A stretch of 64,000 bases of DNA from the NCBI RefSeq assembly GCF_014333615.1, contig NZ_JACSCY010000006.1:124001-188000 (forward strand). The letters are read 5' to 3'. Each line of letters opens with the position of its first letter. The stretch's first letter is position 1. The notes under the pieces are model-generated. The model ran no database searches. It was given only the letters and a program-made list of their open reading frames with translations, and was not told the origin of the DNA. This document shows positions 1-64,000 of the stretch, piece by piece. A program made the translations under genes and the position numbers. The DNA is from Hymenobacter citatus. Its GTDB lineage: Bacteria > Bacteroidota > Bacteroidia > Cytophagales > Hymenobacteraceae.

Positions 1-1
1 T

Positions 2-547
2 GTGATGGATCTACTCTCGGCCGTGAAGCCCAAGGCGGCGCTCTTTCTGGGCAAGTGCGGCGGCCTGAAAAGCAAGACCAAGCTCGGCGACCTGATCTTA
101 CCTATCGCGGCTATCCGCGGCGAAGGTACCTCCGATGATTACCTGCCCGCCGAGATTCCCGCCCTACCCTCCTTCCGGTTGCAGCGCGCGGTGTCGTCGA
201 TGATCAAGAAGTACGAGAAAGACTACTGGACCGGCACCGTATATACCACCAACCGCCGTGTGTGGGAGCACGACACGGCCTTTAAGGACTATCTGCGCCA
301 GATCCGGGCCATGGCCGTGGATATGGAAACGGCTACCATCTTCACGGTGGGCTTCGTGAACGAGATTCCGCACGGCGCGCTGCTGCTGGTGAGCGACAAC
401 CCCATGACGCCCGACGGCGTGAAAACCTCGGAAAGCGACAAGAAAGTAACCGCCGACTTCGTGACCACGCACCTACAAATCGGTATCGAGTCGCTGCTGG
501 AGCTGCGCAACTCCGGCGAATCGGTGAAGCACATGCGCTTCGAGTAG
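2..547 (+). CDS. amn: AMP nucleosidase, C-terminal part (5' end outside window)
   Basis: This is the C-terminal 181 residues of a nucleoside-phosphorylase-fold enzyme that fits AMP nucleosidase, which splits AMP into adenine and ribose 5-phosphate in the cytoplasm. The open frame reaches the window edge, so the GTG and ATG codons at its visible start are probably internal. Supporting segments are FLGKCGGL near the start, a DLILPIAAIRGEGTSDDYLP-type substrate loop, and VDMETATIF, the conserved Met-Glu nucleoside-binding segment of the PNP/UDP phosphorylase superfamily. The C-terminus looks complete. A strong rho-independent terminator follows at 570-597, so the gene ends its own transcription unit. 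A purine nucleoside phosphorylase is the alternative; the substrate-loop wording favours AMP nucleosidase. Confidence 0.8.
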   Translation: MMDLLSAVKPKAALFLGKCGGLKSKTKLGDLILPIAAIRGEGTSDDYLPAEIPALPSFRLQRAVSSMIKKYEKDYWTGTVYTTNRRVWEHDTAFKDYLRQIRAMAVDMETATIFTVGFVNEIPHGALLLVSDNPMTPDGVKTSESDKKVTADFVTTHLQIGIESLLELRNSGESVKHMRFE

Positions 548-569
548 CCCCCCGCTGATGGCGTTTTCG

Positions 570-597
570 GCCCTGCCCTACCCGGCAGGGCTTTTTT
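570..597 (+). terminator. Rho-independent terminator after AMP nucleosidase gene
   Basis: An 8-bp perfect GC-rich stem (GCCCTGCC at 570-577 with GGCAGGGC at 584-591) has a six-base loop and is followed at once by six T residues (592-597). It lies 23 bases after the stop codon. Confidence 0.85.
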
Positions 598-618
598 GTT
601 GGCTGGTATTTTCAGCTA

Positions 619-711
619 CCCAGCGCCCCAGGGCTGAAGCCCTGGGCTACGGAGTGGCTAGGTACGGCTTTTCGCTGCATAGCCCAGGGCTTCAGCCCTG
701 GGATGCTGGGG
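619..711. repeat. Dispersed inverted repeat, family A, copy 1
   Basis: Two 23-base arms (627-649 and 680-702) are perfect inverse copies, and each arm is itself a palindrome built on CCCAGGGCTTCAGCCCTGGG, so the DNA can form one long hairpin or two small ones. A second copy lies at 57633-57712 with the same arms and a spacer that shares CGGAG and TTTTCGCT. It sits between two same-direction genes, after the amn terminator. It looks like a REP- or MITE-type element and encodes no protein. Confidence 0.85.
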
Positions 712-761
712 CAAATCTACCATAGCGTTGTACCTTTCGGCTCCATTTGTCCCCACTACCG

Positions 762-2411
762 ATGATCCGACGCCTACTACCGCTTCTGTTCCTGCTGCCG
801 TTTCTGGGCTGCCATTCTACCAACCGCCAACAGGCCGATTTACTGGTGTACAATGCCACGGTGTATACCGTAGATTCGGCATTCAGCAAAGCGCAGGCGT
901 TTGTGGTGCGTAACGGCAAATTTGTGGCGGTGGGCCAAGCCGATGCACTACGGGCGAAGTATCAGGCCAAAGAGGAAATGGATGCCGACGGCCAGTTCGT
1001 CTACCCCGGTTTTTACGATGCGCACTGCCACTTCTACCGCTACGCCCTGGGCCTGCGCTCGGCCGATCTGGTAGGCACCGAGTCGTGGCCCGCGGTGGTG
1101 GAGCGCCTCACCGAGCACCACCAGCAGCAGCCCGATGCCACCTGGCTGGTGGGCCGCGGCTGGGACCAGAACGACTGGCCCCGCCAGCAATTCCCGACCA
1201 AAGACACCCTGGACGCGCTGTTTCCCAGCACGCCCGTGTTCATCACCCGCGTAGATGGGCACGCCGCCCTGGCCAACCAGGCGGCGCTGGACCTGGCCGG
1301 CATCACGCCCAACACGCCCATCAGCGGCGGCGTGATTGGGCGCGACCGGCAGGGCAAGCTCACGGGCCTGCTGGTAGATAATGCCGTGAAGCTGGTGTCG
1401 GCCAGAGTGCCAGAGCCGACTTCAACCGAAGCCGAAAAAGCACTCTTGCAGGCCCAGGAAAACTGCGTGGCCGTGGGCCTTACCAGCCTCGCCGACGCTG
1501 GCCTGGACCGCGCCGACATTGAGCGCATGACCATCCTGCAACGCGTGGGCAAGCTGAAGCTGCGCCTCTACGCCATGCTCAACCCTACCCCCGAAAACAA
1601 GGCCTACTACCTTCCCAAAGGCCCCATTTTCAAGGATCGGATGACCATTTGTTCCTTTAAGGTGTATGCTGATGGGGCGCTGGGCTCGCGCGGGGCCAGT
1701 CTGCTGGCGCCCTACACCGACCATCCCGAGGAAACCGGCTTCCTCCTCCAGCACCCCGAGTACTACCGCGACCTAGCCAACGAGCTGGCGGCCACCAAGT
1801 TTCAGATGAACACCCACGCCATCGGCGACTCCAGCAACCGCTTGCTGCTGGACATCTATGGCGCCGCCTTGCAAGGCCAAACCGACCGGCGCTGGCGCAT
1901 CGAGCACGCGCAAGTGGTGAGCCAGGCTGATATTCCGAAGTTTGGGCAGTACCACATTGTGCCATCCATTCAGCCTACCCACGCCACCTCCGATATGTAC
2001 TGGGCCGGCGAGCGGCTGGGCCAGCAGCGCCTCGAAACTGCCTACGCCTACCAGGACTTGCTGCAGCAATACGGCCAGGTGGCCCTGGGCAGCGACTTTC
2101 CAGTGGAGGACATCAACCCGCTCTATGGATTCCACGCGGCCGTGGCCCGGCAAGATGCCAAGAACTACCCCGCCGGCGGCTTCCAGATGAACAACGCCCT
2201 CAGCCGCCCCGACGCCCTGCGCGGCATGACCACCTGGGCCGCCCACGCTGCCTTCGAGGACAAGCAGAAAGGCCAGATCAAGCCCGGCATGGCCGCCGAT
2301 TTTGTAATCCTAAACACCGATTTGCTGACCGCCCCCAACGATAAGCTCCGCGGCGCCAAAGTGCAGCAAACCTGGATTGCGGGGGAAAAAGTGTTTTCAA
2401 TTAAAAAGTAA
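762..2411 (+). CDS. YtcJ-like amidohydrolase, lipoprotein
   Basis: A 549-residue metal-dependent amidohydrolase of the YtcJ/amidohydrolase-3 type. The ATG at 762 is chosen over a TTG at 747 because it gives a clean signal sequence (MIRRLLPLLFLLPFLGC) with a lipobox ending at Cys17, so the protein should be a lipoprotein in the cell envelope. The metal-site motif DAHCHFYR lies near residue 85. Other family motifs follow in order: DGALGSRGASL, THAIGDSSNR, RIEHAQ and LGSDFPVEDINP, and the end has the usual GMAADFVIL return strand. Substrate unknown; relatives act on N-substituted amino acids, formamides or cyclic amides. A long hairpin (2413-2577) follows the stop codon directly. Confidence 0.85.
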   Translation: MIRRLLPLLFLLPFLGCHSTNRQQADLLVYNATVYTVDSAFSKAQAFVVRNGKFVAVGQADALRAKYQAKEEMDADGQFVYPGFYDAHCHFYRYALGLRSADLVGTESWPAVVERLTEHHQQQPDATWLVGRGWDQNDWPRQQFPTKDTLDALFPSTPVFITRVDGHAALANQAALDLAGITPNTPISGGVIGRDRQGKLTGLLVDNAVKLVSARVPEPTSTEAEKALLQAQENCVAVGLTSLADAGLDRADIERMTILQRVGKLKLRLYAMLNPTPENKAYYLPKGPIFKDRMTICSFKVYADGALGSRGASLLAPYTDHPEETGFLLQHPEYYRDLANELAATKFQMNTHAIGDSSNRLLLDIYGAALQGQTDRRWRIEHAQVVSQADIPKFGQYHIVPSIQPTHATSDMYWAGERLGQQRLETAYAYQDLLQQYGQVALGSDFPVEDINPLYGFHAAVARQDAKNYPAGGFQMNNALSRPDALRGMTTWAAHAAFEDKQKGQIKPGMAADFVILNTDLLTAPNDKLRGAKVQQTWIAGEKVFSIKK

Positions 2412-2412
2412 G

Positions 2413-2577
2413 AATGCCGATGATGGCGCGGGGCTGTGCCCCGTGTCTACTATTCGCAGGCCTCTGGCCTGCCCGTCTGCACGACGCACCCAAGCGTTCC
2501 TGGCGGCGCAGACGACAGCAGGCCAGAGGCCTGCGAATAGTAGACACGGGGCACAGCCCCGCGCCATCATCGGCATT
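2413..2577. repeat. Long perfect inverted repeat (60-bp arms)
   Basis: Arms 2413-2472 and 2518-2577 are perfect inverse copies over 60 bp around a 45-base centre. Inside the centre, CGTCTGC (2474-2480) and GCAGACG (2508-2514) extend the pairing. The element fills the gap between convergent genes, starting two bases after one stop codon and ending 16 bases before the other. The arms carry smaller palindromes (GGGGCTGTGCCCC, GCAGGCCTCTGGCCTGC). It could act as a two-way terminator, but there is no other copy in the window. Confidence 0.9.
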
Positions 2578-2592
2578 TTTAATTCTTAACTC

Positions 2593-3102
2593 TTAATTCT
2601 CGTCCGCGCTGGGGCCATAGAGGCCGGGCACTGGAATATCGAGCAGGCGCAGGTACACGGTGAGTTGGCCGCGGTGGTGGATGCTGTGGTTGAGGCCCAT
2701 GAGGCGGATGGCCGTGGCTTTGGGCGATTCAAAAATAGTATGTTCGCCGCGGTGCAGGCGGAAGTTTTCGGTTAGCTGTTCGTCGTTGGTGGCGTGTAGG
2801 GCCTGGCGCAGGGTAGCGCTGTACTCGTCGAAGCGGGCCAGCAGCTCTTCTTGGCTGGTAGGCGTGGGGCCGGGCTTGGGGCCGTTGGGGTCGAGAAAGT
2901 CGCGGGAGGCGTGCTGCACGAATAGCTGCTTGAACGCCAGCAGGTTGACCACGTGCGTAGCCAGCTGCCAGAGCGTCATGCTCTTGGGGTGCGGGCGGTA
3001 ATCAGCCTGGGCGTGGGGCACGCGCTCCAGTACGCGGCGGGTGCTGGCCAGCTCGTGGTCCAGCTCGCTCAGAATGTTTTGCTGAATGGAAGAGGTATGC
3101 AT
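2593..3102 (-). CDS. DinB-like four-helix bundle protein
   Basis: A 169-residue protein of the DinB/YfiT superfamily, putative metal-dependent enzymes with a four-helix bundle. The three metal-ligand histidines can be placed: one in the second helix segment (LWQLATHVVNLL) and two in the C-terminal LNHSIHHRGQLTVYLR segment, which is diagnostic for the family. The ATG at 3102 is chosen; the frame stays open upstream but that part looks like non-coding leader. DinB-like proteins include thiol-dependent transferases, but nothing here shows the substrate. The 270 bases upstream separate it from the divergent FAH gene and should hold both promoters. A second DinB family member lies at 57776-58258. 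Confidence 0.85.
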   Translation of the reverse strand: MHTSSIQQNILSELDHELASTRRVLERVPHAQADYRPHPKSMTLWQLATHVVNLLAFKQLFVQHASRDFLDPNGPKPGPTPTSQEELLARFDEYSATLRQALHATNDEQLTENFRLHRGEHTIFESPKATAIRLMGLNHSIHHRGQLTVYLRLLDIPVPGLYGPSADEN

Positions 3103-3372
3103 GGGGATATGGGTGAAGGTGAAAACCGCATAAGAAGCCCAAAACTCGCAAAAAATTACGGGGTGAGGCACGACAACCGGCAATATTCCGCCAAGCAGTC
3201 GGCACGGCCGTTTTCGGCAGGGTAGCATACTTTTCACAGACAGGACGGCGCAGGAGGGTAGGCGCCGCCGCGGCGTGTAGCTTGTCGGCTCAGAAGTCAG
3301 CACGAGCGCGCACTTGCCATTTTTTTGATAGTATGCGGGCCGAAACGCTCTATTCTTTCATTTCCTGCTTAC

Positions 3373-4230
3373 ATGAAACTGATCCGCCACGGCCAGCCCG
3401 GCCACGAAAAACCCGGCATAATTCTCAACGAACAGAAGTACGATGTATCGGCTTTTGGCGAGGACTACAACGAGGCGTTCTTTGCCAACAATGGCTTGCA
3501 GCGCCTAGCCGAGTTTATACAGGCCCACGAAGGCCAGCTCACGCCCCTCGCCGACGGTGAGCGGCTGGGGCCGCCGGTGGCTCGGCCGTCCAAAATCCTG
3601 TGCATCGGCCTCAACTACGCCGACCACGCCAAGGAAACCGGCGCCACGCCCCCGCCCGAGCCGGTGCTGTTCATGAAGTCGACCACCTCCTACATCGGCC
3701 CGCACGACGACATCATTATCCCCCGAAACTCGGTGAAAACCGACTGGGAAGTGGAGCTGGCCGTGGTGATTGGCAAGCGCGCCTCCTACGTAGAAGAAGC
3801 CGATGCGGCCGACTACATTGCCGGCTACGCCCTGCACAACGACGTATCAGAGAGGGAGTTCCAGCTGGAGCGCAGCGGCACCTGGGACAAGGGCAAAGGC
3901 TGCGACACCTTCGCGCCGGTAGGGCCGTTTCTGGCTACCCCCGACGAGGTAGGCGACGTGGACAACCTGCGTTTGTGGCTGTCGGTGAATGGCAAAATGA
4001 TGCAGGACGGCACCACGGCCAACCTCATTTTCAAGATTCCCTTCCTGATTTCCTACCTCAGCCAGTTCATGACCCTGCTGCCCGGCGACATCATCTCCAC
4101 CGGCACGCCGGCCGGGGTAGGGCTGGGCTTCAACCCGCCCGTGTACCTGAAGCCCGGCGACGTGGTGGAGCTAGGTATCGACGGCCTGGGCACCGCCCGC
4201 CAGCAGGTGAAAGCGTATGGCCAGAATTGA
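3373..4230 (+). CDS. Fumarylacetoacetate-hydrolase family protein, likely diketo-deoxy sugar acid hydrolase
   Basis: A 285-residue FAH-family enzyme. The CIGLNYADHAKETG segment (residues 77-90) and DWEVELAVVIG (124-134, metal-binding Glu126 and Glu128) followed by HNDVSERE with its metal-binding Asp are the family hallmarks; the TGTPAGVG loop lies near the end. The ATG at 3373 fits the known family start (MKLIRHG). It overlaps the next gene by 14 bases, so the two are co-translated. In the oxidative fucose and rhamnose pathways an FAH enzyme cleaves 2,4-diketo-3-deoxy-fuconate (or rhamnonate) to pyruvate and lactate; the neighbours (lactonase, SDR, zinc dehydrogenase, FucP) make that the best guess. 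Ureidoglycolate lyase-like or other acylpyruvate hydrolase activity is the alternative. Confidence 0.85.
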   Translation: MKLIRHGQPGHEKPGIILNEQKYDVSAFGEDYNEAFFANNGLQRLAEFIQAHEGQLTPLADGERLGPPVARPSKILCIGLNYADHAKETGATPPPEPVLFMKSTTSYIGPHDDIIIPRNSVKTDWEVELAVVIGKRASYVEEADAADYIAGYALHNDVSEREFQLERSGTWDKGKGCDTFAPVGPFLATPDEVGDVDNLRLWLSVNGKMMQDGTTANLIFKIPFLISYLSQFMTLLPGDIISTGTPAGVGLGFNPPVYLKPGDVVELGIDGLGTARQQVKAYGQN

Positions 4231-5047
4231 CGCCCACCAGCATTTCTGGCACTTCGACGCCGTGCGCGACGCCTGGATAACGCCCGACATGGCCGCCATC
4301 CGGCGCGACTTCCTTCCCGCCGACCTCGCCCCGCTGCTCCAGCAGCACAACCTGGACGGCTGCGTGGCCGTGCAGGCCAGCCAGAGCGAGGCCGAAACCG
4401 ACTGGCTGCTGACGCTGGCCGACGAGCACGCTTTTATAAAAGGCGTGGTGGGCTGGGTGGATTTGCAGGTTGACAACGTAGCCGAGCGGCTGGCCCACTA
4501 CGCGCAGTTCAAGAAGCTGAAAGGCTTCCGGCACGTGCTACAGGGCGAGGCCGACCGCGCCCTGATGCTGCAACCCGCATTTCGGCGCGGGCTGGCGGCA
4601 TTGTTTGCCGCGGGCTTCACCTACGATTTGCTGATTTTGCCCGACCAGCTCGGCTACGCCGCCGAGCTGGCTGCGGCCTTCCCTACCCAGCCCTTCGTGG
4701 TCGACCACCTCGCCAAGCCCCTCATCAAGGCCGGCGAGCTGGAGCCCTGGGCGCAGGACATCCGGGCGCTGGCCGCGCACGAAAACGTGCTCTGCAAGGT
4801 GTCGGGCATGGTGACGGAGGCCGACTGGCAGCGCTGGCAGCCCCAGGATTTCCGGCCCTACCTCGATATGGTGTTTGAAACCTTTGGGCCCCAGCGGCTT
4901 TTGTTTGGCTCCGATTGGCCGGTGTGCAACGTGGCCGGGGGCTACGCCCGCATGGTGGAGTTGGTGGAAGACTACCTCCGCGCGTTTTCGGGCGCCGAGC
5001 AAGCCCGGTTTTGGGGAGAAAATGCTGGTGATTTTTACCGACTTTGA
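4217..5047 (+). CDS. COG3618 amidohydrolase, probable L-fuconolactonase
   Basis: A 276-residue TIM-barrel hydrolase of the amidohydrolase-2 group (COG3618). The N-terminus reads MARIDAHQHFW with the metal-binding H7-x-H9 pair; VVDHLAKP and LLFGSDWPV near the C-terminus supply the later His and Asp ligands. Known members hydrolyse sugar-acid lactones such as L-fucono-1,5-lactone and L-rhamnono-lactone. The start lies inside the end of the FAH gene (14-base overlap), which indicates translational coupling. Together with the L-fucose-dehydrogenase-like SDR downstream this would be the second step of fucose oxidation, opening the lactone to fuconate. The lactone substrate is inferred from context only. 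Confidence 0.82.
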   Translation: MARIDAHQHFWHFDAVRDAWITPDMAAIRRDFLPADLAPLLQQHNLDGCVAVQASQSEAETDWLLTLADEHAFIKGVVGWVDLQVDNVAERLAHYAQFKKLKGFRHVLQGEADRALMLQPAFRRGLAALFAAGFTYDLLILPDQLGYAAELAAAFPTQPFVVDHLAKPLIKAGELEPWAQDIRALAAHENVLCKVSGMVTEADWQRWQPQDFRPYLDMVFETFGPQRLLFGSDWPVCNVAGGYARMVELVEDYLRAFSGAEQARFWGENAGDFYRL

Positions 5048-5077
5048 AAGCTATTCGAGTTAGCTAAGAAGGTTGTT

Positions 5078-5236
5078 GGAACGATGTAGAGACGCATACT
5101 TGCGTCTCATCGTCTGCGCCGCATAGCCTATATTGTTCCACAACAAGCCACTGGCGTAGAGACGCATCCTTGCACCTTATTATTCGACGACCATCGTTCA
5201 ACGCCGAGACGCAACTATGCGTCTCTACATCGTTCC
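5078..5236. repeat. Inverted repeat with GTAGAGACGC cores
   Basis: Outer arms 5078-5108 and 5206-5236 are inverse copies over 31 bases with one mismatch. Each arm contains the small palindrome GAGACGCA...TGCGTCTC. A third GTAGAGACGCATCCTTGC unit sits in the centre near 5156, so the element may be a nest of short units. It fills the gap between the lactonase and SDR genes, which run in the same direction, and could attenuate read-through or protect the upstream mRNA 3' end. Confidence 0.85.
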
Positions 5237-5270
5237 ATCATTAACGCAAACAGTCCATTAATCCCACCCC

Positions 5271-6059
5271 ATGGATTTACAACTTCAACATCAGGTTATT
5301 ATCGTCAGCGGCGGGGCCAAGGGCATCGGCGAGGGTATTGTGCGGGTATTGGCGGCCGAGGGCGCCATTCCGGTTATTATCGGGCGCAACGAAACCGATA
5401 ATCAGCAAGTGGTAGCCGACGTAACCGCCGCGGGTGGGCGGGCCGGCCAGGTGGTAGCTGAACTATCGGACCCGGCCGAGTGCGCCCGCGCCGTGCAGGC
5501 CGTGGTAGAGCAATTCGGCCGCATCGATGGTCTCGTGAACAACGCCGGCGTAAACGACGGTGTGAGCCTGGAACATGGTACGTATGAGCTGTTTATGCGC
5601 AGCCTGCACCGCAACATGGTGCACTACTACCTGCTGGCCCACCACGCCCTGCCGGAGCTAAAAAAGTCGAAGGGTGCTATCCTGAACATCACCTCCAAAA
5701 CCGCCGAAACCGGCCAGGGCAACACTTCCGCCTACGCCGCGGCCAACGGCGGCCGCAACGCCCTCACTCGCGAGTGGGCCGTGGAATTGCTGAAATACGG
5801 CATCCGCGTGAATGCCCTGGTGGTGGCCGAGTGCTGGACGCCCGCCTACGAAACCTGGATTCAGACCCTACCCAACCCCGAGGAAAAGCTCCACGAAATC
5901 ACCAGCAAGATTCCGCTGGAAAACCGCATGACCACGGCCGAGGAAATTGCCAACACCACCGCCTTCCTGCTCTCGCCGCGCAGCAGCCACACCACCGGCC
6001 AGATCGTGCACGTAGACGGCGGCTACGTCCACCTCGACCGTGCTTTAATTAATGGGTGA
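5271..6059 (+). CDS. SDR oxidoreductase, probable L-fucose dehydrogenase, with Asn for catalytic Lys
   Basis: A 262-residue short-chain dehydrogenase. The cofactor motif SGGAKGIG (13-20), NNAG (90-93), catalytic Ser142 and Tyr155 are present. The expected lysine four residues after Tyr (YxxxK) is Asn159 (codon AAC). The C-terminal GGYVHLDRAL resembles L-fucose dehydrogenases of the FucX type, and REWAVELLKYGIRVNA also fits that subgroup. It would oxidise L-fucose to the lactone that the upstream enzyme opens. The Lys loss may be normal for this subfamily in Bacteroidota (from memory, not checked) or may mean altered chemistry. Start at the first ATG; no strong Shine-Dalgarno is visible. Confidence 0.8.
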   Translation: MDLQLQHQVIIVSGGAKGIGEGIVRVLAAEGAIPVIIGRNETDNQQVVADVTAAGGRAGQVVAELSDPAECARAVQAVVEQFGRIDGLVNNAGVNDGVSLEHGTYELFMRSLHRNMVHYYLLAHHALPELKKSKGAILNITSKTAETGQGNTSAYAAANGGRNALTREWAVELLKYGIRVNALVVAECWTPAYETWIQTLPNPEEKLHEITSKIPLENRMTTAEEIANTTAFLLSPRSSHTTGQIVHVDGGYVHLDRALING

Positions 6060-6080
6060 TACGTTGTGCGTTGATACAAA

Positions 6081-6193
6081 CTGTCATCCTTCATCTGGCG
6101 TCCGCTTGCGAAGGACCTTATGCCGGTTGAACGAGTCGTTGTGACATCTGTCGTTCTGCTGTGAGAAGGTCCTTCGCTCTGCTCAGGATGACA
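6081..6193. repeat. Dispersed inverted repeat, family B, copy 1
   Basis: The ends read CTGTCATCCT and AGGATGACAC, inner parts GCGAAGGACCTT and AAGGTCCTTCGC, and the centre holds GAACGAGTCGTTGTGAC...GTCGTTC. The left outer arm has the CATCTGGCGTCCGCTT variant while the right has CTCTGCTC, so this copy is a mosaic whose outer arms do not fully pair. It lies between the SDR and zinc dehydrogenase genes. Confidence 0.8.
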
Positions 6194-6228
6194 CACGCTT
6201 TTTCACTCGCAACTGGCAACTCACAACT

Positions 6229-7245
6229 ATGAATACCCTTGTCTGCTCCGCCCCTACCCAGCTCGCCTACGAGCACCGCCCCGCTCCTACCCTGCGGCCC
6301 GGCGATGCCCTGCTGCGCATCCGCCGCATTGGCATCTGCGGCACCGATTTACACGCGTTTGAAGGCACCCAGCCCTTCTTTTCCTACCCCCGCGTGCTGG
6401 GCCACGAGCTGGCCGGCGAAATTGTAGACCCCGGCGACGCCACCGATTTTCAGTTGGGCGAGGCAGTTACGTTTATACCCTATTTCGGCTGCGGCACGTG
6501 CATTGCCTGCCGGCGCGGCTTACCCAACTGCTGCGTGCAGATGCAAGTGTGCGGTGTGCACCTTGATGGCGGCATGACCGAGCTGCTAGCCGTGCCCGCT
6601 GCCGCGCTGGTGCACGGCAACGGCCTCAGCTTCGATGAGCTGGCCCTGGTAGAGCCGCTGGCCATTGGGGCGCACGGCGTGCGCCGGGCCGTGGTGCAGC
6701 CCGGCGAGTTTGTGCTGGTGGTAGGCGCCGGCCCCATCGGGTTGGGCGTGATGGAGTTTGCCCGCATTGCCGGCGCACACGTCATTGCCCTCGACCTCAA
6801 CCAGCAGCGCCTGGATTTCTGCCGCTCGGCTCTCGGCGTGGCGCATACCATCAACGCCGCCGATGCCGACGTGACCGAGCAGCTCCGCCACATCACCCAC
6901 GGCGACATGCCCACGGTGGTGATTGACGCCACGGGCAGCCTGCGGGCCATCAACAACGCGTTTCAGTACCTGGCCCACGGCGGCCGCTTTGTGCTGGTGG
7001 GCTTGCAGAAAGGTGATATCAGCTTTTCGCACCCCGAGTTTCATAAGCGCGAAGCCACACTCATGAGCAGCCGCAATGCTACCCGCGCCGATTTTGAACA
7101 CGTGCTGCACGCCATGCACCAGGGTTTGGTGAAGCCTGCAACCTACATCACCCACCGCGTGCCGTTTGGGCAGGCCAAAGACGCGTTTGCCAGCTGGCTC
7201 GACCCCAATACGGGCGTCATCAAGGCCATGATAGAAGCCGGGTAA
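6229..7245 (+). CDS. Zinc-dependent alcohol dehydrogenase family protein, probable sugar-acid dehydrogenase
   Basis: A 338-residue medium-chain dehydrogenase. Catalytic zinc ligands are Cys37 (in RIGICGTDLHAFEG) and His59-Glu60 (GHE); four structural-zinc cysteines lie at 88, 91, 94 and 102; the Rossmann motif GAGPIGLG follows near residue 165. The fold is that of sorbitol/threonine dehydrogenase-like enzymes using NAD(P)+. In this cluster the likely role is oxidation of 2-keto-3-deoxy-L-fuconate to the diketo acid cleaved by the FAH enzyme, because a fucose dehydrogenase candidate is already present; a second fucose or fuconate dehydrogenase cannot be excluded. It is separated from the SDR by a family B hairpin and from fucP by 204 bases. 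Confidence 0.83.
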   Translation: MNTLVCSAPTQLAYEHRPAPTLRPGDALLRIRRIGICGTDLHAFEGTQPFFSYPRVLGHELAGEIVDPGDATDFQLGEAVTFIPYFGCGTCIACRRGLPNCCVQMQVCGVHLDGGMTELLAVPAAALVHGNGLSFDELALVEPLAIGAHGVRRAVVQPGEFVLVVGAGPIGLGVMEFARIAGAHVIALDLNQQRLDFCRSALGVAHTINAADADVTEQLRHITHGDMPTVVIDATGSLRAINNAFQYLAHGGRFVLVGLQKGDISFSHPEFHKREATLMSSRNATRADFEHVLHAMHQGLVKPATYITHRVPFGQAKDAFASWLDPNTGVIKAMIEAG

Positions 7246-7279
7246 GCAGCCGCGTCTGGTACCATCTTAGGTTGATGCA

Positions 7280-7320
7280 GTGCCACCTAAATGTTGAGTG
7301 GCACCAAACGCAGCCGTTTG
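7280..7320. promoter_or_regulatory. Two adjacent hairpins upstream of fucP
   Basis: GTGCCAC (7280-7286) pairs with GTGGCAC (7298-7304) around 11 bases, and directly after it CAAACG (7305-7310) pairs with CGTTTG (7315-7320) around four bases. They lie about 130 bases before the fucP start. They could be a weak terminator after the dehydrogenase gene or an operator; no T-run follows, so a regulator site is possible but unproven. Confidence 0.35.
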
Positions 7321-7449
7321 GGGCGGCGCGTTGCGCACGGCACTATAATTTTCGTCAGGTCCCAACCTTACGACTTTCAAAATCAGCCATGCATAACGCG
7401 CATACACTCAACGTTTATCCACTTAAAGTATCCTCCTTACCCCCACCAC

Positions 7450-8751
7450 ATGGCCCTTCCTACCTCTACTGCCGCTGCTGCGCCAGCTGCTACTAGCACT
7501 GCGCAGCAGCGCACGTATCTGTTGCCCTTCATCCTGGTTATCTGCCTATTCTTTCTGTGGGGCATGGCGCATAACCTCGATTCCATCTTGATTCCGCACT
7601 TGAAAAAGGCGTGTCAGCTCAATAATCGGCAGTCGACGCTGGTGGATACGGCTGTATTTCTGGCGTATTTCCTGATGGCTATTCCGGCCGGGGTCTTGTT
7701 GAAGAAGCTAGGGTATAAGTTCAGCATCATTATAGGGCTACTGGCCTTTGCGGGGGGCGCCTTTCTGTTTCTACCGGCCGCCGATGCCCGCTCCTATGGC
7801 CTGTTCCTGACAGCCCTATTCATTATCGGCTGCGGACTAACCATCCTCGAAACGGCTGCCAACCCTTACGCCACTGTGCTGGGGCCACCGGAATCAGCTA
7901 CGAGCCGGCTGAATCTGGCAGCGTCGTTTAATGGGCTGGCGGCGCTGGTAGCGCCCATTATCGGTACTAATCTGATTTTGTCGGGCAAAGAATACACGCC
8001 CGAGCAGCTGGCGGCCATGACCGATGCGGCCCGCACAACCTACCTGAACGCCGAAGCGGCAGCCGTGAAAATGCCCTACCTCGTGCTGGGTTGCATTCTG
8101 GTGGCGGTGGCCGTGCTGTTTTACTTCTCCTCCCTACCCGAAATAAAGGCCGCCGAAAGCGAACCATCGCAAGGCGGTTTCTTTGCTGTGCTGAAGCATC
8201 GGCACCTGACTTGGGCCGTAGTGGCGCAGTTCTTCTATGTAGGGGCACAAGTGTGCGTTACCAGCTTTTTCATCCGGATGGCCAAGCAGGGTGGCGGCCT
8301 CGATGAGAAAACCGCAGGCTACTATCTCGGTTTGTATGGACTCCTATTTATGGGCGGGCGCTTCATCGGCACAGCTTTGCTGAAGTACGTTTCTTCGCCA
8401 CGGTTGCTCTCCATCTACGCCCTTGCAGCCGTGGCCCTGTGCACCGTGGCAGTATTCGGCGACGGCGCCTACGTGATTTACGCATTGGGCGGGCTGGGCT
8501 TCTTCATGAGTATCATGTTCCCCACAATCTTTGCCCTGGGCATTGCCAGCCTCGGCGACGACACCAAGCAAGGCTCCTCTTGGCTGGTAATGTCGATTGT
8601 GGGCGGCGCCATCCTCCCCTACCTCATGGGCACTGTCATCGACCTGCAACAGGATAACACCCAAGCCGGCTACGTGGTGCCGCTGGCATGCTTCCTGGTC
8701 GTGCTGCTATTCAGCCAGTACGGGTATCGGGTGCGGGGGAAGGTGGTGTAG
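7450..8751 (+). CDS. fucP: FucP-type sugar:proton symporter
   Basis: A 433-residue major facilitator protein of the fucose permease (FHS) group. The ATG at 7450 is used; the frame is open upstream but that part does not resemble the family. After an Ala/Thr-rich tail, LLPFILVICLFFLWGMAHNL is the typical first transmembrane helix, where the Asn-Leu-Asp stretch (HNLDSILIPHLKKA) corresponds to the sugar/proton-coupling region of FucP. About 12 hydrophobic helices can be counted, with IIGCGLTILETAANPY (helix 4-5) and MFPTIFALGIASLG as further family motifs. It imports L-fucose or a related sugar and completes the cluster. A convergent terminator (8918-8954) follows. Confidence 0.88.
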   Translation: MALPTSTAAAAPAATSTAQQRTYLLPFILVICLFFLWGMAHNLDSILIPHLKKACQLNNRQSTLVDTAVFLAYFLMAIPAGVLLKKLGYKFSIIIGLLAFAGGAFLFLPAADARSYGLFLTALFIIGCGLTILETAANPYATVLGPPESATSRLNLAASFNGLAALVAPIIGTNLILSGKEYTPEQLAAMTDAARTTYLNAEAAAVKMPYLVLGCILVAVAVLFYFSSLPEIKAAESEPSQGGFFAVLKHRHLTWAVVAQFFYVGAQVCVTSFFIRMAKQGGGLDEKTAGYYLGLYGLLFMGGRFIGTALLKYVSSPRLLSIYALAAVALCTVAVFGDGAYVIYALGGLGFFMSIMFPTIFALGIASLGDDTKQGSSWLVMSIVGGAILPYLMGTVIDLQQDNTQAGYVVPLACFLVVLLFSQYGYRVRGKVV

Positions 8752-8917
8752 CCCCGGCTACCGACGCAATGGGAAAGGCCTTCACTGGATGGAAAAGCTG
8801 TATTCCTTTTTTGCCCTACCCCAATCAACCCTCGATAACAATCCTGGCTTGGTTGAGCATAACACCTAGGGCGCCCCCTTCGCCCCGCTGCAATAGCTTT
8901 TGGAGGTGTTACGATGC

Positions 8918-8954
8918 AAGAAGGCCGAACTGCAACACGCGGTCCGGCCTTCTT
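8918..8954. terminator. Hairpin terminator between convergent genes
   Basis: A perfect 10-bp stem (AAGAAGGCCG at 8918-8927 with CGGCCTTCTT at 8945-8954) lies between the converging fucP and transporter genes. A-rich and T-rich stem ends let it work in both directions, though neither side has a long T-run. Confidence 0.65.
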
Positions 8955-8981
8955 CGTTTCTGTGTACTGCGGTTCGTACGG

Positions 8982-10427
8982 CTATAGCTCCTTGGCAGGC
9001 ATGGCTACGTTGGGGGTAGCGGGTGGCGGACCGGGGAAGGTATCTGTAGTAGCCGGGTCTTCGCGCAGCTTCTTACCGCGCAGCTGGAGCAGGAAAATCA
9101 GCCCCAGGATAAAGAACACGATGAGCGCCAGAATGCTGTAGCGCATATTACCGCCCGTGAGCTGCGAAATGCCACCGAATACCAGCAAACCGATAACAAT
9201 CCCGACCTTCTCTGTCACATCAAAAAAGCTAAAGTAGGCAGCAGAGTTAGGCGTATTTTCAGGAATAATTTTAGAGTATGTGGAGCGTGATAAACTTTGC
9301 ACGGCGCCCATGGTGAGACCAATGACAGCAGCCAGAATAAAAAAGCTAGGACCCTTTTGCACGAAATAGCCAGCAATACAGATCAGCATCCAGATGAATA
9401 CAGCCCAACTGAGCGCCCGCGTATTGCCAATGCGCTCCGAGAGCTTGGCGAACAGGTAGGCCCCAATAATTCCTACAATTTGCAAAAGCAGAATAGTGAT
9501 GATTAAATCCTTGCTCGGTAAGTGCAGCTCTTCATCACCAAATAAGGTAGCCACGTACATCACCGTTTGCACCCCCATATTGTAGGTAAAATAAGCCAGC
9601 AGGAAACGCTTAAGGTTAGGTTGGTGCTTAGTTTCTTCCCATACTTTACCCAACTCCCGAAACCCATTGAGCAGCCAACCGGCATCGGAGGCAGTTCCAG
9701 GCCGACGGCCGGGGTCGGGGGGTAGGGTGAAAAAAGGAATTTGCGCAAAGCCTGCCCACCAGATACCTGTAAGCAGAAAGCTCAGCCGGGTAGCCTCCCC
9801 AGGGCTCAAGCCAAACATCGGCGTACCTGACAGGGTAGGCCCCTGAATCAGCACTAGGCACAGCACCAGCAACAGCACCGACCCAATGTAACCCATAGAA
9901 AATCCGCGGGCCGACAGCGAATCGAATTGTTCCTCAGAGGAAATATCGGGCAAGTAGGAATTATAAAACACAATAGAGCCCGAAAACCCTATAGTAGCCA
10001 GTATAAAAACGAAGACACTGATGGTAAAGGTGTTTGGCTCGAAGAAATATAGCCCTGCGCAGGAAGCAGCCCCGAGGTAGCAAAAGATCTGTAAGAACAG
10101 CTTTTTTCGCCCCGAAAAGTCGGCTAGTGACGTTAGTAGCGGGCTAATGAGCGCGATGATTAGAAAGGCCGCTGATATAGAATAATTTTGCAAAGATGTA
10201 CCCGGAATATGCAAGCCCAGAAACTCGACAGGGGTTTTGCCGCTATCTGTCTTAGTTACCTCCTTTACCATTGAACCCCAGTAGATGGGAAAGATAGACG
10301 AGGTAATAACCAGCGGATACACCGAGTTGGCCCAGTCGTAGAACGTCCAGCCGCGGGTGATGCGCTTGTCGTCTTTAGGTACGCTCTGAAAGCCCGCGTC
10401 GGGGGCAGGGGTAGCGGTAGCACTCAT
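8982..10427 (-). CDS. MFS transporter, UMF1 (Atg22-like) family
   Basis: A 481-residue integral membrane protein. The N-terminal RGWTFYDWANSVYPLVI is the signature of the UMF1 family (relatives of yeast vacuolar Atg22). About 12 hydrophobic segments follow; a polar loop near residue 230 (PPDPGRRPGTASDAG) separates the halves, and SLSRSTYSKIIPEN corresponds to the conserved helix 10-11 loop. The transported compound is unknown for bacterial members; amino acid or lipid-related substrates have been suggested for relatives. The first ATG at 10427 is used. The gene stands alone, 106 bases downstream of the molybdoenzyme maturation genes on the same strand, and may be read through from them. Confidence 0.85.
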   Translation of the reverse strand: MSATATPAPDAGFQSVPKDDKRITRGWTFYDWANSVYPLVITSSIFPIYWGSMVKEVTKTDSGKTPVEFLGLHIPGTSLQNYSISAAFLIIALISPLLTSLADFSGRKKLFLQIFCYLGAASCAGLYFFEPNTFTISVFVFILATIGFSGSIVFYNSYLPDISSEEQFDSLSARGFSMGYIGSVLLLVLCLVLIQGPTLSGTPMFGLSPGEATRLSFLLTGIWWAGFAQIPFFTLPPDPGRRPGTASDAGWLLNGFRELGKVWEETKHQPNLKRFLLAYFTYNMGVQTVMYVATLFGDEELHLPSKDLIITILLLQIVGIIGAYLFAKLSERIGNTRALSWAVFIWMLICIAGYFVQKGPSFFILAAVIGLTMGAVQSLSRSTYSKIIPENTPNSAAYFSFFDVTEKVGIVIGLLVFGGISQLTGGNMRYSILALIVFFILGLIFLLQLRGKKLREDPATTDTFPGPPPATPNVAMPAKEL

Positions 10428-10533
10428 GCAGTCATGGGATTAGGGAGGGAATTTGCGATAGGTTCGGGCAAGATAACGGGATTCCGGCTGCCCGGTTGTT
10501 ATCGTTGGCTCAAACTTACAATATCCCGATCTG

Positions 10534-11178
10534 CTACTCCTTACTGCCCACCAGCGCCGCATAATGCGCCTCTGTGTCCACATCAATTGCCCCGGCCGGA
10601 AACGGTACGGTGGCCACCCACTCCGGGTGCTGGCGCAGTAGCTGCTGGGCGCCGGCCGCGTCGGGTAGGGCTTGCAGCAACGGTAGCACGCTTTCCGCGA
10701 ACAGCACTGGCACGCCGCGTACTGAATTGTACTCTGTTGCCACAATGGGCTGCTGGGTAGCCAGCTGCACTACCACCAGCTGCCGCAGCAGGGTAGGCGT
10801 GATATGAGGCTGGTCGCAGAGCAGCACGAGGATGCTGGTGGGTGCTGGCTGATGCTGTTGCAGTTGCAGTTGCGCTAAACCCGTTTTCAGCGAGGCACCC
10901 ATGCCCGCTTGCCAGGTAGGGCAATGGACTACTCGCACAGGCAAGCCCGTTAGCTCCGGCAGTAGCTCTGCGTGTAAGGCGCCCGTTACCACCACTACCG
11001 GCCCCAGCACTGCTTCTACGGCTGTAGTAGCGGCTCGGCGCAAAAGGCTTTGCCCCTCGTATGGGAGCAGTTGCTTCGGCCTACCCAAGCGCGACGATGA
11101 GCCAGCTGCCAGCAGCAGCACGCCCACTACAGGCAGCGAAGAATCTTGGTTTTCTAACACGTGCGTATAGATAGCCAA
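10534..11178 (-). CDS. MocA-like molybdenum cofactor nucleotidyltransferase
   Basis: A 214-residue NTP-transferase (MobA-like fold). VGVLLLAAGSSSRLGRPKQLL (about residues 18-38) is the nucleotide-binding signature, followed by VVVVTG, WQAGMGASLKTGL and LLCDQPHI (metal-binding Asp), the pattern of MocA, which adds CMP to molybdopterin for xanthine-dehydrogenase-type enzymes. The frame has no ATG ahead of the family domain; a TTG at 11178, five bases after the XdhC stop, is the most likely start, preceded by a purine-rich GGGAGGG stretch; a GTG at 11160 is the alternative. It is the last gene of the molybdoenzyme operon and should make the MCD form of the cofactor. Confidence 0.82.
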   Translation of the reverse strand: MAIYTHVLENQDSSLPVVGVLLLAAGSSSRLGRPKQLLPYEGQSLLRRAATTAVEAVLGPVVVVTGALHAELLPELTGLPVRVVHCPTWQAGMGASLKTGLAQLQLQQHQPAPTSILVLLCDQPHITPTLLRQLVVVQLATQQPIVATEYNSVRGVPVLFAESVLPLLQALPDAAGAQQLLRQHPEWVATVPFPAGAIDVDTEAHYAALVGSKE

Positions 11179-11183
11179 GCCCC

Positions 11184-12380
11184 CTACCCTCCCAATTCAC
11201 ACACCGCCGACACGGCCGCGCTGGCGGCCAGTTCCCCATCGGAAGCAATGCGGGGGTGAATGGGGTGCGGCGAATCGCGCAGGAATCCGGCCGGCCGGCC
11301 CGACAGCACCGCCTGTATTTCGGCCACAATGGACAGGGCAATTTCCTCGGGCGTTTCGCTGCCCAGATTCAGGCCGATGGGGCTGTGCAGGCGTTGTTGC
11401 AGGCGCTGGGCAGCATCGGGCACGTCTTTTTCCAGTTCTTCGAGTAAGCGCAGGTATTTTTTGCGGGGTCCCAGCAGGCCGATGTATGGCGCGGGCGCAT
11501 TCAGCAAATGACGCAGGGCGGCCAGATCGTAATAGTAGTTGTGGGTCATGAGCAGGGCGAAGCTGCCGTCCTGCGGCAGGGTAGGTACCTGGTCTACCGG
11601 CACCACGCGCACCGCTTCGGCCTCGGGGAAGCGTGTGGCCTGCGCCAGGCCGGGGCGGCCGTCTACCACGCGCACACGCCAGCCCAGGGTAGCGGCCATA
11701 CGCACCACTGGTTTCACGTCGTTGCCGGCACCAAAAATGGTGAGGCGCACGGGCGGCCGCAGCAGCTCCAGGCTCACGCGCACCTGCCCTACCTCGGAAG
11801 GGTAGCTGCGGGTAGCGGGCTGGTTGTCGGCTAAGGCTTGGCGGGCGTCGGTCAGGATACGCTCGTACAGCGCCGAGTGGGTAGGCAGGCTGCCTTGTAC
11901 TGCGCCGCTGGCCGTGACCAGCAGCCGCTCCCCTACCATAGCTGGCGCCGTAGAAGGGCCATCCAAGTGGAATACGGTGGCGACTACAGCCGGCTCCTCT
12001 ACCCCTTCCCACCACGTGCGCAGCAGTTCCAACGGGTTGCGGGCATCGTCGAAAGCCAGGGGCTCCAGCAAAATCTGCACAATGCCCTGGCAGCCCAGCG
12101 CCGAGCCAAATTGCAAATCATCGTCGGGGTCGGTAGAGTCGTAGGTGACGACGGTGGGTTGCTGGCGCTGAATGCACTGCCGGGCGCGGCGGCGGGCGTC
12201 GCCTTCCAGGCAGCCGCCGCTGATGGCGCCGGTCAGCTGGCCGTCGGCGGTTACCAGCATACGGGCGCCCGGCCGGCGGTAGGCCGAGCCGGCCAGGTCG
12301 ACCACCGTAGCCAGCGCGCACGGCCGGCCCGCTGCGCGATGCGCGTCGTAGGCAATAAGCAGGCGTTGGAGTTCGGTCAT
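11184..12380 (-). CDS. xdhC: XdhC/PaoD-type molybdoenzyme maturation factor
   Basis: A 398-residue XdhC-family protein, which binds molybdenum cofactor, promotes its sulfuration and inserts it into xanthine-dehydrogenase-type enzymes. The N-terminal XdhC/CoxI domain has CALATVVDLAGSAYRRPGA (about residues 21-39) and AISGGCLEGD; the C-terminal domain is a Rossmann fold beginning LTIFGAGNDVKP with MTHNYYYDL further on. The ATG at 12380 is chosen because upstream codons lie in a hairpin repeat. It sits between the large subunit gene and the MocA-like gene in the same order as E. coli paoC-paoD. Two maturation functions in one operon support a functional MCD-containing enzyme. Confidence 0.88.
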   Translation of the reverse strand: MTELQRLLIAYDAHRAAGRPCALATVVDLAGSAYRRPGARMLVTADGQLTGAISGGCLEGDARRRARQCIQRQQPTVVTYDSTDPDDDLQFGSALGCQGIVQILLEPLAFDDARNPLELLRTWWEGVEEPAVVATVFHLDGPSTAPAMVGERLLVTASGAVQGSLPTHSALYERILTDARQALADNQPATRSYPSEVGQVRVSLELLRPPVRLTIFGAGNDVKPVVRMAATLGWRVRVVDGRPGLAQATRFPEAEAVRVVPVDQVPTLPQDGSFALLMTHNYYYDLAALRHLLNAPAPYIGLLGPRKKYLRLLEELEKDVPDAAQRLQQRLHSPIGLNLGSETPEEIALSIVAEIQAVLSGRPAGFLRDSPHPIHPRIASDGELAASAAVSAVCELGG

Positions 12381-12407
12381 GGGAGTGATGGTAATACTTA
12401 ACAGAAC

Positions 12408-12498
12408 GTCATGCTGAGCTTGCCGAAGCATCTCGCGTGCTGATGTGAGATAGTATCTTTCGTCAGCACGCGAGATTTCTCCCGCTGGTCGAAATGAC
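12408..12498. repeat. Dispersed inverted repeat, family C, copy 1
   Basis: The left end reads GTCATGCTGAGCTTG and the right end CTGGTCGAAATGAC; the inner pairing is CTCGCGTGCTGA with TCAGCACGCGAG around a short centre. The outer arms are of two different subtypes (AGCTTGCCGAAGC and the CAGCGGGAGAAAT type), so this copy is mosaic. It lies in the operon between the molybdopterin subunit gene and xdhC. Confidence 0.8.
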
Positions 12499-12527
12499 GA
12501 GCAACGATGGGCGCGTGCAACGCGCCC

Positions 12528-14903
12528 CTACGCCGAGGTGCGCAGGGCTTCCAGCATTTTGTCGGGCGTCATGGGGAGGCTGCGCAGGCGCTTGCCGGTG
12601 GCATTGTATACGGCGTTGGCCACAGCCGCGGCTACGCCCACAATCCCAATTTCTCCGATACCCTTCACGCCCAGGGCGTTGATGTAGGGGTCTTTTTCCG
12701 GCACAAACTCAATTTGCATATCGGGAATGTCGGCGTTGACGGGGATGTGGTACTCGGCGAGGTTGTGGTTGGTGTAGCGGGCGTAGTTGGGGTCGCGGAA
12801 GGTTTCTTCCATGAGCGCCGAGCCAATGCCAAAAATGGCACCTCCGTAGAGCTGGCTGGTGGCTGTTTTCAGGTTGAGCACCTGCCCTACCCCGTGCACG
12901 CCTACCCAGCGCGTCACCCGGATGGTACCCATGTCCGGATCTACCTCCACCTCGCAAAAGTGAGCACCAAAGGAGTGCATGGAATGGCCTGAGGGCTTCT
13001 TGCCCTCGCCCTTCTCGTTCTTACCACCCGGCTCCTCGGGGCTTCCAGCTGCGCCACCCGCTGCGGCAAAGTGCTTTTCCTCATAGCCAGACCCGTACTT
13101 GCCCATCGCCATGCCCTCTATGTCGGTCATGCCGCTGCGCGAGAGGGCAGCCACCAGGGTTTCGCCTTTTTGTGGGTTCTTTTTCAGGAACATGCGGCCT
13201 AACTCCACCTTCACGTCGGCGGGCTTGGCTTTGTAGAGCGGTGATTTTTTGTCGCCCACGGCCATGTCAATTACCTTTTTCCAGAGGTCTTCGGCTGCGG
13301 CCATAATGGACGACGACACCGTGCCGGCCGCCTGCGAGCCGCCCGAGCCAGGAGCCGTGGGCAAGCGCGTGTCGCCCAGCTCGAAGCGTACTTTTTCGGG
13401 TGGCAGGCCCAGCGCGTCGGCGCCTACCTGCGTCATCACAGTCCAGGTGCCGGTGCCCAGGTCGGTGGCGCCGCTCTGTACCACGGCGTGGCCATCGGCA
13501 AAAAGACGCACGCGGGCCGTGCCCTGGCTGCTGTGTACGGGATAGGTGGCCGTAGCCATGCCCATGCCCACCAACTTTTTGCCGCGGCGGGTCTGGCCGG
13601 GCTTGGGGTTGCGCTTGCTCCACCCAAACAACTCAGCGCCACGCGCATAACACTCTTTCAAGGACTTGCTCGACCAGGGCTTACCGTCGTCGCTGTAGTC
13701 TTTGTCGGCGTAGTTGAGCAGGCGGAATTGCAGCGGGTCCATGTTGAGCTGGTGGGCCAGATCATCCATGGAGCTTTCGAGCGCAAACGAGCCAGGCGCT
13801 TCGCCAGGGGCGCGCATCCATACCGAAGTCATCACGTTGGCGCGGGCCAGCTCGTAGCGGGCCGAGAAGTTCGGGCACGCATACAGCATGTTCACCACCT
13901 TGCTGTTCGACTCGGCGTAGTTGTCCCAGGGCGAAGTGGTCGATTTTTTCTCGTGCATCATCGCTACCAGTTTCCCTTCCTGGGTAGCCCCTATTTTCAG
14001 GGTCTGCTCCTGGTCCTCGCGGTGGCCTACCGAGGTATACATCTGGGGGCGCGTGAGCACCAGCCGCAGCGGCCGGTTCACGGCGCGGGCTGCCAATACC
14101 GTCAGGATGGTATGGGGCCAGAACGAGCCTTTGCACCCAAAGCCGCCACCCAAATGATGCGTTACGATGCGGATCTGGTCGCGCGGAATGCCCAATAGAT
14201 TTGCCAAGGAGCCCTGGCTCATCGTGATATTCTGGGTCGATTCGTAGACCGTCAGCCGGTCGTTGCCTTCCCACACGGCGGTGGTGGCGGCGGGCTCCAT
14301 GGGGTTGTGGTGATTGATGGCGTGCACATAGGTAGCCTCGTGCTTCACCGCCGCGCTGGCGTAGGCTTGCTCGGGGTTGCCGCGCACCTTATGCCCGTCG
14401 GTCTTGCCGTTCTGAATCTTCTGCGGGTCAAACAGATCGGCCTTCGGGTCATGGTAGGAGTCGATGGGCTTTTCCACTTGGTACGACACCTTGATGAGGG
14501 CCGCCGCCTGGGTGGCGCGCTCCAGCGTGTCGGCCACGACCACCGCCACCGGCTCGCCGGCGTAGTGAATCTCAGCGTCCTGCATAGGCAGGTAGGACTG
14601 GGCCGCCTGCCACTTCTTTTCCTCCTTCAGAGTGCTGGGCACTTTGGCTGGCTTCGGAATATTCTGGTACGTGAAAATGCTGATAACGCCGGGCTCTTTG
14701 GCCGCCGCCGCGGTATCGATGCTGGTTATTTTACCCTTGGCTATATCGCTGGTTTTCAGCACGCCGTGCACCAGGCCGTTCACCGGATACTCAGCCGAGT
14801 AGCGGGCGGCGCCCATCACCTTTGCCCGACCATCTACGCGGTCCATGGGCTTGCCTACTACATTGGTGGGCGGCAGGGTAGGTTCAAAGAAATTGGTTTC
14901 CAT
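12528..14903 (-). CDS. Molybdopterin-binding subunit of a Pao/Xdh-type aldehyde oxidoreductase
   Basis: A 791-residue large subunit of the xanthine oxidase family, closest in layout to periplasmic aldehyde oxidoreductase PaoC. It begins with the aldehyde oxidase a/b-hammerhead domain (KPMDRVDGRAKVMGAARYS), then the cofactor domain with HHLGGGFGCKG, MRAPGEAPG and SGATDLGTGTWT, and ends with GVKGIGEIG where Glu751 is the expected catalytic base. A Gly/Glu/Lys-rich low-complexity stretch (near residues 600-630, including PGGKNEKGEGKKP) interrupts the second cofactor domain and is likely a surface loop. It has no signal peptide of its own, which fits export in complex with the Tat-targeted iron-sulfur subunit. 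Substrate is probably an aldehyde or aromatic aldehyde, by analogy. Confidence 0.88.
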   Translation of the reverse strand: METNFFEPTLPPTNVVGKPMDRVDGRAKVMGAARYSAEYPVNGLVHGVLKTSDIAKGKITSIDTAAAAKEPGVISIFTYQNIPKPAKVPSTLKEEKKWQAAQSYLPMQDAEIHYAGEPVAVVVADTLERATQAAALIKVSYQVEKPIDSYHDPKADLFDPQKIQNGKTDGHKVRGNPEQAYASAAVKHEATYVHAINHHNPMEPAATTAVWEGNDRLTVYESTQNITMSQGSLANLLGIPRDQIRIVTHHLGGGFGCKGSFWPHTILTVLAARAVNRPLRLVLTRPQMYTSVGHREDQEQTLKIGATQEGKLVAMMHEKKSTTSPWDNYAESNSKVVNMLYACPNFSARYELARANVMTSVWMRAPGEAPGSFALESSMDDLAHQLNMDPLQFRLLNYADKDYSDDGKPWSSKSLKECYARGAELFGWSKRNPKPGQTRRGKKLVGMGMATATYPVHSSQGTARVRLFADGHAVVQSGATDLGTGTWTVMTQVGADALGLPPEKVRFELGDTRLPTAPGSGGSQAAGTVSSSIMAAAEDLWKKVIDMAVGDKKSPLYKAKPADVKVELGRMFLKKNPQKGETLVAALSRSGMTDIEGMAMGKYGSGYEEKHFAAAGGAAGSPEEPGGKNEKGEGKKPSGHSMHSFGAHFCEVEVDPDMGTIRVTRWVGVHGVGQVLNLKTATSQLYGGAIFGIGSALMEETFRDPNYARYTNHNLAEYHIPVNADIPDMQIEFVPEKDPYINALGVKGIGEIGIVGVAAAVANAVYNATGKRLRSLPMTPDKMLEALRTSA

Positions 14904-15000
14904 ATCGGTAGAGGCGCCTTGCAGGCACCCGTTTATCGTTGCTGATGTGTGGTTATCATTTCGCGTCTATCGGTAACTTACTGATGATTAGAATTACTCA

Positions 15001-15096
15001 CGAGCGAGATTCCTCGACAAGTTCGGAATGACGTTCTTTCATCAGCAAGCGAGATTTCTCCTCTTTGCTTAATGCGCAACATGGTCGAAATGACGT
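15001..15096. repeat. Dispersed inverted repeat, family C, degenerate copy
   Basis: Pieces of the family C sequence (CGAGCGAGATTCCTCGACAA, GAATGACGTTCT, CAAGCGAGATTTCTCC, GGTCGAAATGACGTTCTG) appear in order, but pairing is broken by a TTGCTTAATGCGCAAC insertion. It fills most of the 217-base gap between the large and FAD subunit genes. Confidence 0.65.
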
Positions 15097-15120
15097 TCTG
15101 CGGTAATCTAATCAGGCTTT

Positions 15121-16110
15121 CTACCCCTTGGCGGCTACCTCCATGAGGGCGCGCACCAGCGTGTTCTGCACCATGTCTATCTTGAAAGCATTGTGCTCGT
15201 AGGGCTGCGCACCGCGCACCGCTGCGGCAGCAGCAGCCCGGAAAGTAGCCTCGTTGGCGGGCTTGCCTACTAGCATCTGCTCGGCCTCTTTCGAGCGCCA
15301 GGGCTGGGCCCCTACCCCGCCCAGTGCCACCCGCGCCGAGCGGATGGTACCGCCCTGCACATCGAGGCCTACGGCGGCCGAGGTTAAGGCGTAGGCGTAG
15401 CTGGCCCGGTCGCGGTTCTTCAGGTACAGCGAGTTGCGGGCGTGCTCGGCCTTAGGCACCGTCACGGCTACAATCAACTCGTCGGGCTCCAACACGTTTT
15501 CGATGTGGGGCGTTTTGCCGGGTAGGCGGTAAAACTCAGTGATGGGCACGCGGCGCTGTTTGCCCTTGGCGTTTTCCAATGTCAGCACAGCATCCAGGGC
15601 AATGAGGGCCACCGACAAGTCGCCGGGGTAACTGGTGGCAATGCAGGCATCGGAAGTGCCCAGGATGGCCAGGTTACGGTTGTCGCCTTCTTTGGCAGGG
15701 CAGCCGGTGCCGGGCTCGCGCTTGTTGCACGGAAAGGCCGTGTCGCGGAAGTAGGGGCAGCGGGTGCGTTGCAACACGTTGCCGCCGATGCTGGCCATAT
15801 TGCGCAGCTGCGCCGACGCCGCCAGCAGCAACGACTGTGAAATGGCCGGGTACTGCTCCATCACCAGCTTGTGCTCGCCCACGTCGCTCATGCGCTCCAG
15901 GGCGCCAATGCGTAGGCCGTCGTTGCTTTGTTCGATGCCCTTGAAGGGCAGCATGTTCACATCAATCAGCTGGTCGTGGTTTTCCACGTTCAGCTTCATC
16001 AGGTCGATGAGGGTGGTGCCCCCGGCAATAAACGCCGACGATTTATCGTCGCGCTTGGCCCCGGTGGCTTCTTTGGCCTTGGTGGCCTGGAGGTAGGAAA
16101 AGTTATGCAT
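15121..16110 (-). CDS. FAD-binding subunit of Pao/Xdh-type oxidoreductase with extra 4-Cys cluster site
   Basis: A 329-residue medium subunit of the xanthine dehydrogenase family. FAD-binding motifs are FIAGGTTLIDLMK (28-40) and SIGGNVLQRTRC (107-118). Four cysteines at 118, 128, 137 and 156 form a Cys-rich insertion (CPYFRDTAFPCNKREPGTGC), matching the additional 4Fe-4S site known from PaoB-type subunits and absent from standard XdhB. The C-terminal CO dehydrogenase flavoprotein domain follows. The ATG at 16110 is used; the frame continues upstream into a repeat. It passes electrons between the molybdenum site and the 2Fe-2S clusters via FAD. Confidence 0.88.
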   Translation of the reverse strand: MHNFSYLQATKAKEATGAKRDDKSSAFIAGGTTLIDLMKLNVENHDQLIDVNMLPFKGIEQSNDGLRIGALERMSDVGEHKLVMEQYPAISQSLLLAASAQLRNMASIGGNVLQRTRCPYFRDTAFPCNKREPGTGCPAKEGDNRNLAILGTSDACIATSYPGDLSVALIALDAVLTLENAKGKQRRVPITEFYRLPGKTPHIENVLEPDELIVAVTVPKAEHARNSLYLKNRDRASYAYALTSAAVGLDVQGGTIRSARVALGGVGAQPWRSKEAEQMLVGKPANEATFRAAAAAAVRGAQPYEHNAFKIDMVQNTLVRALMEVAAKG

Positions 16111-16300
16111 GAGCGGTGAGATGGTGAGGTAGTGAAATGGTGAGTTTTGTCGTTCAGACGGCACAATCAGCGCCATCAGAAACTGTTGGTGAAGGGAGGA
16201 TGAGGCTGCGAATTCATTCGTGCAGCAGACATTTGACACTGTATTGTTCACAGCAACAATGCCTTACTCACCATCTCACGATTTCGCCATCTCACCTTTC
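16111..16300. repeat. Inverted GTGAGATG arrays between FAD and 2Fe-2S subunit genes
   Basis: A short GGTGAGATGGTGAGG-type array (16114-16144) and its inverse (ACTCACCATCTCAC...CCATCTCACC, 16265-16296) flank a 120-base centre with no clear gene. The right array overlaps the end of the next gene (stop at 16276-16278), so the last codons of the 2Fe-2S subunit (Glu-Met-Ala-Lys-Ser) and its stop are made of repeat sequence. The same arrangement is seen at 17925-18177 and 43344-43567. Confidence 0.7.
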
Positions 16301-16920
16301 GCTTCCAGAATGGCCGCCGTGATGTTGGGGTAGGCGCTGCACCGGCACAGGTTGCCGCTCATCCACTCCCGCACTTCGGCCTCGGAGCCGGCGTGGCCTT
16401 CTTTCACGCAGGCCACGCCCGACATGATCTGGCCCGGCGTGCAGTACCCGCACTGGAATCCGTCGTGCTTGAGGAAGGCTTCCTGCATGGGGTGCAGGTT
16501 GTCGCCCTGGGCCAGGCCCTCGATGGTGGTTATTTCCTTGCCCTGGTTCATCACGGCCAGGCTGAGGCAGCTTACAATGCGGCGGCCGTCTACGTGCACG
16601 GTGCAGGCGCCGCATTGGCCATGGTCGCAGCCTTTCTTGCTGCCGGTGAGGCCCATGTACTCACGCAGGGCGTCCAGCAGGCTCACGCGGGGCTCTAGTT
16701 GCAGCGTGCGCACGGTGCCGTTCACTTTCAGCTGCACCGGCGACACGCCCGCTACCTTTTTGGAGAGGGCCGTGAGGCGTTCGGCCTGGCTGATGAAGGG
16801 CGGCGCCATCACCAGACCTAGGATACCCCCGGCCTGCTTCATGAAATTCCGCCGCGAGCCATCGTTGGGCGTAACTCCGGGGTTGGTGCCGCTCTGGTCG
16901 GCCGGAGAATCGTTATACAT
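16276..16920 (-). CDS. Tat-exported 2Fe-2S subunit of Pao/Xdh-type oxidoreductase
   Basis: A 214-residue iron-sulfur subunit. A twin-arginine signal (SRRNFMKQ with Arg23-Arg24) and a hydrophobic stretch predict export of the folded enzyme to the periplasm, as for PaoA. The plant-type 2Fe-2S site has Cys98, 103, 106 and 118 (GCDHGQCGACTV...SC) and the second 2Fe-2S domain Cys157, 160, 192 and 194 (CGYC...CRC). It is the first gene of the operon 2Fe-2S - FAD - Mo subunit - xdhC - mocA-like. The final residues come from a repeat array, so this end may differ between strains. The first ATG is used. Confidence 0.9.
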   Translation of the reverse strand: MYNDSPADQSGTNPGVTPNDGSRRNFMKQAGGILGLVMAPPFISQAERLTALSKKVAGVSPVQLKVNGTVRTLQLEPRVSLLDALREYMGLTGSKKGCDHGQCGACTVHVDGRRIVSCLSLAVMNQGKEITTIEGLAQGDNLHPMQEAFLKHDGFQCGYCTPGQIMSGVACVKEGHAGSEAEVREWMSGNLCRCSAYPNITAAILEAKGEMAKS

Positions 16921-17258
16921 CAGAAAGAAAAGTTTAATGAGAAATTGGGTGGAGGGAGCTACGCTCAGCAGGTAGCGTTGGCATATCCTACAACTGTTGC
17001 TGAAATGCGTTTGTTTGGTAGTCGCTTACTTAGAATCTTTCTTAATTAACAGATTCACAATATTTTATATTTAAAAAGCAAGCAGCCTCTGGTCTACGGC
17101 TATGCCGAAAAGTTGGTTGCAGGCAATTAGATATCTATCCCTTTATTGGTGGTTAGCAACTGGTATCTTTGTCGGCCAGATTTGCTTTTGCCTGAGCAGT
17201 CGGTGGGTTGCAGTGTTCTACCCCTCTATCTCTCAGTTGCTTGCCCTTCCTTTTGTCT
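16921..17258. other. Divergent intergenic region, AT-rich
   Basis: This 338-base gap separates the molybdoenzyme operon (minus strand) from a lipoprotein gene (plus strand) and should contain both promoters. It becomes AT-rich at 17036-17090. A TATCTTTG box, matching the Bacteroidota TAnnTTTG -7 element, lies near 17163 on the plus strand, about 90 bases before the lipoprotein start. I see no convincing small gene; a 99-codon frame through it overlaps the lipoprotein gene and has no family features. Confidence 0.5.
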
Positions 17259-17924
17259 ATGCCTACTTCTTTCCTGCGTTTCTTTGGTTTGACTACTTTT
17301 CTGCTGGCCGCCGCTTGTACCAGCAACAAAAACCTGGAGCAAGACAGCCCGCAGGTCAGCGCCGAGGTAGTGGCCCCTACCCGGCCCGCCGCCCGACCTA
17401 AGCCACGCCGCCTGGCACAACTGGATACCACGCATTTCTCACCCCAGTTCATTCGTAGCTTTCAGGAAGCCAACAAAGCCGAAACCAGCTTCGATGTGCA
17501 CGGCGGCTGGCTCCTGCTCAGCCCCACCGACTCCGTGGCGTTTCCGGTGGCCGAGTTGCCTGCCAACGCACCAGTGGTATATGCTGCCACCGATAAGGGC
17601 CGTACGTATCGGCTCACGCTCACGCGCCGTAACTACTCCACGGTGCACTATGTGGCAGAAGCGCGTCAGGGCAGCAAGCTATTGAGCCGTCAAACCGGCT
17701 TGGCGGACCTTAATCCGAGCTTCTTCGCAGACATCGAAATTCCAAAGGACAGCGAAACGGGCCTACCCTACAGCGGCTACGAGTTTCAGGCTACTGCGCC
17801 TCAGCAACAGGGCTTTGCTGTGCTCATCGGCCGCAGTCAGGATGCAGACAAAGCGCAGGTGTACGGCGGCACTCAGCCGCAGCAAAGCGCGTGGCACAAC
17901 GTGCCTACCCTGCGGCGGCAGTAG
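17259..17924 (+). CDS. Putative lipoprotein, unknown function
   Basis: A 221-residue protein I do not recognise. The ATG at 17259 gives a signal peptide with lipobox LLAAAC (Cys20); the earlier in-frame ATG at 17208 would bury it. Mature residues 21-55 are Pro/Ala/Arg-rich and probably a flexible linker, followed by a beta-rich domain (SFDVHGGWLLLSPTDSVAFP, TYRLTLTRRNYSTVHY) with few charged clusters. No catalytic pattern is visible. A composite repeat begins at its stop codon. Confidence 0.7.
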   Translation: MPTSFLRFFGLTTFLLAAACTSNKNLEQDSPQVSAEVVAPTRPAARPKPRRLAQLDTTHFSPQFIRSFQEANKAETSFDVHGGWLLLSPTDSVAFPVAELPANAPVVYAATDKGRTYRLTLTRRNYSTVHYVAEARQGSKLLSRQTGLADLNPSFFADIEIPKDSETGLPYSGYEFQATAPQQQGFAVLIGRSQDADKAQVYGGTQPQQSAWHNVPTLRRQ

Positions 17925-18169
17925 GTGGTGAGATGGTGAGATGGTGAGATGGTGAGTAGTGAGTAGTGAGTAGTGAGTAGTGAGTAAAGAATACGACTGT
18001 CATCCCCTATCTGGCGTCCGCTTGCGAAGGATCTTATTACGCTAGCACAAGTCGTTGTTACGCTTGTCGTTCACACGTGAGAAGGTCCTTCGCAAGCGGA
18101 CGACAGATAGAGGATGACAGACGCTTTCTACTCACCACTCACAACTCACCATCTCACCATCTCACCATC

Positions 18170-18177
<8 letters not shown>
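17925..18177. repeat. Composite repeat: GTGAGATG arrays framing a family B hairpin
   Basis: The left part (17925-17986) is a tandem array, period 8 (GGTGAGAT) turning into period 7 (GTGAGTA). The core (17998-18120) is a family B hairpin: CTGTCATCC...GCGTCCGCTTGCGAAGGATCTT paired with AAGGTCCTTCGCAAGCGGACG...GGATGACAG. The right part (18129-18177) is the inverse array (CTCACCAT units). The element starts right after one stop codon and contains the stop codon of the convergent glucosidase gene (18170-18172). Confidence 0.85.
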
Positions 18178-20836
<2,659 letters not shown>

Positions 20837-20987
20837 ACGGTTTCAATTACCGATTTTGCGGATGCCTGCTTCCCTCTTCACTATATTCAGATTAGTGTAC
20901 CGGCACACCTTGTCCAACACCAGTGCTTGTGCACCATAGCCAAGCAACAGCCACAGTACACGAGCACTGATGAGGTTCATAGTAATA

Positions 20988-21809
20988 TTAGCCATTATCG
21001 GCAAAGCCGGGGTAGAGGGTCATGCCCCCATCAGCAAAGAGCGTAGTCCCTGTCACGTAGTCCGATTCGTCGGAAGCCAGCCAGGCGGCTACCTCGCCAA
21101 TATCGTCGGGCTGCCCAATGCGGCCATACGGAATCAGTTCCAGCAGTTTGTTGAGTGCTTTCTTCGTGCCCCAGGCCTCTTCGTTGATGGGTGTCTGAAT
21201 GGCGCCCGGCCCAATGCTGTTCACCCGAATTTTGTGCGGCGCCAATTCCTGCGCCATGCTCTTCATCATCAGCATGATACCGCCCTTCGACGTGGCATAG
21301 TTGACGTGCCCGGCCCACGGAATTACTTCGTGCACAGAGCTCATGCAGATAATTTTGCCGGCAGCTTTTGAAATCTCCGGCTGCACGCCGCGCTTCACAA
21401 ATTCGCGGGCGGCTTCGCGGGCACACAGGAACTGACCCGTCAGGTTCACGTTGAGAACCGCATTCCACTCGTCCAGGGTCATATCCAAAAAGCTGGCATC
21501 TTTCTGAATACCAGAGTTATTGACCAGGATATGCAGCGTACCGTAGCGCTTTTTGATGTCCTCGAACATCGCCAGCACCTCGGGCTCCTTGCTCACGTCG
21601 GCACGCACAGCGTAGGCCTCGCCGCCTATTTTTTCGATGGCCGCCACGGTTTTATCGGCGCCTTCCTCGTCGCTGTGGTAGTTCACTACCACCTTAGCGC
21701 CATCGGCGGCCAGGGCCAGACATACTCCTACCCCAATGCCCGAGCTGCCGCCCGTTACCAGCGCCACCTGGTTGCGCAACCGTGGCTGCGCTTTCATTTC
21801 TATAGCCAT
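20988..21809 (-). CDS. SDR family oxidoreductase, glucose 1-dehydrogenase-like
   Basis: A 273-residue classical short-chain dehydrogenase. Motifs: TGGSSGIGVG (cofactor), NNSG, catalytic MSSVHEVIPWAGHVNYATSK split as Ser, then Tyr and Lys in YATSK, and the downstream GPGAIQTP loop. The ATG at 21809 is chosen (MAIEMKAQ); the open frame upstream lacks family features. Bacillus glucose 1-dehydrogenases share this pattern, including NYHSDEEGA, which suggests NADP preference. It lies 151 bases upstream of the glucosidase gene on the same strand, so both are probably co-transcribed and could work in sequence on a glucoside. Confidence 0.82.
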   Translation of the reverse strand: MAIEMKAQPRLRNQVALVTGGSSGIGVGVCLALAADGAKVVVNYHSDEEGADKTVAAIEKIGGEAYAVRADVSKEPEVLAMFEDIKKRYGTLHILVNNSGIQKDASFLDMTLDEWNAVLNVNLTGQFLCAREAAREFVKRGVQPEISKAAGKIICMSSVHEVIPWAGHVNYATSKGGIMLMMKSMAQELAPHKIRVNSIGPGAIQTPINEEAWGTKKALNKLLELIPYGRIGQPDDIGEVAAWLASDESDYVTGTTLFADGGMTLYPGFADNG

Positions 21810-22001
21810 ATGCAAAGTCAAAAAGAGAAAACGGAATAGTCCGTAGACTGCTAAATGACCCCGCAGGTTACAGGAATGTGGCAAATAGCGCAACCGTAAT
21901 CAGCACGTGAGTAAGTCAGTTCGTGGCTTACTTCCCTACCCTGCAACCGTCCCTGTTCCGCTAGAACCTCATCCCTCTATTGTCGAAAATATAGGAGCTA
22001 C

Positions 22002-25000
22002 TTATTTTACAATCAGCAGTTTATGTCTAACTACATCTTGCCCTGCGCACTGAATCTCAAGCGTATATAGCCCCGCCGGAAGCGCAGCCAAGGAGTGCGT
22101 AGTCGTACCAGCGGCAGCGTGCCCTGTGTACACTACCTGCCCTGCCCCGTCTATAACCCGAAAGGTGGCGGCGGCAGCCAGATGCAGTGTTAGCTGCTCT
22201 CCTATCGGGTTCGGGAAAAAGAAACCCGGCTTTTCTAACGACAGCGCCGCGACGGAACGTACAGGCGCATCGGCAGCTTGCCCGTCTGTATCTATCTGCC
22301 GCAACCGATACGAAGCGGCCTCGCCGCCGAGTGTGTTATCGAGATATTGATACGTTTGGGTGTGCGTGGTAGCGCTGTGGCCGGGCAGACTGCCTACCAG
22401 CGCAAATGTGTTACCATTGGTGCTGCGCCACACCTCAAACTGTGCGTTGTTCAGCTCCGTGGCCGTGGTCCAGCGCAGCAGCGCCCCAGTAGCGCAACGC
22501 TGTGCCGTGAACGATGTCAGCTCAACCGGCAATGGGTTTTGGGAAATAAGAGGGCTGGTACTGGCCAGCGCAAACCAGCTGAACGAAGTAAACTCACCAG
22601 ATGTAACGGTGCCACTGCTAGCGGTGCCCGTGTAGGCGCTACGGCCGATATTACTCCAAACGTTATTGTTGTTCTTGGCAACAACCAGGGAACCGGCTTC
22701 GGGCGCATTCACGAAATCGTCGTCGCCATAGCTCACCGTCACGGTACCAGCGAAGTCGCCCGCGGCTGGGGCGGGCGTGGGGGTGATTTCAAAATAGCGC
22801 ACCCGACTTACCCGCGTCAGGCCACCGCTTAGGCTGCCTATGCCGCCTTCCTCTACCTGGGTAGCAGTGAAAGTGGTCGGGTAGGCGAGCTTGGTGATGT
22901 TGAGTACGAGCGGCCGATACACACTACCGCGAAGTCCTACCCTACCCAATGGGAACCGCAGGCTGCCGGCACCATTAGCCACATACGACATAGGGCCATT
23001 GATAAAGCTTTCCACAGCGCCGCCATTAATAGCAGCTCCTATGGCCATGGTCAACGGATTAACGATGGTGGTAATGAGCGGCCCCGCCGTGAGTTGCAGC
23101 GTGCCGTTCACCATCACAGGCGTTGCCAGCAGCACTCCATTAGGGTTATTGATTTGCAGCGTCACGCCGGCACTCAGGTAGCTGTCGGTTCCTACGGCGC
23201 CCAGGGTAGCCCCGCTGATGGTTTGGGGTAGCACCCCGTTCAACACCAGTTGCCCGGTGGCTGGGGCGCCCGTATTGGTAGGCGCAAAGCGCATGGCTCC
23301 CTGGATGTTCAGATTACCCGCTATTTTCAATTCTCCCGTCACATTGGGAGCAAATACAACTCCTGGTTCAATCACCAAGTCGCCCCGAATGGTTAGGGCT
23401 GTGCCACTACCGGTGTAGCTGGTGATGGAGCCGGTAGCGGCCGGATTGGCGCGCAGCACCAGCGTAGGGTAACTGCGTTTGCTCAGAGAAAGCGCCGAAG
23501 AAGATGTATTGGTGACACGGAATTCCCAGCGGCCGGCCTCGGTTCCGGTAACGGGCGCCAGGTTTTCTACTACCGTTGCGTGCCCGCGGTTGGTATAGTG
23601 CTGGTAAGTGCCGCCATTGTAGATATACACCGTCGGATTGGTGCCGGCCACCGTCAGTGCAGCCCCCGCGCTGTTGCTATTCGGGCCGGCGCTGTTTGTC
23701 ACCGTTCCCTTGTTGTAGATGGCTAATGCTACCTCATTTGCAGCGCTACGCATTAAGGTTAGCGCGCTACCGTTGGTATTGAGGGCTGGTATTTCAAAGC
23801 CGATGGGCTCCCCACCCCCAGGGTTCACAACCAACGACTGTATAGAAACGGAGGGCTCTATCGTGACGGTAGTAGTAGCCGCAGATTGCAGCAATACCTT
23901 GTAGCTGGCTGCTACGAACGTGTGGTCCAGCACTACATCGGTAGTGGCACCGGGCACGGCATCGTTGCTCCAGTTGGCCGCATCAAACCAGAAATTGGTG
24001 CCCGCCCCTCCATCCCACCGCACGGTTTGCGTGTTTGTAACCGGCGCGTTGGCCGCTCCCGAAACCACAACGCCAGCCGAGGTAGTGCCACTAGTATTGG
24101 TGATTGTTCCGGCCACCGTGCCAGCCGTGGCACTACGCAACACCACGTATACTGTGGCCGTCAAGTTACCGCCAACCGGAGCGCCAGTCGCTACGGACGT
24201 AGTGTAAGGCCCACCCGACGCCAAAGCCACGGCGTATCCCGCCGGCGCCGTAATGGTGGCAGCGTTGCTCAGGCTACTACCCGTAAGAGTATAGCTCTGC
24301 TCATCCGAATCAATACCAGTAGTCGTCACAAAGTTGGTAAGCGTGGATGGCACTGCTGTTAGCGCAGCCCCGCAGTTGTTGGCAGGCACGCTACTGTTGC
24401 GCGGAGCCGGCGTACCCGTCGTAAAATCAGTGCGGTTGTTATCTGTATCCGTGCATCCATTGCTTCCTCTACTGACGCTCAGCGTAGCACTTGGTGCTAG
24501 TGTGGGTAGGGTACCCTCATAGTCGTTTGCCGTAGATCCATAGCCTACGAAATCCACCACATTGGCTCCCGTAGGCCCCGTTACGATCATAGCACTGTTT
24601 GCCAGGGCCACCTTACCGGCAGTCCCCGCCATACTAATTTGCCCCATTGCATCTGGCGCAGGCAAATCGGCACCAATGGTTCCACCGCTAGCTAGCTGAA
24701 TCAGGTAATAACGACCCGGCGCAATGGAGCCGGTAAGGCTAAGGCTTGCCGAAAAAGTACTGGTAGACGCGGCATACTGCACGGTCCAGCCACTCAGGTC
24801 AACTGTAGTATTGCTTCGGTTGAACAGTTCCACAAAATCATTCCTGTACGTGGCCCCACTGTTGCCCCCTGCTCCATACACCTGACTTATCACAATAGAT
24901 GAGCTAACGGCGGGCCGGGCACTACCAGCCTGCTGTGCCTGACCGCGCATCGCTACTGTTGCGAACAGTCCCCCTACTATGAAGCATACTTTCGAGAACA

Positions 25001-25031
25001 GATAGCTCCGCCGCTTCACACAGATATTCAT
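22002..25031 (-). CDS. T9SS-secreted protein with lamin-tail-like domain
   Basis: A 1009-residue surface or secreted protein. A signal sequence (hydrophobic residues about 9-32) precedes a lamin-tail-type domain (VISQVYGAGGNSGATYRNDF, FVELFNRSNTTVDLSGW, about residues 45-200), then Thr/Ser/Gly-rich beta modules and a PVELTSFTAQR...LRWTTATELNNAQFEVWRS segment, and finally a type IX sorting domain (FFFPNPIGEQLTLHL ... HKLLIVK). The lamin-tail and C-terminal signature are common in Bacteroidota nucleases and adhesins, but no catalytic domain is visible. It should be exported by Sec, then T9SS, and anchored or released outside. GC content is lower than in neighbouring genes. Confidence 0.85.
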   Translation of the reverse strand: MNICVKRRSYLFSKVCFIVGGLFATVAMRGQAQQAGSARPAVSSSIVISQVYGAGGNSGATYRNDFVELFNRSNTTVDLSGWTVQYAASTSTFSASLSLTGSIAPGRYYLIQLASGGTIGADLPAPDAMGQISMAGTAGKVALANSAMIVTGPTGANVVDFVGYGSTANDYEGTLPTLAPSATLSVSRGSNGCTDTDNNRTDFTTGTPAPRNSSVPANNCGAALTAVPSTLTNFVTTTGIDSDEQSYTLTGSSLSNAATITAPAGYAVALASGGPYTTSVATGAPVGGNLTATVYVVLRSATAGTVAGTITNTSGTTSAGVVVSGAANAPVTNTQTVRWDGGAGTNFWFDAANWSNDAVPGATTDVVLDHTFVAASYKVLLQSAATTTVTIEPSVSIQSLVVNPGGGEPIGFEIPALNTNGSALTLMRSAANEVALAIYNKGTVTNSAGPNSNSAGAALTVAGTNPTVYIYNGGTYQHYTNRGHATVVENLAPVTGTEAGRWEFRVTNTSSSALSLSKRSYPTLVLRANPAATGSITSYTGSGTALTIRGDLVIEPGVVFAPNVTGELKIAGNLNIQGAMRFAPTNTGAPATGQLVLNGVLPQTISGATLGAVGTDSYLSAGVTLQINNPNGVLLATPVMVNGTLQLTAGPLITTIVNPLTMAIGAAINGGAVESFINGPMSYVANGAGSLRFPLGRVGLRGSVYRPLVLNITKLAYPTTFTATQVEEGGIGSLSGGLTRVSRVRYFEITPTPAPAAGDFAGTVTVSYGDDDFVNAPEAGSLVVAKNNNNVWSNIGRSAYTGTASSGTVTSGEFTSFSWFALASTSPLISQNPLPVELTSFTAQRCATGALLRWTTATELNNAQFEVWRSTNGNTFALVGSLPGHSATTHTQTYQYLDNTLGGEAASYRLRQIDTDGQAADAPVRSVAALSLEKPGFFFPNPIGEQLTLHLAAAATFRVIDGAGQVVYTGHAAAGTTTHSLAALPAGLYTLEIQCAGQDVVRHKLLIVK

Positions 25032-25137
25032 AATGCAAAATGATTAAATACAATACACAAACGATATCAGCTACACTACTATCGTTATACAAAATGTGGT
25101 CCAACAGCCATTTAAAGCATCAAGTCGGTATAAAACA

Positions 25138-25173
25138 CAAAAGCGTCCTAAGTCTGAACTTAGGACGCTTTTG
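25138..25173 (-). terminator. Terminator after the 1253-residue T9SS gene
   Basis: A perfect 15-bp stem (25138-25152 with 25159-25173) around six bases; on the minus strand the hairpin ends in CTTTTG followed by TGTTTTA. It separates the two tandem T9SS genes. Confidence 0.85.
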
Positions 25174-25194
25174 GTAACAAGACTAACTATTAGC

Positions 25195-28100
25195 CTATTC
25201 TTTCACCACCTTCCGGGTTACTTTCTCGGCTTTCGTTTCTATTGTCACCAAGTACGTACCAGTACGTAGGGTGCTAAGCGAAACGCTGTTTGTAGCATCT
25301 AGCGTGCTAGTCAATAGCGTCCGTCCTGTCAGGTCCGTTACAATCACACGGGCACCTACAAGCGATTCGTTGGCGCTGATGTGCAGCACATCACGAACTG
25401 GATTCGGATAGAAGGACATCTCGCGGGCGGCTTCTGTATTCGTAATAGCAGCTATTGGCGAGTAGGCAAAGGTACCATCTTCGTCCACCTGCTTCAGACG
25501 GTAGTAAGAAGTGCCCGACAGAGGCTGCTCATCAAGTGTCGAGTACACCGTTTCGCTCCCCTTAGAGCCTTGCCCTTTCACGAACTGCAACACGCTAAAC
25601 TGCTCGCCATCCTGGCTGCGCTGCACCTCAAACCCTTTGTTGTTCTTCTCGCTGGCCGTAGCCCAATCGAGTTTCACACCACGGGCAGTGAGTTTTGCAG
25701 CAAACGACTTCAACTCTACGGGTAGCGGCGTACCTGGGACAGTAGCATCTACTGGCACTATTTGGGTAGGAGGTGTTGGCGTGCGGTAGTTCTCAGCACC
25801 TGGCACCGACAACCGCTGACCTGAGTTATTAACCGCTACATAGTTGTAGTCGAACACATAGAAGTAGTATTGCTGGTTAGGGTCCAGTCCTTTCACTACT
25901 GCTTGGTCACCGGTACCTGTGTAAACAGCGTAGTAGCCTGGTGCCACAGTATTGCCTTGTCCAAAGGTACCATCTGCAGCTAGATAGCTTTGTCCATCTT
26001 GCGGCTGCGAACTGCCACTTAGTGAGTTGGAAAGACTAGCAATGATAAGTCGTCCTTCACCTGAGCCATTTGCTGCTCCTCCCTGTGTTGGAGAGAAAAA
26101 TACAGTGGCAGACGAGCCATTACGTGTTACACTGATAGTTGTTTGCACAGTAGGCTCCGTGTCGAGTGCTCTACCACTGAGCCCGCCATTTACCGAGAAA
26201 TCCTGGAAGGTCTTTACCGTAAAATCATCGCTACGGAATTGCAGCTTCGATGTGGCATCCCCAATGTGGGTAGGTTTATAGCGCACATATACCACCTGAT
26301 CAATGCTAAATGTATTTGCATCTGGGGTGAACGTCACTGTTTGGCCAAAATCAGCATCATTCTGCGTCAACGAAATCTGGAACTGATCCTGCAGTGGATT
26401 GTTGAACTGGCTTGGCTGTGTCAGCACTTCTGCTACTGTAATAGCTTGACGAACCCGCGAAGCACGCACCGTAACTGCTACTAAGTTTGATACTGTTCCG
26501 ATTACTACGTTGTTGATTTGCGGAGTTTGCGCCAAAATCTCAACTGAAGGAGCGCTAAATCCTTTCACCTGCACGGCAGCTCCTACGGCAGGGTCGCTGG
26601 TGTTTGAAATGCTAGCTAAGTCAGGTTGAGCACTGGCCACAGAAGGCAAGTAGCGAACATAAATCGACACTGGATTTTGAAATCCGTCACCGGTAGCATT
26701 GTTGCGCGTCACGGTGATTGTATTGCCAGTAGCACCGTTTAAAGTAGCGAAATCTGCTTCTTGCAACGCCACTTGAAAGTTGTTGGGAGCTTGTACCGTA
26801 ATATCACGAATTAAGCCCTGACCATTCAACTTATAGCTTTGAGTTGCTGAAGCGACACCAGGAACCGTTGAGAAGTCGGTCAGAGTGTTATCGGCTGATA
26901 TGGTCGCAGCAGTGCCATTACTGTTTGCCACCACGTTTACTATTTTATTAGGCGCTCCGCTGTTAGGGCTGCTAGCTGTAATCGTACCAGCGTAGTTACC
27001 TGTGGTAAGTGGGCCTGCTAGTCGCACTTCAATCGTACGCTCGGATACCCTACCATTGACTGGCTGGAATGATAGTGGCTTCGATTCAAAATCACCTATC
27101 CCTGCTTCACGAATTTCAATATTGGGATTTGATGAAGCAGAGCTGGCGGGCGTTAGCACCAGTGGGTTAGTTCCCAGCAGTGTACCACCAACCTTAAATG
27201 TCAGTACCTGCGCCGATCCGTTTGAGGAAACCGGACCGAAATCTAACGTTGCTGGGTCGGGATTAATAAAAATATCAGCTACAGTAGGAGCAGCCAAACC
27301 ATTGCCATTCACTTGTAGAATGGAGTTAACAGTGGTACCCGAAGAAGCAGCAATAGTAGCAGCCCGATTACCGGTAGTAGAAGGCGAAAATTGCACTTGT
27401 AGCTCAGTGCTATTCAACGTACCACCAGTTCCAGTCAATGTGACTTGCGCTCCAAAAGCTCCCGCTGTGCCACGACGGATTAGAAACTCATTTGAAGGCG
27501 AGTTAACTATGATCGTATTGTTATCAAGATTTTGCCCGCTTACAAAGAAAGAAATGGCAGTAGAGGAGCGTCCAACCTGTGTATCCGAGAAAGTGATATT
27601 GGCGGGTGAAACCGTAACAACTGGTGCTGGAGCAACTCCTGTGCCTGTAAGCGTAACAAACTGCGTAGTTGCACCAGCGCTAACAAACGACACGTTACCA
27701 TTGAATGCACCTGTCACTACAGGAGCAAATCGAACTTCCACTACTGCATTCACAGTACCACTAGCCTGTGTGAGCATTAGCGTGTTACCAGCAGTGAGAT
27801 AAGCAGCATCACCTTGCTTGCGGAATTCGTAGCCAGTTGGCACTTGCACAGAAATATCGCCCATTAAGCTGCTACCCTGAACAGCAATGCTCTGGGTGTT
27901 CGACTTAGTGTTTGTTTCTACGTTGCCGAATGCCAGCGTTGAAGGTGAAACAGCAATAGTTGGTGCAACAGCCGTTCCGCTAACTGAAACTGTTTTCTGT
28001 GTAACTCCTGTAGTATTAAACGTAATCTGCCCACTATATGTACCTGCAGCCGTTGGATTGAAAACAACTTCTACAACCGAATTGACAGCACCGTTAGTTG

Positions 28101-28956
28101 GGACTAATGCAAGGGTAGCCCCTTCCGCTAAATAAGCAGCATCGCCCTGCCTGCGGATTCGGTAACCAGATGGCGCGACAACGTTGATATTAGAAGTTAG
28201 CCCACTACCCGAAACACTAACCGTTTGCGAGGCCGATTGAGCATTGATAGCCGTATTCGGAAACCCTAAAGATGTTGGCGTAATAGTGAAGTTTGACGCA
28301 ACAGTACCGATTAGACGAACATCATCAATAGCAATAAGATCACCCGAAGTAGCAAGGCGTCGGAATCTCAATTCTATAGTTTTTGAGGTAGGAGACCCTA
28401 CAAAAGGATTATTAAAGGTTACTAAATTCCATCCCGGACGGCTAATGTCTACGTTGCCAATGGCTATGTATGTGCTACCAGCACCAAAAGATGCAGTCCT
28501 ATATTCTGCTACGAAATCTCCTGGTTGGGAATATCCTCCTGGATCTACGTAGACCCCAAAGCTTAAGCTGATATTAGTAAGGTTAGAAATATCTATAGGC
28601 CGTATAGAGGTAGTGTATACCACACCATCTTGTGGAAAATCTCTTACACCATTCTGTAAAGGGCCAAAATAAAGTAACGATCCACCAGAAGCTCCAGCAT
28701 AACCACTGGATGCTGGTATAGGCAACTCCTCTGAATTATCATTATTCAGCACCGAAGAGTTACCAGAAAATATAAGCTGCTTATTATCGAAGTCTTTAGC
28801 CGTATTAGCAGCACCTACTGTTTTAGTCGCTGCTGTACCAAATGTTTCCGTAAAAGCTTGAGCAAAACTGCTTACTGATGAACTTAACAGTAAGAGCAGA
28901 ACTGCAACCCAAGGTCGAGCATATCTTCCCCAGGGCAAACTGTACAATTTTTTCAT
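25195..28956 (-). CDS. Giant T9SS-secreted protein with repeated beta-sandwich modules
   Basis: A 1253-residue protein with a signal peptide (residues 1-33, ...SSSVSSFAQA), a choice-of-anchor-like N-terminal domain (about 34-215), then at least five related modules of about 100 residues built on the pattern SP.TLAFGNV...SNTQSIAVQGSSL...V..P.GYEFRKQGDAAYL...G..NAVVEVRFAP...G.....I.......V.VSGT. A PVELKSFAAKLTARGVKLDW segment and a type IX sorting domain (MSFYPNPVRDVLHIS...KVTRKVVKE) close the protein. The modules resemble ASPM-SPD-2-Hydin-type beta sandwiches used as spacers or adhesins. No enzymatic domain is seen. Codons are clearly more AT-rich than in housekeeping genes nearby. Confidence 0.87.
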   Translation of the reverse strand: MKKLYSLPWGRYARPWVAVLLLLLSSSVSSFAQAFTETFGTAATKTVGAANTAKDFDNKQLIFSGNSSVLNNDNSEELPIPASSGYAGASGGSLLYFGPLQNGVRDFPQDGVVYTTSIRPIDISNLTNISLSFGVYVDPGGYSQPGDFVAEYRTASFGAGSTYIAIGNVDISRPGWNLVTFNNPFVGSPTSKTIELRFRRLATSGDLIAIDDVRLIGTVASNFTITPTSLGFPNTAINAQSASQTVSVSGSGLTSNINVVAPSGYRIRRQGDAAYLAEGATLALVPTNGAVNSVVEVVFNPTAAGTYSGQITFNTTGVTQKTVSVSGTAVAPTIAVSPSTLAFGNVETNTKSNTQSIAVQGSSLMGDISVQVPTGYEFRKQGDAAYLTAGNTLMLTQASGTVNAVVEVRFAPVVTGAFNGNVSFVSAGATTQFVTLTGTGVAPAPVVTVSPANITFSDTQVGRSSTAISFFVSGQNLDNNTIIVNSPSNEFLIRRGTAGAFGAQVTLTGTGGTLNSTELQVQFSPSTTGNRAATIAASSGTTVNSILQVNGNGLAAPTVADIFINPDPATLDFGPVSSNGSAQVLTFKVGGTLLGTNPLVLTPASSASSNPNIEIREAGIGDFESKPLSFQPVNGRVSERTIEVRLAGPLTTGNYAGTITASSPNSGAPNKIVNVVANSNGTAATISADNTLTDFSTVPGVASATQSYKLNGQGLIRDITVQAPNNFQVALQEADFATLNGATGNTITVTRNNATGDGFQNPVSIYVRYLPSVASAQPDLASISNTSDPAVGAAVQVKGFSAPSVEILAQTPQINNVVIGTVSNLVAVTVRASRVRQAITVAEVLTQPSQFNNPLQDQFQISLTQNDADFGQTVTFTPDANTFSIDQVVYVRYKPTHIGDATSKLQFRSDDFTVKTFQDFSVNGGLSGRALDTEPTVQTTISVTRNGSSATVFFSPTQGGAANGSGEGRLIIASLSNSLSGSSQPQDGQSYLAADGTFGQGNTVAPGYYAVYTGTGDQAVVKGLDPNQQYYFYVFDYNYVAVNNSGQRLSVPGAENYRTPTPPTQIVPVDATVPGTPLPVELKSFAAKLTARGVKLDWATASEKNNKGFEVQRSQDGEQFSVLQFVKGQGSKGSETVYSTLDEQPLSGTSYYRLKQVDEDGTFAYSPIAAITNTEAAREMSFYPNPVRDVLHISANESLVGARVIVTDLTGRTLLTSTLDATNSVSLSTLRTGTYLVTIETKAEKVTRKVVKE

Positions 28957-29316
28957 AATGAGTGGAAAAAGGAGGTTCTTCTGAAATATGCTTTTTTCGA
29001 AGCATAAGGTTTGTGCTTCTACGCAACAAGTCTATTCTATATCATAAATATTTAATGAAAATTTATGATATATCTAATAAAAGCCAATTAGGCATTCTTC
29101 ATTATTCCTTCCATTTAGGGAGCCATAATTCATGCCAAGCCCCGTAATGAGACACTAATTACGTATTATTCTACTATGTGTACTATTGATTTATAATACT
29201 TTACGGTATGACTATTCCCTAGCTAAGTACAATTGCTAGACGGAGCGACTTGTTTCGCAATGCAAAATAGGTGATATAACTTTCCCGATCATACAGTCTA
29301 CAATACTAATACTTGG
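28957..29316. other. AT-rich intergenic region with an operator-like palindrome
   Basis: This 360-base gap lies between the start of the giant T9SS gene and the end of murI, both on the minus strand, and should hold the T9SS gene promoter and murI terminator. It is strikingly AT-rich. A perfect 12-bp inverted repeat (29038-29049 with 29061-29072, core ATCATAAAT) with an 11-base centre lies about 85-115 bases upstream of the start codon; this fits an operator or a promoter-distal hairpin. No small gene is convincing. Confidence 0.5.
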
Positions 29317-30141
29317 TTACTCCCACAGCGGATATAACTCCAAGTCCACTTCCTGCCCAAAGAAGATACGGGTGCTTTCCTCAAAACTGCGTGTAAAATC
29401 GGATACGTAGAAATGATGTTGCGGTCGAACGGAGACTGTCGCCAGCAGTTCATGCTCTGTTAGCAACACTTTTAGGGCTGCAGCTACTACGTCAGAAGGA
29501 TCAAGCACGTCAATACGGTCCTGGTAGAATTGGGTTATCTGTTCCCGAATCAAGGGATAATGGGTACAGGCTAGCACCAACGCCTCAATAGCTTCCAGTG
29601 ACGAATCGGACAAGTAATTCTGGATAACGCTTTCACTAATAGCATTATCAAAAAAACCCTCCTCTACCATAGGGGCCAGCAGCGGGGTAGCCAAGGCGTG
29701 CAACTCAATCCCAGCGGCTAAGTCGTCAATCTTTTTGCGGTAGACGTTGGAGCCTACTGTTTGCTTGGTACCAATCAGGCCAATGGTGCGCCCGGCGTAG
29801 TGCTGCCCTACGTACGCCACAATAGGATCTATTACATTCAGCACCAGCGCTTTGCTACCCACATATTCGCGTACCAACTCGTAGGCAGCGGCTGAAGCCG
29901 AGTTGCAGGCAATGAGAATAGCCTTGCACTGCTGCCGCAGCAGCACGTCGCAGATCTTAACAGAATACGCCTGAATGGCGGCGGTCGACTTGTCGCCGTA
30001 GGGCAAGTGCGCTGTATCGCCGAAGTAAACAAGTCGCTCGTGGGGTAGGGCACGGTTTACGGCCCTGGCTACCGTGAGGCCACCAATACCGCTGTCGAAG
30101 ATGCCGATGGGGCGGGATGCAAAATCAGAAGAAGGCGCCAT
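29317..30141 (-). CDS. murI: Glutamate racemase
   Basis: A 274-residue cytoplasmic enzyme converting L- to D-glutamate for peptidoglycan. The two-cysteine active site is intact: IFDSGIGG (Asp16, Ser17), ILIACNSASAAA (first catalytic Cys) and LVLACTHYPL (second Cys). VYFGDTAHLPYG is also present. The ATG at 30141 starts just before the family domain; the frame extends upstream but into the promoter region. Length is typical. It stands alone on the minus strand, divergent from a small unknown gene. Confidence 0.95.
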   Translation of the reverse strand: MAPSSDFASRPIGIFDSGIGGLTVARAVNRALPHERLVYFGDTAHLPYGDKSTAAIQAYSVKICDVLLRQQCKAILIACNSASAAAYELVREYVGSKALVLNVIDPIVAYVGQHYAGRTIGLIGTKQTVGSNVYRKKIDDLAAGIELHALATPLLAPMVEEGFFDNAISESVIQNYLSDSSLEAIEALVLACTHYPLIREQITQFYQDRIDVLDPSDVVAAALKVLLTEHELLATVSVRPQHHFYVSDFTRSFEESTRIFFGQEVDLELYPLWE

Positions 30142-30245
30142 ATCGGGCGCGAAGGTAGGACAATTCGAGGTGTGGTACGGACCTGCGTTGCGGTATATTA
30201 CTCCATTATCTGCTATATTTCTCACTCTCTTTTCATTCAGTGCCT

Positions 30246-30479
30246 ATGAGTGAAGTTTTAGCAAAAATCGATGCTGCACTGCTTGCCTTCGACTCTCGCC
30301 GCGGCCGGCCGGTGGCCATTGAGCTAGGCGAGCGACTGTACACGCAGTTGGTACTGGATGTGGCGGCTGTTCCTACCTCCCAACAGGAGCTGGCCATTAA
30401 CGCCGGCCGGCCTGTGGCCTACAAGGGCTTGGAAATCCTGCGTGATGAGCATCACGTGGACCGCATCTGGATTATCTGA
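30246..30479 (+). CDS. Small conserved-looking protein, unknown function
   Basis: A 77-residue protein that I do not recognise. The ATG at 30246 is preferred over a GTG at 30240. The sequence is balanced and looks real: an N-terminal helix (SEVLAKIDAALLAF), RPVAIELGERLYTQLVLD, then RPVAYKGLEILRDEHHVDRIWII. It has GC and codon use like its neighbours. It ends 30 bases before the ABC-F gene, but that gene has its own promoter box, so co-transcription is uncertain. No motif suggests a function; the fold could be a small alpha/beta domain. Confidence 0.65.
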   Translation: MSEVLAKIDAALLAFDSRRGRPVAIELGERLYTQLVLDVAAVPTSQQELAINAGRPVAYKGLEILRDEHHVDRIWII

Positions 30480-30497
30480 ATCACGGGCGCAGAACGT

Positions 30498-30505
30498 TAC
30501 CTTTG
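30498..30505 (+). promoter_or_regulatory. TAnnTTTG promoter box four bases before the ABC-F start
   Basis: TACCTTTG matches the Bacteroidota -7 element. The start codon follows after four bases (30510), so a transcript starting at the usual distance would have almost no 5' leader. Confidence 0.5.
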
Positions 30506-30509
30506 TAAC

Positions 30510-32423
30510 ATGAATCTGCTTTCCGCTGAGAATATCTCAAAAAATTATGCCGACCGTTGGTTGTTCCGCGACCTGAACTTCGGCCTGCAACAGGGGCAGC
30601 GCGTGGCGCTGGTCGGCATCAATGGCACCGGCAAAACCACGTTGCTGCGCATTTTGGCCGGCATTGAGCCCGGCGACACGGGCTCGGTGAGCGTGCGCAA
30701 GGAAACCCGCGTGGCTTTTCTAGGCCAGCAGCCGGTGTTCGACGAGAACCTGACGGTGGAGGAAACCATCTTTGCCAGCCAAAACGCTACCTTGGCCGCC
30801 ATCCGCGACTACGAGCACGTGGTGAACGACCCCAACCACTCGCCCAACGAGTTGCAAAGGGTGCTAGAACTAATGGACACGCACAATGCCTGGGACTATG
30901 ACTCGCAGGTGAAGCAGATTCTGGGACGGCTGGGCATTTTGGGTGAGCTGCTGGAACGCAAGGTCAGCAACCTGTCGGGTGGGCAGCGCAAGCGTGTGGC
31001 CCTGGCCCGCGTGCTGATTGAGGAGCCCGACGTGCTGATTCTGGACGAGCCCACCAACCACCTCGACCTCGACACCATTGAGTGGCTCGAAAACCGTCTG
31101 GCCTCCCCTACCCTCACGCTGCTGATGGTGACCCACGACCGCTACTTCTTGGATAAGGTAGCCAACGAAATTGTGGAGCTGGACCAGGGCCGCGTGCATC
31201 GCTACCAGGGCAACTACTCTTACTTCGTGGAGAAGAAGGCTGAGCGCGAGCAGATGGAAACCGTGGAGGTAGAGAAGGCCCGTAACCTGTTGCGCAAGGA
31301 ATTGGAGTGGATGCGCCGCCAGCCTCAGGCCCGCGGCACCAAGCAAAAAGCCCGCATCGACGCGTTCTACGAAACGCAGGAGAAAGCCAAAACCAAGATT
31401 GGCGGTCCACAGCTGGAGCTGTCAGTGAAAACGACCCGCCAGGGCGGCAAGATCATTGAGGTAGAGCACTTGCACAAGCAGTTCGGCGACCATGTGGTGC
31501 TGGATGATTTCAGCTATGTGTTCAAGAAAAAAGACCGCATCGGCCTGATTGGTCCCAACGGCGCGGGCAAGTCTACCCTGCTGAACATGCTCACGGGCCG
31601 CCTGGCGCCCGACTCGGGTACTGTAGATGCAGGTCAGACCACCGTGTTTGGTTACTACACCCAAACGGAGCTGGAATTCGACGAGTCGCAGCGCGTGATT
31701 GATATTGTGAAGGAGGTGGCCGAAGTAGTGGAAATGGCTAACGGCGACGTGGTAACGGCCTCGCAGTTTTTGCAGCACTTCCAGTTTCCGCCGGCCCAGC
31801 AGTATACGCTGGTGAGCAAGCTGAGCGGAGGCGAAAAGCGCCGCTTGCAGCTGTTGCGCGTGCTGATCAAGAACCCCAACTTCCTGATTCTGGACGAGCC
31901 GACGAACGACCTGGATATCATTACACTGAATATCCTGGAAGACTTCTTGCTGAATTTCGCAGGCTGCTTGCTCATCGTATCGCACGACCGTTACTTCATG
32001 GATGCGCTGGTAGAGCACGTGTTTGTGCTGGAGCCAGGCGGCGTGATGCATAACTTCCCCGGCAACTACACCGACTACCGCGAGTGGCAGAAGGAGCACA
32101 ACACGGCCGAATATCAGCAGCAAGCCGCCAAAACGGCCAAGGCCGCCGCTGGCGTGGCGCCTGCCGCCGCCCCGGCTGCCCCCGTTCCTACCCCTGCGGC
32201 TACGCCCAAGCGCAAGGCTTCGTTTGCCGAGAAAAAGGAGTATGAGGCCTTAGAAGCCGACATGGAGAAGTTGGAAGCCGAAAAGCAGCAACTTGTAGAA
32301 AAGCTCAGCAGCGGCACTGGCGCCCCACAGGAGCTAGCCGATTGGGCCGCCCGCCTCAAGAAGATTGATACCGAACTCGACGTGAAGGGTGAGCGGTGGC
32401 TGGAACTAGCCGAGTTTGTTTAA
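30510..32423 (+). CDS. ABC-F family ATPase (Uup-like)
   Basis: A 637-residue soluble protein with two ABC ATPase domains and no membrane segments. Domain 1 has Walker A GINGTGKTT, signature LSGGQRKR and Walker B LILDEPTNHLDL; domain 2 has GPNGAGKST, LSGGEKRR and LILDEPTNDLDI. The linker between them (about residues 240-310, EKKAEREQMETVEVEKARNL) is the charged P-site tRNA interaction motif region. An Ala/Pro-rich stretch (about 535-565) leads into a C-terminal coiled coil (KKEYEALEADMEKLEAEKQQ), which is the Uup-type DNA/ribosome-interaction extension. It acts on ribosomes or in genome stability; antibiotic resistance is not implied by the sequence. Confidence 0.9.
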   Translation: MNLLSAENISKNYADRWLFRDLNFGLQQGQRVALVGINGTGKTTLLRILAGIEPGDTGSVSVRKETRVAFLGQQPVFDENLTVEETIFASQNATLAAIRDYEHVVNDPNHSPNELQRVLELMDTHNAWDYDSQVKQILGRLGILGELLERKVSNLSGGQRKRVALARVLIEEPDVLILDEPTNHLDLDTIEWLENRLASPTLTLLMVTHDRYFLDKVANEIVELDQGRVHRYQGNYSYFVEKKAEREQMETVEVEKARNLLRKELEWMRRQPQARGTKQKARIDAFYETQEKAKTKIGGPQLELSVKTTRQGGKIIEVEHLHKQFGDHVVLDDFSYVFKKKDRIGLIGPNGAGKSTLLNMLTGRLAPDSGTVDAGQTTVFGYYTQTELEFDESQRVIDIVKEVAEVVEMANGDVVTASQFLQHFQFPPAQQYTLVSKLSGGEKRRLQLLRVLIKNPNFLILDEPTNDLDIITLNILEDFLLNFAGCLLIVSHDRYFMDALVEHVFVLEPGGVMHNFPGNYTDYREWQKEHNTAEYQQQAAKTAKAAAGVAPAAAPAAPVPTPAATPKRKASFAEKKEYEALEADMEKLEAEKQQLVEKLSSGTGAPQELADWAARLKKIDTELDVKGERWLELAEFV

Positions 32424-32460
32424 AATAGTGAAGTGGTGAGCTTGTGAAGTTGTAAAATAA

Positions 32461-32505
32461 AAAGGGTATCATCCTGAACTTGCGAAGGATGATACCCTTT
32501 TTATT
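32461..32505. terminator. Hairpin terminator between convergent genes, family B-derived
   Basis: A perfect 15-bp stem (32461-32475 with 32486-32500) ends in T-rich sequence on the plus strand and in A-run/T-run symmetry on the minus strand. The stem contains the CATCCTGA...GCGAAGGATG words of repeat family B, so a shortened repeat seems to serve as a terminator. Worn GTGA-type units flank it (32428-32450). Confidence 0.75.
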
Positions 32506-32547
32506 TCCCTATCAGCACATCAACAATCAACCCATCAGCACATCACC

Positions 32548-32934
32548 CTACGCCTTCCACACTTCTTGGCGCACGGCTTTGCCTACTGTCAGAAAAAGGC
32601 GGGTAGGGTTGGGGATGAGCGTGAGGCGGGCTTCCTTGCCGGAATATTTCTCCGAGTCGATCCAGACGCCTTCCTTGGGAGTAGGCTCGCCGCTGGTGTT
32701 GGCGGGCAGGTAGGCAGTGGGCAGCAGCACGTCGGTATCGGAACCCAGGTCGTCGTGCACTTTCTCCAGCGCTTCTTCCAGAAACTGGCCGTACTCATCG
32801 TTGAAGTCGTCTTCCAGGTCGTGCAGCTCCTCTTCCACGTCGTCGTAACGGGCGTCGTCGTAGGTGAGGGTTTGCAATTCCTGCTTCTTCTCAATCAGGG
32901 TAACGAGGGCTTGATTTAGTTCAGTAACGTTCAT
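32548..32934 (-). CDS. Conserved hypothetical protein, acidic
   Basis: A 128-residue protein with no domain that I can name. The N-terminal 55 residues are a predicted coiled helix rich in Asp and Glu (YDDARYDDVEEELHDLEDDF), followed by LLPTAYLPANTSGEPTPKEGVWIDSEKY and a C-terminal RLTLIPNPTRLFLTV strand region. It has no signal peptide, so it is cytoplasmic. It resembles small acidic proteins common in Cytophagales, but that is a general impression. The first ATG is used; a CACCTTTG sequence, one base off the TAnnTTTG box, lies about 50 bases upstream. Confidence 0.75.
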   Translation of the reverse strand: MNVTELNQALVTLIEKKQELQTLTYDDARYDDVEEELHDLEDDFNDEYGQFLEEALEKVHDDLGSDTDVLLPTAYLPANTSGEPTPKEGVWIDSEKYSGKEARLTLIPNPTRLFLTVGKAVRQEVWKA

Positions 32935-33205
32935 AGGTGTACAACGGCGGAGGTTAGAGTTAGCGGTACAAAGGTGGGGAGGAATCCCTACATTTCTACG
33001 GTGGCCGGGCTGTGCAACCCGCGAAAGGCCAACCGACAGACTAATATACGAGGCCGCCGACAGTTGTTTCCGACAGCCCGGTAGTGGCTTCTTCTACGCA
33101 CTGGCAAAGATTCGCCGGTGCTTTTCGCGCTGATATTGTGTAAACCTCTTTTCTTTACCGCCGTTCTCAAAAGACCGACGTTTTTTACTTCTTCAATTCC
33201 CTTTT

Positions 33206-34942
33206 ATGGCTCTCTCCCCCGACGTTCAGCAGAAAATCAATACCTGGCTCTCCGGCAACTACGATGCGAGCACCAAAGCCGACATTCAGCAACTGGTAGC
33301 CACTGGCCAGGACGATGCGCTCAACGATGCCTTCTACCGCGACCTGGAGTTTGGCACCGGCGGCCTGCGCGGCGTAATGGGCGCGGGCTCCAACCGCATG
33401 AATCGCTATACGCTGGGCATGGCCACGCAGGGCCTGAGCAACTACCTGCTGCGTTCGTTTGGCGGCCAGGAAATCAAAGTGGCCATTGCCCACGACTCGC
33501 GCAACAACAGCAAAGAGTTTGCGCGCATCGCGGCCGATATTTTCTCGGCCAACGGCATCACCGTATATCTGTTCGATGCCCTGCGCCCTACCCCGGAGCT
33601 GTCGTTTGCCATTCGCTACCTGGGCTGCCAGAGCGGGTGCGTTATCACGGCTTCGCACAACCCCAAGGAGTACAACGGCTTCAAGGTATACTGGAACGAC
33701 GGTGCCCAAGTGGTGGCGCCGCACGATAAGAATATCATCGAGGAAGTACAGAGCATTCAGTCGGTGGATGAGGTGAGGTTCCAGGCCGATGATTCACGGA
33801 TTCACTTGATTGGACAGGAGCTAGATGATGCCTACCTCACGCAAGTACAGCAACTCAGCATCGACCCGGCCGCTATTCAGCGCCAGTCGGACCTGAAGAT
33901 TGTGTATACCCCCCTGCACGGCACGGGCATCACGCTGGTACCGCAGGCGCTGGAGCGCTTCGGCTTCCGCAACGTGCATGTAGTACAAGAGCAGGCCACT
34001 CCGGACGGCAACTTCCCCACAGTGCAGTCGCCGAACCCCGAGGAGAAAGTGGCCATGCAACTGGCTCTTGACCAGGCTAAAGCCTTGGATGCCGACATCG
34101 TACTAGCCACCGACCCCGACGCCGACCGCGTGGGCATGGGCGTGAAAAACGATAAAGGCGAATGGGTGCTGCTGAACGGCAACCAGACGGCCGCGCTGCT
34201 CACGCAGTACATCCTCTCGGCCCGCAAGCACGCCGGCAAGATGACCGATAAGGACTTCATCGTGTACACCATTGTAACCAGCGACGTGCTGGGCGACATT
34301 GCCAACCGCTACCAGGTGAAGGCCTACAACACGCTCACGGGCTTCAAATACATTGCTGGCATCATCCGCGACCTGGAAGGCCAGGAAACCTACATCTGCG
34401 GCGGCGAGGAAAGCTACGGCTTCATGATTGGTGACTTCGTGCGCGATAAAGATGCCGTATCGGCGTGCGCGTTGGTGGCCGAAATGGCAGCCGTGGCCAA
34501 AGACAAGGGCCGCACGCTCTACGAGGAAATGGTGCAGATGTACGCCGACTATGGCCTCTACAAAGAGCACCTGATTTCGCTGACCAAGAAGGGCCAGCGC
34601 GGCGCCGAGGAAATTCAGGAGATGATGCGCGAGCTGCGCGCCAACCCGCCCGTTACCATTGCCGGCTCACCGGTAGTGGAAATCCGGGACTACAAAACTG
34701 GTAAAATCACGGATAAGCGCACTGGCCAAACCACCGACACCGGCCTGGAAAGCAGCAACGTGCTACAATTCCTGACCGAAGACGGCAGCAAAATCTCGGC
34801 CCGCCCCAGCGGCACCGAGCCCAAAATCAAGTTCTACTTCAGCGTGAAGCAGCCGTTGGCGTCCACTGTTGATTTTGCTCTGGCCGACCGCACGCTGGAT
34901 CAGCGCATTCAGGCGATTATCGAGGATATGCAGTTGAAATAG
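33206..34942 (+). CDS. Phosphoglucomutase/phosphomannomutase family enzyme
   Basis: A 578-residue alpha-D-phosphohexomutase with all four domains. Motifs in order: GTGGLRGVMGAG (N-terminal), the phosphoserine loop VITASHNPKEYNGFK, the metal-binding loop ATDPDADRVG, the sugar-binding loop GGEESYGF and the phosphate-binding loop RPSGTEPKIKF. It interconverts hexose 1- and 6-phosphates, feeding glycogen, cell-wall and nucleotide-sugar synthesis; whether glucose, mannose or both is used cannot be read from the sequence. Length fits the long PGM2-like bacterial form. A perfect family B hairpin closes the transcription unit. Confidence 0.93.
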   Translation: MALSPDVQQKINTWLSGNYDASTKADIQQLVATGQDDALNDAFYRDLEFGTGGLRGVMGAGSNRMNRYTLGMATQGLSNYLLRSFGGQEIKVAIAHDSRNNSKEFARIAADIFSANGITVYLFDALRPTPELSFAIRYLGCQSGCVITASHNPKEYNGFKVYWNDGAQVVAPHDKNIIEEVQSIQSVDEVRFQADDSRIHLIGQELDDAYLTQVQQLSIDPAAIQRQSDLKIVYTPLHGTGITLVPQALERFGFRNVHVVQEQATPDGNFPTVQSPNPEEKVAMQLALDQAKALDADIVLATDPDADRVGMGVKNDKGEWVLLNGNQTAALLTQYILSARKHAGKMTDKDFIVYTIVTSDVLGDIANRYQVKAYNTLTGFKYIAGIIRDLEGQETYICGGEESYGFMIGDFVRDKDAVSACALVAEMAAVAKDKGRTLYEEMVQMYADYGLYKEHLISLTKKGQRGAEEIQEMMRELRANPPVTIAGSPVVEIRDYKTGKITDKRTGQTTDTGLESSNVLQFLTEDGSKISARPSGTEPKIKFYFSVKQPLASTVDFALADRTLDQRIQAIIEDMQLK

Positions 34943-34970
34943 GGCTGATTTAGGACCTGATAGATTAAGA

Positions 34971-35087
34971 AAAGGGCTGTCATCCTGAGCAGCGCGAAGG
35001 ACCTTCTCCCGCAAGAACGAGTCGTTGCTACGCCTCTCGTTTTTGTAGGAGAAGATCCTTCGCGCTGCTCAGGATGACAGCTCTTTT
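34971..35087. repeat. Dispersed inverted repeat, family B, copy between convergent genes
   Basis: Outer arms AAAAGGGCTGTCATCCTGAG and CTCAGGATGACAGCTCTTTT pair with one mismatch and continue through CAGCGCGAAGGACCTTCTCC with GGAGAAGATCCTTCGCGCTG. The centre holds GAACGAGTCGTTGCTAC...CTCGTTTT. A-rich and T-rich ends make it look like a two-way terminator. Confidence 0.88.
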
Positions 35088-35111
35088 CGTTTCACTACCC
35101 TAGTCCCTCAC

Positions 35112-36386
35112 TCATATCTGCCTTCTTAGGCGTAGGCTCGTCGAAAACAGCTCCCCGTTGGGGCGGCGCACGATGAAGATCAGCTCGCGCTTGTCGCCGG
35201 AGTGCAGCAGGCGGCTGATTTGTGTGAGTGTCATGCTCCCAGTGGGCTGCATGTTGATGATGAGCAGCTCATCATCGGGTTGCAGGCCGGCGTTGGCAGC
35301 GGGCGAGCCAGGCTCTACCTTTAGAATCAGGTAGCGGCGGTAGTCGGTGCCAACTGCCAGTAGATCAATACCACTCATATCGTGCTCGAAGGGGTCGTGG
35401 TAGAGCGTGTTGGGACGTAGCAGCAGCACACTCCGATGGTAATCGATGATGGTGGTGAAGCGCTTCAACAGCTCGAAGCCCAGGCCACCGTCGCGCGGCA
35501 CGGTAGTTTTTAGGCGCACTTCCTGCGCATCGGGAAACGACGTGAGCAATGACTGCACCCGGTAGCGCCCCAACTGCATGCTCTGCACCCGCGCCAGATA
35601 GCCATTGATGTTGCCGCTAAGACCCAGCCCTAGCTGCGCCCGCAGCCGGCGCTGGGGTAGAGGGATATCGGACGCCGAACCGGTTTCCAAAGACAGGGCA
35701 TGCCCTGCACCCGTGTCCAGAAGCAGTTTCAGGGGCATCGTCAGCGTGTCGTTGAGCTGCACGGCGGTGGTCAGGTAGGTGCGGTTGGCCCGCATCGTCA
35801 GTGGAATGCGCGCCCACCGCCGCGAGCGGGGTGCTTGGTAGCGGACGGGGTCGTGGAGGTAGAGCAGGGCCGGGTCGGCGTGGATTTCCACTACAAAGCT
35901 CTGGAATACATCGTATCCTAGAATACCGTGAATGGGCATGCCCACGTAGGCCGACAAGTTGAGCACATCCTCCGAAAGCGTGAAGAATGTGAGAGAAGGT
36001 GCCACCACACCCGGCAGCTGCACCTGCACGCTATCGACGCGGTAGGCCAGCAGCGGCTGCTCCGATTCGCCGGCACCCATCAGCCGGATTTCTTCGCCGG
36101 TGCGCAGTTGCAGAAAATTCTTTACGGCCGGATCGGTGAGAATGGAAATCCCTACCCCCGAATCGAGCAGGAAATTATAAGGTCCCTGTCCGTTGAGCCG
36201 GGCACTCACAATAATCAGATTGCGCTGCAACAGAAACGGTAGGCTGATGCGGCGCGTGCTCGGCCGCTCGAACCGGAAGGCCGGCTTTTCCTGCGCTGCC
36301 AGCGGCCCGGCGCTCAGCAGCAGTGCCGCCAGCAGCCACAGACGACTACCCTGAAAAATCAGTGCAAGTGCTTGAACCAGGAGCAT
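35112..36386 (-). CDS. Retropepsin-like aspartic protease with PDZ domain
   Basis: A 424-residue secreted or envelope protein with a signal peptide (residues 1-31, ...SAGPLAAQ). Two aspartic-protease half-sites lie in one chain: FLLDSGVG (Asp75) and LLLDTGAG (about residue 225), each followed by a hydrophobic-Gly flap-like segment (HGILGYD, GGLGFELLKRF). A PDZ domain follows (about residues 335-415, VEPGSPAANAGLQPDDELLII). Such single-chain pepsin-like/PDZ proteins are common in Bacteroidota with unknown substrates; a periplasmic quality-control role is an inference. It stands alone with no operon partner. Confidence 0.83.
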   Translation of the reverse strand: MLLVQALALIFQGSRLWLLAALLLSAGPLAAQEKPAFRFERPSTRRISLPFLLQRNLIIVSARLNGQGPYNFLLDSGVGISILTDPAVKNFLQLRTGEEIRLMGAGESEQPLLAYRVDSVQVQLPGVVAPSLTFFTLSEDVLNLSAYVGMPIHGILGYDVFQSFVVEIHADPALLYLHDPVRYQAPRSRRWARIPLTMRANRTYLTTAVQLNDTLTMPLKLLLDTGAGHALSLETGSASDIPLPQRRLRAQLGLGLSGNINGYLARVQSMQLGRYRVQSLLTSFPDAQEVRLKTTVPRDGGLGFELLKRFTTIIDYHRSVLLLRPNTLYHDPFEHDMSGIDLLAVGTDYRRYLILKVEPGSPAANAGLQPDDELLIINMQPTGSMTLTQISRLLHSGDKRELIFIVRRPNGELFSTSLRLRRQI

Positions 36387-36457
36387 ACGGGGTGGGAAAG
36401 GGCGTCGGGGAAGATACGTAAAAAACGTACGCCCTGCTACCTCACCCCTACCCTAGC

Positions 36458-37525
36458 TTACCCCGGCAATTCCCACGTACCCTGTGGATTGTAGTGTAGC
36501 GCCCCACCCCGAATGTGCAGCGGCGCCGCCACGTTGTTGTGGTAGAGCTGGCCCGTGCCCAGGCCCTGCGGAAAGCCGTCGGTTACGTACTGCCCGGCAA
36601 ATTGACTGATGGCATTCAGCCCCACATTGGACTCCAGCGCCGAGGTCAGCCACCAGCCAATGCCTAGCTGGTTGGCCGCGTGCAGCCACTGGAGCGTGCG
36701 TTGTAGCCCGCCCACCAAGGTTGGTTTCAGGATGATGTAGGCCGGCCGAATTTCTGAAAGCAGCGCCGTTTGCTGTTCGGCCGGCACGCCAATCAACTCC
36801 TCATCCAGGGCCACTGGCACCGGCGACTCCTGGCAGAGACGGGCCATTTCCGCCCACTGCCCCGCCCGAATGGGCTGCTCGATGGAGTGAATGGCAAACT
36901 CACTCAATGCCACCAGTTTGGCCAGCGCCTCGGCGGGTGCAAAGGCGCCGTTGGCATCCACGCGCAGCGTCAGCTCCTTGGGGCCGGCCACCGCTCGGAT
37001 TTCGCGCAGCAGCTGTAGCTCCGTGGCAAAATCCAGGCTTCCGATTTTCAACTTCAGGCAGGAGTAGCCTTCCGCCAGCTTTTTCTGGATTTGCTCACGC
37101 ATGAAGGCCGCATCGCCCATCCAGACCAGCCCGTTGATGGGTAGGCCCGCCTCCCCCCGGCTGAACGGCGTATCGTAGAGCAGGCGCTGGCCGCCGTGGT
37201 GCAGGTCGAGCAGGGCGGTTTCGAGGGCGAAGCGCAGGGCGGGCAGCTCTTCTCCCACCAGCTGGTGCGCGTGTTCGGGTGGCGACTCTGCCAGGGCACG
37301 GCGGTTGAACTCGGCGCACAGTGCCTGAATGTGTGCCTCGAAACCAGGGCCGTAGTCGGGACTGAGGCCGGCCAGCGGGGCGGCTTCGCCTAGCCCTACC
37401 ACGTGGGGCTGGGCGGTGTCGTAGACGTGTAGGTACCAGGCCACGTGCTCCGTGAGGGCACCGCGCGAGGTGCGGGCCGGGAAGTTGAAGCGAAGCGGGC
37501 GGTGCGAGTAGCGGAGCGTAAGCAT
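36458..37525 (-). CDS. menC: o-Succinylbenzoate synthase (enolase superfamily)
   Basis: A 355-residue enolase-superfamily enzyme. The catalytic frame is intact: Lys pair in SCLKLKIGS (LKLKIG), metal ligands in LRVDANGAF (Asp), the following Glu in IHSIEQPI and Asp in VALDEELIG, and the second catalytic Lys in IILKPTLVGG. This is the MenC pattern, which dehydrates SHCHC to o-succinylbenzoate in menaquinone synthesis. A dipeptide epimerase is the main alternative, because both share this fold and there are no other men genes in the window. The ATG at 37525 is chosen because it begins the capping domain (MLTLRYSHRPL). It is not a fuconate dehydratase by its motifs and is far from the sugar cluster. 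Confidence 0.75.
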   Translation of the reverse strand: MLTLRYSHRPLRFNFPARTSRGALTEHVAWYLHVYDTAQPHVVGLGEAAPLAGLSPDYGPGFEAHIQALCAEFNRRALAESPPEHAHQLVGEELPALRFALETALLDLHHGGQRLLYDTPFSRGEAGLPINGLVWMGDAAFMREQIQKKLAEGYSCLKLKIGSLDFATELQLLREIRAVAGPKELTLRVDANGAFAPAEALAKLVALSEFAIHSIEQPIRAGQWAEMARLCQESPVPVALDEELIGVPAEQQTALLSEIRPAYIILKPTLVGGLQRTLQWLHAANQLGIGWWLTSALESNVGLNAISQFAGQYVTDGFPQGLGTGQLYHNNVAAPLHIRGGALHYNPQGTWELPG

Positions 37526-37593
37526 AGAAAACCTACGGCATAGGGGCCGTTGGTACACAACAGCGTGAATTGATTTCGGTTGGTTTCTACAAA

Positions 37594-37622
37594 AAATAAA
37601 CCCTTGGCCAAGCCAAGGGTTT
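37594..37622 (-). terminator. Terminator after the KGG-protein gene
   Basis: A perfect 11-bp stem (37598-37608 with 37612-37622) with a three-base loop; reading the minus strand it is followed by ATTTTTTG. It lies just downstream of the small KGG gene. Confidence 0.9.
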
Positions 37623-37648
37623 ATGCATGCAATAAGCTTCGCAACTAC

Positions 37649-37900
37649 TTAGCGAGTAGCTGTGGCCGGACGCGTGCGGCTGGCCATACCACCTTTGCGG
37701 CCGGCAGCGCGGGCCTCTTCTGAGGTGAAACGGTGCCCGCGGCCGCTGGCGTGCGAGGCCTTTCCGCCTTCGCTGGCAATGCGGCGCTGCTGCTCGGGGT
37801 CCATGGCCGCAAAGCCGCGTGGGCTTTTCGTAACGGCCTTGTTGGCCCGGCGTTGTGCGGGGCGACGGGTTGTGGCAGCGGGAGTTGCGTTGGTTTGCAT
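37649..37900 (-). CDS. KGG-repeat stress-type small protein
   Basis: An 83-residue, very basic and glycine-rich protein. The C-terminal half has the KGG/GsiB/YciG pattern: EGGKASHASGRGHRFTSEEA and AGRKGGMASRTR. Such proteins are hydrophilic, intrinsically disordered and often induced by desiccation, starvation or osmotic stress. The ATG at 37900 is chosen; a longer frame starting at 37930 would add hydrophobic residues unlike the family. The N-terminal part (ATTRRPAQRRANKAVTK) is Arg/Lys-rich and might bind nucleic acid. It has its own terminator and faces the ergothioneine genes across a 254-base AT-rich divergent region, a layout consistent with joint stress control but not proof of it. Confidence 0.8.
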   Translation of the reverse strand: MQTNATPAATTRRPAQRRANKAVTKSPRGFAAMDPEQQRRIASEGGKASHASGRGHRFTSEEARAAGRKGGMASRTRPATATR

Positions 37901-38154
37901 AGCGTTTAGGAGTAAGTGGATGAAGTACAAAACCTGCTATCTACATAAGCAAGTCGAAACAAGAGACGATAAAAAGAATAGAAAGGCACACCTTTATAGC
38001 TATAAATCAAGGTTTATACTGAACAGTATAGTTACTTACCGCAACGCGCCGCGACAAATACGGATGAGCTTATAAAGCGTCGCATGTAGCACAATTCATT
38101 GTCCAACACCTACCTTTTGCCGTACGTATTAACAACCAGCCAATTCCATTTCGT

Positions 38155-39468
38155 ATGTCTACTACTGCATCCCCATCTACCGCTACCGCTGCCGCTACCT
38201 CTACCACCCTCAACACCAACTGGCTAACCCGCTACCAGGCCGTGCGCGAGCAGTCGGTGGCGCTGTGCCGCCCGCTGCTGGCCGAGGATACAGTGGTGCA
38301 GCCTACCCTCGATGTGAGCCCACCGAAATGGCACTTGGCGCACATGAGCTGGTTTTTCGAGACGTTTCTGCTGCGCGAATACCTGCCGGGCTATACGGTT
38401 TTTCACCCCGGGTACGCCTACCTGTTCAACTCCTATTACAACTCGCTAGGCAGCCGCGTAAACCGCGCCGACCGTGGCACCATCTCGCGCCCGCCTCTGG
38501 CCGATGTGTATGCCTATCGTGCCCACGTAGACGCGCACATGGCGCAGCTGCTGGCCCTGGCCGACACGCTGCCCGCCACGTTTGCCGAGCTGTTTGAGCT
38601 GGGCTTGCAGCACGAGCAGCAGCACCAGGAGCTCCTGGCTACGGATATCAAATACATTCTGAGTACCAGCCCCTTGGCGCCTGCCTACCTCCCCGCACCC
38701 GACGCGCAGCCAGCGCCTACCCAGGCACCGGCCGCCACCTGGCTGCCCGTAACGGGGGGCGTGCACCGCGTGGGCTACGAGGGCACCGACTTTTGCTTCG
38801 ACAATGAGCTGCCGGTGCACAGTACTTACGTGGCCGACTTTGAGCTACAGAACCGGCTGGTAACCAATGCCGAATACTTAGAATTCATACAAGCCGGCGG
38901 CTATAATGATTTCCGCTATTGGTTGGGGGAAGGCTGGGAGCTGGTGCAGCGCGAAGGCTGGCAGGCCCCGCTGTATTGGGTGGAGAAAGACGGGCAGTGG
39001 CTGCGTTTCACCCACCACGGCTTGCAACCCCTGAATATGGCCGCGCCGGTAACGCAAATCAGCTTCTACGAGGCCGATGCCTACGCGCAGTGGTCCGGCC
39101 ACCGCCTACCCACGGAGCAGGAATGGGAAATTGCGGCCCGGCAGTTTCAGCCCACCACGGCGGCCGGCACCTTCCTCGAAAGCGGCCTGTTCGACCCGCA
39201 GCCCCTACCCACCGACGCCGACCCCAGCCAGTGCCATCAGCTGCTCGGCGACGCTTGGGAATGGACCTACTCGCCCTACCATCCCTACCCTGGCTACCAG
39301 CGCGCGGCCGGGGCACTGGGCGAATACAACGGCAAGTTTATGGTGAATCAACTGGTGCTGCGCGGCGGCTCTTGCGCCACCCCTGAGAGCCACATCCGTC
39401 CTACCTACCGCAACTTCTTCCACGCCGATAAGCGCTGGCAGTTCACGGGTATTCGCCTGGCCCGGTAG
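38155..39468 (+). CDS. egtB: Ergothioneine biosynthesis protein EgtB
   Basis: A 437-residue sulfoxide synthase joining a DinB-like N-terminal domain and a formylglycine-generating-enzyme-like C-terminal domain. Iron ligands are visible: WHLAH (His60, His63) and the HxxxHxE motif at His153, His157 and Glu159 (QHEQQHQE). The C-terminal domain has TNAEYLEFIQAGGY, RLPTEQEWEIAAR, LGDAWEWTYSPY and VLRGGSCATP...YRNFF. It couples hercynine (trimethylhistidine) with a thiol (gamma-Glu-Cys or Cys) using iron and oxygen. The first 20 residues are Ala/Thr/Ser-rich and dispensable-looking. egtD follows 145 bases later, separated by a family B hairpin. Confidence 0.93.
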   Translation: MSTTASPSTATAAATSTTLNTNWLTRYQAVREQSVALCRPLLAEDTVVQPTLDVSPPKWHLAHMSWFFETFLLREYLPGYTVFHPGYAYLFNSYYNSLGSRVNRADRGTISRPPLADVYAYRAHVDAHMAQLLALADTLPATFAELFELGLQHEQQHQELLATDIKYILSTSPLAPAYLPAPDAQPAPTQAPAATWLPVTGGVHRVGYEGTDFCFDNELPVHSTYVADFELQNRLVTNAEYLEFIQAGGYNDFRYWLGEGWELVQREGWQAPLYWVEKDGQWLRFTHHGLQPLNMAAPVTQISFYEADAYAQWSGHRLPTEQEWEIAARQFQPTTAAGTFLESGLFDPQPLPTDADPSQCHQLLGDAWEWTYSPYHPYPGYQRAAGALGEYNGKFMVNQLVLRGGSCATPESHIRPTYRNFFHADKRWQFTGIRLAR

Positions 39469-39471
39469 CGT

Positions 39472-39577
39472 CTGTCATCCTGAGTGGTGCGAAGGATCTT
39501 CTGCCAGTTGAACGAGTTGTTATTACGTCTGTCGTTCAATATCGTGAGAGGGTCCTTCGCTTCATTCAAGATGACAA
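39472..39577. repeat. Dispersed inverted repeat, family B, copy between egtB and egtD
   Basis: CTGTCATCCTGAG at the left and CAAGATGACAA at the right, with GCGAAGGATCTT pairing imperfectly with GGGTCCTTCGC; the conserved centre reads GAACGAGTTGTTATTACGTC...GTCGTTC. Pairing of the outer right arm is worn. Confidence 0.8.
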
Positions 39578-39613
39578 CCTCATTGTAAAACTGCACCCGA
39601 CACCTTTTCCTTC

Positions 39614-40612
39614 ATGCCCCACCTCTCCTCTCCTACCTCCACCGAGCCAGTGGCACCTGCTTCTACTACTGATTTGGGCCAGCACGTAGCCGATGGCCTG
39701 AGCCGTATGCCCAAAATGCTGTCGTCGATGTATTTCTACGACGACGAGGGCAGCCGGCTGTTTCAGCAGATTATGGCCCTGCCGGAGTATTACCCCACCC
39801 GCACCGAGTTTGCGCTGCTAACCACGCACCAGGCCGCCATTGCCGATGCCTTGCGCCCCGCAGCCGCCGACGAGCATTTTTTTTTGGTGGAGTTGGGCGC
39901 CGGCGACGGCCTGAAAACCAAGATTTTACTGCGCCACTTGCTCGCTACCAACGCCCGTTTTACCTACGTGCCGGTAGATATTTCGACAGGGGCGCTGGAT
40001 GGCTTGGTGGCCAGCTTGGCCGACGAGCTGCCGACGCTACCTGTGGAGCCCGTAACGGCCGACTACGCCGACGCCCTGACGCTACTAGCGGCCCGGCCCG
40101 GCCGCAAAGCCGTGCTGTTTCTGGGTTCCAACATCGGCAATTTTCTACCCGAAGACCGGCATGACTTTCTACGAAGCGTGGCCCGCCCGCTCTCCTCCGA
40201 CGACCGGCTGCTCATCGGCTTCGACCTTCAAAAAGACCCGCGCCTGATTCGGGCTGCGTATGATGATACGCAGGGCATCACGGCGGACTTCAACTTCAAC
40301 CTGCTTAAGCGCCTGAACCGGGAGCTGGGCGCCAACTTCGACTTGGCGCACTGGCAGCACTATACCGATTATGACCCGCTGAGCGGGGCCGTACGCTCCT
40401 TTTTGGTGAGTACCCGCGCCCAAACGGTGCAGTTTGCGGCCCTGAATTTGGACGTAGCGTTTGCGGCCTGGGAGATGATTCATACCGAAAACTCCTACAA
40501 ATTCACCCTCCCCCAAATCAAGCAGTTGGGACAGGAGGCGGGGCTCACACTGGTTCATTCCTTCTCAGATGCGCAGGCGTATTTCGCCGATGTGGTGCTG
40601 GCGCCTGAGTAG
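39614..40612 (+). CDS. egtD: L-histidine N-alpha-methyltransferase EgtD
   Basis: A 332-residue SAM-dependent methyltransferase. Family markers: FYDDEGSRLFQQIMALPEYY and YYPTRTE (59-65), the SAM-binding loop VELGAGDGLKTK (about 92-103), VPVDIS, FLGSNIGNF, GFDLQKDPRLI and IHTENSYKF near the C-terminus, all typical of EgtD. It trimethylates histidine to hercynine, the EgtB substrate. With EgtB upstream this gives the two central steps of ergothioneine synthesis; the final C-S lyase step has no canonical gene here. Start at the ATG with MPHLSSPTST; the first 20 residues are low-complexity. Confidence 0.93.
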   Translation: MPHLSSPTSTEPVAPASTTDLGQHVADGLSRMPKMLSSMYFYDDEGSRLFQQIMALPEYYPTRTEFALLTTHQAAIADALRPAAADEHFFLVELGAGDGLKTKILLRHLLATNARFTYVPVDISTGALDGLVASLADELPTLPVEPVTADYADALTLLAARPGRKAVLFLGSNIGNFLPEDRHDFLRSVARPLSSDDRLLIGFDLQKDPRLIRAAYDDTQGITADFNFNLLKRLNRELGANFDLAHWQHYTDYDPLSGAVRSFLVSTRAQTVQFAALNLDVAFAAWEMIHTENSYKFTLPQIKQLGQEAGLTLVHSFSDAQAYFADVVLAPE

Positions 40613-40660
40613 CCACGGCCCCACCTGCAGTTACGTTTCTCCTTCCTGACCTCTCCGTCT

Positions 40661-41776
40661 ATGCCTTCTATGTCCTTAGTGAGCTTGGCTTCCGGCTACG
40701 GCCCCTACCCTACCCCCGCCGTGGCGGTGGAAGCGGCTATGGCTACCCTGCGCAGCGAACGGGCATTGCCGGTATCGGCGGCCGAAGGGCAACTGAAACT
40801 ACGTGCGGCCCTGGCGGCGCACTACCGAAAACGAGGCGCTGCCCACGTAACGCCCGAGCATGTGGTGGTGACGCCTGGCGGCAAAGCAGGTTTGCTCACG
40901 CTGCTGCAAGCCGTGCTGCAACCCGGCGACGAAGTGCTGGTACCAACGCCCGCATGGTTTGGCTTTTGGGAGGTGATTCGACGGGCCGGTGGTGTGGCGC
41001 GTATGCTGCCGCTTTCAGCCGATGATAACTACGCCTTTACCCCGGCGCAGCTCGCGGAGGCCCTCACGCCCCGCACTCGTTTGCTGCTCCTCACCAACCC
41101 CAACAACCCCACCGGTCGTCTTTACACGCGGGCGGAGGTAGGGGCGCTGCTGGAAGTCACGCAACAACACCCCAAGGTGCTGGTGCTCTCCGATGAAATC
41201 TACGACCTGGTGCAGTTTGGCGAGGAGCCTACCCCTACCCTGCTTTCCTTCCCTGATCCGCACGCGCAGCATCTGGTGCTCAATGGCTTCTCGAAGTCGC
41301 TGGAGCTGGTGGGCTGGGGCGTAGGCTACTTGGTAATACCGCCAGCGCTAGCCCGCAGCTGCGCGGCCATTCAGTTTGCCACCGGCAAATCGGTGCCCGC
41401 GCCGGCCCAGGCAGCGGCCCAAGCGGCCGTAGAAGCCGCCGACGCCATTGCGGCCGACCTGTTGGCCCGTCTGGCGCCCAACCGGGCGCAACTCCTGCAC
41501 GCCCTGGCCGCCCTACCCCACGTGCCCACCCTACCCCCACCGGCCGGCACCTACTACGCCTTCCCCGACTTACGCGCCTACTTGCCCCCAGCCGAATCGG
41601 TGGAAGTTGCCTCAGTTGCCCTGGTGGCCCATCTAAAATCCAACGGAGTAGAGGTGGTAGACGGCACCAGCTGCGGCACGCCGGGCTTTGTGCGGCTGTC
41701 GTACGCCGTGGAGCCCGAGGTACTAACCGAGGCGCTACCTCGGCTGCGAATGGCGCTGGAAGCAATGCGCAAGTGA
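40661..41776 (+). CDS. Class I/II aminotransferase-like PLP enzyme with atypical phosphate site
   Basis: A 371-residue fold-type I PLP enzyme of the class I/II aminotransferase group. Lys212 (NGFSKSLELVGWG) should hold PLP; NPNNPTG (146-152), SDEIYD (Asp178, Tyr181) and TPGGKAG (71-77) fit. The residue eight after the lysine, normally Arg in GWRIGY and the anchor of the cofactor phosphate, is Gly220 (GWGVGY). The substrate carboxylate Arg can be placed in FVRLSYAVE near the C-terminus. It starts 48 bases after egtD on the same strand with no hairpin between, so co-transcription is likely. An EgtE-like C-S lyase role is a hypothesis; a general amino acid aminotransferase is the default. Confidence 0.82.
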   Translation: MPSMSLVSLASGYGPYPTPAVAVEAAMATLRSERALPVSAAEGQLKLRAALAAHYRKRGAAHVTPEHVVVTPGGKAGLLTLLQAVLQPGDEVLVPTPAWFGFWEVIRRAGGVARMLPLSADDNYAFTPAQLAEALTPRTRLLLLTNPNNPTGRLYTRAEVGALLEVTQQHPKVLVLSDEIYDLVQFGEEPTPTLLSFPDPHAQHLVLNGFSKSLELVGWGVGYLVIPPALARSCAAIQFATGKSVPAPAQAAAQAAVEAADAIAADLLARLAPNRAQLLHALAALPHVPTLPPPAGTYYAFPDLRAYLPPAESVEVASVALVAHLKSNGVEVVDGTSCGTPGFVRLSYAVEPEVLTEALPRLRMALEAMRK

Positions 41777-41794
41777 ATTTAGAGCGCTGTCAGC

Positions 41795-41894
41795 AACCCC
41801 AGTCCCTCCCCTCCGGGAAAGGGGGTGCCAGACGACATGTGCAAGAACTGTTGAACGCACCCCTCTCCCGGAGGGGAGGGGCTGGGGTGGGGTT
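41795..41894. repeat. Inverted repeat with CCCCTCCGGG core
   Basis: Left arm AACCCCAGTCCCTCCCCTCC and GGGAAAGGGGGTG (41795-41827) pairs with CACCCCTCTCCCGGAGGGGA and GGGGCTGGGGTGGGGTT (41858-41894) with small bulges. It lies between the aminotransferase and MATE genes. Similar C-rich elements are known to me from Cytophagales genomes, but there is no second copy here. Confidence 0.8.
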
Positions 41895-41921
41895 ACGCTA
41901 CCCAGTCGCTTCGCATTCCGT

Positions 41922-41929
41922 TACCTTTG
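41922..41929 (+). promoter_or_regulatory. TAnnTTTG box upstream of the MATE gene
   Basis: TACCTTTG lies 22 bases before the start codon at 41952. It follows the repeat element directly, so the MATE gene probably has its own promoter. Confidence 0.5.
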
Positions 41930-41951
41930 CCGGCCCATTCATCTGTTTGCC

Positions 41952-43343
41952 ATGTCTTTCGCCGCGCTTCGTCCACATATCAAACCCACTCTGTTGCTGG
42001 CCTACCCAGTGGTGCTGAGCCAGTTGGGCCACGTGCTCGTCAACGTCTGCGACAGCGTGATGGTGGGCCATATTGAGCCGCCCGCGCTGGCGGCCACGTC
42101 GTTGGCGGCTATTTCGCTGGGTGTGAGCACGAGCACCGTTGGGTTGGTGCTGGGCCTGGGCGTGTCGTTGGGCATCACGCCGCTGGTAGCCGCCGCCAAC
42201 GGCCGCCGCGATGTGCCCGCGTTGGGCAGGCTGCTGGTGAACGGTGTGTGGCTATGCTTGGCGGCGGGCCTGGTGCTGGCCTTGCTGGGCTTTGCCCTGA
42301 CGCCGCTGCTGCGCTACCTGCACCAGCCGGCCGCTGTAGAGGCCCTGGCTCGGCCCTGGATTCAGGTGCTGTTTGTATCCTACGTGCCGCTGATGCTGTT
42401 TCAGGCGTTCAAGCAGTTTGCCGAGGGCCTGGGCCTCACCCGCCAGGCTATGTACTTGTCCATCATAGCCAATGTAGTCAACGCCTTTTTGTGCTACGTG
42501 CTGATTTTTGGCCATTTTGGGGCAGCGCCGATGGGCATGATGGGCTCGGCCTGGGCCACCCTCATGGCGCGCGTATTGATGGCCATGCTCATGGGAGCCT
42601 ATGTGCTACGGGCAGCCCGCCTGCAACCCTACCGCGAGGCCGCCAGCGCCCAACTCCTCCCCGATGCCGTTACGCTACGCCGGTTGCTGGGCCTGGGCGC
42701 ACCCATTGGCGTGCAGATGATGTTTGAGATGGGTGCCTTCAGCTTCTCAGCCATCATGATCGGCTGGCTGGGCGCTACGCCGCTGGCCGCGCATCAGATT
42801 GCCATCAATGTAGCGTCCGTCACTTACATGGCCGCTAGTGGCATTGCGGCAGCGGCCACCATCCGGGTAGGCAATTTTTATGGTCTGGGCGACGGCCCTA
42901 GCGCCCGGCAGGCGGGTTTCACGGCGTATTGGCTCACCTTCGTGTTCATGGGCACAATGGACCTGGTACTGGTAGTGGGCCGCGGTTTCATCCCCTACCT
43001 CTACAACGACACGCCACTGGTAGTGGAACAAGCCGCCGGGCTGCTGCTCATTGCCGCGCTGTTTCAGGTATCCGATGGCTTGCAGGTGGTAGGGCTAGGC
43101 GCCTTGCGCGGCCTGGAAGACGTAAAAGCGCCCTCCGTGGTGGCCTTGCTGGCCTACTGGGCTATAGCGCTGCCCGTGGGTTACGGCCTGGGCTTTGGGC
43201 TGGGCTGGGGCGCCACCGGCGTGTGGATAGGGCTACTCACCGGCCTCACGCTAGTGGCGGGCGTGCTGCTGTGGCGCTTCCGGCAGCACAGCGCCCAAAC
43301 ACCGGCAGCCGTGAACCCCGAGCGCATTGTGATGGCGCATTGA
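41952..43343 (+). CDS. MATE family efflux transporter
   Basis: A 463-residue multidrug-and-toxin-extrusion (NorM-type) transporter with about 12 transmembrane helices. Typical segments are AYPVVLSQLGHVLVNVCDSV (first helix, the dimerised-half signature), GSAWATLMARV, LGAPIGVQMMFEMGAFSFSA and the second-half AAHQIAINVASVTYMAASGI. It exports cationic or amphipathic compounds using sodium or proton gradients. The substrate is unknown. Its own promoter box and a preceding hairpin suggest it is separate from the egt genes. The stop codon TGA runs straight into a GTGAGATG array. Confidence 0.92.
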   Translation: MSFAALRPHIKPTLLLAYPVVLSQLGHVLVNVCDSVMVGHIEPPALAATSLAAISLGVSTSTVGLVLGLGVSLGITPLVAAANGRRDVPALGRLLVNGVWLCLAAGLVLALLGFALTPLLRYLHQPAAVEALARPWIQVLFVSYVPLMLFQAFKQFAEGLGLTRQAMYLSIIANVVNAFLCYVLIFGHFGAAPMGMMGSAWATLMARVLMAMLMGAYVLRAARLQPYREAASAQLLPDAVTLRRLLGLGAPIGVQMMFEMGAFSFSAIMIGWLGATPLAAHQIAINVASVTYMAASGIAAAATIRVGNFYGLGDGPSARQAGFTAYWLTFVFMGTMDLVLVVGRGFIPYLYNDTPLVVEQAAGLLLIAALFQVSDGLQVVGLGALRGLEDVKAPSVVALLAYWAIALPVGYGLGFGLGWGATGVWIGLLTGLTLVAGVLLWRFRQHSAQTPAAVNPERIVMAH

Positions 43344-43567
43344 GTGGTGAGATGGTGAAATGGTGAAGTTGTGAAGTTGTGAATATGGCTGTCATCCTGA
43401 GCATTCCGCGCATCAAGCGGCGACGAAGGACCTAATCACAATTGAACGATGGGCATAACAACGACTCGTTCTACCGGCATAAGGTCCTTCGTCGCCGCTT
43501 GATGCGCGGAATGCTCAGGATGACAGCCATATTCACCATCTCACCATCTCACCACTTCACCATCTCG
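43344..43567. repeat. Composite repeat: arrays framing a perfect 53-bp family B hairpin
   Basis: Arms 43381-43433 and 43482-43534 are perfect inverse copies over 53 bases. The left arm has its own variant (GCATTCCGCGCATCAAGCGG CGACGAAGGACC in two parts) that differs from every other family B copy, with the right arm matching it exactly. GTGGTGAGATGG-type units (43344-43380) and inverse CACCATCTC units (43535-43567) frame it. The conserved centre lies in the reverse orientation (CATAACAACGACTCGTTC). It sits between the MATE and DUF922 genes. Confidence 0.9.
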
Positions 43568-43620
43568 CAACTAAAAAACTCCCTTTCAGCGTTGGCACGG
43601 AAGTAGTATTTCTATTTGCC

Positions 43621-44187
43621 ATGTCCTTCCTATCGTTTTTATTGCCTGCCCTGCTGCTGGGCCGTTTTTCTTCTGCTCCCGCGCCTACCCAAACCACGCC
43701 GCCTAAGCCGGTCGTTATTGCCTGGTCGGCACAACGCAAGCTCACCTGGGCCGATTTCAAGAGCAAGCCTACCCCTGCCGACCGCTTAGCTGCGCTTACA
43801 TCAGGTAATATCGATGTGCAGGTAGGCTGCAAGGATTTCGTGTTTTCCTCGCAGGTGCAGGCTGTATTCATGCCCACCGAATCGTGGGTGCGGGAGGCTA
43901 CCACGGCCAGCCCCGACCTGCTGCGCCACGAGCAGCTACACTTCGACATCACAGAGCTATATGCCCGCCGCATGCGCCAGAAGCTGAGCCAGACTCAGTT
44001 CGACTGCCAGCACCTGCAACCCAAGTTTCAGAATCTGACCAAAGCCGTGTTTGCGGAGTGGCAGCGCGAAGAAGCCCGCTACGACCAGGCCACCAACCAC
44101 GGCCTGAACAAGCAGCAACAGCAGCTCTGGGAAACTCAGGTGCAGCAAAAGCTGGCGCAGCTAGAGCAGTTTGCCCTGGCCCAGTAA
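43621..44187 (+). CDS. DUF922 family protein, putative metalloprotease
   Basis: A 188-residue protein with a signal-like hydrophobic start (SFLSFLLPALLLGRF). A domain of the DUF922 type follows: WSAQRKLTWADFKSKP near residues 35-50, and LRHEQLHFDITELYARRMRQ near 100-120, where HEQLHFD fits the HExxH zinc site of small metalloproteases. The C-terminal part is a helical, Gln-rich region (LNKQQQQLWETQVQQKLAQ). Proteolytic activity is suggested by the motif and not proved. It is likely in the envelope or exported. A TATTTGCC sequence directly precedes the start codon. Confidence 0.8.
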   Translation: MSFLSFLLPALLLGRFSSAPAPTQTTPPKPVVIAWSAQRKLTWADFKSKPTPADRLAALTSGNIDVQVGCKDFVFSSQVQAVFMPTESWVREATTASPDLLRHEQLHFDITELYARRMRQKLSQTQFDCQHLQPKFQNLTKAVFAEWQREEARYDQATNHGLNKQQQQLWETQVQQKLAQLEQFALAQ

Positions 44188-44213
44188 GTTGTTTTGGGGT
44201 TGCATTTTTCGAT

Positions 44214-44320
44214 AAAAGCCCGTCATTTCGACCAGCGAGAGAAATCTCGCGTGCTGATGGTAGATACTATCTCTCGTCAGCACGCGAGATTTCTCTCGCT
44301 AGTCGAAATGACGGGCTTTT
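44214..44320. repeat. Dispersed inverted repeat, family C, near-perfect copy
   Basis: Arms 44214-44257 and 44277-44320 pair over 44 bases with a single mismatch; the ends AAAAGCCCGTCATTTCGACC and the inverse add A/T-rich tails as in a terminator. The centre is 19 bases. It lies between the DUF922 and csaA genes. Confidence 0.9.
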
Positions 44321-44335
44321 GAAATTACTACCCTT

Positions 44336-44686
44336 ATGACACCCTCTCCTACCCCACTTTCCTGGGATGAATTCCTGCGCGTCGATCTGCGCGTGGGCAC
44401 TATTGTAGAAGTTCGCGAATTTCCGCAGGCGCGCAAGCCAGCTTACCAGCTGTTTGTTGACTTAGGACCCGAAATCGGGCTGAAGCAATCCAGCGCCCAG
44501 ATCACGCACCACTACCAGCCCTCCGACCTCCTAGGCCGCCAGGTGTGGTGCGTAGTCAACTTCCCGCCCAAACAAATCGGCCCGTTTCGCTCCGAGGTCC
44601 TCGTGACGGGCACACCCGATGCGGCTGGGCATATTGTGCTGACCTCAGTAGCCAGCCCCGTGCCTAACGGCAGCCGCCTGATTTGA
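44336..44686 (+). CDS. csaA: CsaA-type tRNA-binding chaperone
   Basis: A 116-residue single OB-fold protein of the tRNA-binding (EMAP-II/Trbp111) type. FLRVDLRVGTIVEVREFPQA (about residues 14-33) is the classic start; ARKPAYQLFVDLG, QSSAQITHHY, GRQVWCVVNFPPKQIGPF and SEVLVTG follow the CsaA order. Homologues form dimers and have been linked to Sec-dependent export and RNA binding. A small hydrophobic-face dimer interface (NFPPKQIGPFRSEVL) is conserved. A degenerate hairpin follows before the convergent DUF4296 gene. Confidence 0.92.
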   Translation: MTPSPTPLSWDEFLRVDLRVGTIVEVREFPQARKPAYQLFVDLGPEIGLKQSSAQITHHYQPSDLLGRQVWCVVNFPPKQIGPFRSEVLVTGTPDAAGHIVLTSVASPVPNGSRLI

Positions 44687-44742
44687 GAGTGATGAGAGTG
44701 TGAAGTGGTGACTGAAAAAGACGCCTGTCATCTTTGCGCACT

Positions 44743-44890
44743 CGCTCGGCCATACTAAATGAGCACTACACCTAAGTAACTATTCCTTAGAGCCGTCTGC
44801 GCCACTTGCACGAGCTATACGGTAGGCAGGCGCACATAGTAGAGCTGCTGGCGCGTAGGTTTCACTCGGCATAGCCGGGCGAGCACAGTG
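44743..44890. repeat. Degenerate inverted repeat related to the 60501-60654 element
   Basis: CACTCGCTCGGCCATACTAA...TGAGCACTAC at the left and GTAGGTTTCACTCGGCATAGCCGGGCGAGCAC at the right resemble the paired arms of the element at 60501-60654 (CTCGCTCGGCTGTGCCGAGT). Internal GCC...GGCAGGCGC pairing is broken. It fills the gap between convergent csaA and the DUF4296 gene. Confidence 0.55.
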
Positions 44891-45268
44891 CTATTTCGCT
44901 TGATTGTTCTGGCTGGCTTCTTCCAGCTTCTTTTCGCGTGCTGCCAGACTATCAATAATCTCCCCGTAGATACCGTCCAGGTCTTTGTCGTGGATGGCGT
45001 AGTAGCGGTAGCTCTGCTGAAAGGTCGAATCTGAGACTTGGTGCTGCTGCAATACCAAGCGCTGCTGCTCGTTGTAGAGCGCCCGCGCCGAATCGGTGCT
45101 CAGGCGTCCCGACTCAATACGCGCTTCCAAAATGTGCAGGTCGATGAGGATGCTGCGCATTTGTTCTTTGGAGAGCAAATTGGCAGGTGGCACAGCCATT
45201 TCGGGCCGGTCGCAACTGCTCAGCAACAGGCTCAAAGACAGCAGGGCGTAGGATAAAAGAGTTTTCAC
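44891..45268 (-). CDS. DUF4296 lipoprotein
   Basis: A 125-residue protein of the Bacteroidota DUF4296 type. A GTG at 45268 gives a signal peptide VKTLLSYALLSLSLLLSSC with lipobox Cys19; no ATG fits, and the longer frame would cover the neighbouring gene's start. The mature domain has LLSKEQMRSILIDLHILEAR, STDSARALYNEQQRLVL and YYAIHDKDLDGIYGEIIDSL, a helical pattern typical of this family. Function is unknown. It faces the DUF58 gene across only 37 bases, so the two promoters must overlap. A TAACTTTG box lies five bases before the GTG. Confidence 0.8.
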   Translation of the reverse strand: MKTLLSYALLSLSLLLSSCDRPEMAVPPANLLSKEQMRSILIDLHILEARIESGRLSTDSARALYNEQQRLVLQQHQVSDSTFQQSYRYYAIHDKDLDGIYGEIIDSLAAREKKLEEASQNNQAK

Positions 45269-45273
45269 GTGGG

Positions 45274-45281
45274 CAAAGTTA
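45274..45281 (-). promoter_or_regulatory. TAnnTTTG box five bases before the DUF4296 start
   Basis: TAACTTTG on the minus strand matches the -7 element; the GTG start follows after five bases. The divergent DUF58 start is 25 bases away on the other side. Confidence 0.5.
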
Positions 45282-45305
45282 GCCAGATCCTGTAGTTTAG
45301 CCGTG

Positions 45306-46208
45306 ATGAATACGCCCGAAGCCACGCCTTTCCAGCAACTCGTGCGCCGTTTGCGGCAAATGGAGATACGTATTCTCAAGACCGCCGATGCGCAGCTACA
45401 AGGCGATTTCAGCTCGGTGTTCAAAGGAACGGGGTTGGAGTTTGATGATGTGCGCCTCTACCAGTACGGCGACGAAGTGCGCGCCATCGACTGGGCCGTA
45501 TCCAGCAAAGGCCACGGCACGTTTGTGAAGACGTACAAGGAAGAACGCGAACAGTCGGTTTTATTGCTACTCGATGTCAGCGCCTCGCAGCAGGTAGGTG
45601 CCCAGGGTAGGCGCAAGCTCGATGTGGGCCGCGACATCTGTGGTCTGTTGGCGCTGGCCGCCGCCCGGCAAGAGGCGCAGTTGGGTATTTTCGCATTTTC
45701 GGACCAAAAAGAGTTGTTTCTATCGCCGGGCAAGGGTATTCGGCACGCCTACGCCCTCATTAAACGGTTGTTTGACTTGGAGCCCCGCTCGCGTCAAACC
45801 AACGTAGCCGAGGGCATCAAGCAGGCGCTGGGCCTGCTGAAGCGGCGCAGCATTGTGCTCTTGATTTCGGATTTCATCGACACCAACTACGAGCGGGAGC
45901 TGACCATGCTGGCCCGCAAGCACGACCTGATTGTGGTGCAGCTGCTGGACCAGCGCGAGCGGGAGTTTCCGCCCCTGGGCATCATTCCGCTACTCGACCA
46001 GGAAACCGGCCGCACGGTGTGGACAAACACGTCCTCGGCGGCGTTTCGGGCTCGTTACCGGGCTACGTATGAGCAAAACCGCGAGCAGATCGGACAAATT
46101 TGCCGGCGCCACCGCACCGAGTTTCTATCCATTGCTACCGACTCCGACTTTGTGCCGCAGCTGGTGAGCTTGTTTCGGAGGCGCAACCAGCGGGGCGGCC
46201 GTGGGTAA
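45306..46208 (+). CDS. DUF58 domain protein of the Bat/MoxR set
   Basis: A 300-residue cytoplasmic protein. The DUF58 core reads GTGLEFDDVRLYQYGDEVRA, AIDWAVSSKGHGTFVKTYKE and a VWA-like fold: LLLDVSAS, then TNVAEGIKQALG and LLISDFIDTNYERE with metal-site-like Asp and Thr/Ser positions. DUF58 proteins work with MoxR AAA+ ATPases and VWA proteins (BatA/BatB) in envelope maturation or stress tolerance. The ATG at 45306 is preferred over a GTG three bases earlier. Its stop overlaps the next gene by eight bases. No moxR gene is visible upstream. Confidence 0.88.
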   Translation: MNTPEATPFQQLVRRLRQMEIRILKTADAQLQGDFSSVFKGTGLEFDDVRLYQYGDEVRAIDWAVSSKGHGTFVKTYKEEREQSVLLLLDVSASQQVGAQGRRKLDVGRDICGLLALAAARQEAQLGIFAFSDQKELFLSPGKGIRHAYALIKRLFDLEPRSRQTNVAEGIKQALGLLKRRSIVLLISDFIDTNYERELTMLARKHDLIVVQLLDQREREFPPLGIIPLLDQETGRTVWTNTSSAAFRARYRATYEQNREQIGQICRRHRTEFLSIATDSDFVPQLVSLFRRRNQRGGRG

Positions 46209-47148
46209 GCGTGGCGCTTGGGTAGGGCAGCTACTAGCGGTGCTTTTGGGGCTGCTAGCTAGCACTGCATACGGGCAGGCCGGGCCCCGCAACGACTCTT
46301 TGCCGCGGGGACGGTTTGTGCAGCCTACTGTGCGCGTGGGCCAGCCCATTCGCTACGAGCTGACTTACCGGCACGCGCCCAACCTGGAGGTGATTTTCCC
46401 GGATTCGACGGCCAGTTTCGCGCCGTTTGAGCTGATTCGGCGCTCCTACCAACCTACCCGCACCCGCCAGGGCCGCAGCCTCGACCGCACCGTGTACCTG
46501 CTGCGCACCTTTTCTCTGGACCCCGTGCAGCACCTGCGCCTGCCTGTGCTGGTGTTGCGCGGCCGCGATACGCTCACGGTGCCCGCCCTCCCCGACTCGG
46601 TGCGCCTAACGCGCACGGCGGCTCCTTTACAACCCGGTGTTCCTACCCCTACCCTCCGCGCTAATGTGCAGCCGTTGCCTGTAGAGGCGCGCTTCAACTA
46701 TCCGTACTGGCTGGCGGGTTTCGCAGCGTTGGCACTTGTGGCCGGGGGGCTGGTACTAGGCTTTCGCAAGCGCCTGCGCCGACGCTACCAACGATACCGT
46801 CGGCGCAAAAACCACGCGTATTTTCTGGCACAGTATGCCCGCCACGTGGAGCGGTTTGAGCTGTCGCGCTCCCTTACCAATATGGAGCGCGCCATCACAC
46901 TCTGGAAAAACTACCTCAGCACCCTCGAAAACAACAGCATCAACAGCCTGACTACCCGCGAGATAGTAGCGCACTACCACCACGACCCACGCGTGGCTCA
47001 GGCCCTGCACCTGGCCGACCGCATGATCTACGGCAACCAGCTCATGGAGGAAGAAACCGAAAGTGCCTTGGTATTTGAGCTGTTGCGCGAGTTTGCAGAA
47101 GTGCGCTATCAGGCCGATGAGCGCTCAGCGAATCCAGCACGGCAGTAG
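46201..47148 (+). CDS. BatD-like membrane protein of the Bat set
   Basis: A 315-residue exported membrane protein. The GTG start at 46201 overlaps the DUF58 gene by eight bases, indicating coupled translation. A signal peptide (LLAVLLGLLASTAYGQ) is followed by a BatD-like beta domain (RFVQPTVRVGQPIRYELTYR, TFSLDPVQHLRLPVL), one transmembrane helix (YWLAGFAALALVAGGLVLGF, about residues 163-182) and a basic cytoplasmic tail (RKRLRRRYQRYRRRKNH) with a helical end. In Bacteroidota an equivalent protein usually sits between DUF58 and batA; here batA is 5.4 kb further on. Role inferred from context. Confidence 0.75.
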   Translation: MGKRGAWVGQLLAVLLGLLASTAYGQAGPRNDSLPRGRFVQPTVRVGQPIRYELTYRHAPNLEVIFPDSTASFAPFELIRRSYQPTRTRQGRSLDRTVYLLRTFSLDPVQHLRLPVLVLRGRDTLTVPALPDSVRLTRTAAPLQPGVPTPTLRANVQPLPVEARFNYPYWLAGFAALALVAGGLVLGFRKRLRRRYQRYRRRKNHAYFLAQYARHVERFELSRSLTNMERAITLWKNYLSTLENNSINSLTTREIVAHYHHDPRVAQALHLADRMIYGNQLMEEETESALVFELLREFAEVRYQADERSANPARQ

Positions 47149-47201
47149 CTCAAATAGCCCCTTAAGAACTGCGCTATCCTAGATATTATACTCAGCACTA
47201 A

Positions 47202-48044
47202 TTATTTACCAGCCGTATGCGCAGTAGGCTTGAACACAGTACGCAACGCGTGCAGCGCGGCTGGATGGTAGATTGTTGCGTGCGTTTCTTCGGGCATAGA
47301 TTCGTAGTACCACCGGATAGTGCGCTTCGCTGCTTTCAGCGCGGATGGTAACCGGCGCGATTCCGGAATCTGAGCATCATCGCTGCTGGAGGCAACGTAC
47401 ACCGTTTTTGCCGGACCGCTGTAGCTCGTTAGCAGTGCCTTGGCCTGGTCTACCAACTGGCCCTTGTTCCACCACAGGCTAGGGTCGAAGGCAATATAGG
47501 TGTCGAAAAGCTCTGGCTCCAAGAGCAGTGTTTCCAGCACAAACAGGCCCGCCAACGACTCCCCCATGATGGCCGTTTCGGCAGCGGTGTGGTACCGTTC
47601 CCGGATTAGGGGCATGAGCTCCGTGCGAATAAACAGCCGAAATGCGGCCGATCCGCCTACCTGTGGGGCAATCTTCCGATCTTCTTCGCTGTTGGTGGGG
47701 CCAGTCAGGTCGCGCCGGCGTTGGGTATTTTCAATTCCGACCAATATAAACGGGCGCATGGTTCCGTTGCCCGTGAGCACCTGCACCAAACCAGCCACAT
47801 GCAGGAAGTCTTCTTTCTGCCCGCCATCGGGCATATACAGCACGGGCAGCCGGATGGCGGCTGAATCGGTATAACCCGGTGGCACATACACGTTGATGCG
47901 GCGCGTTTCGTGCAGCGCCTCCGACGGCAGCGTGAAGGTTTGCCCGATGGTCAGGGGCGTGGACGTTGTTTGGGCGTGCGCCGCTGGGTAACAGCTCACA
48001 AAGAGCAACAAGGCGCAGAGTACAAAGAGACGACTAGCTTTCAC
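47202..48044 (-). CDS. Alpha/beta-hydrolase, esterase family (putative esterase D/enterochelin-esterase-like)
   Basis: A 280-residue secreted hydrolase of the putative esterase (PF00756-like) group. The GTG at 48044 begins a signal sequence (VKASRLFVLCALLLFVSC...AHAQ); a Cys at residue 18 may make it a lipoprotein. RRINVYVPPGYTDSAAIRLP and VLYMPDGG start the hydrolase domain, the nucleophile elbow is MGESLAGL (GxSxxG, Ser), ending with DAQIPESRRL and an ETHATIYHPA segment that supplies the catalytic His. Substrate unknown: acyl ester, siderophore or carbohydrate ester. It breaks the Bat set and is divergent from the acyltransferase gene. Confidence 0.8.
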   Translation of the reverse strand: MKASRLFVLCALLLFVSCYPAAHAQTTSTPLTIGQTFTLPSEALHETRRINVYVPPGYTDSAAIRLPVLYMPDGGQKEDFLHVAGLVQVLTGNGTMRPFILVGIENTQRRRDLTGPTNSEEDRKIAPQVGGSAAFRLFIRTELMPLIRERYHTAAETAIMGESLAGLFVLETLLLEPELFDTYIAFDPSLWWNKGQLVDQAKALLTSYSGPAKTVYVASSSDDAQIPESRRLPSALKAAKRTIRWYYESMPEETHATIYHPAALHALRTVFKPTAHTAGK

Positions 48045-48292
48045 AAGAAAGAGAATAGTATAAGATACCGGAAGGAGCCGCGAAGGTACGCGAATGAGCC
48101 TAGGCCCCGCGCTTATCCCTTGTATTCTAGGCACGGGAAGAATCGGTGGTTGCTGCTAGCTCTTCCCCGCTCGTGCAGGTACACGTCGTACCAAACTACA
48201 CGCCCAGTGCAGAGAGGCCTACCCCTACTGCGCCTTTGCTCGGTTTGTATACTTTGCGAAAGATTTATCTTCTCGCCTGTATAGCCGATCTG

Positions 48293-49411
48293 ATGCCAAT
48301 AACACACAACAAGGAGCTAGCCGCCCCACCCCACTACCCCGTCTTAGACGGTCTGCGCGGAGTTGCGGCCATCATCGTGGTTACCTTTCATCTGACCGAG
48401 CCACTAGGAACTGGGCATCTGGATATTCTGGTCAATCACGGCTATTTGGCGGTCGACTTCTTCTTCCTGTTATCTGGCTTCGTGATTGGCTACGCCTATG
48501 ATGACCGTTGGTACAAGATGAGCGTGAGCGGTTTCCTAAAGCGCCGGATCGCACGCCTCCAACCCATGGTAGTGCTGGGAGTGACCCTCGGCGCCATCGG
48601 CTTCTATTTCACGGATTCTACCATCTGGCCACTCATTCATACGGTTCCCGTCTGGAAGATGCTGTTGGTGCTGCTCATTGGGTATACCATCCTACCCGTG
48701 CCGCTGTCGCTGGATATACGGGGCTGGCAAGAGATGCACCCTTTGAATAGCGTGGGCTGGTCGTTGTTCTTCGAATACATAGCAAACCTCTTGTATGCCC
48801 TCTGGATCCGGAAGTTTTCCAACACCGCTTTATGCATTCTGGTTGGCCTCTCGGCTATTGCCCTGGCTCATTTGGCCATCACCAACGGCGACGTTAGTGG
48901 CGGCTGGACGCTGAATGTGGAGCAGGTCCGCATTGGACTCACCCGCACGATGTTCCCTTTCAGTGCTGGCCTGTTGCTTTCTCGGGTAGCCAAACCCACG
49001 GGGCGCATACGCAACGCCTTTTTCTGGTGCAGCCTGCTACTGGCTATCCTGCTGTACATGCCGCGCCTGGGCGGCGCGGCGCATCTGTGGCTGAACGGAC
49101 TTTATGAATCGGTATGCATTCTTCTTCTTTTCCCGCTCATCGTTTACCTGGGTGCCAGTAGCGCGGAGCAAACGCACCGCGAGAGCAGCCTATGCAGATT
49201 TTTGGGCGACCTATCCTACCCGCTTTACCTGGTGCACTACCCGCTGGTCTATTTTTATGTTGCTTGGATCAGCAACCATCCAGGTACCACGCTCGCGCAG
49301 GCGTGGCCCTATGCGCTACTTATTTTACTAGGCGGAATCGTGCTGGCGTATGCTGCCTTGAAATGGTACGATGAGCCGGTTCGCAAGTGGTTACGGAGAA
49401 AACTTGTGTAG
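48293..49411 (+). CDS. Acyltransferase family 3 membrane protein
   Basis: A 372-residue integral membrane acyltransferase (OatA/NodX-type acyltransferase 3). PVLDGLRGVAAIIVVTFHL (about residues 18-36) carries the Arg-containing motif and the conserved catalytic-type His, then YLAVDFFFLLSGFVIGYAY, FLKRRIARLQP and about ten transmembrane helices, ending LGDLSYPLYLVHYPLVYFYV. It transfers acetyl or other acyl groups to an extracytoplasmic sugar, lipid or peptidoglycan. The ATG at 48293 is used. The esterase gene diverges from it, so acylation and de-acylation of one surface compound is a possible but unproved pairing. Confidence 0.88.
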   Translation: MPITHNKELAAPPHYPVLDGLRGVAAIIVVTFHLTEPLGTGHLDILVNHGYLAVDFFFLLSGFVIGYAYDDRWYKMSVSGFLKRRIARLQPMVVLGVTLGAIGFYFTDSTIWPLIHTVPVWKMLLVLLIGYTILPVPLSLDIRGWQEMHPLNSVGWSLFFEYIANLLYALWIRKFSNTALCILVGLSAIALAHLAITNGDVSGGWTLNVEQVRIGLTRTMFPFSAGLLLSRVAKPTGRIRNAFFWCSLLLAILLYMPRLGGAAHLWLNGLYESVCILLLFPLIVYLGASSAEQTHRESSLCRFLGDLSYPLYLVHYPLVYFYVAWISNHPGTTLAQAWPYALLILLGGIVLAYAALKWYDEPVRKWLRRKLV

Positions 49412-49677
49412 GGTCGGAATATCAAAATATAGGCAGCCACGGCGCTGGCATCAGCCACTTACCGCTATCTGTTCTTATTCTACAGTACTCGTAGTGAGGA
49501 GCTTGAACTGCTTTTTTGCTTAGAACTAGTTTCGTAGGCAGCAAAAAACCTGTACCTTCTCCGGTATCGTACCGCAGCGCACACTTTGTAGCGCGTTGGA
49601 TAGATGGCCTACCCCGGCCACCAGGTCACGAAGCCGCTCGTCACTAGGACTACCTTCCTACCCATACTCCACATCCT

Positions 49678-50889
49678 ATGCAAACGAACCACGTTACGTA
49701 CCACCCCCAGGCCTCCGTGCCTTCTAGCCTACGGCACACCCTGCGCCGGAGTATTCTGCCAGCCGTACTGCTGAGCCTGCTTTCGGGCTGTCAAGAGGAG
49801 GTTTTTATCGACAGTGACGCGACGGGCGGAGTGGCCCCTACCCAAGTCAGCGCGCTGGCCGTTGTGCCCAAAAGCGAAGCGCTGCTGGCGCTGACTAGCT
49901 ACGACAACAAGTACTACAACCAGTACGGCACATACGGCCCTAGCTTCAAGGCCAACTACTGGTTTGATCTGGCCAAGACCCGGCGCATGGACTTCTGGAC
50001 CCAGGCCGAGGCCATCGAAACCGTCATCGACGCCTACAACGTCAACCCTACCACTGAGTACAAGAACAAAATTCAATATCTCTACAACGGCATGCGCGAT
50101 GCCCACGGCCTGCTGTGGAGCAGCAACGAGTTCAACGACGACATCATCTGGGGCTCCTTGATGTGCATCCGCGCCTACGAGATCTGGAACGACGGGGGCA
50201 TGCTGGATATGGCCCGGCAGAACTTTGACCTGGTGTGGGCCCGCGGCTGGGACACCACATTGGGCGGGGGCTTGTGGTGGAAAACCGACAAGCTTTCCAA
50301 AAATACCTGCGTGAATGCGCCGGCCGTGATTTGCGCCATGCGGCTCTACAAGGCCACCGGCGACGTGAGCTACCGCAACAAAGCCAAGATGATTATGGAT
50401 TGGCTGGTGCCGCAGATGTATGTGTCCGCCACCGGCGAAGTGAAGGGGGCAGTGAACAAAGCCGGCCAGATTACGGAAGGCGCCTTGCTGTATACGCAGG
50501 GCACCTTCATTGGAGCGGCCAATGAGCTGCGCCCCTACTACAGCAGCCCCGACTACCGGGCCATGGGCCTGAAAGCCGTGGACTACGCCCGCACCAGCTT
50601 GTCCAAGTCGCCCGGCGGTATTTTGCAGGACGAAGACGCCGTACTGGACATCCAGGGAGGTAAGTCCATCTTTGCGCGGTGGGCCTGCATTTTCGTGAAA
50701 GACACCGGCACCGCCTCCACGTACGGTCCGTGGCTGGACCTAAATGCTAGCCAGGCGTGGTCGATCCGCAACTCAAACGGCATCATGTGGAATTTGTGGA
50801 GCACGCGCACCTCCGACACGGATAATCTGAACTCGTGGCGCACGAATGGCGGCGTGTCCATGATGCTTAATCTCTATCGCTTTCGCTAG
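49678..50889 (+). CDS. GH76 family alpha-1,6-mannanase-like lipoprotein
   Basis: A 403-residue predicted lipoprotein (lipobox LLSGC, Cys38) with an (alpha/alpha)6 barrel of the GH76 type. The catalytic Asp pair of this family is visible in NEFNDDIIWG (Asp154, Asp155). LGGGLWWKTDK, CVNAPAVICAMRLYKATGD and GGILQDEDAVLDIQGGKSIF follow the family order. GH76 enzymes cut alpha-1,6-mannan chains such as fungal wall mannan. No SusC/SusD pair is next to it, so this is not a full polysaccharide utilisation locus. Its unusually long pre-lipobox region (37 residues) suggests that the start may be a later codon such as the one before the hydrophobic stretch. Confidence 0.82.
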   Translation: MQTNHVTYHPQASVPSSLRHTLRRSILPAVLLSLLSGCQEEVFIDSDATGGVAPTQVSALAVVPKSEALLALTSYDNKYYNQYGTYGPSFKANYWFDLAKTRRMDFWTQAEAIETVIDAYNVNPTTEYKNKIQYLYNGMRDAHGLLWSSNEFNDDIIWGSLMCIRAYEIWNDGGMLDMARQNFDLVWARGWDTTLGGGLWWKTDKLSKNTCVNAPAVICAMRLYKATGDVSYRNKAKMIMDWLVPQMYVSATGEVKGAVNKAGQITEGALLYTQGTFIGAANELRPYYSSPDYRAMGLKAVDYARTSLSKSPGGILQDEDAVLDIQGGKSIFARWACIFVKDTGTASTYGPWLDLNASQAWSIRNSNGIMWNLWSTRTSDTDNLNSWRTNGGVSMMLNLYRFR

Positions 50890-50933
50890 CCTAACAGATA
50901 GAAAATTAGATACTATATGTAGTCAAAAGAAAC

Positions 50934-50961
50934 AGAAAGCCCCTCCAATGAGGGGCTTTCT
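50934..50961 (+). terminator. Rho-independent terminator after GH76 gene
   Basis: A perfect 11-bp stem (50934-50944 with 50951-50961, AGAAAGCCCCT core) with a six-base loop is followed by CGTTTT. Confidence 0.88.
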
Positions 50962-51042
50962 CGTTTTCACGGTAGGGTGATAGCGCAGAGAGCAACAATC
51001 TATTATCTCTGGCATCAATTGCTATCAGACACACCTGATGAG

Positions 51043-51145
51043 AAACTGCGCTGCGTGAAGTTTTAATGAAGCATTGTTGCATATAAACCAATAACTGCTT
51101 TAATATTGCATCATTGTTTCACTAAAACTTCACGTAGCGCAGTTT
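51043..51145. repeat. MITE-like inverted repeat in the leader of the AztD-like gene
   Basis: Ends AAACTGCGCTGCGTGAAGTT (51043-51062) and its inverse (AACTTCACGTAGCGCAGTTT, 51126-51145) form 28-bp terminal inverted repeats with two mismatches, continuing toward weaker pairing between GCATTGTTGCATAT and ATATTGCATCATTG. The element is AT-rich, non-coding and 103 bases long, ending six bases before the next start codon. No target-site duplication is obvious. It looks like a miniature transposable element or an RNA leader hairpin. Confidence 0.75.
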
Positions 51146-51151
51146 ACTTCT

Positions 51152-52387
51152 ATGAAATTCAACCTTTCCACCTCTGCTTTTTTACTGGCTTTGCTCGCCA
51201 CGGCAACGCTGTCTTCGTGTGATGACAACGATTCTGAAACACTGCCAGATACAGCTGCATCTGAACAAGAGTACCGTTACGTGCGGATACTGGTAAGCGA
51301 CGAGCAAGCCACCAAGCTCACCCAGATTACCCCATCTGACGCCTCGGTAGCGTCTTTCGACACGAAGTTTCCGCTGGCTAATCTATACACCACAGCCTCG
51401 GGTCGATTTGCAACAGTGCTGTATCAAAACCAAAATCTGGTAGAGGTATTCGATACGGGCCTGGAGTCGCACGTAGACCATGTGGATGTGAAAGGCACGC
51501 CAAAGTGGGCTGCCATCACGGCCACTAGCCCGAAGCCTACCCACTTCAAGAGCAAAAACACTGAGTCGCTGATTTTCAACGACGGCGACGGCACCCTCAG
51601 CGCTGGCAACGACGCCGATTTTCATACGCCGGGCGCCAAATTCAAGACCATCAATGCCGGGCTGCTGCCGCACCACGGTGCCATGGCCCAGTTCGACAAT
51701 GGCAACTACGCCGTGACGGTTGCCCCTACCTCTGGCGCCAGCCCTACCAGCGTGCGCGTGGTGAGTAGCACGGGCAGCCTGGTGCACGCCTCCACGCTGA
51801 CGACTGGCAGCATCCACGGCAACGCCACCGATGGGCAGAACGCCGTATTTGGCTGTTTTACCACGGCTGCTAATACTTCGGGCAGCGTACTGGTAGTGAA
51901 GCAGTCGGGTGAGCAGCGCCTGATTGCTAACCCTGCTGATTTTGGTGCCTTCCGTCTGGCCAGCATCTATTACGCTGAGGGGGCCAACAAATTCATCGGC
52001 TATGTAGCAACCAAGGGAGCTTACCTCATCGACCTGGGCACTGACCGAATCACGCCCATCTACACTGGTGCAGATGCTATACAGTGTAAGGTAGACCAGG
52101 CAGGCAAGAACCTATTGATTCTTACCCTGGACGGAAAGCTGCGCGTGTACGACCTCGCCACCGGCACCTTGAAAAAGGAAGGCCAGGCCGTTGCCGCTAC
52201 CCCCGCTGCCGACACGTATAAGCCGGTGCTGGAAGCTACGGAGCGCTACGCTTACATTGCCATGCCGACGCTGGGCGAGGTGCATCAGGTGAAACTCACT
52301 GACTTCAGCAGCGTGACCAAGCACAAAGTATCGGCCCGGCCGGTGCGCCTCACAGTAGCCGGCTTCGAGAGTAGCGCTGCGCATTAA
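51152..52387 (+). CDS. AztD-like beta-propeller lipoprotein
   Basis: A 411-residue exported lipoprotein (lipobox ATLSSC, Cys23) with repeated beta segments typical of a propeller (GRFATVLYQNQNLVEVFDTG, THFKSKNTESLIFNDGDGTL, PHHGAMAQFDNGNYAVTV, IHGNATDGQNAVFGCF). These words, notably His-rich GLLPHHGAMA and the HG...FGC spacing, resemble the periplasmic zinc chaperone AztD, so metal handling is a reasonable guess; a generic lipoprotein propeller is the alternative. No zinc ABC transporter (aztABC) lies nearby. The start is preceded by a MITE-like hairpin, and a putative TATCTTTG box follows after the stop, at 52427. Confidence 0.6.
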   Translation: MKFNLSTSAFLLALLATATLSSCDDNDSETLPDTAASEQEYRYVRILVSDEQATKLTQITPSDASVASFDTKFPLANLYTTASGRFATVLYQNQNLVEVFDTGLESHVDHVDVKGTPKWAAITATSPKPTHFKSKNTESLIFNDGDGTLSAGNDADFHTPGAKFKTINAGLLPHHGAMAQFDNGNYAVTVAPTSGASPTSVRVVSSTGSLVHASTLTTGSIHGNATDGQNAVFGCFTTAANTSGSVLVVKQSGEQRLIANPADFGAFRLASIYYAEGANKFIGYVATKGAYLIDLGTDRITPIYTGADAIQCKVDQAGKNLLILTLDGKLRVYDLATGTLKKEGQAVAATPAADTYKPVLEATERYAYIAMPTLGEVHQVKLTDFSSVTKHKVSARPVRLTVAGFESSAAH

Positions 52388-52426
52388 CGGCTCACGGCTT
52401 GCCCAGGCAGCCACCGATAGAGTAGT

Positions 52427-52434
52427 ATCTTTGG
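52427..52434 (+). promoter_or_regulatory. TAnnTTTG box upstream of batA
   Basis: TATCTTTG lies about 80 bases before the batA start, followed by a short palindrome (CTTCCGTGGCGGAAG). Its position suggests that batA has its own promoter and is not read from the split Bat genes upstream. Confidence 0.4.
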
Positions 52435-52513
52435 AAGACTTCCGTGGCGGAAGGGATACAGTCGTATCCTGCACGCCCGGGAGTCTTTTGCCGTTTACTC
52501 TGCTTTTTACTCT

Positions 52514-53566
52514 ATGCTTGAACAGCTCTGGCACCGCCTGCTGGCCCCTTTCCTGGACGCCCTGCGCTACTCCACGCTCACGGGTTACAGCTGGCAGGAG
52601 CCGCGCTTGCTGTTGTTGCTGCCGGTGGTGCCGCTGCTGTTTGTGGGGCGCTGGGCACTGGCCTACCGCCGCCGGGCCCGGCTGGGGGTGGCCTTTGTGG
52701 GGGGTAGGGTGCGGCAGGACTGGTCGGCGCTGTTGCGGTTTGTGCCCGATGTGGTGCTGGCCCTCAGCCTGATGTTTGGCCTGGTAGCCCTGGCCCGCCC
52801 CCAGCGCACCGACGAGCGCGTGGTGCAAACAGGAGAAGGCATTGACCTACTGCTAGTGCTGGACGTGTCGGGCTCGATGGAGCTGGGCGACCTGCGCCCC
52901 AACCGTCTGGAAGCCGCCAAGCGCCTGGCCCGCGAGTTTGTGGACAGCCGCGCCGGCGACCGGGTAGGGCTGGTGGTGTTTGCCGGCGACGCCTACTCCC
53001 TGGCCCCGCTCACCACCGACTACGACCTGCTGCGCGACGAGCTGCACAACCTGCGCCTGGGCATGATTGCCAACGATGGCACGGCCATTGGCTCGGCGCT
53101 GGGCGTGGCCACCAACCGCCTGCGGGCCTCGCGCAGCCGCACCAAAGTCTGCATTCTGCTCTCCGATGGCGAGAACACTGCCGGCAGCCTCGACCCGCTC
53201 ACAGCGGCCCAGTTGGCCCACGCCTACGGCCTGAAAATCTATACTATCGGCCTGGGCCGCGACGGCACCGTGCCCTTCGGCACCGATCCCGCGGGCCGCA
53301 CCCGCTACGTGGAAACCCGCCTCGACGAAACCACCATGCGCCAGATTGCCCAGGCCGGCGACGGCCAGTTCTTCCGCGCCACCGACAACGCTGCCCTGCG
53401 CCAGGTGTTCCGGCGCATCAACCAGTACGAGAAATCCGAAATCAAGCAGACGCGCTTCCGCAACACTAAGGACTATTACCGCGTGTACCTGGGCTGGTGC
53501 GTGTTGTTTTGGCTGGTCTGGTTGGGGCTGAAAAATACGTTTCTGACGAACGCGCTGGAGGATTAA
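52514..53566 (+). CDS. batA: BatA-type VWA domain membrane protein
   Basis: A 350-residue membrane protein with two N-terminal transmembrane helices (LLLLLPVVPLLFVGRWALAY, VLALSLMFGLVAL), a periplasmic-facing or cytoplasmic VWA domain and a C-terminal helix (YLGWCVLFWLVWLGLKNTF). The MIDAS motif is complete: DVSGSM, NDGTAIGSALG (Thr) and LLSDGENTAG (Asp). This is the pattern of BatA/BatB of the aerotolerance set that pairs with MoxR and DUF58 proteins. The partners lie 5.4 kb upstream, and no batB or batC follows; a PLP-homeostasis gene (YggS) comes next. Symbol by family resemblance. Confidence 0.85.
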   Translation: MLEQLWHRLLAPFLDALRYSTLTGYSWQEPRLLLLLPVVPLLFVGRWALAYRRRARLGVAFVGGRVRQDWSALLRFVPDVVLALSLMFGLVALARPQRTDERVVQTGEGIDLLLVLDVSGSMELGDLRPNRLEAAKRLAREFVDSRAGDRVGLVVFAGDAYSLAPLTTDYDLLRDELHNLRLGMIANDGTAIGSALGVATNRLRASRSRTKVCILLSDGENTAGSLDPLTAAQLAHAYGLKIYTIGLGRDGTVPFGTDPAGRTRYVETRLDETTMRQIAQAGDGQFFRATDNAALRQVFRRINQYEKSEIKQTRFRNTKDYYRVYLGWCVLFWLVWLGLKNTFLTNALED

Positions 53567-53601
53567 GGCTACCCTTCCACACACCCCACCGCGGCAGTGC
53601 C

Positions 53602-53609
53602 TACCTTTG
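53602..53609 (+). promoter_or_regulatory. TAnnTTTG box four bases before yggS
   Basis: TACCTTTG lies four bases before the ATG at 53614, as at 30498, again suggesting a transcript with hardly any leader. Confidence 0.5.
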
Positions 53610-53613
53610 CGGC

Positions 53614-54282
53614 ATGAGCATTGCCGAGAACATTCAGCACATAGAAACTGAGCTGCGCGGCACCGCCGCCCGGCTGGTAGTCGTCACCAAAACTCACCTG
53701 GTAGCGAAGCTGCAAGAAGCCTACGACGCCGGCGCGCGGCTGTTTGGCGAAAACAAGGTGCAGGAGATGGTAGCCAAGCAGCCCGAGCTACCCGCCGATA
53801 TCGAATGGCACCTCATCGGGCACCTGCAAACCAACAAGGTGAAGCAGCTGGCGCCCTTCGTGCACACCATCCAGAGCATCGACAGTCTGAAGCTGCTGCT
53901 GGAAATAGAGAAGCGCGCCGCCCAGCACGACCGGGTAATCAACGGGCTCCTGCAATTCCACATTGCTGATGAGGAAACCAAAACCGGCCTCAGCTTCGCG
54001 GAAGCCGAAGAAATCCTGCAATCGGAGGAATTTCAGCAGTTCCGCCACGTGCGCCTCACGGGCGTGATGGGCGTGGCTACCTTCACCAATGACACCGCCC
54101 AATTGCGCCGCGAGTTCCAGACGCTGCGCGGCTACTTCGAGGAGCTACGCAACCGCTTCTTCGCTGAGGCTGACTATTTCCGGGAAATTTCCATGGGCAT
54201 GAGTGCCGACTACCCCTTGGCTATTGAAGAGGGTAGCACGCTGGTGCGGGTAGGCAGCGCTATTTTCGGGGCGCGGGGGTAG
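53614..54282 (+). CDS. YggS-type PLP homeostasis protein
   Basis: A 222-residue fold-type III PLP-binding protein of the YggS/PLPBP family. The cofactor lysine is in VVTKTHL (Lys26, VVVTKTH), followed by LFGENKVQEM, WHLIGHLQTNKVKQL, IQSIDSLKLL and GLSFAEAEEI, ending MGMSADYPLAIEEGSTLVR and VRVGSAIFGAR, all conserved. It is not an enzyme; members buffer PLP and affect amino acid balance. The ATG at 53614 fits both the family start and the promoter box. Length and motifs are normal. Confidence 0.95.
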   Translation: MSIAENIQHIETELRGTAARLVVVTKTHLVAKLQEAYDAGARLFGENKVQEMVAKQPELPADIEWHLIGHLQTNKVKQLAPFVHTIQSIDSLKLLLEIEKRAAQHDRVINGLLQFHIADEETKTGLSFAEAEEILQSEEFQQFRHVRLTGVMGVATFTNDTAQLRREFQTLRGYFEELRNRFFAEADYFREISMGMSADYPLAIEEGSTLVRVGSAIFGARG

Positions 54283-54292
54283 GATGCCCCTA

Positions 54293-54430
54293 CAGAACGT
54301 CATTTCGACCAGCGGGAGAAATCTCGCGTGCTGACATCGGATAGATATTACCATCAAGCGAGATTTCTCCCGCTGGTCGAAATGACGTTCTGGCGAAGCA
54401 CGCGAGATTCTTCGACAAGCTCAGAATGAC
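54293..54430. repeat. Dispersed inverted repeat, family C, perfect 35-bp arms plus partial copy
   Basis: Arms 54293-54327 and 54358-54392 are perfect inverse copies over 35 bases. A further half copy (CACGCGAGATTCTTCGACAA, then GCTCAGAATGACG) runs to 54430, and worn CTCACCATTTCACC units follow to 54473. It lies between the YggS and DUF423 genes. Confidence 0.9.
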
Positions 54431-54475
54431 GCTCTAACCACTCACCATTTCACCACTCACTATTTCACCATTTCC

Positions 54476-54853
54476 ATGACTGCCCGACTTATTCTACAAC
54501 TTGCCGCCCTGCTCGGTGCCCTGGGCGTGGGCATTGGCGCCTTTGGCGCGCACGGCTTGCGTGCGATGCTAGAAGCCACCGGCCGCTTCGATACGTTTGA
54601 AACCGCCGTGCGCTACCAGTTCTATCACACGCTCAGCCTGTTGGCAGTAGGCGTGCTACTGTACGCACGCCCCGAGCTGCGCCTGCTGGGCACCACGGCC
54701 GGGCTGTGGCTGGGCGGCATCCTGATTTTCAGCGGGTCGTTGTACGTGCTGTGCTTCACGGGCATTAAGTGGCTGGGCGCCGTTACGCCGCTGGGTGGCC
54801 TGCTGTTCATTGCCGGCTGGATTACGCTGCTGCTGGCTGCCCGGCAGCTGTAG
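54476..54853 (+). CDS. DUF423 family membrane protein
   Basis: A 125-residue integral membrane protein of the DUF423 (YgdD/YwdK) family. The N-terminal ALLGALGVGIGAFGAHGLRA is the family signature, followed by FETAVRYQFYHTLSLL, and three more hydrophobic segments including FSGSLYVLCFTGIKWLGAVTPLGG. Four transmembrane helices are expected. Function is unknown. Nothing in the neighbourhood suggests a role; the gene is bounded on both sides by family C hairpins and is probably a single-gene unit. Confidence 0.92.
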   Translation: MTARLILQLAALLGALGVGIGAFGAHGLRAMLEATGRFDTFETAVRYQFYHTLSLLAVGVLLYARPELRLLGTTAGLWLGGILIFSGSLYVLCFTGIKWLGAVTPLGGLLFIAGWITLLLAARQL

Positions 54854-54889
54854 GCAGGAATTATATATTCCATTGACTGAAGCATTGTA

Positions 54890-54987
54890 GACCGTCATGC
54901 TGAGCTTGTCGAAGCATCTCGCGTGCTGACATGGGATACTACCTAACAAAGCGGTAGAGATGCTTCGACAAGCTCAGCATGACGGTC
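54890..54987. repeat. Dispersed inverted repeat, family C subtype, convergent gap
   Basis: Arms 54890-54920 and 54957-54987 are perfect inverse copies over 31 bases (GTCATGCTGAGCTTGTCGAA core), a subtype shared with the left end of the copy at 12408. It fills the gap between the converging DUF423 and amidohydrolase genes. Confidence 0.88.
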
Positions 54988-55015
54988 TTTTGACTTTCTA
55001 AATAGCTTCAATAAC

Positions 55016-56437
55016 TCAGTTCAGCCCTACTTTGCCTTTCACGGATTCAAAGAGCTTCTTTGAGTCGAATCCTACTCCTTGCTTGAACACGAGTTCCGTG
55101 TTACGAACCTGGCGGATGTCCTGCTCCACGTCGCCGGCCACCAGCACCAGATCGGCTTGCTTGCCTACTTCTACAGAGCCGATTTGGGCAGCCCGGCCGA
55201 GGTAGGTGGCACCGTTTAGAGTTGAAATTTTGATGGCCTGCGCCGGCGTAAAACCAGCTTCGACTAGCAGCTCCACTTGGCGGCGGTTAGCGTAGCCGGC
55301 CACCGTGCGACCGGCGCCGGTGGGGTCAGTGCCGGCCACCAGCAGGCCGCCGGCGTCGTAGAACATCTTTTCCCAGGCCATTTCCTTTTTGAACAGCGCG
55401 GCGCTGGCTGAGTCGCGGCCCTGGTTGCGCTGCCAGGTGGTTTGCTCGCGCTCCTGGAGCTGTGGAATCAGCGCTTCCAGGCCGCCACCCAGCACCACCT
55501 CGCGGCCCGTGTAGGGCTCAAATACGGGTAGGGTTGATGTGAGGGCCACCTTCTTGCTGATCAGAAATTGAATAAGCGCCTTCATTTCGGGGCTGTTCTC
55601 GGGCAGGTTTTGCAAGCCGCGGTGTGAGGTAGGGTAGTCGCACACGTCGGGTTGGTGGTTGGGCTCGAAGTCGGAGCTGGCCATGAAGCCGTGCTCCAGG
55701 TTGTCGATGCCCAGCTCGGCGGCTTCGCGGTAGGTGATGGCGCACAGGTGGCCCGTTATTTTGAGGTGGTGTGGGTGCGCTACCCCTACCACGGCGGCCA
55801 GGTCGGCGCGGGTGGCGTGCATGTACATCTTGAATGACGTGCAGCCCCGGTCGGCCCAGTAGGTGGCGGTGCGGGCCGCGTCCTCGGGGCCGTGCACCGT
55901 ATTCAGGGCCGGAATATCCATGCCGGGCTCCTCAATGTAGGGCGCCGTCACGTCGATACTCGGCCCAATGAGCTTGCCCTCGCCAATCAGGCGCTGAATG
56001 GCCAAATCGGTTTGCGGCTCCACGCTGCCGGCCGTGCGGATGGTAGTAGCGCCTCCAGCCAAGTACAGGCGCGGAAACGAGTAGGGCATCTCGGCAATGT
56101 TGAAGAAACTACCCGCCGGCATGGTATAATACAGGTGCTCGTGCAGCATCACTAGGCCCGGCAGCAAGGTTTTGCCCGCGCCGCTGATGATTTCGGCTTC
56201 CTTCGGCACTTTCACTTTCCCGGCTTTGCCTACCTGCGTGATGCGGCCCGCCTGGAACACCACTGTTTGGTGCGCCTGCGCCGGCCGACCGGTGCCGTCG
56301 ATGAGCTTCACGTCGGTAATAGCTACTACACTGGCTTTCACCTTGATGTACTCCTGCACTTGCGGCGTGAACGTAGTTTGCGCGTGGGCCGACGCGGCGA
56401 AGACAATGGCCGAAAAAAGTAGAAGGCGTGCAAGCAT
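55016..56437 (-). CDS. Secreted amidohydrolase (imidazolonepropionase/prolidase-like)
   Basis: A 473-residue metal-dependent amidohydrolase with a signal peptide (MLARLLLFSAIVFAASAHAQ). The first metal pair is in LHEHLYY (HxH), the carbamate lysine is likely in TSFKMYMHA, and HHLKITGHLCA, NLEHGFMAS and GTDPTGAG give the remaining ligands and the catalytic Asp. IDGTGRPAQAHQTVV and PGLVMLHEH are typical of the imidazolonepropionase-like (COG1228) group that includes many secreted Bacteroidota members acting on dipeptides or N-acyl compounds. The ATG at 56437 gives the signal peptide. It is divergent from the acetamidase-like gene. Confidence 0.87.
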   Translation of the reverse strand: MLARLLLFSAIVFAASAHAQTTFTPQVQEYIKVKASVVAITDVKLIDGTGRPAQAHQTVVFQAGRITQVGKAGKVKVPKEAEIISGAGKTLLPGLVMLHEHLYYTMPAGSFFNIAEMPYSFPRLYLAGGATTIRTAGSVEPQTDLAIQRLIGEGKLIGPSIDVTAPYIEEPGMDIPALNTVHGPEDAARTATYWADRGCTSFKMYMHATRADLAAVVGVAHPHHLKITGHLCAITYREAAELGIDNLEHGFMASSDFEPNHQPDVCDYPTSHRGLQNLPENSPEMKALIQFLISKKVALTSTLPVFEPYTGREVVLGGGLEALIPQLQEREQTTWQRNQGRDSASAALFKKEMAWEKMFYDAGGLLVAGTDPTGAGRTVAGYANRRQVELLVEAGFTPAQAIKISTLNGATYLGRAAQIGSVEVGKQADLVLVAGDVEQDIRQVRNTELVFKQGVGFDSKKLFESVKGKVGLN

Positions 56438-56552
56438 AGCGCGAAGATTTAGGTGGGGAAGATAGCGAATGGCAACGTTCGATAGGCTTTTGCCGACTGT
56501 GGTATTGGCCGCGCCGCTGTATCTTCCACCATCGCCACATAGCCCTCCACTT

Positions 56553-57602
56553 ATGCCTACCCCTACCCTCCTGAAAAGCGCTGCGTTTGCGGCAGCCCTC
56601 TTCGCGGCCGCCGCCACAGCATCGGCCCAACGCAGCACTACGCATCAACTGAAAGCCACGCCCCAAACCGTGGCCTGGGGCTACTACGACGCCCAGGCCA
56701 AGCCGGTGCTGCGCATCAAGTCCGGCGACGCGGTGCAGGTTGAAACGCTCATCACCTCCAGCCCTACCCGCCTGGAAGGTGCCGGCGTAAAGCCCGATCA
56801 GGTAGAACAATCCTTGCGCGACATCTACAGAGATGTGACCAACAAAGGTCCCGGTGGGCACATCCTCACCGGGCCTATCTACGTGGAGGGCGCCGAGCCC
56901 GGCGACGTGCTGGAAGTGCGTATCCGGAAAATAGACCTGGCTATTCCCTACGCTTACAATGCCTTCGGACCTACCAGTGGGTTTATTCCTGAGGATTTCG
57001 GCTACGCCAAAATGCGGATTATCCCGCTCGACAAAAAGCGCATGATGGCCGATTTTGCGCCGGGTATCGAAATTCCGCTGCGGCCATTTTTTGGAAGCAT
57101 GGGGGTAGCGCCGCCCCCGGCCGCGGGCCGCGTGAACAGCGCGCCGCCCGGCATCCACGCCGGCAACCTGGATAACAAGGAGCTGGTAGCCGGCACCACG
57201 CTCTACATTCCGGTGCATGTGCCGGGGGCATTGTTTGAGGTAGGCGACGGCCACGCCGGCCAGGGCAACGGCGAAGTTGACATTACCGCCCTGGAAACCT
57301 CGCTGACCGGCACGCTGGAATTCATTGTGCGCAAAGACATGCACCTGACCTGGCCCCGTGCCGAAACGCCTACCGCCTACATCACCATGGGCACCGACGA
57401 GGACCTCACCAAAGCCGCCAAAATTGCCCTGCGCGAGATGATAACCTACCTGCAACAGGCCAAGCACCTCAGCAAAGACGACGCCTACATGCTGGCCAGC
57501 GTGGCCGCCGACCTAGAAATAACGCAGGTAGTAGACGGCACCCGCGGCGCCCACATGGTACTGCCCAAGAAGATTTTTACAGCAACGAAAAAGCAGAAAT
57601 AA
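56553..57602 (+). CDS. Secreted acetamidase/formamidase family protein
   Basis: A 349-residue protein of the FmdA/AmdA family. The ATG at 56553 yields a Sec signal peptide ending ATASAQ (cleavage near residue 25), unusual because characterised family members are cytoplasmic. Family motifs: TVAWGYYDAQAKPVLRIKSG, GHILTGPIYVEGAEPGDVLE, YNAFGPTSGFIPEDF, PFFGSMGVAP, GNLDNKELVAGTTLYIPVHV and the GDGHAGQGNGEVDI loop with metal-binding-type Asp and His. It would hydrolyse small amides to ammonia and an acid outside the cytoplasm. Divergent from the amidohydrolase gene, so the two may form a secreted amide-degrading pair; this is an inference. Confidence 0.85.
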   Translation: MPTPTLLKSAAFAAALFAAAATASAQRSTTHQLKATPQTVAWGYYDAQAKPVLRIKSGDAVQVETLITSSPTRLEGAGVKPDQVEQSLRDIYRDVTNKGPGGHILTGPIYVEGAEPGDVLEVRIRKIDLAIPYAYNAFGPTSGFIPEDFGYAKMRIIPLDKKRMMADFAPGIEIPLRPFFGSMGVAPPPAAGRVNSAPPGIHAGNLDNKELVAGTTLYIPVHVPGALFEVGDGHAGQGNGEVDITALETSLTGTLEFIVRKDMHLTWPRAETPTAYITMGTDEDLTKAAKIALREMITYLQQAKHLSKDDAYMLASVAADLEITQVVDGTRGAHMVLPKKIFTATKKQK

Positions 57603-57632
57603 TCCGTTTTCTGCCGTGCCGGATTAGCCATG

Positions 57633-57712
57633 CGCCCCAGGGCTGAAGCCCTGGGCTACGGAGCGTTTTCGCTTACAATCCACTGATTAGCCCAGGGCTT
57701 CAGCCCTGGGAC
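57633..57712. repeat. Dispersed inverted repeat, family A, copy 2
   Basis: Arms 57636-57658 and 57688-57710 are perfect 23-base inverse copies with the same sequence as copy 1 (619-711); the spacer differs in most bases. It lies between the converging acetamidase and DinB genes. Confidence 0.88.
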
Positions 57713-57775
57713 ACAGGATGCACGAACCCGCTATACTGTAGCTGGTGCTGCGGAGCCGGGGTAGGGCGGCACCAG

Positions 57776-58258
57776 CTACTTCCAATTTTTCAGAAGCCGC
57801 CGCATCATCACAATCTCGCCGGTGTGGTAGGCGGTATGGTCGGCAATGAGCAGGGCCTCACGCAGTAGCGTTTGCCCCGTGCCATGTGGAATGGGCGCCA
57901 GCAAGTCCTGCGCGGGGTCGCGCAGCAGGGCGATGAACCGGTCCCGGTCTTCCCGAATTTGCGTGAGCGTTTGCTGCCATTGTTCCTCTGTGGCGTTGGC
58001 GTCGCGGGCGGGCCAGTACCCCTCGGGCCATTTAGGCGACTCGTGTTTCTCCTGGCTGGAAAACTCCAGAATATCCCACTGTGCAATGCGCACGTGCTCA
58101 GCTAATTGCCAGATAGTATACGGCATATCCGGCACGTGCTTATTGAAGACCAGTAGCGGCACATCGGCGCAGGCTTCTTCAAAGGTGATGTGGGCGTTGG
58201 CCTCTGTTAGCAGGCTAACCAAGTGGTCGACAAGTGCCTCGCGGGTGTTCTGTTCCAT
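57776..58258 (-). CDS. DinB-like protein
   Basis: A 160-residue DinB/YfiT-type four-helix bundle protein. Metal-ligand histidines are visible in TIWQLAEHVRIAQWDILEF and the paired IADHTAYHTGEIVMMRR near the C-terminus (HxxxH spacing). It has no signal peptide. The ATG at 58258 is chosen; the upstream frame overlaps a terminator hairpin. Function within the superfamily is unknown. It resembles the damage-inducible and thiol-transferase members as much as the protein at 2593-3102; the two are different subgroups by sequence. Confidence 0.85.
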   Translation of the reverse strand: MEQNTREALVDHLVSLLTEANAHITFEEACADVPLLVFNKHVPDMPYTIWQLAEHVRIAQWDILEFSSQEKHESPKWPEGYWPARDANATEEQWQQTLTQIREDRDRFIALLRDPAQDLLAPIPHGTGQTLLREALLIADHTAYHTGEIVMMRRLLKNWK

Positions 58259-58318
58259 AGCAGAGAAGTTGAAAAGGGTATGAGGAAGTATACGCAAAAA
58301 CGGCCGCAGCAGAAACCA

Positions 58319-58353
58319 AAAATGGCCCGACTCTTCGCAGAGCCGGGCCATTG
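58319..58353 (-). terminator. Terminator after the DUF1573 gene
   Basis: AATGGCCCG (58321-58329) and CGGGCCATT (58344-58352), extended by CTC with GAG after an A/C mismatch, form a stem with a TTCGCA loop. Read on the minus strand it is followed by TTTTTGG, 20 bases after the DUF1573 stop codon. Confidence 0.85.
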
Positions 58354-58372
58354 GTAGCCGCAAGCAGTTGTC

Positions 58373-58873
58373 TTACGACTTCTTCTTGGCTTTCATTTTG
58401 GCGTCGCCGATTTTCACTTTCTCTTTGCCCTCGGTATCCATGGCGGAGGTGGTCATAGCGGCAGCGTCTTTCACCTCACCTACCAACGATACCATGGCGT
58501 TGCCAGACGCTGAGTTCGACTCGATGGTCAGCACTTTGTTTTGCATGCCCATTTTGCCGGCGCTGTTGAATTTAGCCGTTACGGAGCCGGTTTTGCCGGG
58601 CATCACCGGGTCACGGGTCCAATCGGGGGTAGTGCAGCCGCAGCTTACGCCGATGTTGGAAATCACCAGCGGCGCGGTGCCCGTGTTCTTGAACTTGAAG
58701 GTGTGTTCTACGATGTCGCCTTGCGCTACGGAGCCGAAATCGTACTTCGACTCTTCAAACTGAATGTTGGGGCCAGCTACTTTCGCCTGAGCGTTGGCGG
58801 GTGCAACTGTTTGGGCCTGAGCCGCAACGCCAGCCATCGACAAGGACAGGGCAAGGAGGAGTATCTTTTTCAT
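58373..58873 (-). CDS. DUF1573 domain exported protein
   Basis: A 166-residue exported protein with a signal peptide (MKKILLLALSLSMAGVAAQA). The DUF1573 domain (about residues 38-130) has YDFGSVAQGDIVEHTFKFKN, NTGTAPLVISNIGVSCGCTT and a following DWTRDPVMPGKTGSV, an immunoglobulin-like beta sandwich common in Bacteroidota. The C-terminal tail (KVKIGDAKMKAKKKS) is strongly basic. No enzymatic role is known. A clear promoter (58905-58934) and terminator make it a one-gene unit. Confidence 0.9.
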   Translation of the reverse strand: MKKILLLALSLSMAGVAAQAQTVAPANAQAKVAGPNIQFEESKYDFGSVAQGDIVEHTFKFKNTGTAPLVISNIGVSCGCTTPDWTRDPVMPGKTGSVTAKFNSAGKMGMQNKVLTIESNSASGNAMVSLVGEVKDAAAMTTSAMDTEGKEKVKIGDAKMKAKKKS

Positions 58874-58904
58874 GATGCTAGAACGTTTGGTAGTTAGCGT
58901 AGAA

Positions 58905-58934
58905 CAAAGTTAAGATTTCCGGGCAGGGAGCCAA
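58905..58934 (-). promoter_or_regulatory. Bacteroidota-type promoter of the DUF1573 gene
   Basis: On the minus strand TTG (58934-58932) is followed by 19 bases and TAACTTTG (58912-58905), matching the TTTG-N19-TAnnTTTG consensus. The start codon is 31 bases downstream, allowing a normal short leader. Confidence 0.65.
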
Positions 58935-59011
58935 GAACTTTGCCAGTTTGGCCTTTAAACTGGCGTAAGGCTGGTGAAGTTCAGAAGAATGGATTAGAAT
59001 TTCATTAGTTT

Positions 59012-60436
59012 CTACTCAGCCGGCGCATCAGCAATGAGCTTCTGGTTGAAGTTCAGCAGGAACAGCCGCTCCGAGGCGCGGGTAATGGCCGTGTAGAGCC
59101 AGCGCGCAAACTCGGAGTTGACCATATCTTCTTTCAAAAAGCCGTGGTCGACGAACACGGCCTGCCACTGGCCGCCCTGGGCTTTGTGGCAGGTGAGGGC
59201 GTAGGCAAACTTCACCTGCAAGGCGTTCAGAAACGGGTCCTTGCGCAGGGCCGCCGACTTGTCGCGCTTGGTGGTAAGGTGGGCATAATCCAGTCCCACG
59301 GCGTCGTAGAGGGCTTTGTTGCGGTCGGCGGGTAGGGCGGGGCTTTCGGTGTGCAGGGTGTCGAGCAGCAGCTTTACCTCCTGCTCGGGCTCGTCGGGGT
59401 AGTCTACAAAGCGCACGCGGGCATCGGCAAAGTGAAACCCGAACTCCTCCGTGCGCCGCACGATTTTGGTGACCTGCACAAAGTCGCCGTTGGCCAGAAA
59501 GCCCATTTCTGAATCGTTGGGCAGCCAGAAGTAGTTGTTGCGCACCACCATCAGGTAGTCGCCCGACTCAATCTCATCCTCGGCCTCGAACAAAATGCGC
59601 CGGATGTACTGGTTGTACTGGTTGGCGTTTTTGTTGGAGCGGCAAATAATGGTGGTGTTTTCGTGGCCGAAGTTCTTGTAGGCCCAGCGCAGGCCGTCTT
59701 CCAGCTTGTCGCCCCCCATCTTGAAAATGTCGCGGTAGCCGCTGGTAAAGAACTGGATGTGGGGCTGTTCCTCGCGCAGTTCTTCGCGCAGGATGGTAGC
59801 ATTCACCAGGATACCTGACTCCTCGGCCTGGCGCATCACCTGGCGCAGCTCCACCGAATCGACGGCGGCACGGAAGCGGTGGCGCAGCAGCTCGGGGTCG
59901 AGGGCGGGGCTCAGGAGTTGGCCCACGGGCGGCAGCTGGGCCGTATCGCCGATGAGCAGTAGGCGGTTGGTAGGCTTCTCGAATACGTAGCCCAGCAGGT
60001 CGTCGAGCAGGCCGTTTTCACCGAACGCCTTTTCGTCGGAAATCATGGAGGCCTCGTCCACGATGTAGAGCATGTCGGCGGTGCGGTTGGGCTGGCGCTG
60101 GAAGTTGAGGCGCTCCGAAGATGCGCCGCCGGTCTGGCGGTAGATTTTCTTGTGGATGGTGCTGGCCGCCACGCCCGAGTACACGCTCATCACCTTGGCG
60201 GCGCGGCCGGTGGGCGCCATCAGGGTGTATTTGCGGCCGCGCTGTTGCAGCCATTGCACCAAGGCGCTTACCACGGTGGTTTTGCCCGTACCGGCGTAGC
60301 CGCGCAGCACAAATGCTTTGCGGCCGGGCAGTTCATCGCGCAGAAACACGTCGAGCTTCTGAAAAAGCAGGGCTTGGTCCTGGGTAGGCTCGTAGGGGAA
60401 ATAGTCGCGGACGGAAGGAATTCGGACGGATAGCAT
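59012..60436 (-). CDS. RecD-like/PIF1-type superfamily 1 DNA helicase
   Basis: A 474-residue ATP-dependent helicase-like protein. Walker A is GYAGTGKTT (46-54), followed by LMAPTGRAAKVM, STIHKKIY, Walker B LYIVDEASMI, IGDTAQLPPVG and the C-terminal UvrD-C-2 segments (VKFAYALTCHKAQGGQW, ARWLYTAITRASERLFLL). This matches the short exodeoxyribonuclease V alpha-like proteins, probably acting in DNA repair or replication, without a RecB/RecC partner in the window. The ATG at 60436 is used; the upstream frame runs into the repeat region. Its 5' flank holds a large double hairpin. Confidence 0.88.
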   Translation of the reverse strand: MLSVRIPSVRDYFPYEPTQDQALLFQKLDVFLRDELPGRKAFVLRGYAGTGKTTVVSALVQWLQQRGRKYTLMAPTGRAAKVMSVYSGVAASTIHKKIYRQTGGASSERLNFQRQPNRTADMLYIVDEASMISDEKAFGENGLLDDLLGYVFEKPTNRLLLIGDTAQLPPVGQLLSPALDPELLRHRFRAAVDSVELRQVMRQAEESGILVNATILREELREEQPHIQFFTSGYRDIFKMGGDKLEDGLRWAYKNFGHENTTIICRSNKNANQYNQYIRRILFEAEDEIESGDYLMVVRNNYFWLPNDSEMGFLANGDFVQVTKIVRRTEEFGFHFADARVRFVDYPDEPEQEVKLLLDTLHTESPALPADRNKALYDAVGLDYAHLTTKRDKSAALRKDPFLNALQVKFAYALTCHKAQGGQWQAVFVDHGFLKEDMVNSEFARWLYTAITRASERLFLLNFNQKLIADAPAE

Positions 60437-60500
60437 AGAGGGCAAAGATACAACGCTGTTCTTGGTGGAGGGAAAGCAACGCCATCGAACCAAGGCTACT

Positions 60501-60654
60501 GCCCTCGCTCGGCTGTGCCGAGTGAGCACTACGCCCCAGCAGCTCTGCTGCGCGCGTCTGTCACGCGTTGAGGCGGTTTCGAGCAAGCGGCGCAGCCGGA
60601 TTCGGGGCATAGCCCCTCAGGCGTAGTGCTCACTCGGCACAGCCGAGCGAGGGC
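60501..60654. repeat. Inverted repeat with perfect 35-bp arms, CTCGCTCGGC type
   Basis: Arms 60501-60535 and 60620-60654 are perfect inverse copies over 35 bases; each contains the smaller palindrome CTCGGCTGTGCCGAG. The 84-base centre includes GGGGCATAGCCCC, another hairpin. A degenerate relative lies at 44743-44890. Confidence 0.9.
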
Positions 60655-60657
60655 GGA

Positions 60658-60795
60658 GCCTGCCGGTCCGACGCCGTAAGCGTCCGACCGGTTGCCGCAT
60701 GCTGAGGTTGCACGAACGGCCTGCGGACGTTGCATATGGCGGGGCTGTCAGCACGCGGCAACCGGTCGGACGCCTGCGGCGTCGAACCGGCAGGC
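60658..60795. repeat. Inverted repeat with 48-bp imperfect arms, GGTCCGACGCC type
   Basis: Arm 60658-60705 pairs with 60748-60795 with about four mismatches (for example GCCTGCCGGT with ACCGGCAGGC). Each arm has internal GACGCCGTAAGCGTC-like palindromes. It starts four bases after the neighbouring repeat, so the two form a tandem pair. Confidence 0.85.
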
Positions 60796-60932
60796 GCCAG
60801 CGCGGAAGCCCTGATAGAATCAAAGGGAGCACTAATGCAGGCTGTGCAATTCTTGCCACGCATGGCAGCAGCCGTAACTTGGCAAGCTCAACCACTACCT
60901 TACCCGCCACCCAACCTACGCCTACCGACCGC

Positions 60933-62438
60933 ATGCAGCAGCCATCAAGAAGAAAGTTTTTGAAGAACAGCACAGGCCTTTTGCTCGGCGCCATGGTGCC
61001 AGGACCTGTTAAACACTTCTGGCGGGCGCCCGCTGCTACCCTCACGGTGCACCTGAATCAGCCATTGGGGGAAATATCGCCCCTTATTTACGGGCAGTTT
61101 ATCGAGCACCTGGGTAGGGCCATCTACGGCGGTATCTACGACGACCGGAAGCACCGCTTCCGGCCCGATGTGCTGGAGAAAGTGCGCGGGCTGCGCCCGC
61201 CGCTGCTGCGCTACCCCGGCGGCACCGTCACCAAGATCTACCACTGGAAAGACGGCGTGGGCAAGCACCGGCCGGTGCGCAAAAACCTGATCTGGGGCGG
61301 CCTCGACAACAACCACGTGGGCACTGACGAGTTTATGCAGTACTGCCAGCAGCTGGGGGCGGCGCCGTTTCTGACCGTGAACATGTCGACCGGCACGGCC
61401 GAGGAAGCCGCCGAGTGGGTGGAGTATTGCAACGGCATGGGTACCTACTATGCCACCCAGCGCCAGAAAAACGGCCACGCCGCGCCCTACCAGGTGCAGT
61501 ACTGGGGCCTGGGCAACGAGGAGGCCGCCCGCGAAGACGCCGGCACCCTGCAAAATCCGCAGGACTACATCAAAAAAGCCTGGTACTACGCCAAGCTGAT
61601 GAAGTTGCAGGACCCGTCTATTAAGCTGATTATGGTAGGCGACAAGCCCGACTGGAACCAGCAAATCTTGCAGGAGCTGCACCCCATCTGCGACTACCTC
61701 TCGCTGCACCTCTACGCCAGTTCCAAGCCCGGCGACCCGGCCTCGCTGTTCACTTCCATTGCGGCTATGGAAGCCAGCATCAAAGTTACCGCCGCCCAGA
61801 TTAAGGCGTATGCGCCGGCTACCGTGGAAACATTTAGCAAGTGGTACCGCTTTCCGCCGCGGCAGCAGCCGGTGAAGATTGCCATTGATGAATGGGGCAT
61901 CTGGGAGGCCGGGGGGCGCGGCGCCTACAACCTGGAAATGGACTACACCTGGAACCACGCGCTGGGCGTGGCGGCGTTTCTGAACGTGTTTCAGCGCCAC
62001 GCGGCGGTTATTGGCCTGGCTACCTGGGCGCAGACGGTGAACGTGCTGGCTCCCATTATGACCGACGACACCACCAGCATTTGCCAGACCATTTACTACC
62101 CCCTGGCCCTGTACCGCAAGCTGTGCGGCCCCACCAGTGTGGCCGTTACGCTTGCGGGCGCGGAGCAGCTGGACGTGGCCGCCTCCACCGACGGCAAGAC
62201 GCTAACCCTCGCCATAGTGCAGCCTAGCGCTCAGGGCGTTGATATCCGGCTTGACGCCCCCACTACCGGCAGCTGGACGGCCCACGAGCTAACCGCTCCC
62301 TCTCTGGAATCAATGAACACGCTGCAAACGCCCGGCACGAACGTGGTGAGCTACCAGCAGCGTACCCTACCCCCCGGCACTACCACCTACACCGTGGCCG
62401 GGCACAGCATTGTGCTGCTACAAGCGGCGCTCCGGTAG
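60933..62438 (+). CDS. GH51 alpha-L-arabinofuranosidase with Tat-like signal
   Basis: A 501-residue glycoside hydrolase. The ATG at 60933 starts a twin-arginine-type leader (SRRKFLKNS then a hydrophobic stretch), so export by Tat is likely. The TIM barrel holds LRYPGGTVT (about 92-100), WGLGNEEA with the acid/base Glu196, and IAIDEWGIW with the nucleophile Glu320; a C-terminal beta domain follows with YYPLALYRKL. This is the GH51 pattern, which releases arabinose from arabinan or arabinoxylan. It has no sugar transporter or SusCD pair nearby. The double hairpin upstream may affect its expression. Confidence 0.9.
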   Translation: MQQPSRRKFLKNSTGLLLGAMVPGPVKHFWRAPAATLTVHLNQPLGEISPLIYGQFIEHLGRAIYGGIYDDRKHRFRPDVLEKVRGLRPPLLRYPGGTVTKIYHWKDGVGKHRPVRKNLIWGGLDNNHVGTDEFMQYCQQLGAAPFLTVNMSTGTAEEAAEWVEYCNGMGTYYATQRQKNGHAAPYQVQYWGLGNEEAAREDAGTLQNPQDYIKKAWYYAKLMKLQDPSIKLIMVGDKPDWNQQILQELHPICDYLSLHLYASSKPGDPASLFTSIAAMEASIKVTAAQIKAYAPATVETFSKWYRFPPRQQPVKIAIDEWGIWEAGGRGAYNLEMDYTWNHALGVAAFLNVFQRHAAVIGLATWAQTVNVLAPIMTDDTTSICQTIYYPLALYRKLCGPTSVAVTLAGAEQLDVAASTDGKTLTLAIVQPSAQGVDIRLDAPTTGSWTAHELTAPSLESMNTLQTPGTNVVSYQQRTLPPGTTTYTVAGHSIVLLQAALR

Positions 62439-62486
62439 CTGGTGCCGTATGTAGTGCGTTACGTATTGCTACTCCCAACAAACCTA

Positions 62487-63461
62487 ATGATCTTTTTTGC
62501 CCCTACCCGTGCGTTGCTGCCCTATTTCCTCCTGGCAGTGCTGCTGTCTGCCTGCGCCGGTACACGGCAGCCGGGGCAGTCGTTGCGGGTGGAAGCGGGC
62601 TACTGCGACCCGCCCCACCTCATTGCCGACGACCCGGCTTTCCTACCCCTACCCACCATGCAGCCGTTGCTGCGCGACAGTCTGCTATCGAAGCGGTTTT
62701 CGCAGCGTAGCCTGCTGCTGGCCAACGCGGCCGGCGTGCTGCCGCAGCTGCACGAACTGGTACGCCTGGAGCGCGCCACGCCCACCGGCAACGCCCGCAG
62801 CGAGCTGTACCAGGCTCAGCAACAACGCATTCTGACGCGCTTGCTTCTGCTCTCCACCACCATTGCCAGCGTGGCCGCCGAGCTGGACTGCGAAGGCGAA
62901 CGGGCCGACCAGGTAGCCAGCTACCTCACGGAGCACGCCAACCGGCGCGAGCAACGACTCACGGTGCTTTCCATTGCCGTGGGGGCGGCGTCGGGTATTG
63001 CCACTACGGTGGTGGAAGGGCGCGCAGGGCAGTATGCCTTTGGCATTGGGGGTGGCTTGGCCACGGCCGTGCTGGGCGTGCTCACACTCACCTCCAACCC
63101 TACCGTGCAGTTCACGCACCCGCGCAATTTACTGGCGGATATTTGGCAGGAAAACCAACAGTCTACGGCCTACCCGCCGTCGGTGTGGTATGTACTCACG
63201 GAGCCGGCCTTCAGCAACCAGGGGCAGTCGTCGCTGGCGCACAACGCGCGCCGCCGCTGGCAACACTATGGCCAGCTAGAGCGCCCCGACTCGCGCAAGG
63301 GCCGGGCGCAGCTAGCACTGCTTTTTGGCGACGGCGGGCACTACGATGCCGACGCCCTGCACCTGCGGGCCGATATGCTGAACGAGTTGCAAGCCTCGGT
63401 GCGACTAATCAACCAGGATTTGCGGGGCTTGCTGCAAGAGCTGACGCCGCCTGGGCAGTAA
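62487..63461 (+). CDS. Putative lipoprotein, unknown function
   Basis: A 324-residue protein I do not recognise. The ATG at 62487 gives a signal peptide with lipobox VLLSAC (Cys23); an earlier GTG at 62442 would lengthen it. The mature part has a helical, Leu/Arg-rich region (about residues 60-150), a pair of small-residue hydrophobic segments near residues 165-205 (LTVLSIAVGAASGIATTVV and AFGIGGGLATAVLGVLTL), then PSVWYVLTEPAFSNQGQSSL and a helical end. The two Gly/Ala stretches may dip into a membrane. It lies 48 bases downstream of the GH51 gene on the same strand and could be co-transcribed. No function is suggested. Confidence 0.7.
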   Translation: MIFFAPTRALLPYFLLAVLLSACAGTRQPGQSLRVEAGYCDPPHLIADDPAFLPLPTMQPLLRDSLLSKRFSQRSLLLANAAGVLPQLHELVRLERATPTGNARSELYQAQQQRILTRLLLLSTTIASVAAELDCEGERADQVASYLTEHANRREQRLTVLSIAVGAASGIATTVVEGRAGQYAFGIGGGLATAVLGVLTLTSNPTVQFTHPRNLLADIWQENQQSTAYPPSVWYVLTEPAFSNQGQSSLAHNARRRWQHYGQLERPDSRKGRAQLALLFGDGGHYDADALHLRADMLNELQASVRLINQDLRGLLQELTPPGQ

Positions 63462-63506
63462 CCTCCTCTCCGATCTTTTCAACGCATCTCTAATGGTCCT
63501 CTAATG

Positions 63507-63534
63507 TTGCGCTTTGGGTAGGAACGTACCTTTG
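63507..63534 (+). promoter_or_regulatory. Putative promoter of the response regulator gene
   Basis: TTG at 63507 is followed by 17 bases and TACCTTTG (63527-63534). The start codon at 63615 is 80 bases downstream, leaving a leader of roughly 75 bases. Confidence 0.55.
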
Positions 63535-63614
63535 CAGGGAAATTATCTGATGCTGATAGCCAACGTTTTGTCGATTATTGGTATCTAGTTACTACGCGTA
63601 GCGGCGACTAGCCT

Positions 63615-64000
63615 ATGAAGATTTTGTTGGTAGAAGATGAGCTAAAGGTGGTCACGGTCCTGAAGAAAGGATTTGAGGAAGAGGAGTATGCTGTGGATGT
63701 GGCATTTGATGGCAAAACTGGCCATTTGATGTCTATGAGTAATCAGTATGATATCATCGTGCTCGACATCAGCCTACCCATCTTCAATGGCTATGAGCTG
63801 TGCGAATTAATTCGGCGGCGCAACGTGCACGTGCCCATCCTCATGCTCACGGCCCTGGGCACCACCGACAATAAAGTGGAAGCCCTGAACCTGGGCGCCG
63901 ACGACTACGTGGTGAAGCCCTTCGAGTTCAAGGAGTTGCTGGCCCGCGTGCGGGCGCTCACCCGCCGCGCCAACCCCACCTACAGCCCTACCCTGCTGCA
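63615..64000 (+). CDS. OmpR-family response regulator, N-terminal part (3' end outside window)
   Basis: The first 128 residues of a two-component response regulator. The receiver domain is complete: ILLVEDE (acidic pocket Glu7, Asp8), phosphoacceptor Asp51 in IIVLDISLP, Thr79 in LMLTA and Lys101 in VVKPFEF. The sequence ADDYVVKPFEFKELLARVRA is typical of OmpR/PhoB-type regulators, whose DNA-binding winged helix would follow outside the window (the linker RALTRRANPTYSP is already visible). A partner histidine kinase probably lies downstream. The ATG at 63615 is the family start. Confidence 0.93.
   Translation, partial: MKILLVEDELKVVTVLKKGFEEEEYAVDVAFDGKTGHLMSMSNQYDIIVLDISLPIFNGYELCELIRRRNVHVPILMLTALGTTDNKVEALNLGADDYVVKPFEFKELLARVRALTRRANPTYSPTLL

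Follow-up and report, generated by a model that had tools for sequence, protein, structure and literature searches.

Palindromes lodged in or at genes, like those described here from Hymenobacter, are known from Rickettsia; we know of no Rickettsia palindromic element with tandem-array arms, the two groups being related here by their layout and not by sequence comparison. Two of the Rickettsia elements, RPE-4 and RPE-6, are named in PMC3733652. In heterocystous cyanobacteria the STRR (short tandemly repeated repetitive) sequences are likewise short tandem arrays; they are scattered over the genome and have been reported from rnpB, the gene of the RNase P RNA (Vioque 1997, cited in PMC2858038). 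As far as that source describes them, the Hymenobacter arrays, which belong to another phylum, differ in forming inverted pairs round a core, in abutting stop codons and in changing their unit within the genus. TAACTGA heptamer repeats have been described in Beggiatoaceae, Cyanobacteria and five Bacteroidetes, and share with the present case intergenic 7-base arrays with stops in three frames that may overlap gene ends. In the account of PMC4679880, however, these repeats, apart from one indirect repeat, are direct and in most cases immediately precede start codons, whereas the Hymenobacter units differ from TAACTGA and form inverted pairs that abut stops, not starts.

The CGTC-tagged REPs reported in Bacteroidetes are head-to-head dimers with no dedicated transposase (PMC3733652). 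The hairpin at the core of many Hymenobacter elements, here called family B, can be read directly as a head-to-head palindromic dimer (TGTCATCCTGAGC..GAAGGACCT and its inverse) and, with TGTC or CGTC at its ends, looks like these REPs, the comparison being with their description, not with the published consensus; the tag is mostly TGTC, with CGTC in some array-less hairpins. Flanking stop-codon arrays, which the Hymenobacter elements have, do not figure in that description of CGTC-tagged REPs (PMC3733652). BrickBuilt, a MITE of the Bacteroidota species Porphyromonas gingivalis, likewise joins a tandem array to ends that are inverted repeats, and the Hymenobacter elements have terminal inverted repeats as MITEs do; in the account of PMC4596501, however, its array is internal, of 23-base units, 49-591 bases from genes, whereas the 7-8-base arrays of Hymenobacter are themselves the arms and touch genes. 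Template switching at quasipalindromes is described as homogenising inverted-repeat arms and inverting spacers (PMC8604942) and as creating and mending RNA stems (PMC8794818; see also PMC7202029), so that arms are homogenised, spacers inverted and stems made or mended without an RNA intermediate, as seems to apply here. In these accounts it is known as single mutation events, whereas in Hymenobacter a whole repeat family, present at the ends of many genes, bears this signature. The components of the elements have precedents, and the combination of inverted arrays with a core is apparently new: a description of arrays, core and gene ends together did not turn up in searches of the open-licence PMC literature.

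The elements were analysed in a 64-kb stretch of Hymenobacter citatus DNA (the window; Table 1). The array, family B hairpin and inverse array that a sequence-only reading had placed at 17925-18177 and 43344-43567 are present there and go beyond shuffles. With up to three mismatches, GGTGAGATGGTGAGAT matched 18 times in the window, against a mean of 0.25 and a largest count of 2 in 100 shuffles, and the two stretches folded as RNA at -170.3 kcal/mol (z -20.4 against shuffles) and -160.3 kcal/mol (z -22.0). Their inverted arms were 94% (17925-17973/18128-18176), 85% (17988-18041/18076-18129) and, over 110 nt, 85% complementary (43340-43449/43466-43575). The stretch at 16111-16300, which had been read as an array pair without a hairpin, is such a pair, with arms 84% complementary (16115-16145/16266-16296) and a fold of -80.9 kcal/mol (z -6.6), but the second half of the description was too simple, since the interior opens like a worn short kernel, TTTTGTCGTTC. 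Stretches without the opposite array (16111-16240 and 43344-43480) folded like shuffles (z -0.2 and 0.4). The worn units noticed near 32428 and 54438 proved to be single arrays beside hairpins. The arrays abut or contain stops, as had also been read (at 17922-17924 and 43341-43343, for example), and the minus-strand frames 18170-20836 and 16276-16920 stop at TGAs of arrays. The gene products nearby, taken from the sequence for MATE, a glucosidase and a 2Fe-2S subunit, carry the domains MatE, MGH1-like/GH63 (glycoside hydrolase) and Fer2/Fer2_2. The window also holds CGTC-tagged-REP-like dimer hairpins on CGTCATTTCGACC or CGTCATGCTGAGC (12430-12476, 44214-44320, 54293-54435 and 54889-54988), and CCCAGGGCTTCAGCCCTGGG hairpins at 619-710 and 57631-57715, of a kind close to the REPs flanking RAYT-type genes of two relatives (G060 and G059).

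Table 1. Arrays, cores and single arrays in the window (positions are those of the window).
Feature	Position	Strand	Description
Element 1, left array	17925-17986	+	TGGTGAGA units 17926-17956, then GTGAGTA units 17952-17986; starts one base past TAG 17922-17924
Element 1, core	17988-18129	.	Family B-type hairpin whose stem (arm 17988-18041, arm 18076-18129) has diverged
Element 1, right inverse array	18130-18178	-	CTCACCAT units; the minus-strand gene 18170-20836 has its TGA stop here
Element 2, left array	43344-43388	+	Directly behind the TGA stop of the MatE gene (43341-43343)
Element 2, core	43389-43526	.	Family B hairpin, TGTCATCCTGAGC...GCTCAGGATGACA
Element 2, right inverse array	43527-43567	-	
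Element 3, left array	16111-16146	+	Adjoins the likely minus-strand ATG of the FAD-binding subunit gene
Element 3, interior	16147-16264	.	Opens like a worn short kernel; slot almost empty in G060 (23 bases) and in G026 (21 bases)
Element 3, right inverse array	16265-16297	-	Provides TGA 16276-16278 of the 2Fe-2S subunit gene
Single worn array	32428-32453	+	Left of a small hairpin at 32455-32506; ABC-transporter gene ends at 32423
Single worn inverse array	54437-54474	-	Right of REP-like hairpins at 54293-54435

In the 5.08-Mb host genome, GGTGAGATGGTGAGAT gave 71 + 81 matches with at most one mismatch and its reversed control 0, and at least 164 arrays were found in the 827 kb of own-genome DNA around the matches listed. 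Among these, 62 of the 65 neighbouring array pairs less than 400 bases apart were convergent, in the order GGTGAGAT array, core and inverse array, and the other three comprised one each of the remaining orientation kinds. Interior lengths, again among the matches listed, clustered at about 50-68 and 118-190 bases. The short interiors hold a TTTGATGTTC..GCGC-rich..GAACATCAAA kernel and the long ones mostly the REP-dimer-like TGTCATCCTGAGC..GCTCAGGATGACA hairpin of family B; in a few elements (e.g. C25:182053) the hairpin is nested inside short-class tips. A correctly oriented array stood within 60 bases of 38 of 83 family B-like hairpins, against a mean of 0.92 and a largest value of 6 in 300 circular shifts; this share is inflated and, like the other association shares, an upper value, because the DNA was fetched around the array matches listed and not from every genomic site, and the set of 83 takes in CGTCATGCTGAGC variants and misses diverged stems like that of element 1. 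Given this association and the convergence of the pairs, arrays and hairpins do not occur independently; independent occurrence, which would have refuted the sequence-only reading, is thus not what the genome shows. The nested layout that it pointed out is a genome-wide unit, but a fixed partnership of array and hairpin is not, since either occurs without the other: 45 of the 83 hairpins had no array in the same 60-base test, and about 26 of the 62 convergent pairs, among the matches listed, enclose a short interior of less than 100 bases and no family B hairpin. The constant feature is the architecture, not the particular array and hairpin sequences. The two arms of one element are more alike (0.89) than arms of different elements (0.80; n=62; largest of 10,000 permutations 0.839).

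The elements sit at gene ends. With genes of the own genome predicted by a custom ORF and codon-score caller, elements were faced by 87 gene 3′ ends, of which 78 lay -30 to +10 bases from the array edge, with peaks at +2 and -5 (17 ends each), and many gene stops were the array's own TGA or TAG. Stops inside arrays were TGA in 24 cases, TAG in 13 and TAA in none, and those up to 6 bases ahead of arrays were TAG (15), TAA (13) and TGA (9), while all 636 predicted genes used TAA 267, TAG 252 and TGA 117 times. Read inward, 92 of the 106 arrays that are 22 nt or longer stop every one of the three frames; read outward, none does. By gene context the 62 elements comprised 28 convergent, 30 co-directional, two divergent and two unresolved cases, and 97 of 503 gaps longer than 60 bases were convergent. 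The long class was found 23 times in convergent and 11 times in co-directional context, and the short class 5 and 19 times (p 5.5e-4). Truncation of genes by the elements was rejected: the proteins and their counterparts in relatives agreed in length to within one residue in 42 of 43 rows, the rows being limited to alignments of at least 60% identity that came no further than 40 residues short of the end, a filter that could hide larger differences, and two of the rows concern a gene end 1.8 kb off. Since the proteins end at the homologous place, the arrays begin at the old stop. Where the array provides the stop (16276-16278), the last residues differ, EAKGEMAKS against EAEKSMKA in relatives. 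Of 32 long elements, 19 had a T run and 13 lacked one, and 19 had an A run; when window positions 43000-43900 were scanned for terminators, the count was 0. The hairpins may act as terminators, ending transcripts, or may protect them.

The same architecture is also found inside an RNA gene. The rnpB gene was found in all 73 genomes and analysed in 70 (G058 is a fragment, and G023 and G032 were left out). In 37 of the 70 it carries a palindromic insert of 67-101 nt, and in the other 33 at most 26 nt; placed by Rfam alignment, the insert extends one helix, which we take to be P12. The best period of its left arm was 8 in 23 and 7 in 12 of the 37 inserts. Arm similarity was 0.47 within inserts and 0.23 between species (the permutations reached 0.317 at most), and in 13 of 37 cases the true partner arm ranked first. 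The unit in rnpB tracks the abundant array of the genome for GGTGAGAT (p 7e-5) and GAGTTAA (p 5e-4), and for TTAGCTG no such link with the count in the genome was seen (p 0.78). The idea that the units exist solely for their stop codons is weakened by this gene, because it is untranslated, though more frames are shut by its inward arms than by shuffles (2.45 against 1.69; outward, slightly more too, 1.18 against 0.94). A RAYT-type Y1 transposase gene lies about 1 kb or less from rnpB in G016, G031, G019 and G002; the first three have the P12 insert and G002 lacks it, and in G031 an array palindrome lies inside the rnpB that adjoins the RAYT-type gene.

Across the own genome and 118 relatives, GGTGAGAT was matched in 42 of 119 genomes: 40 of the 73 Hymenobacter genomes, counting the own one, and 2 of the 46 others, each of which had one match. 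Other species use other units in the same layout. GAGTTAA, the dominant unit of other species, gave 173 matches in G051 and 153 in G036, the highest of the 73 genomes, and TTAGCTG gave 159 in G067 and 103 in G016. All 20 chosen GAGTTAA loci were convergent pairs, which speaks for orientation and not frequency, as the loci had been picked for both strands being listed; among TTAGCTG loci, mostly picked from exact matches, 8 of 20 were. In G038 a GAGTTAA pair encloses family B. Gene ends, here taken from longest open frames, lay -30 to +10 bases from the array in 22 of 40 cases for GAGTTAA and 23 of 28 for TTAGCTG. Arm agreement was weak for GAGTTAA, 154 of 10,000 permutations reaching the observed value (n=20). 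At window positions 2401-2600, a palindrome with 72-nt arms (96%) has a GAGTTAA-like array to its right. Outside Hymenobacter, 3 of 37 GGTGAGAT loci were convergent pairs, these loci having been found with GGTGAGAT alone and no control unit. Single GGTGAGAT arrays occur in the unrelated Rahnella, Myroides, Pandoraea and Cellvibrio (L134, L136, L172, L187 and others) and are perhaps usual for any 8-base unit.

Turnover of the sites was followed in the nearest relatives, G060 (89%) and G026 (87%), so ranked from one 1,220-base query. In 25 comparisons at 18 loci the slot was usually occupied by a palindrome, but a different one. For example, C27:196949 holds a kernel with arrays in the own genome, bare arrays in G060 and family B in G026; C10:38749 has a TTAGC-type array in G060, and C10:37193 an ordinary hairpin in both relatives. 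At the 17925 locus the hairpin is common to the three genomes and long arrays on both sides occur only in the own genome, G026 having a short array-like stretch on the right side. The only near-empty slot of the 18 loci, in both G060 and G026, corresponds to window 16111-16300 (C28:140115); sequence was replaced there with neither a target duplication nor a clean junction, and insertion with target duplication was not seen at the sole site of this kind. Similarity between the arms of one element (0.62 and 0.56) exceeded that of the same arm across species (0.38), being higher in 20 of 22 comparisons (Wilcoxon p 2.6e-5), and the core loop was inverted in three of nine orthologous comparisons, the same in three and ambiguous in three. 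Thus both marks of template switching were observed, partial homogenisation of arms within a locus and spacer inversion.

We consider it rather probable that the elements form a palindromic repeat family that is dispersed in Hymenobacter and turns over fast. It would arise and be partly homogenised at the DNA level, by template switching and conversion, and be tolerated at gene ends and in an RNA loop because its arms contain stops and pair with one another. The function and the mode of spread are what we infer from these comparisons. The outer arms are tandem 7-8-base units with stops on the inward strand, and the inside is a REP-dimer-like hairpin or a short GTTC..GAAC kernel. Copies are placed where a foldback harms little, in the gap between gene ends up to the stop or at the tip of P12. 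In this model, foldback template switching (quasipalindrome correction) would generate the arm symmetry in DNA, and conversion among dispersed copies would bring the species' current unit to many sites, sometimes inverting the core loop. Each arm would shut the reading frames of a ribosome arriving from its side, so that arrays are tolerated and perhaps kept.

A non-autonomous transposon family of MITE or REP-like type, in which a transposase acting in trans copies whole palindromes whose perfect arms decay afterwards, is possible though doubtful. Many copies of one unit per genome, the element gained at the 16111 slot, frequent one-sided decay, the empty P12 in 33 of 70 genomes and the RAYT-type genes adjoining rnpB in G016, G031, G019 and G002 would fit it, but the sole near-empty site bears neither a target duplication nor a clean junction, slot contents are swapped and not added to, arrays vary from copy to copy yet agree between the arms of a copy, and the array-bearing G026 and G052 gave no Y1 matches. 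Mobilisation by RAYT in particular found no support at the loci read, the six RAYT-type loci of G000, G009, G016, G031, G059 and G060 bearing their own, different REP hairpins and no array, family B or kernel within 900 bases; therefore no carrier was identified, and in a transposase search that covered the Y1 family neither a carrier nor a spreading step was seen. Within the preferred DNA-level reading, spread without a transposase is a conjecture that we hold unlikely as it stands: foldbacks would stall or be cut in replication and be repaired from other palindromes, so that arrays would home between hairpin sites (gene ends and an RNA helix) with both arms rewritten together, each species would acquire its own prevailing unit, and the stops in the arms would be what it costs to sit next to genes. 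All 9 of the 9 genomes tested have SbcD, and such cutting of palindromes is therefore possible; loss of SbcCD as the reason for their persistence was rejected on the same finding.

Selection on RNA structure, by which bidirectional terminators or mRNA-protecting stems would be kept paired through the transcript, is improbable. An RNA that is selected to pair should show a great excess of G·U over A·C among its imperfect pairs. The rnpB inserts gave G·U:A·C of 49:53 (84 others), against 105:0 (84 others) in the rest of the RNA, over 63 Rfam pairs outside the insert, and RNA-level selection for pairing in these inserts was rejected; an alternative control, whose pairs were chosen by RNAalifold (521:19), favours G·U, and the Rfam structure was used instead. 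Thirty co-directional intergenic elements gave 58:53 (72 others). Strong folds, the position of 23 of 36 elements of the hairpin class between convergent genes and the A and T runs speak for transcript-level selection, but the symmetry stretches well past what a terminator needs and a like design stands within rnpB. The arms thus seem not to be held complementary by RNA-level selection, and copying at the DNA level, whether in place or of preformed palindromes, accounts for their pairing better than RNA selection does; preformed perfect palindromes with neutral decay would yield the same ratio too. Watson-Crick changes on both sides (42 intergenic and 214 rnpB cells) were above a rough estimate for independent change, and one-sided changes (80 and 743) were commoner than compensated ones, in counts that draw repeatedly on related species; decay of the arms therefore goes on as well, and correction in situ makes it good only in part.

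Across numerous sites and species, these elements document in nature palindromes that do not seem to owe their pairing to RNA selection, even in an essential ribozyme. Helix covariation, often taken as proof of RNA function, can apparently arise at the DNA level, and the ratio of G·U to A·C separates DNA-level from RNA-selected pairing. One phenomenon here connects the varying length of helix P12 in RNase P with arrays of stop codons and with dimers of REP-like type.

That the arrays are contingency loci, varying gene expression or protein ends by slippage, is very improbable: the units are tandem and their copy number differs between elements, but the arrays lie past the stop, protein ends are constant and the paired layout is left unexplained. 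Chance neighbourhood of independent repeats is hardly credible, as the convergent pairs and the excess of hairpins with an array outweigh the occurrence of each alone and the single GGTGAGAT arrays, seldom convergent, of other bacteria. At window positions 60501-60798, two neighbouring long G+C-rich inverted repeats with 48- and 51-nt arms lie at divergent frame starts.
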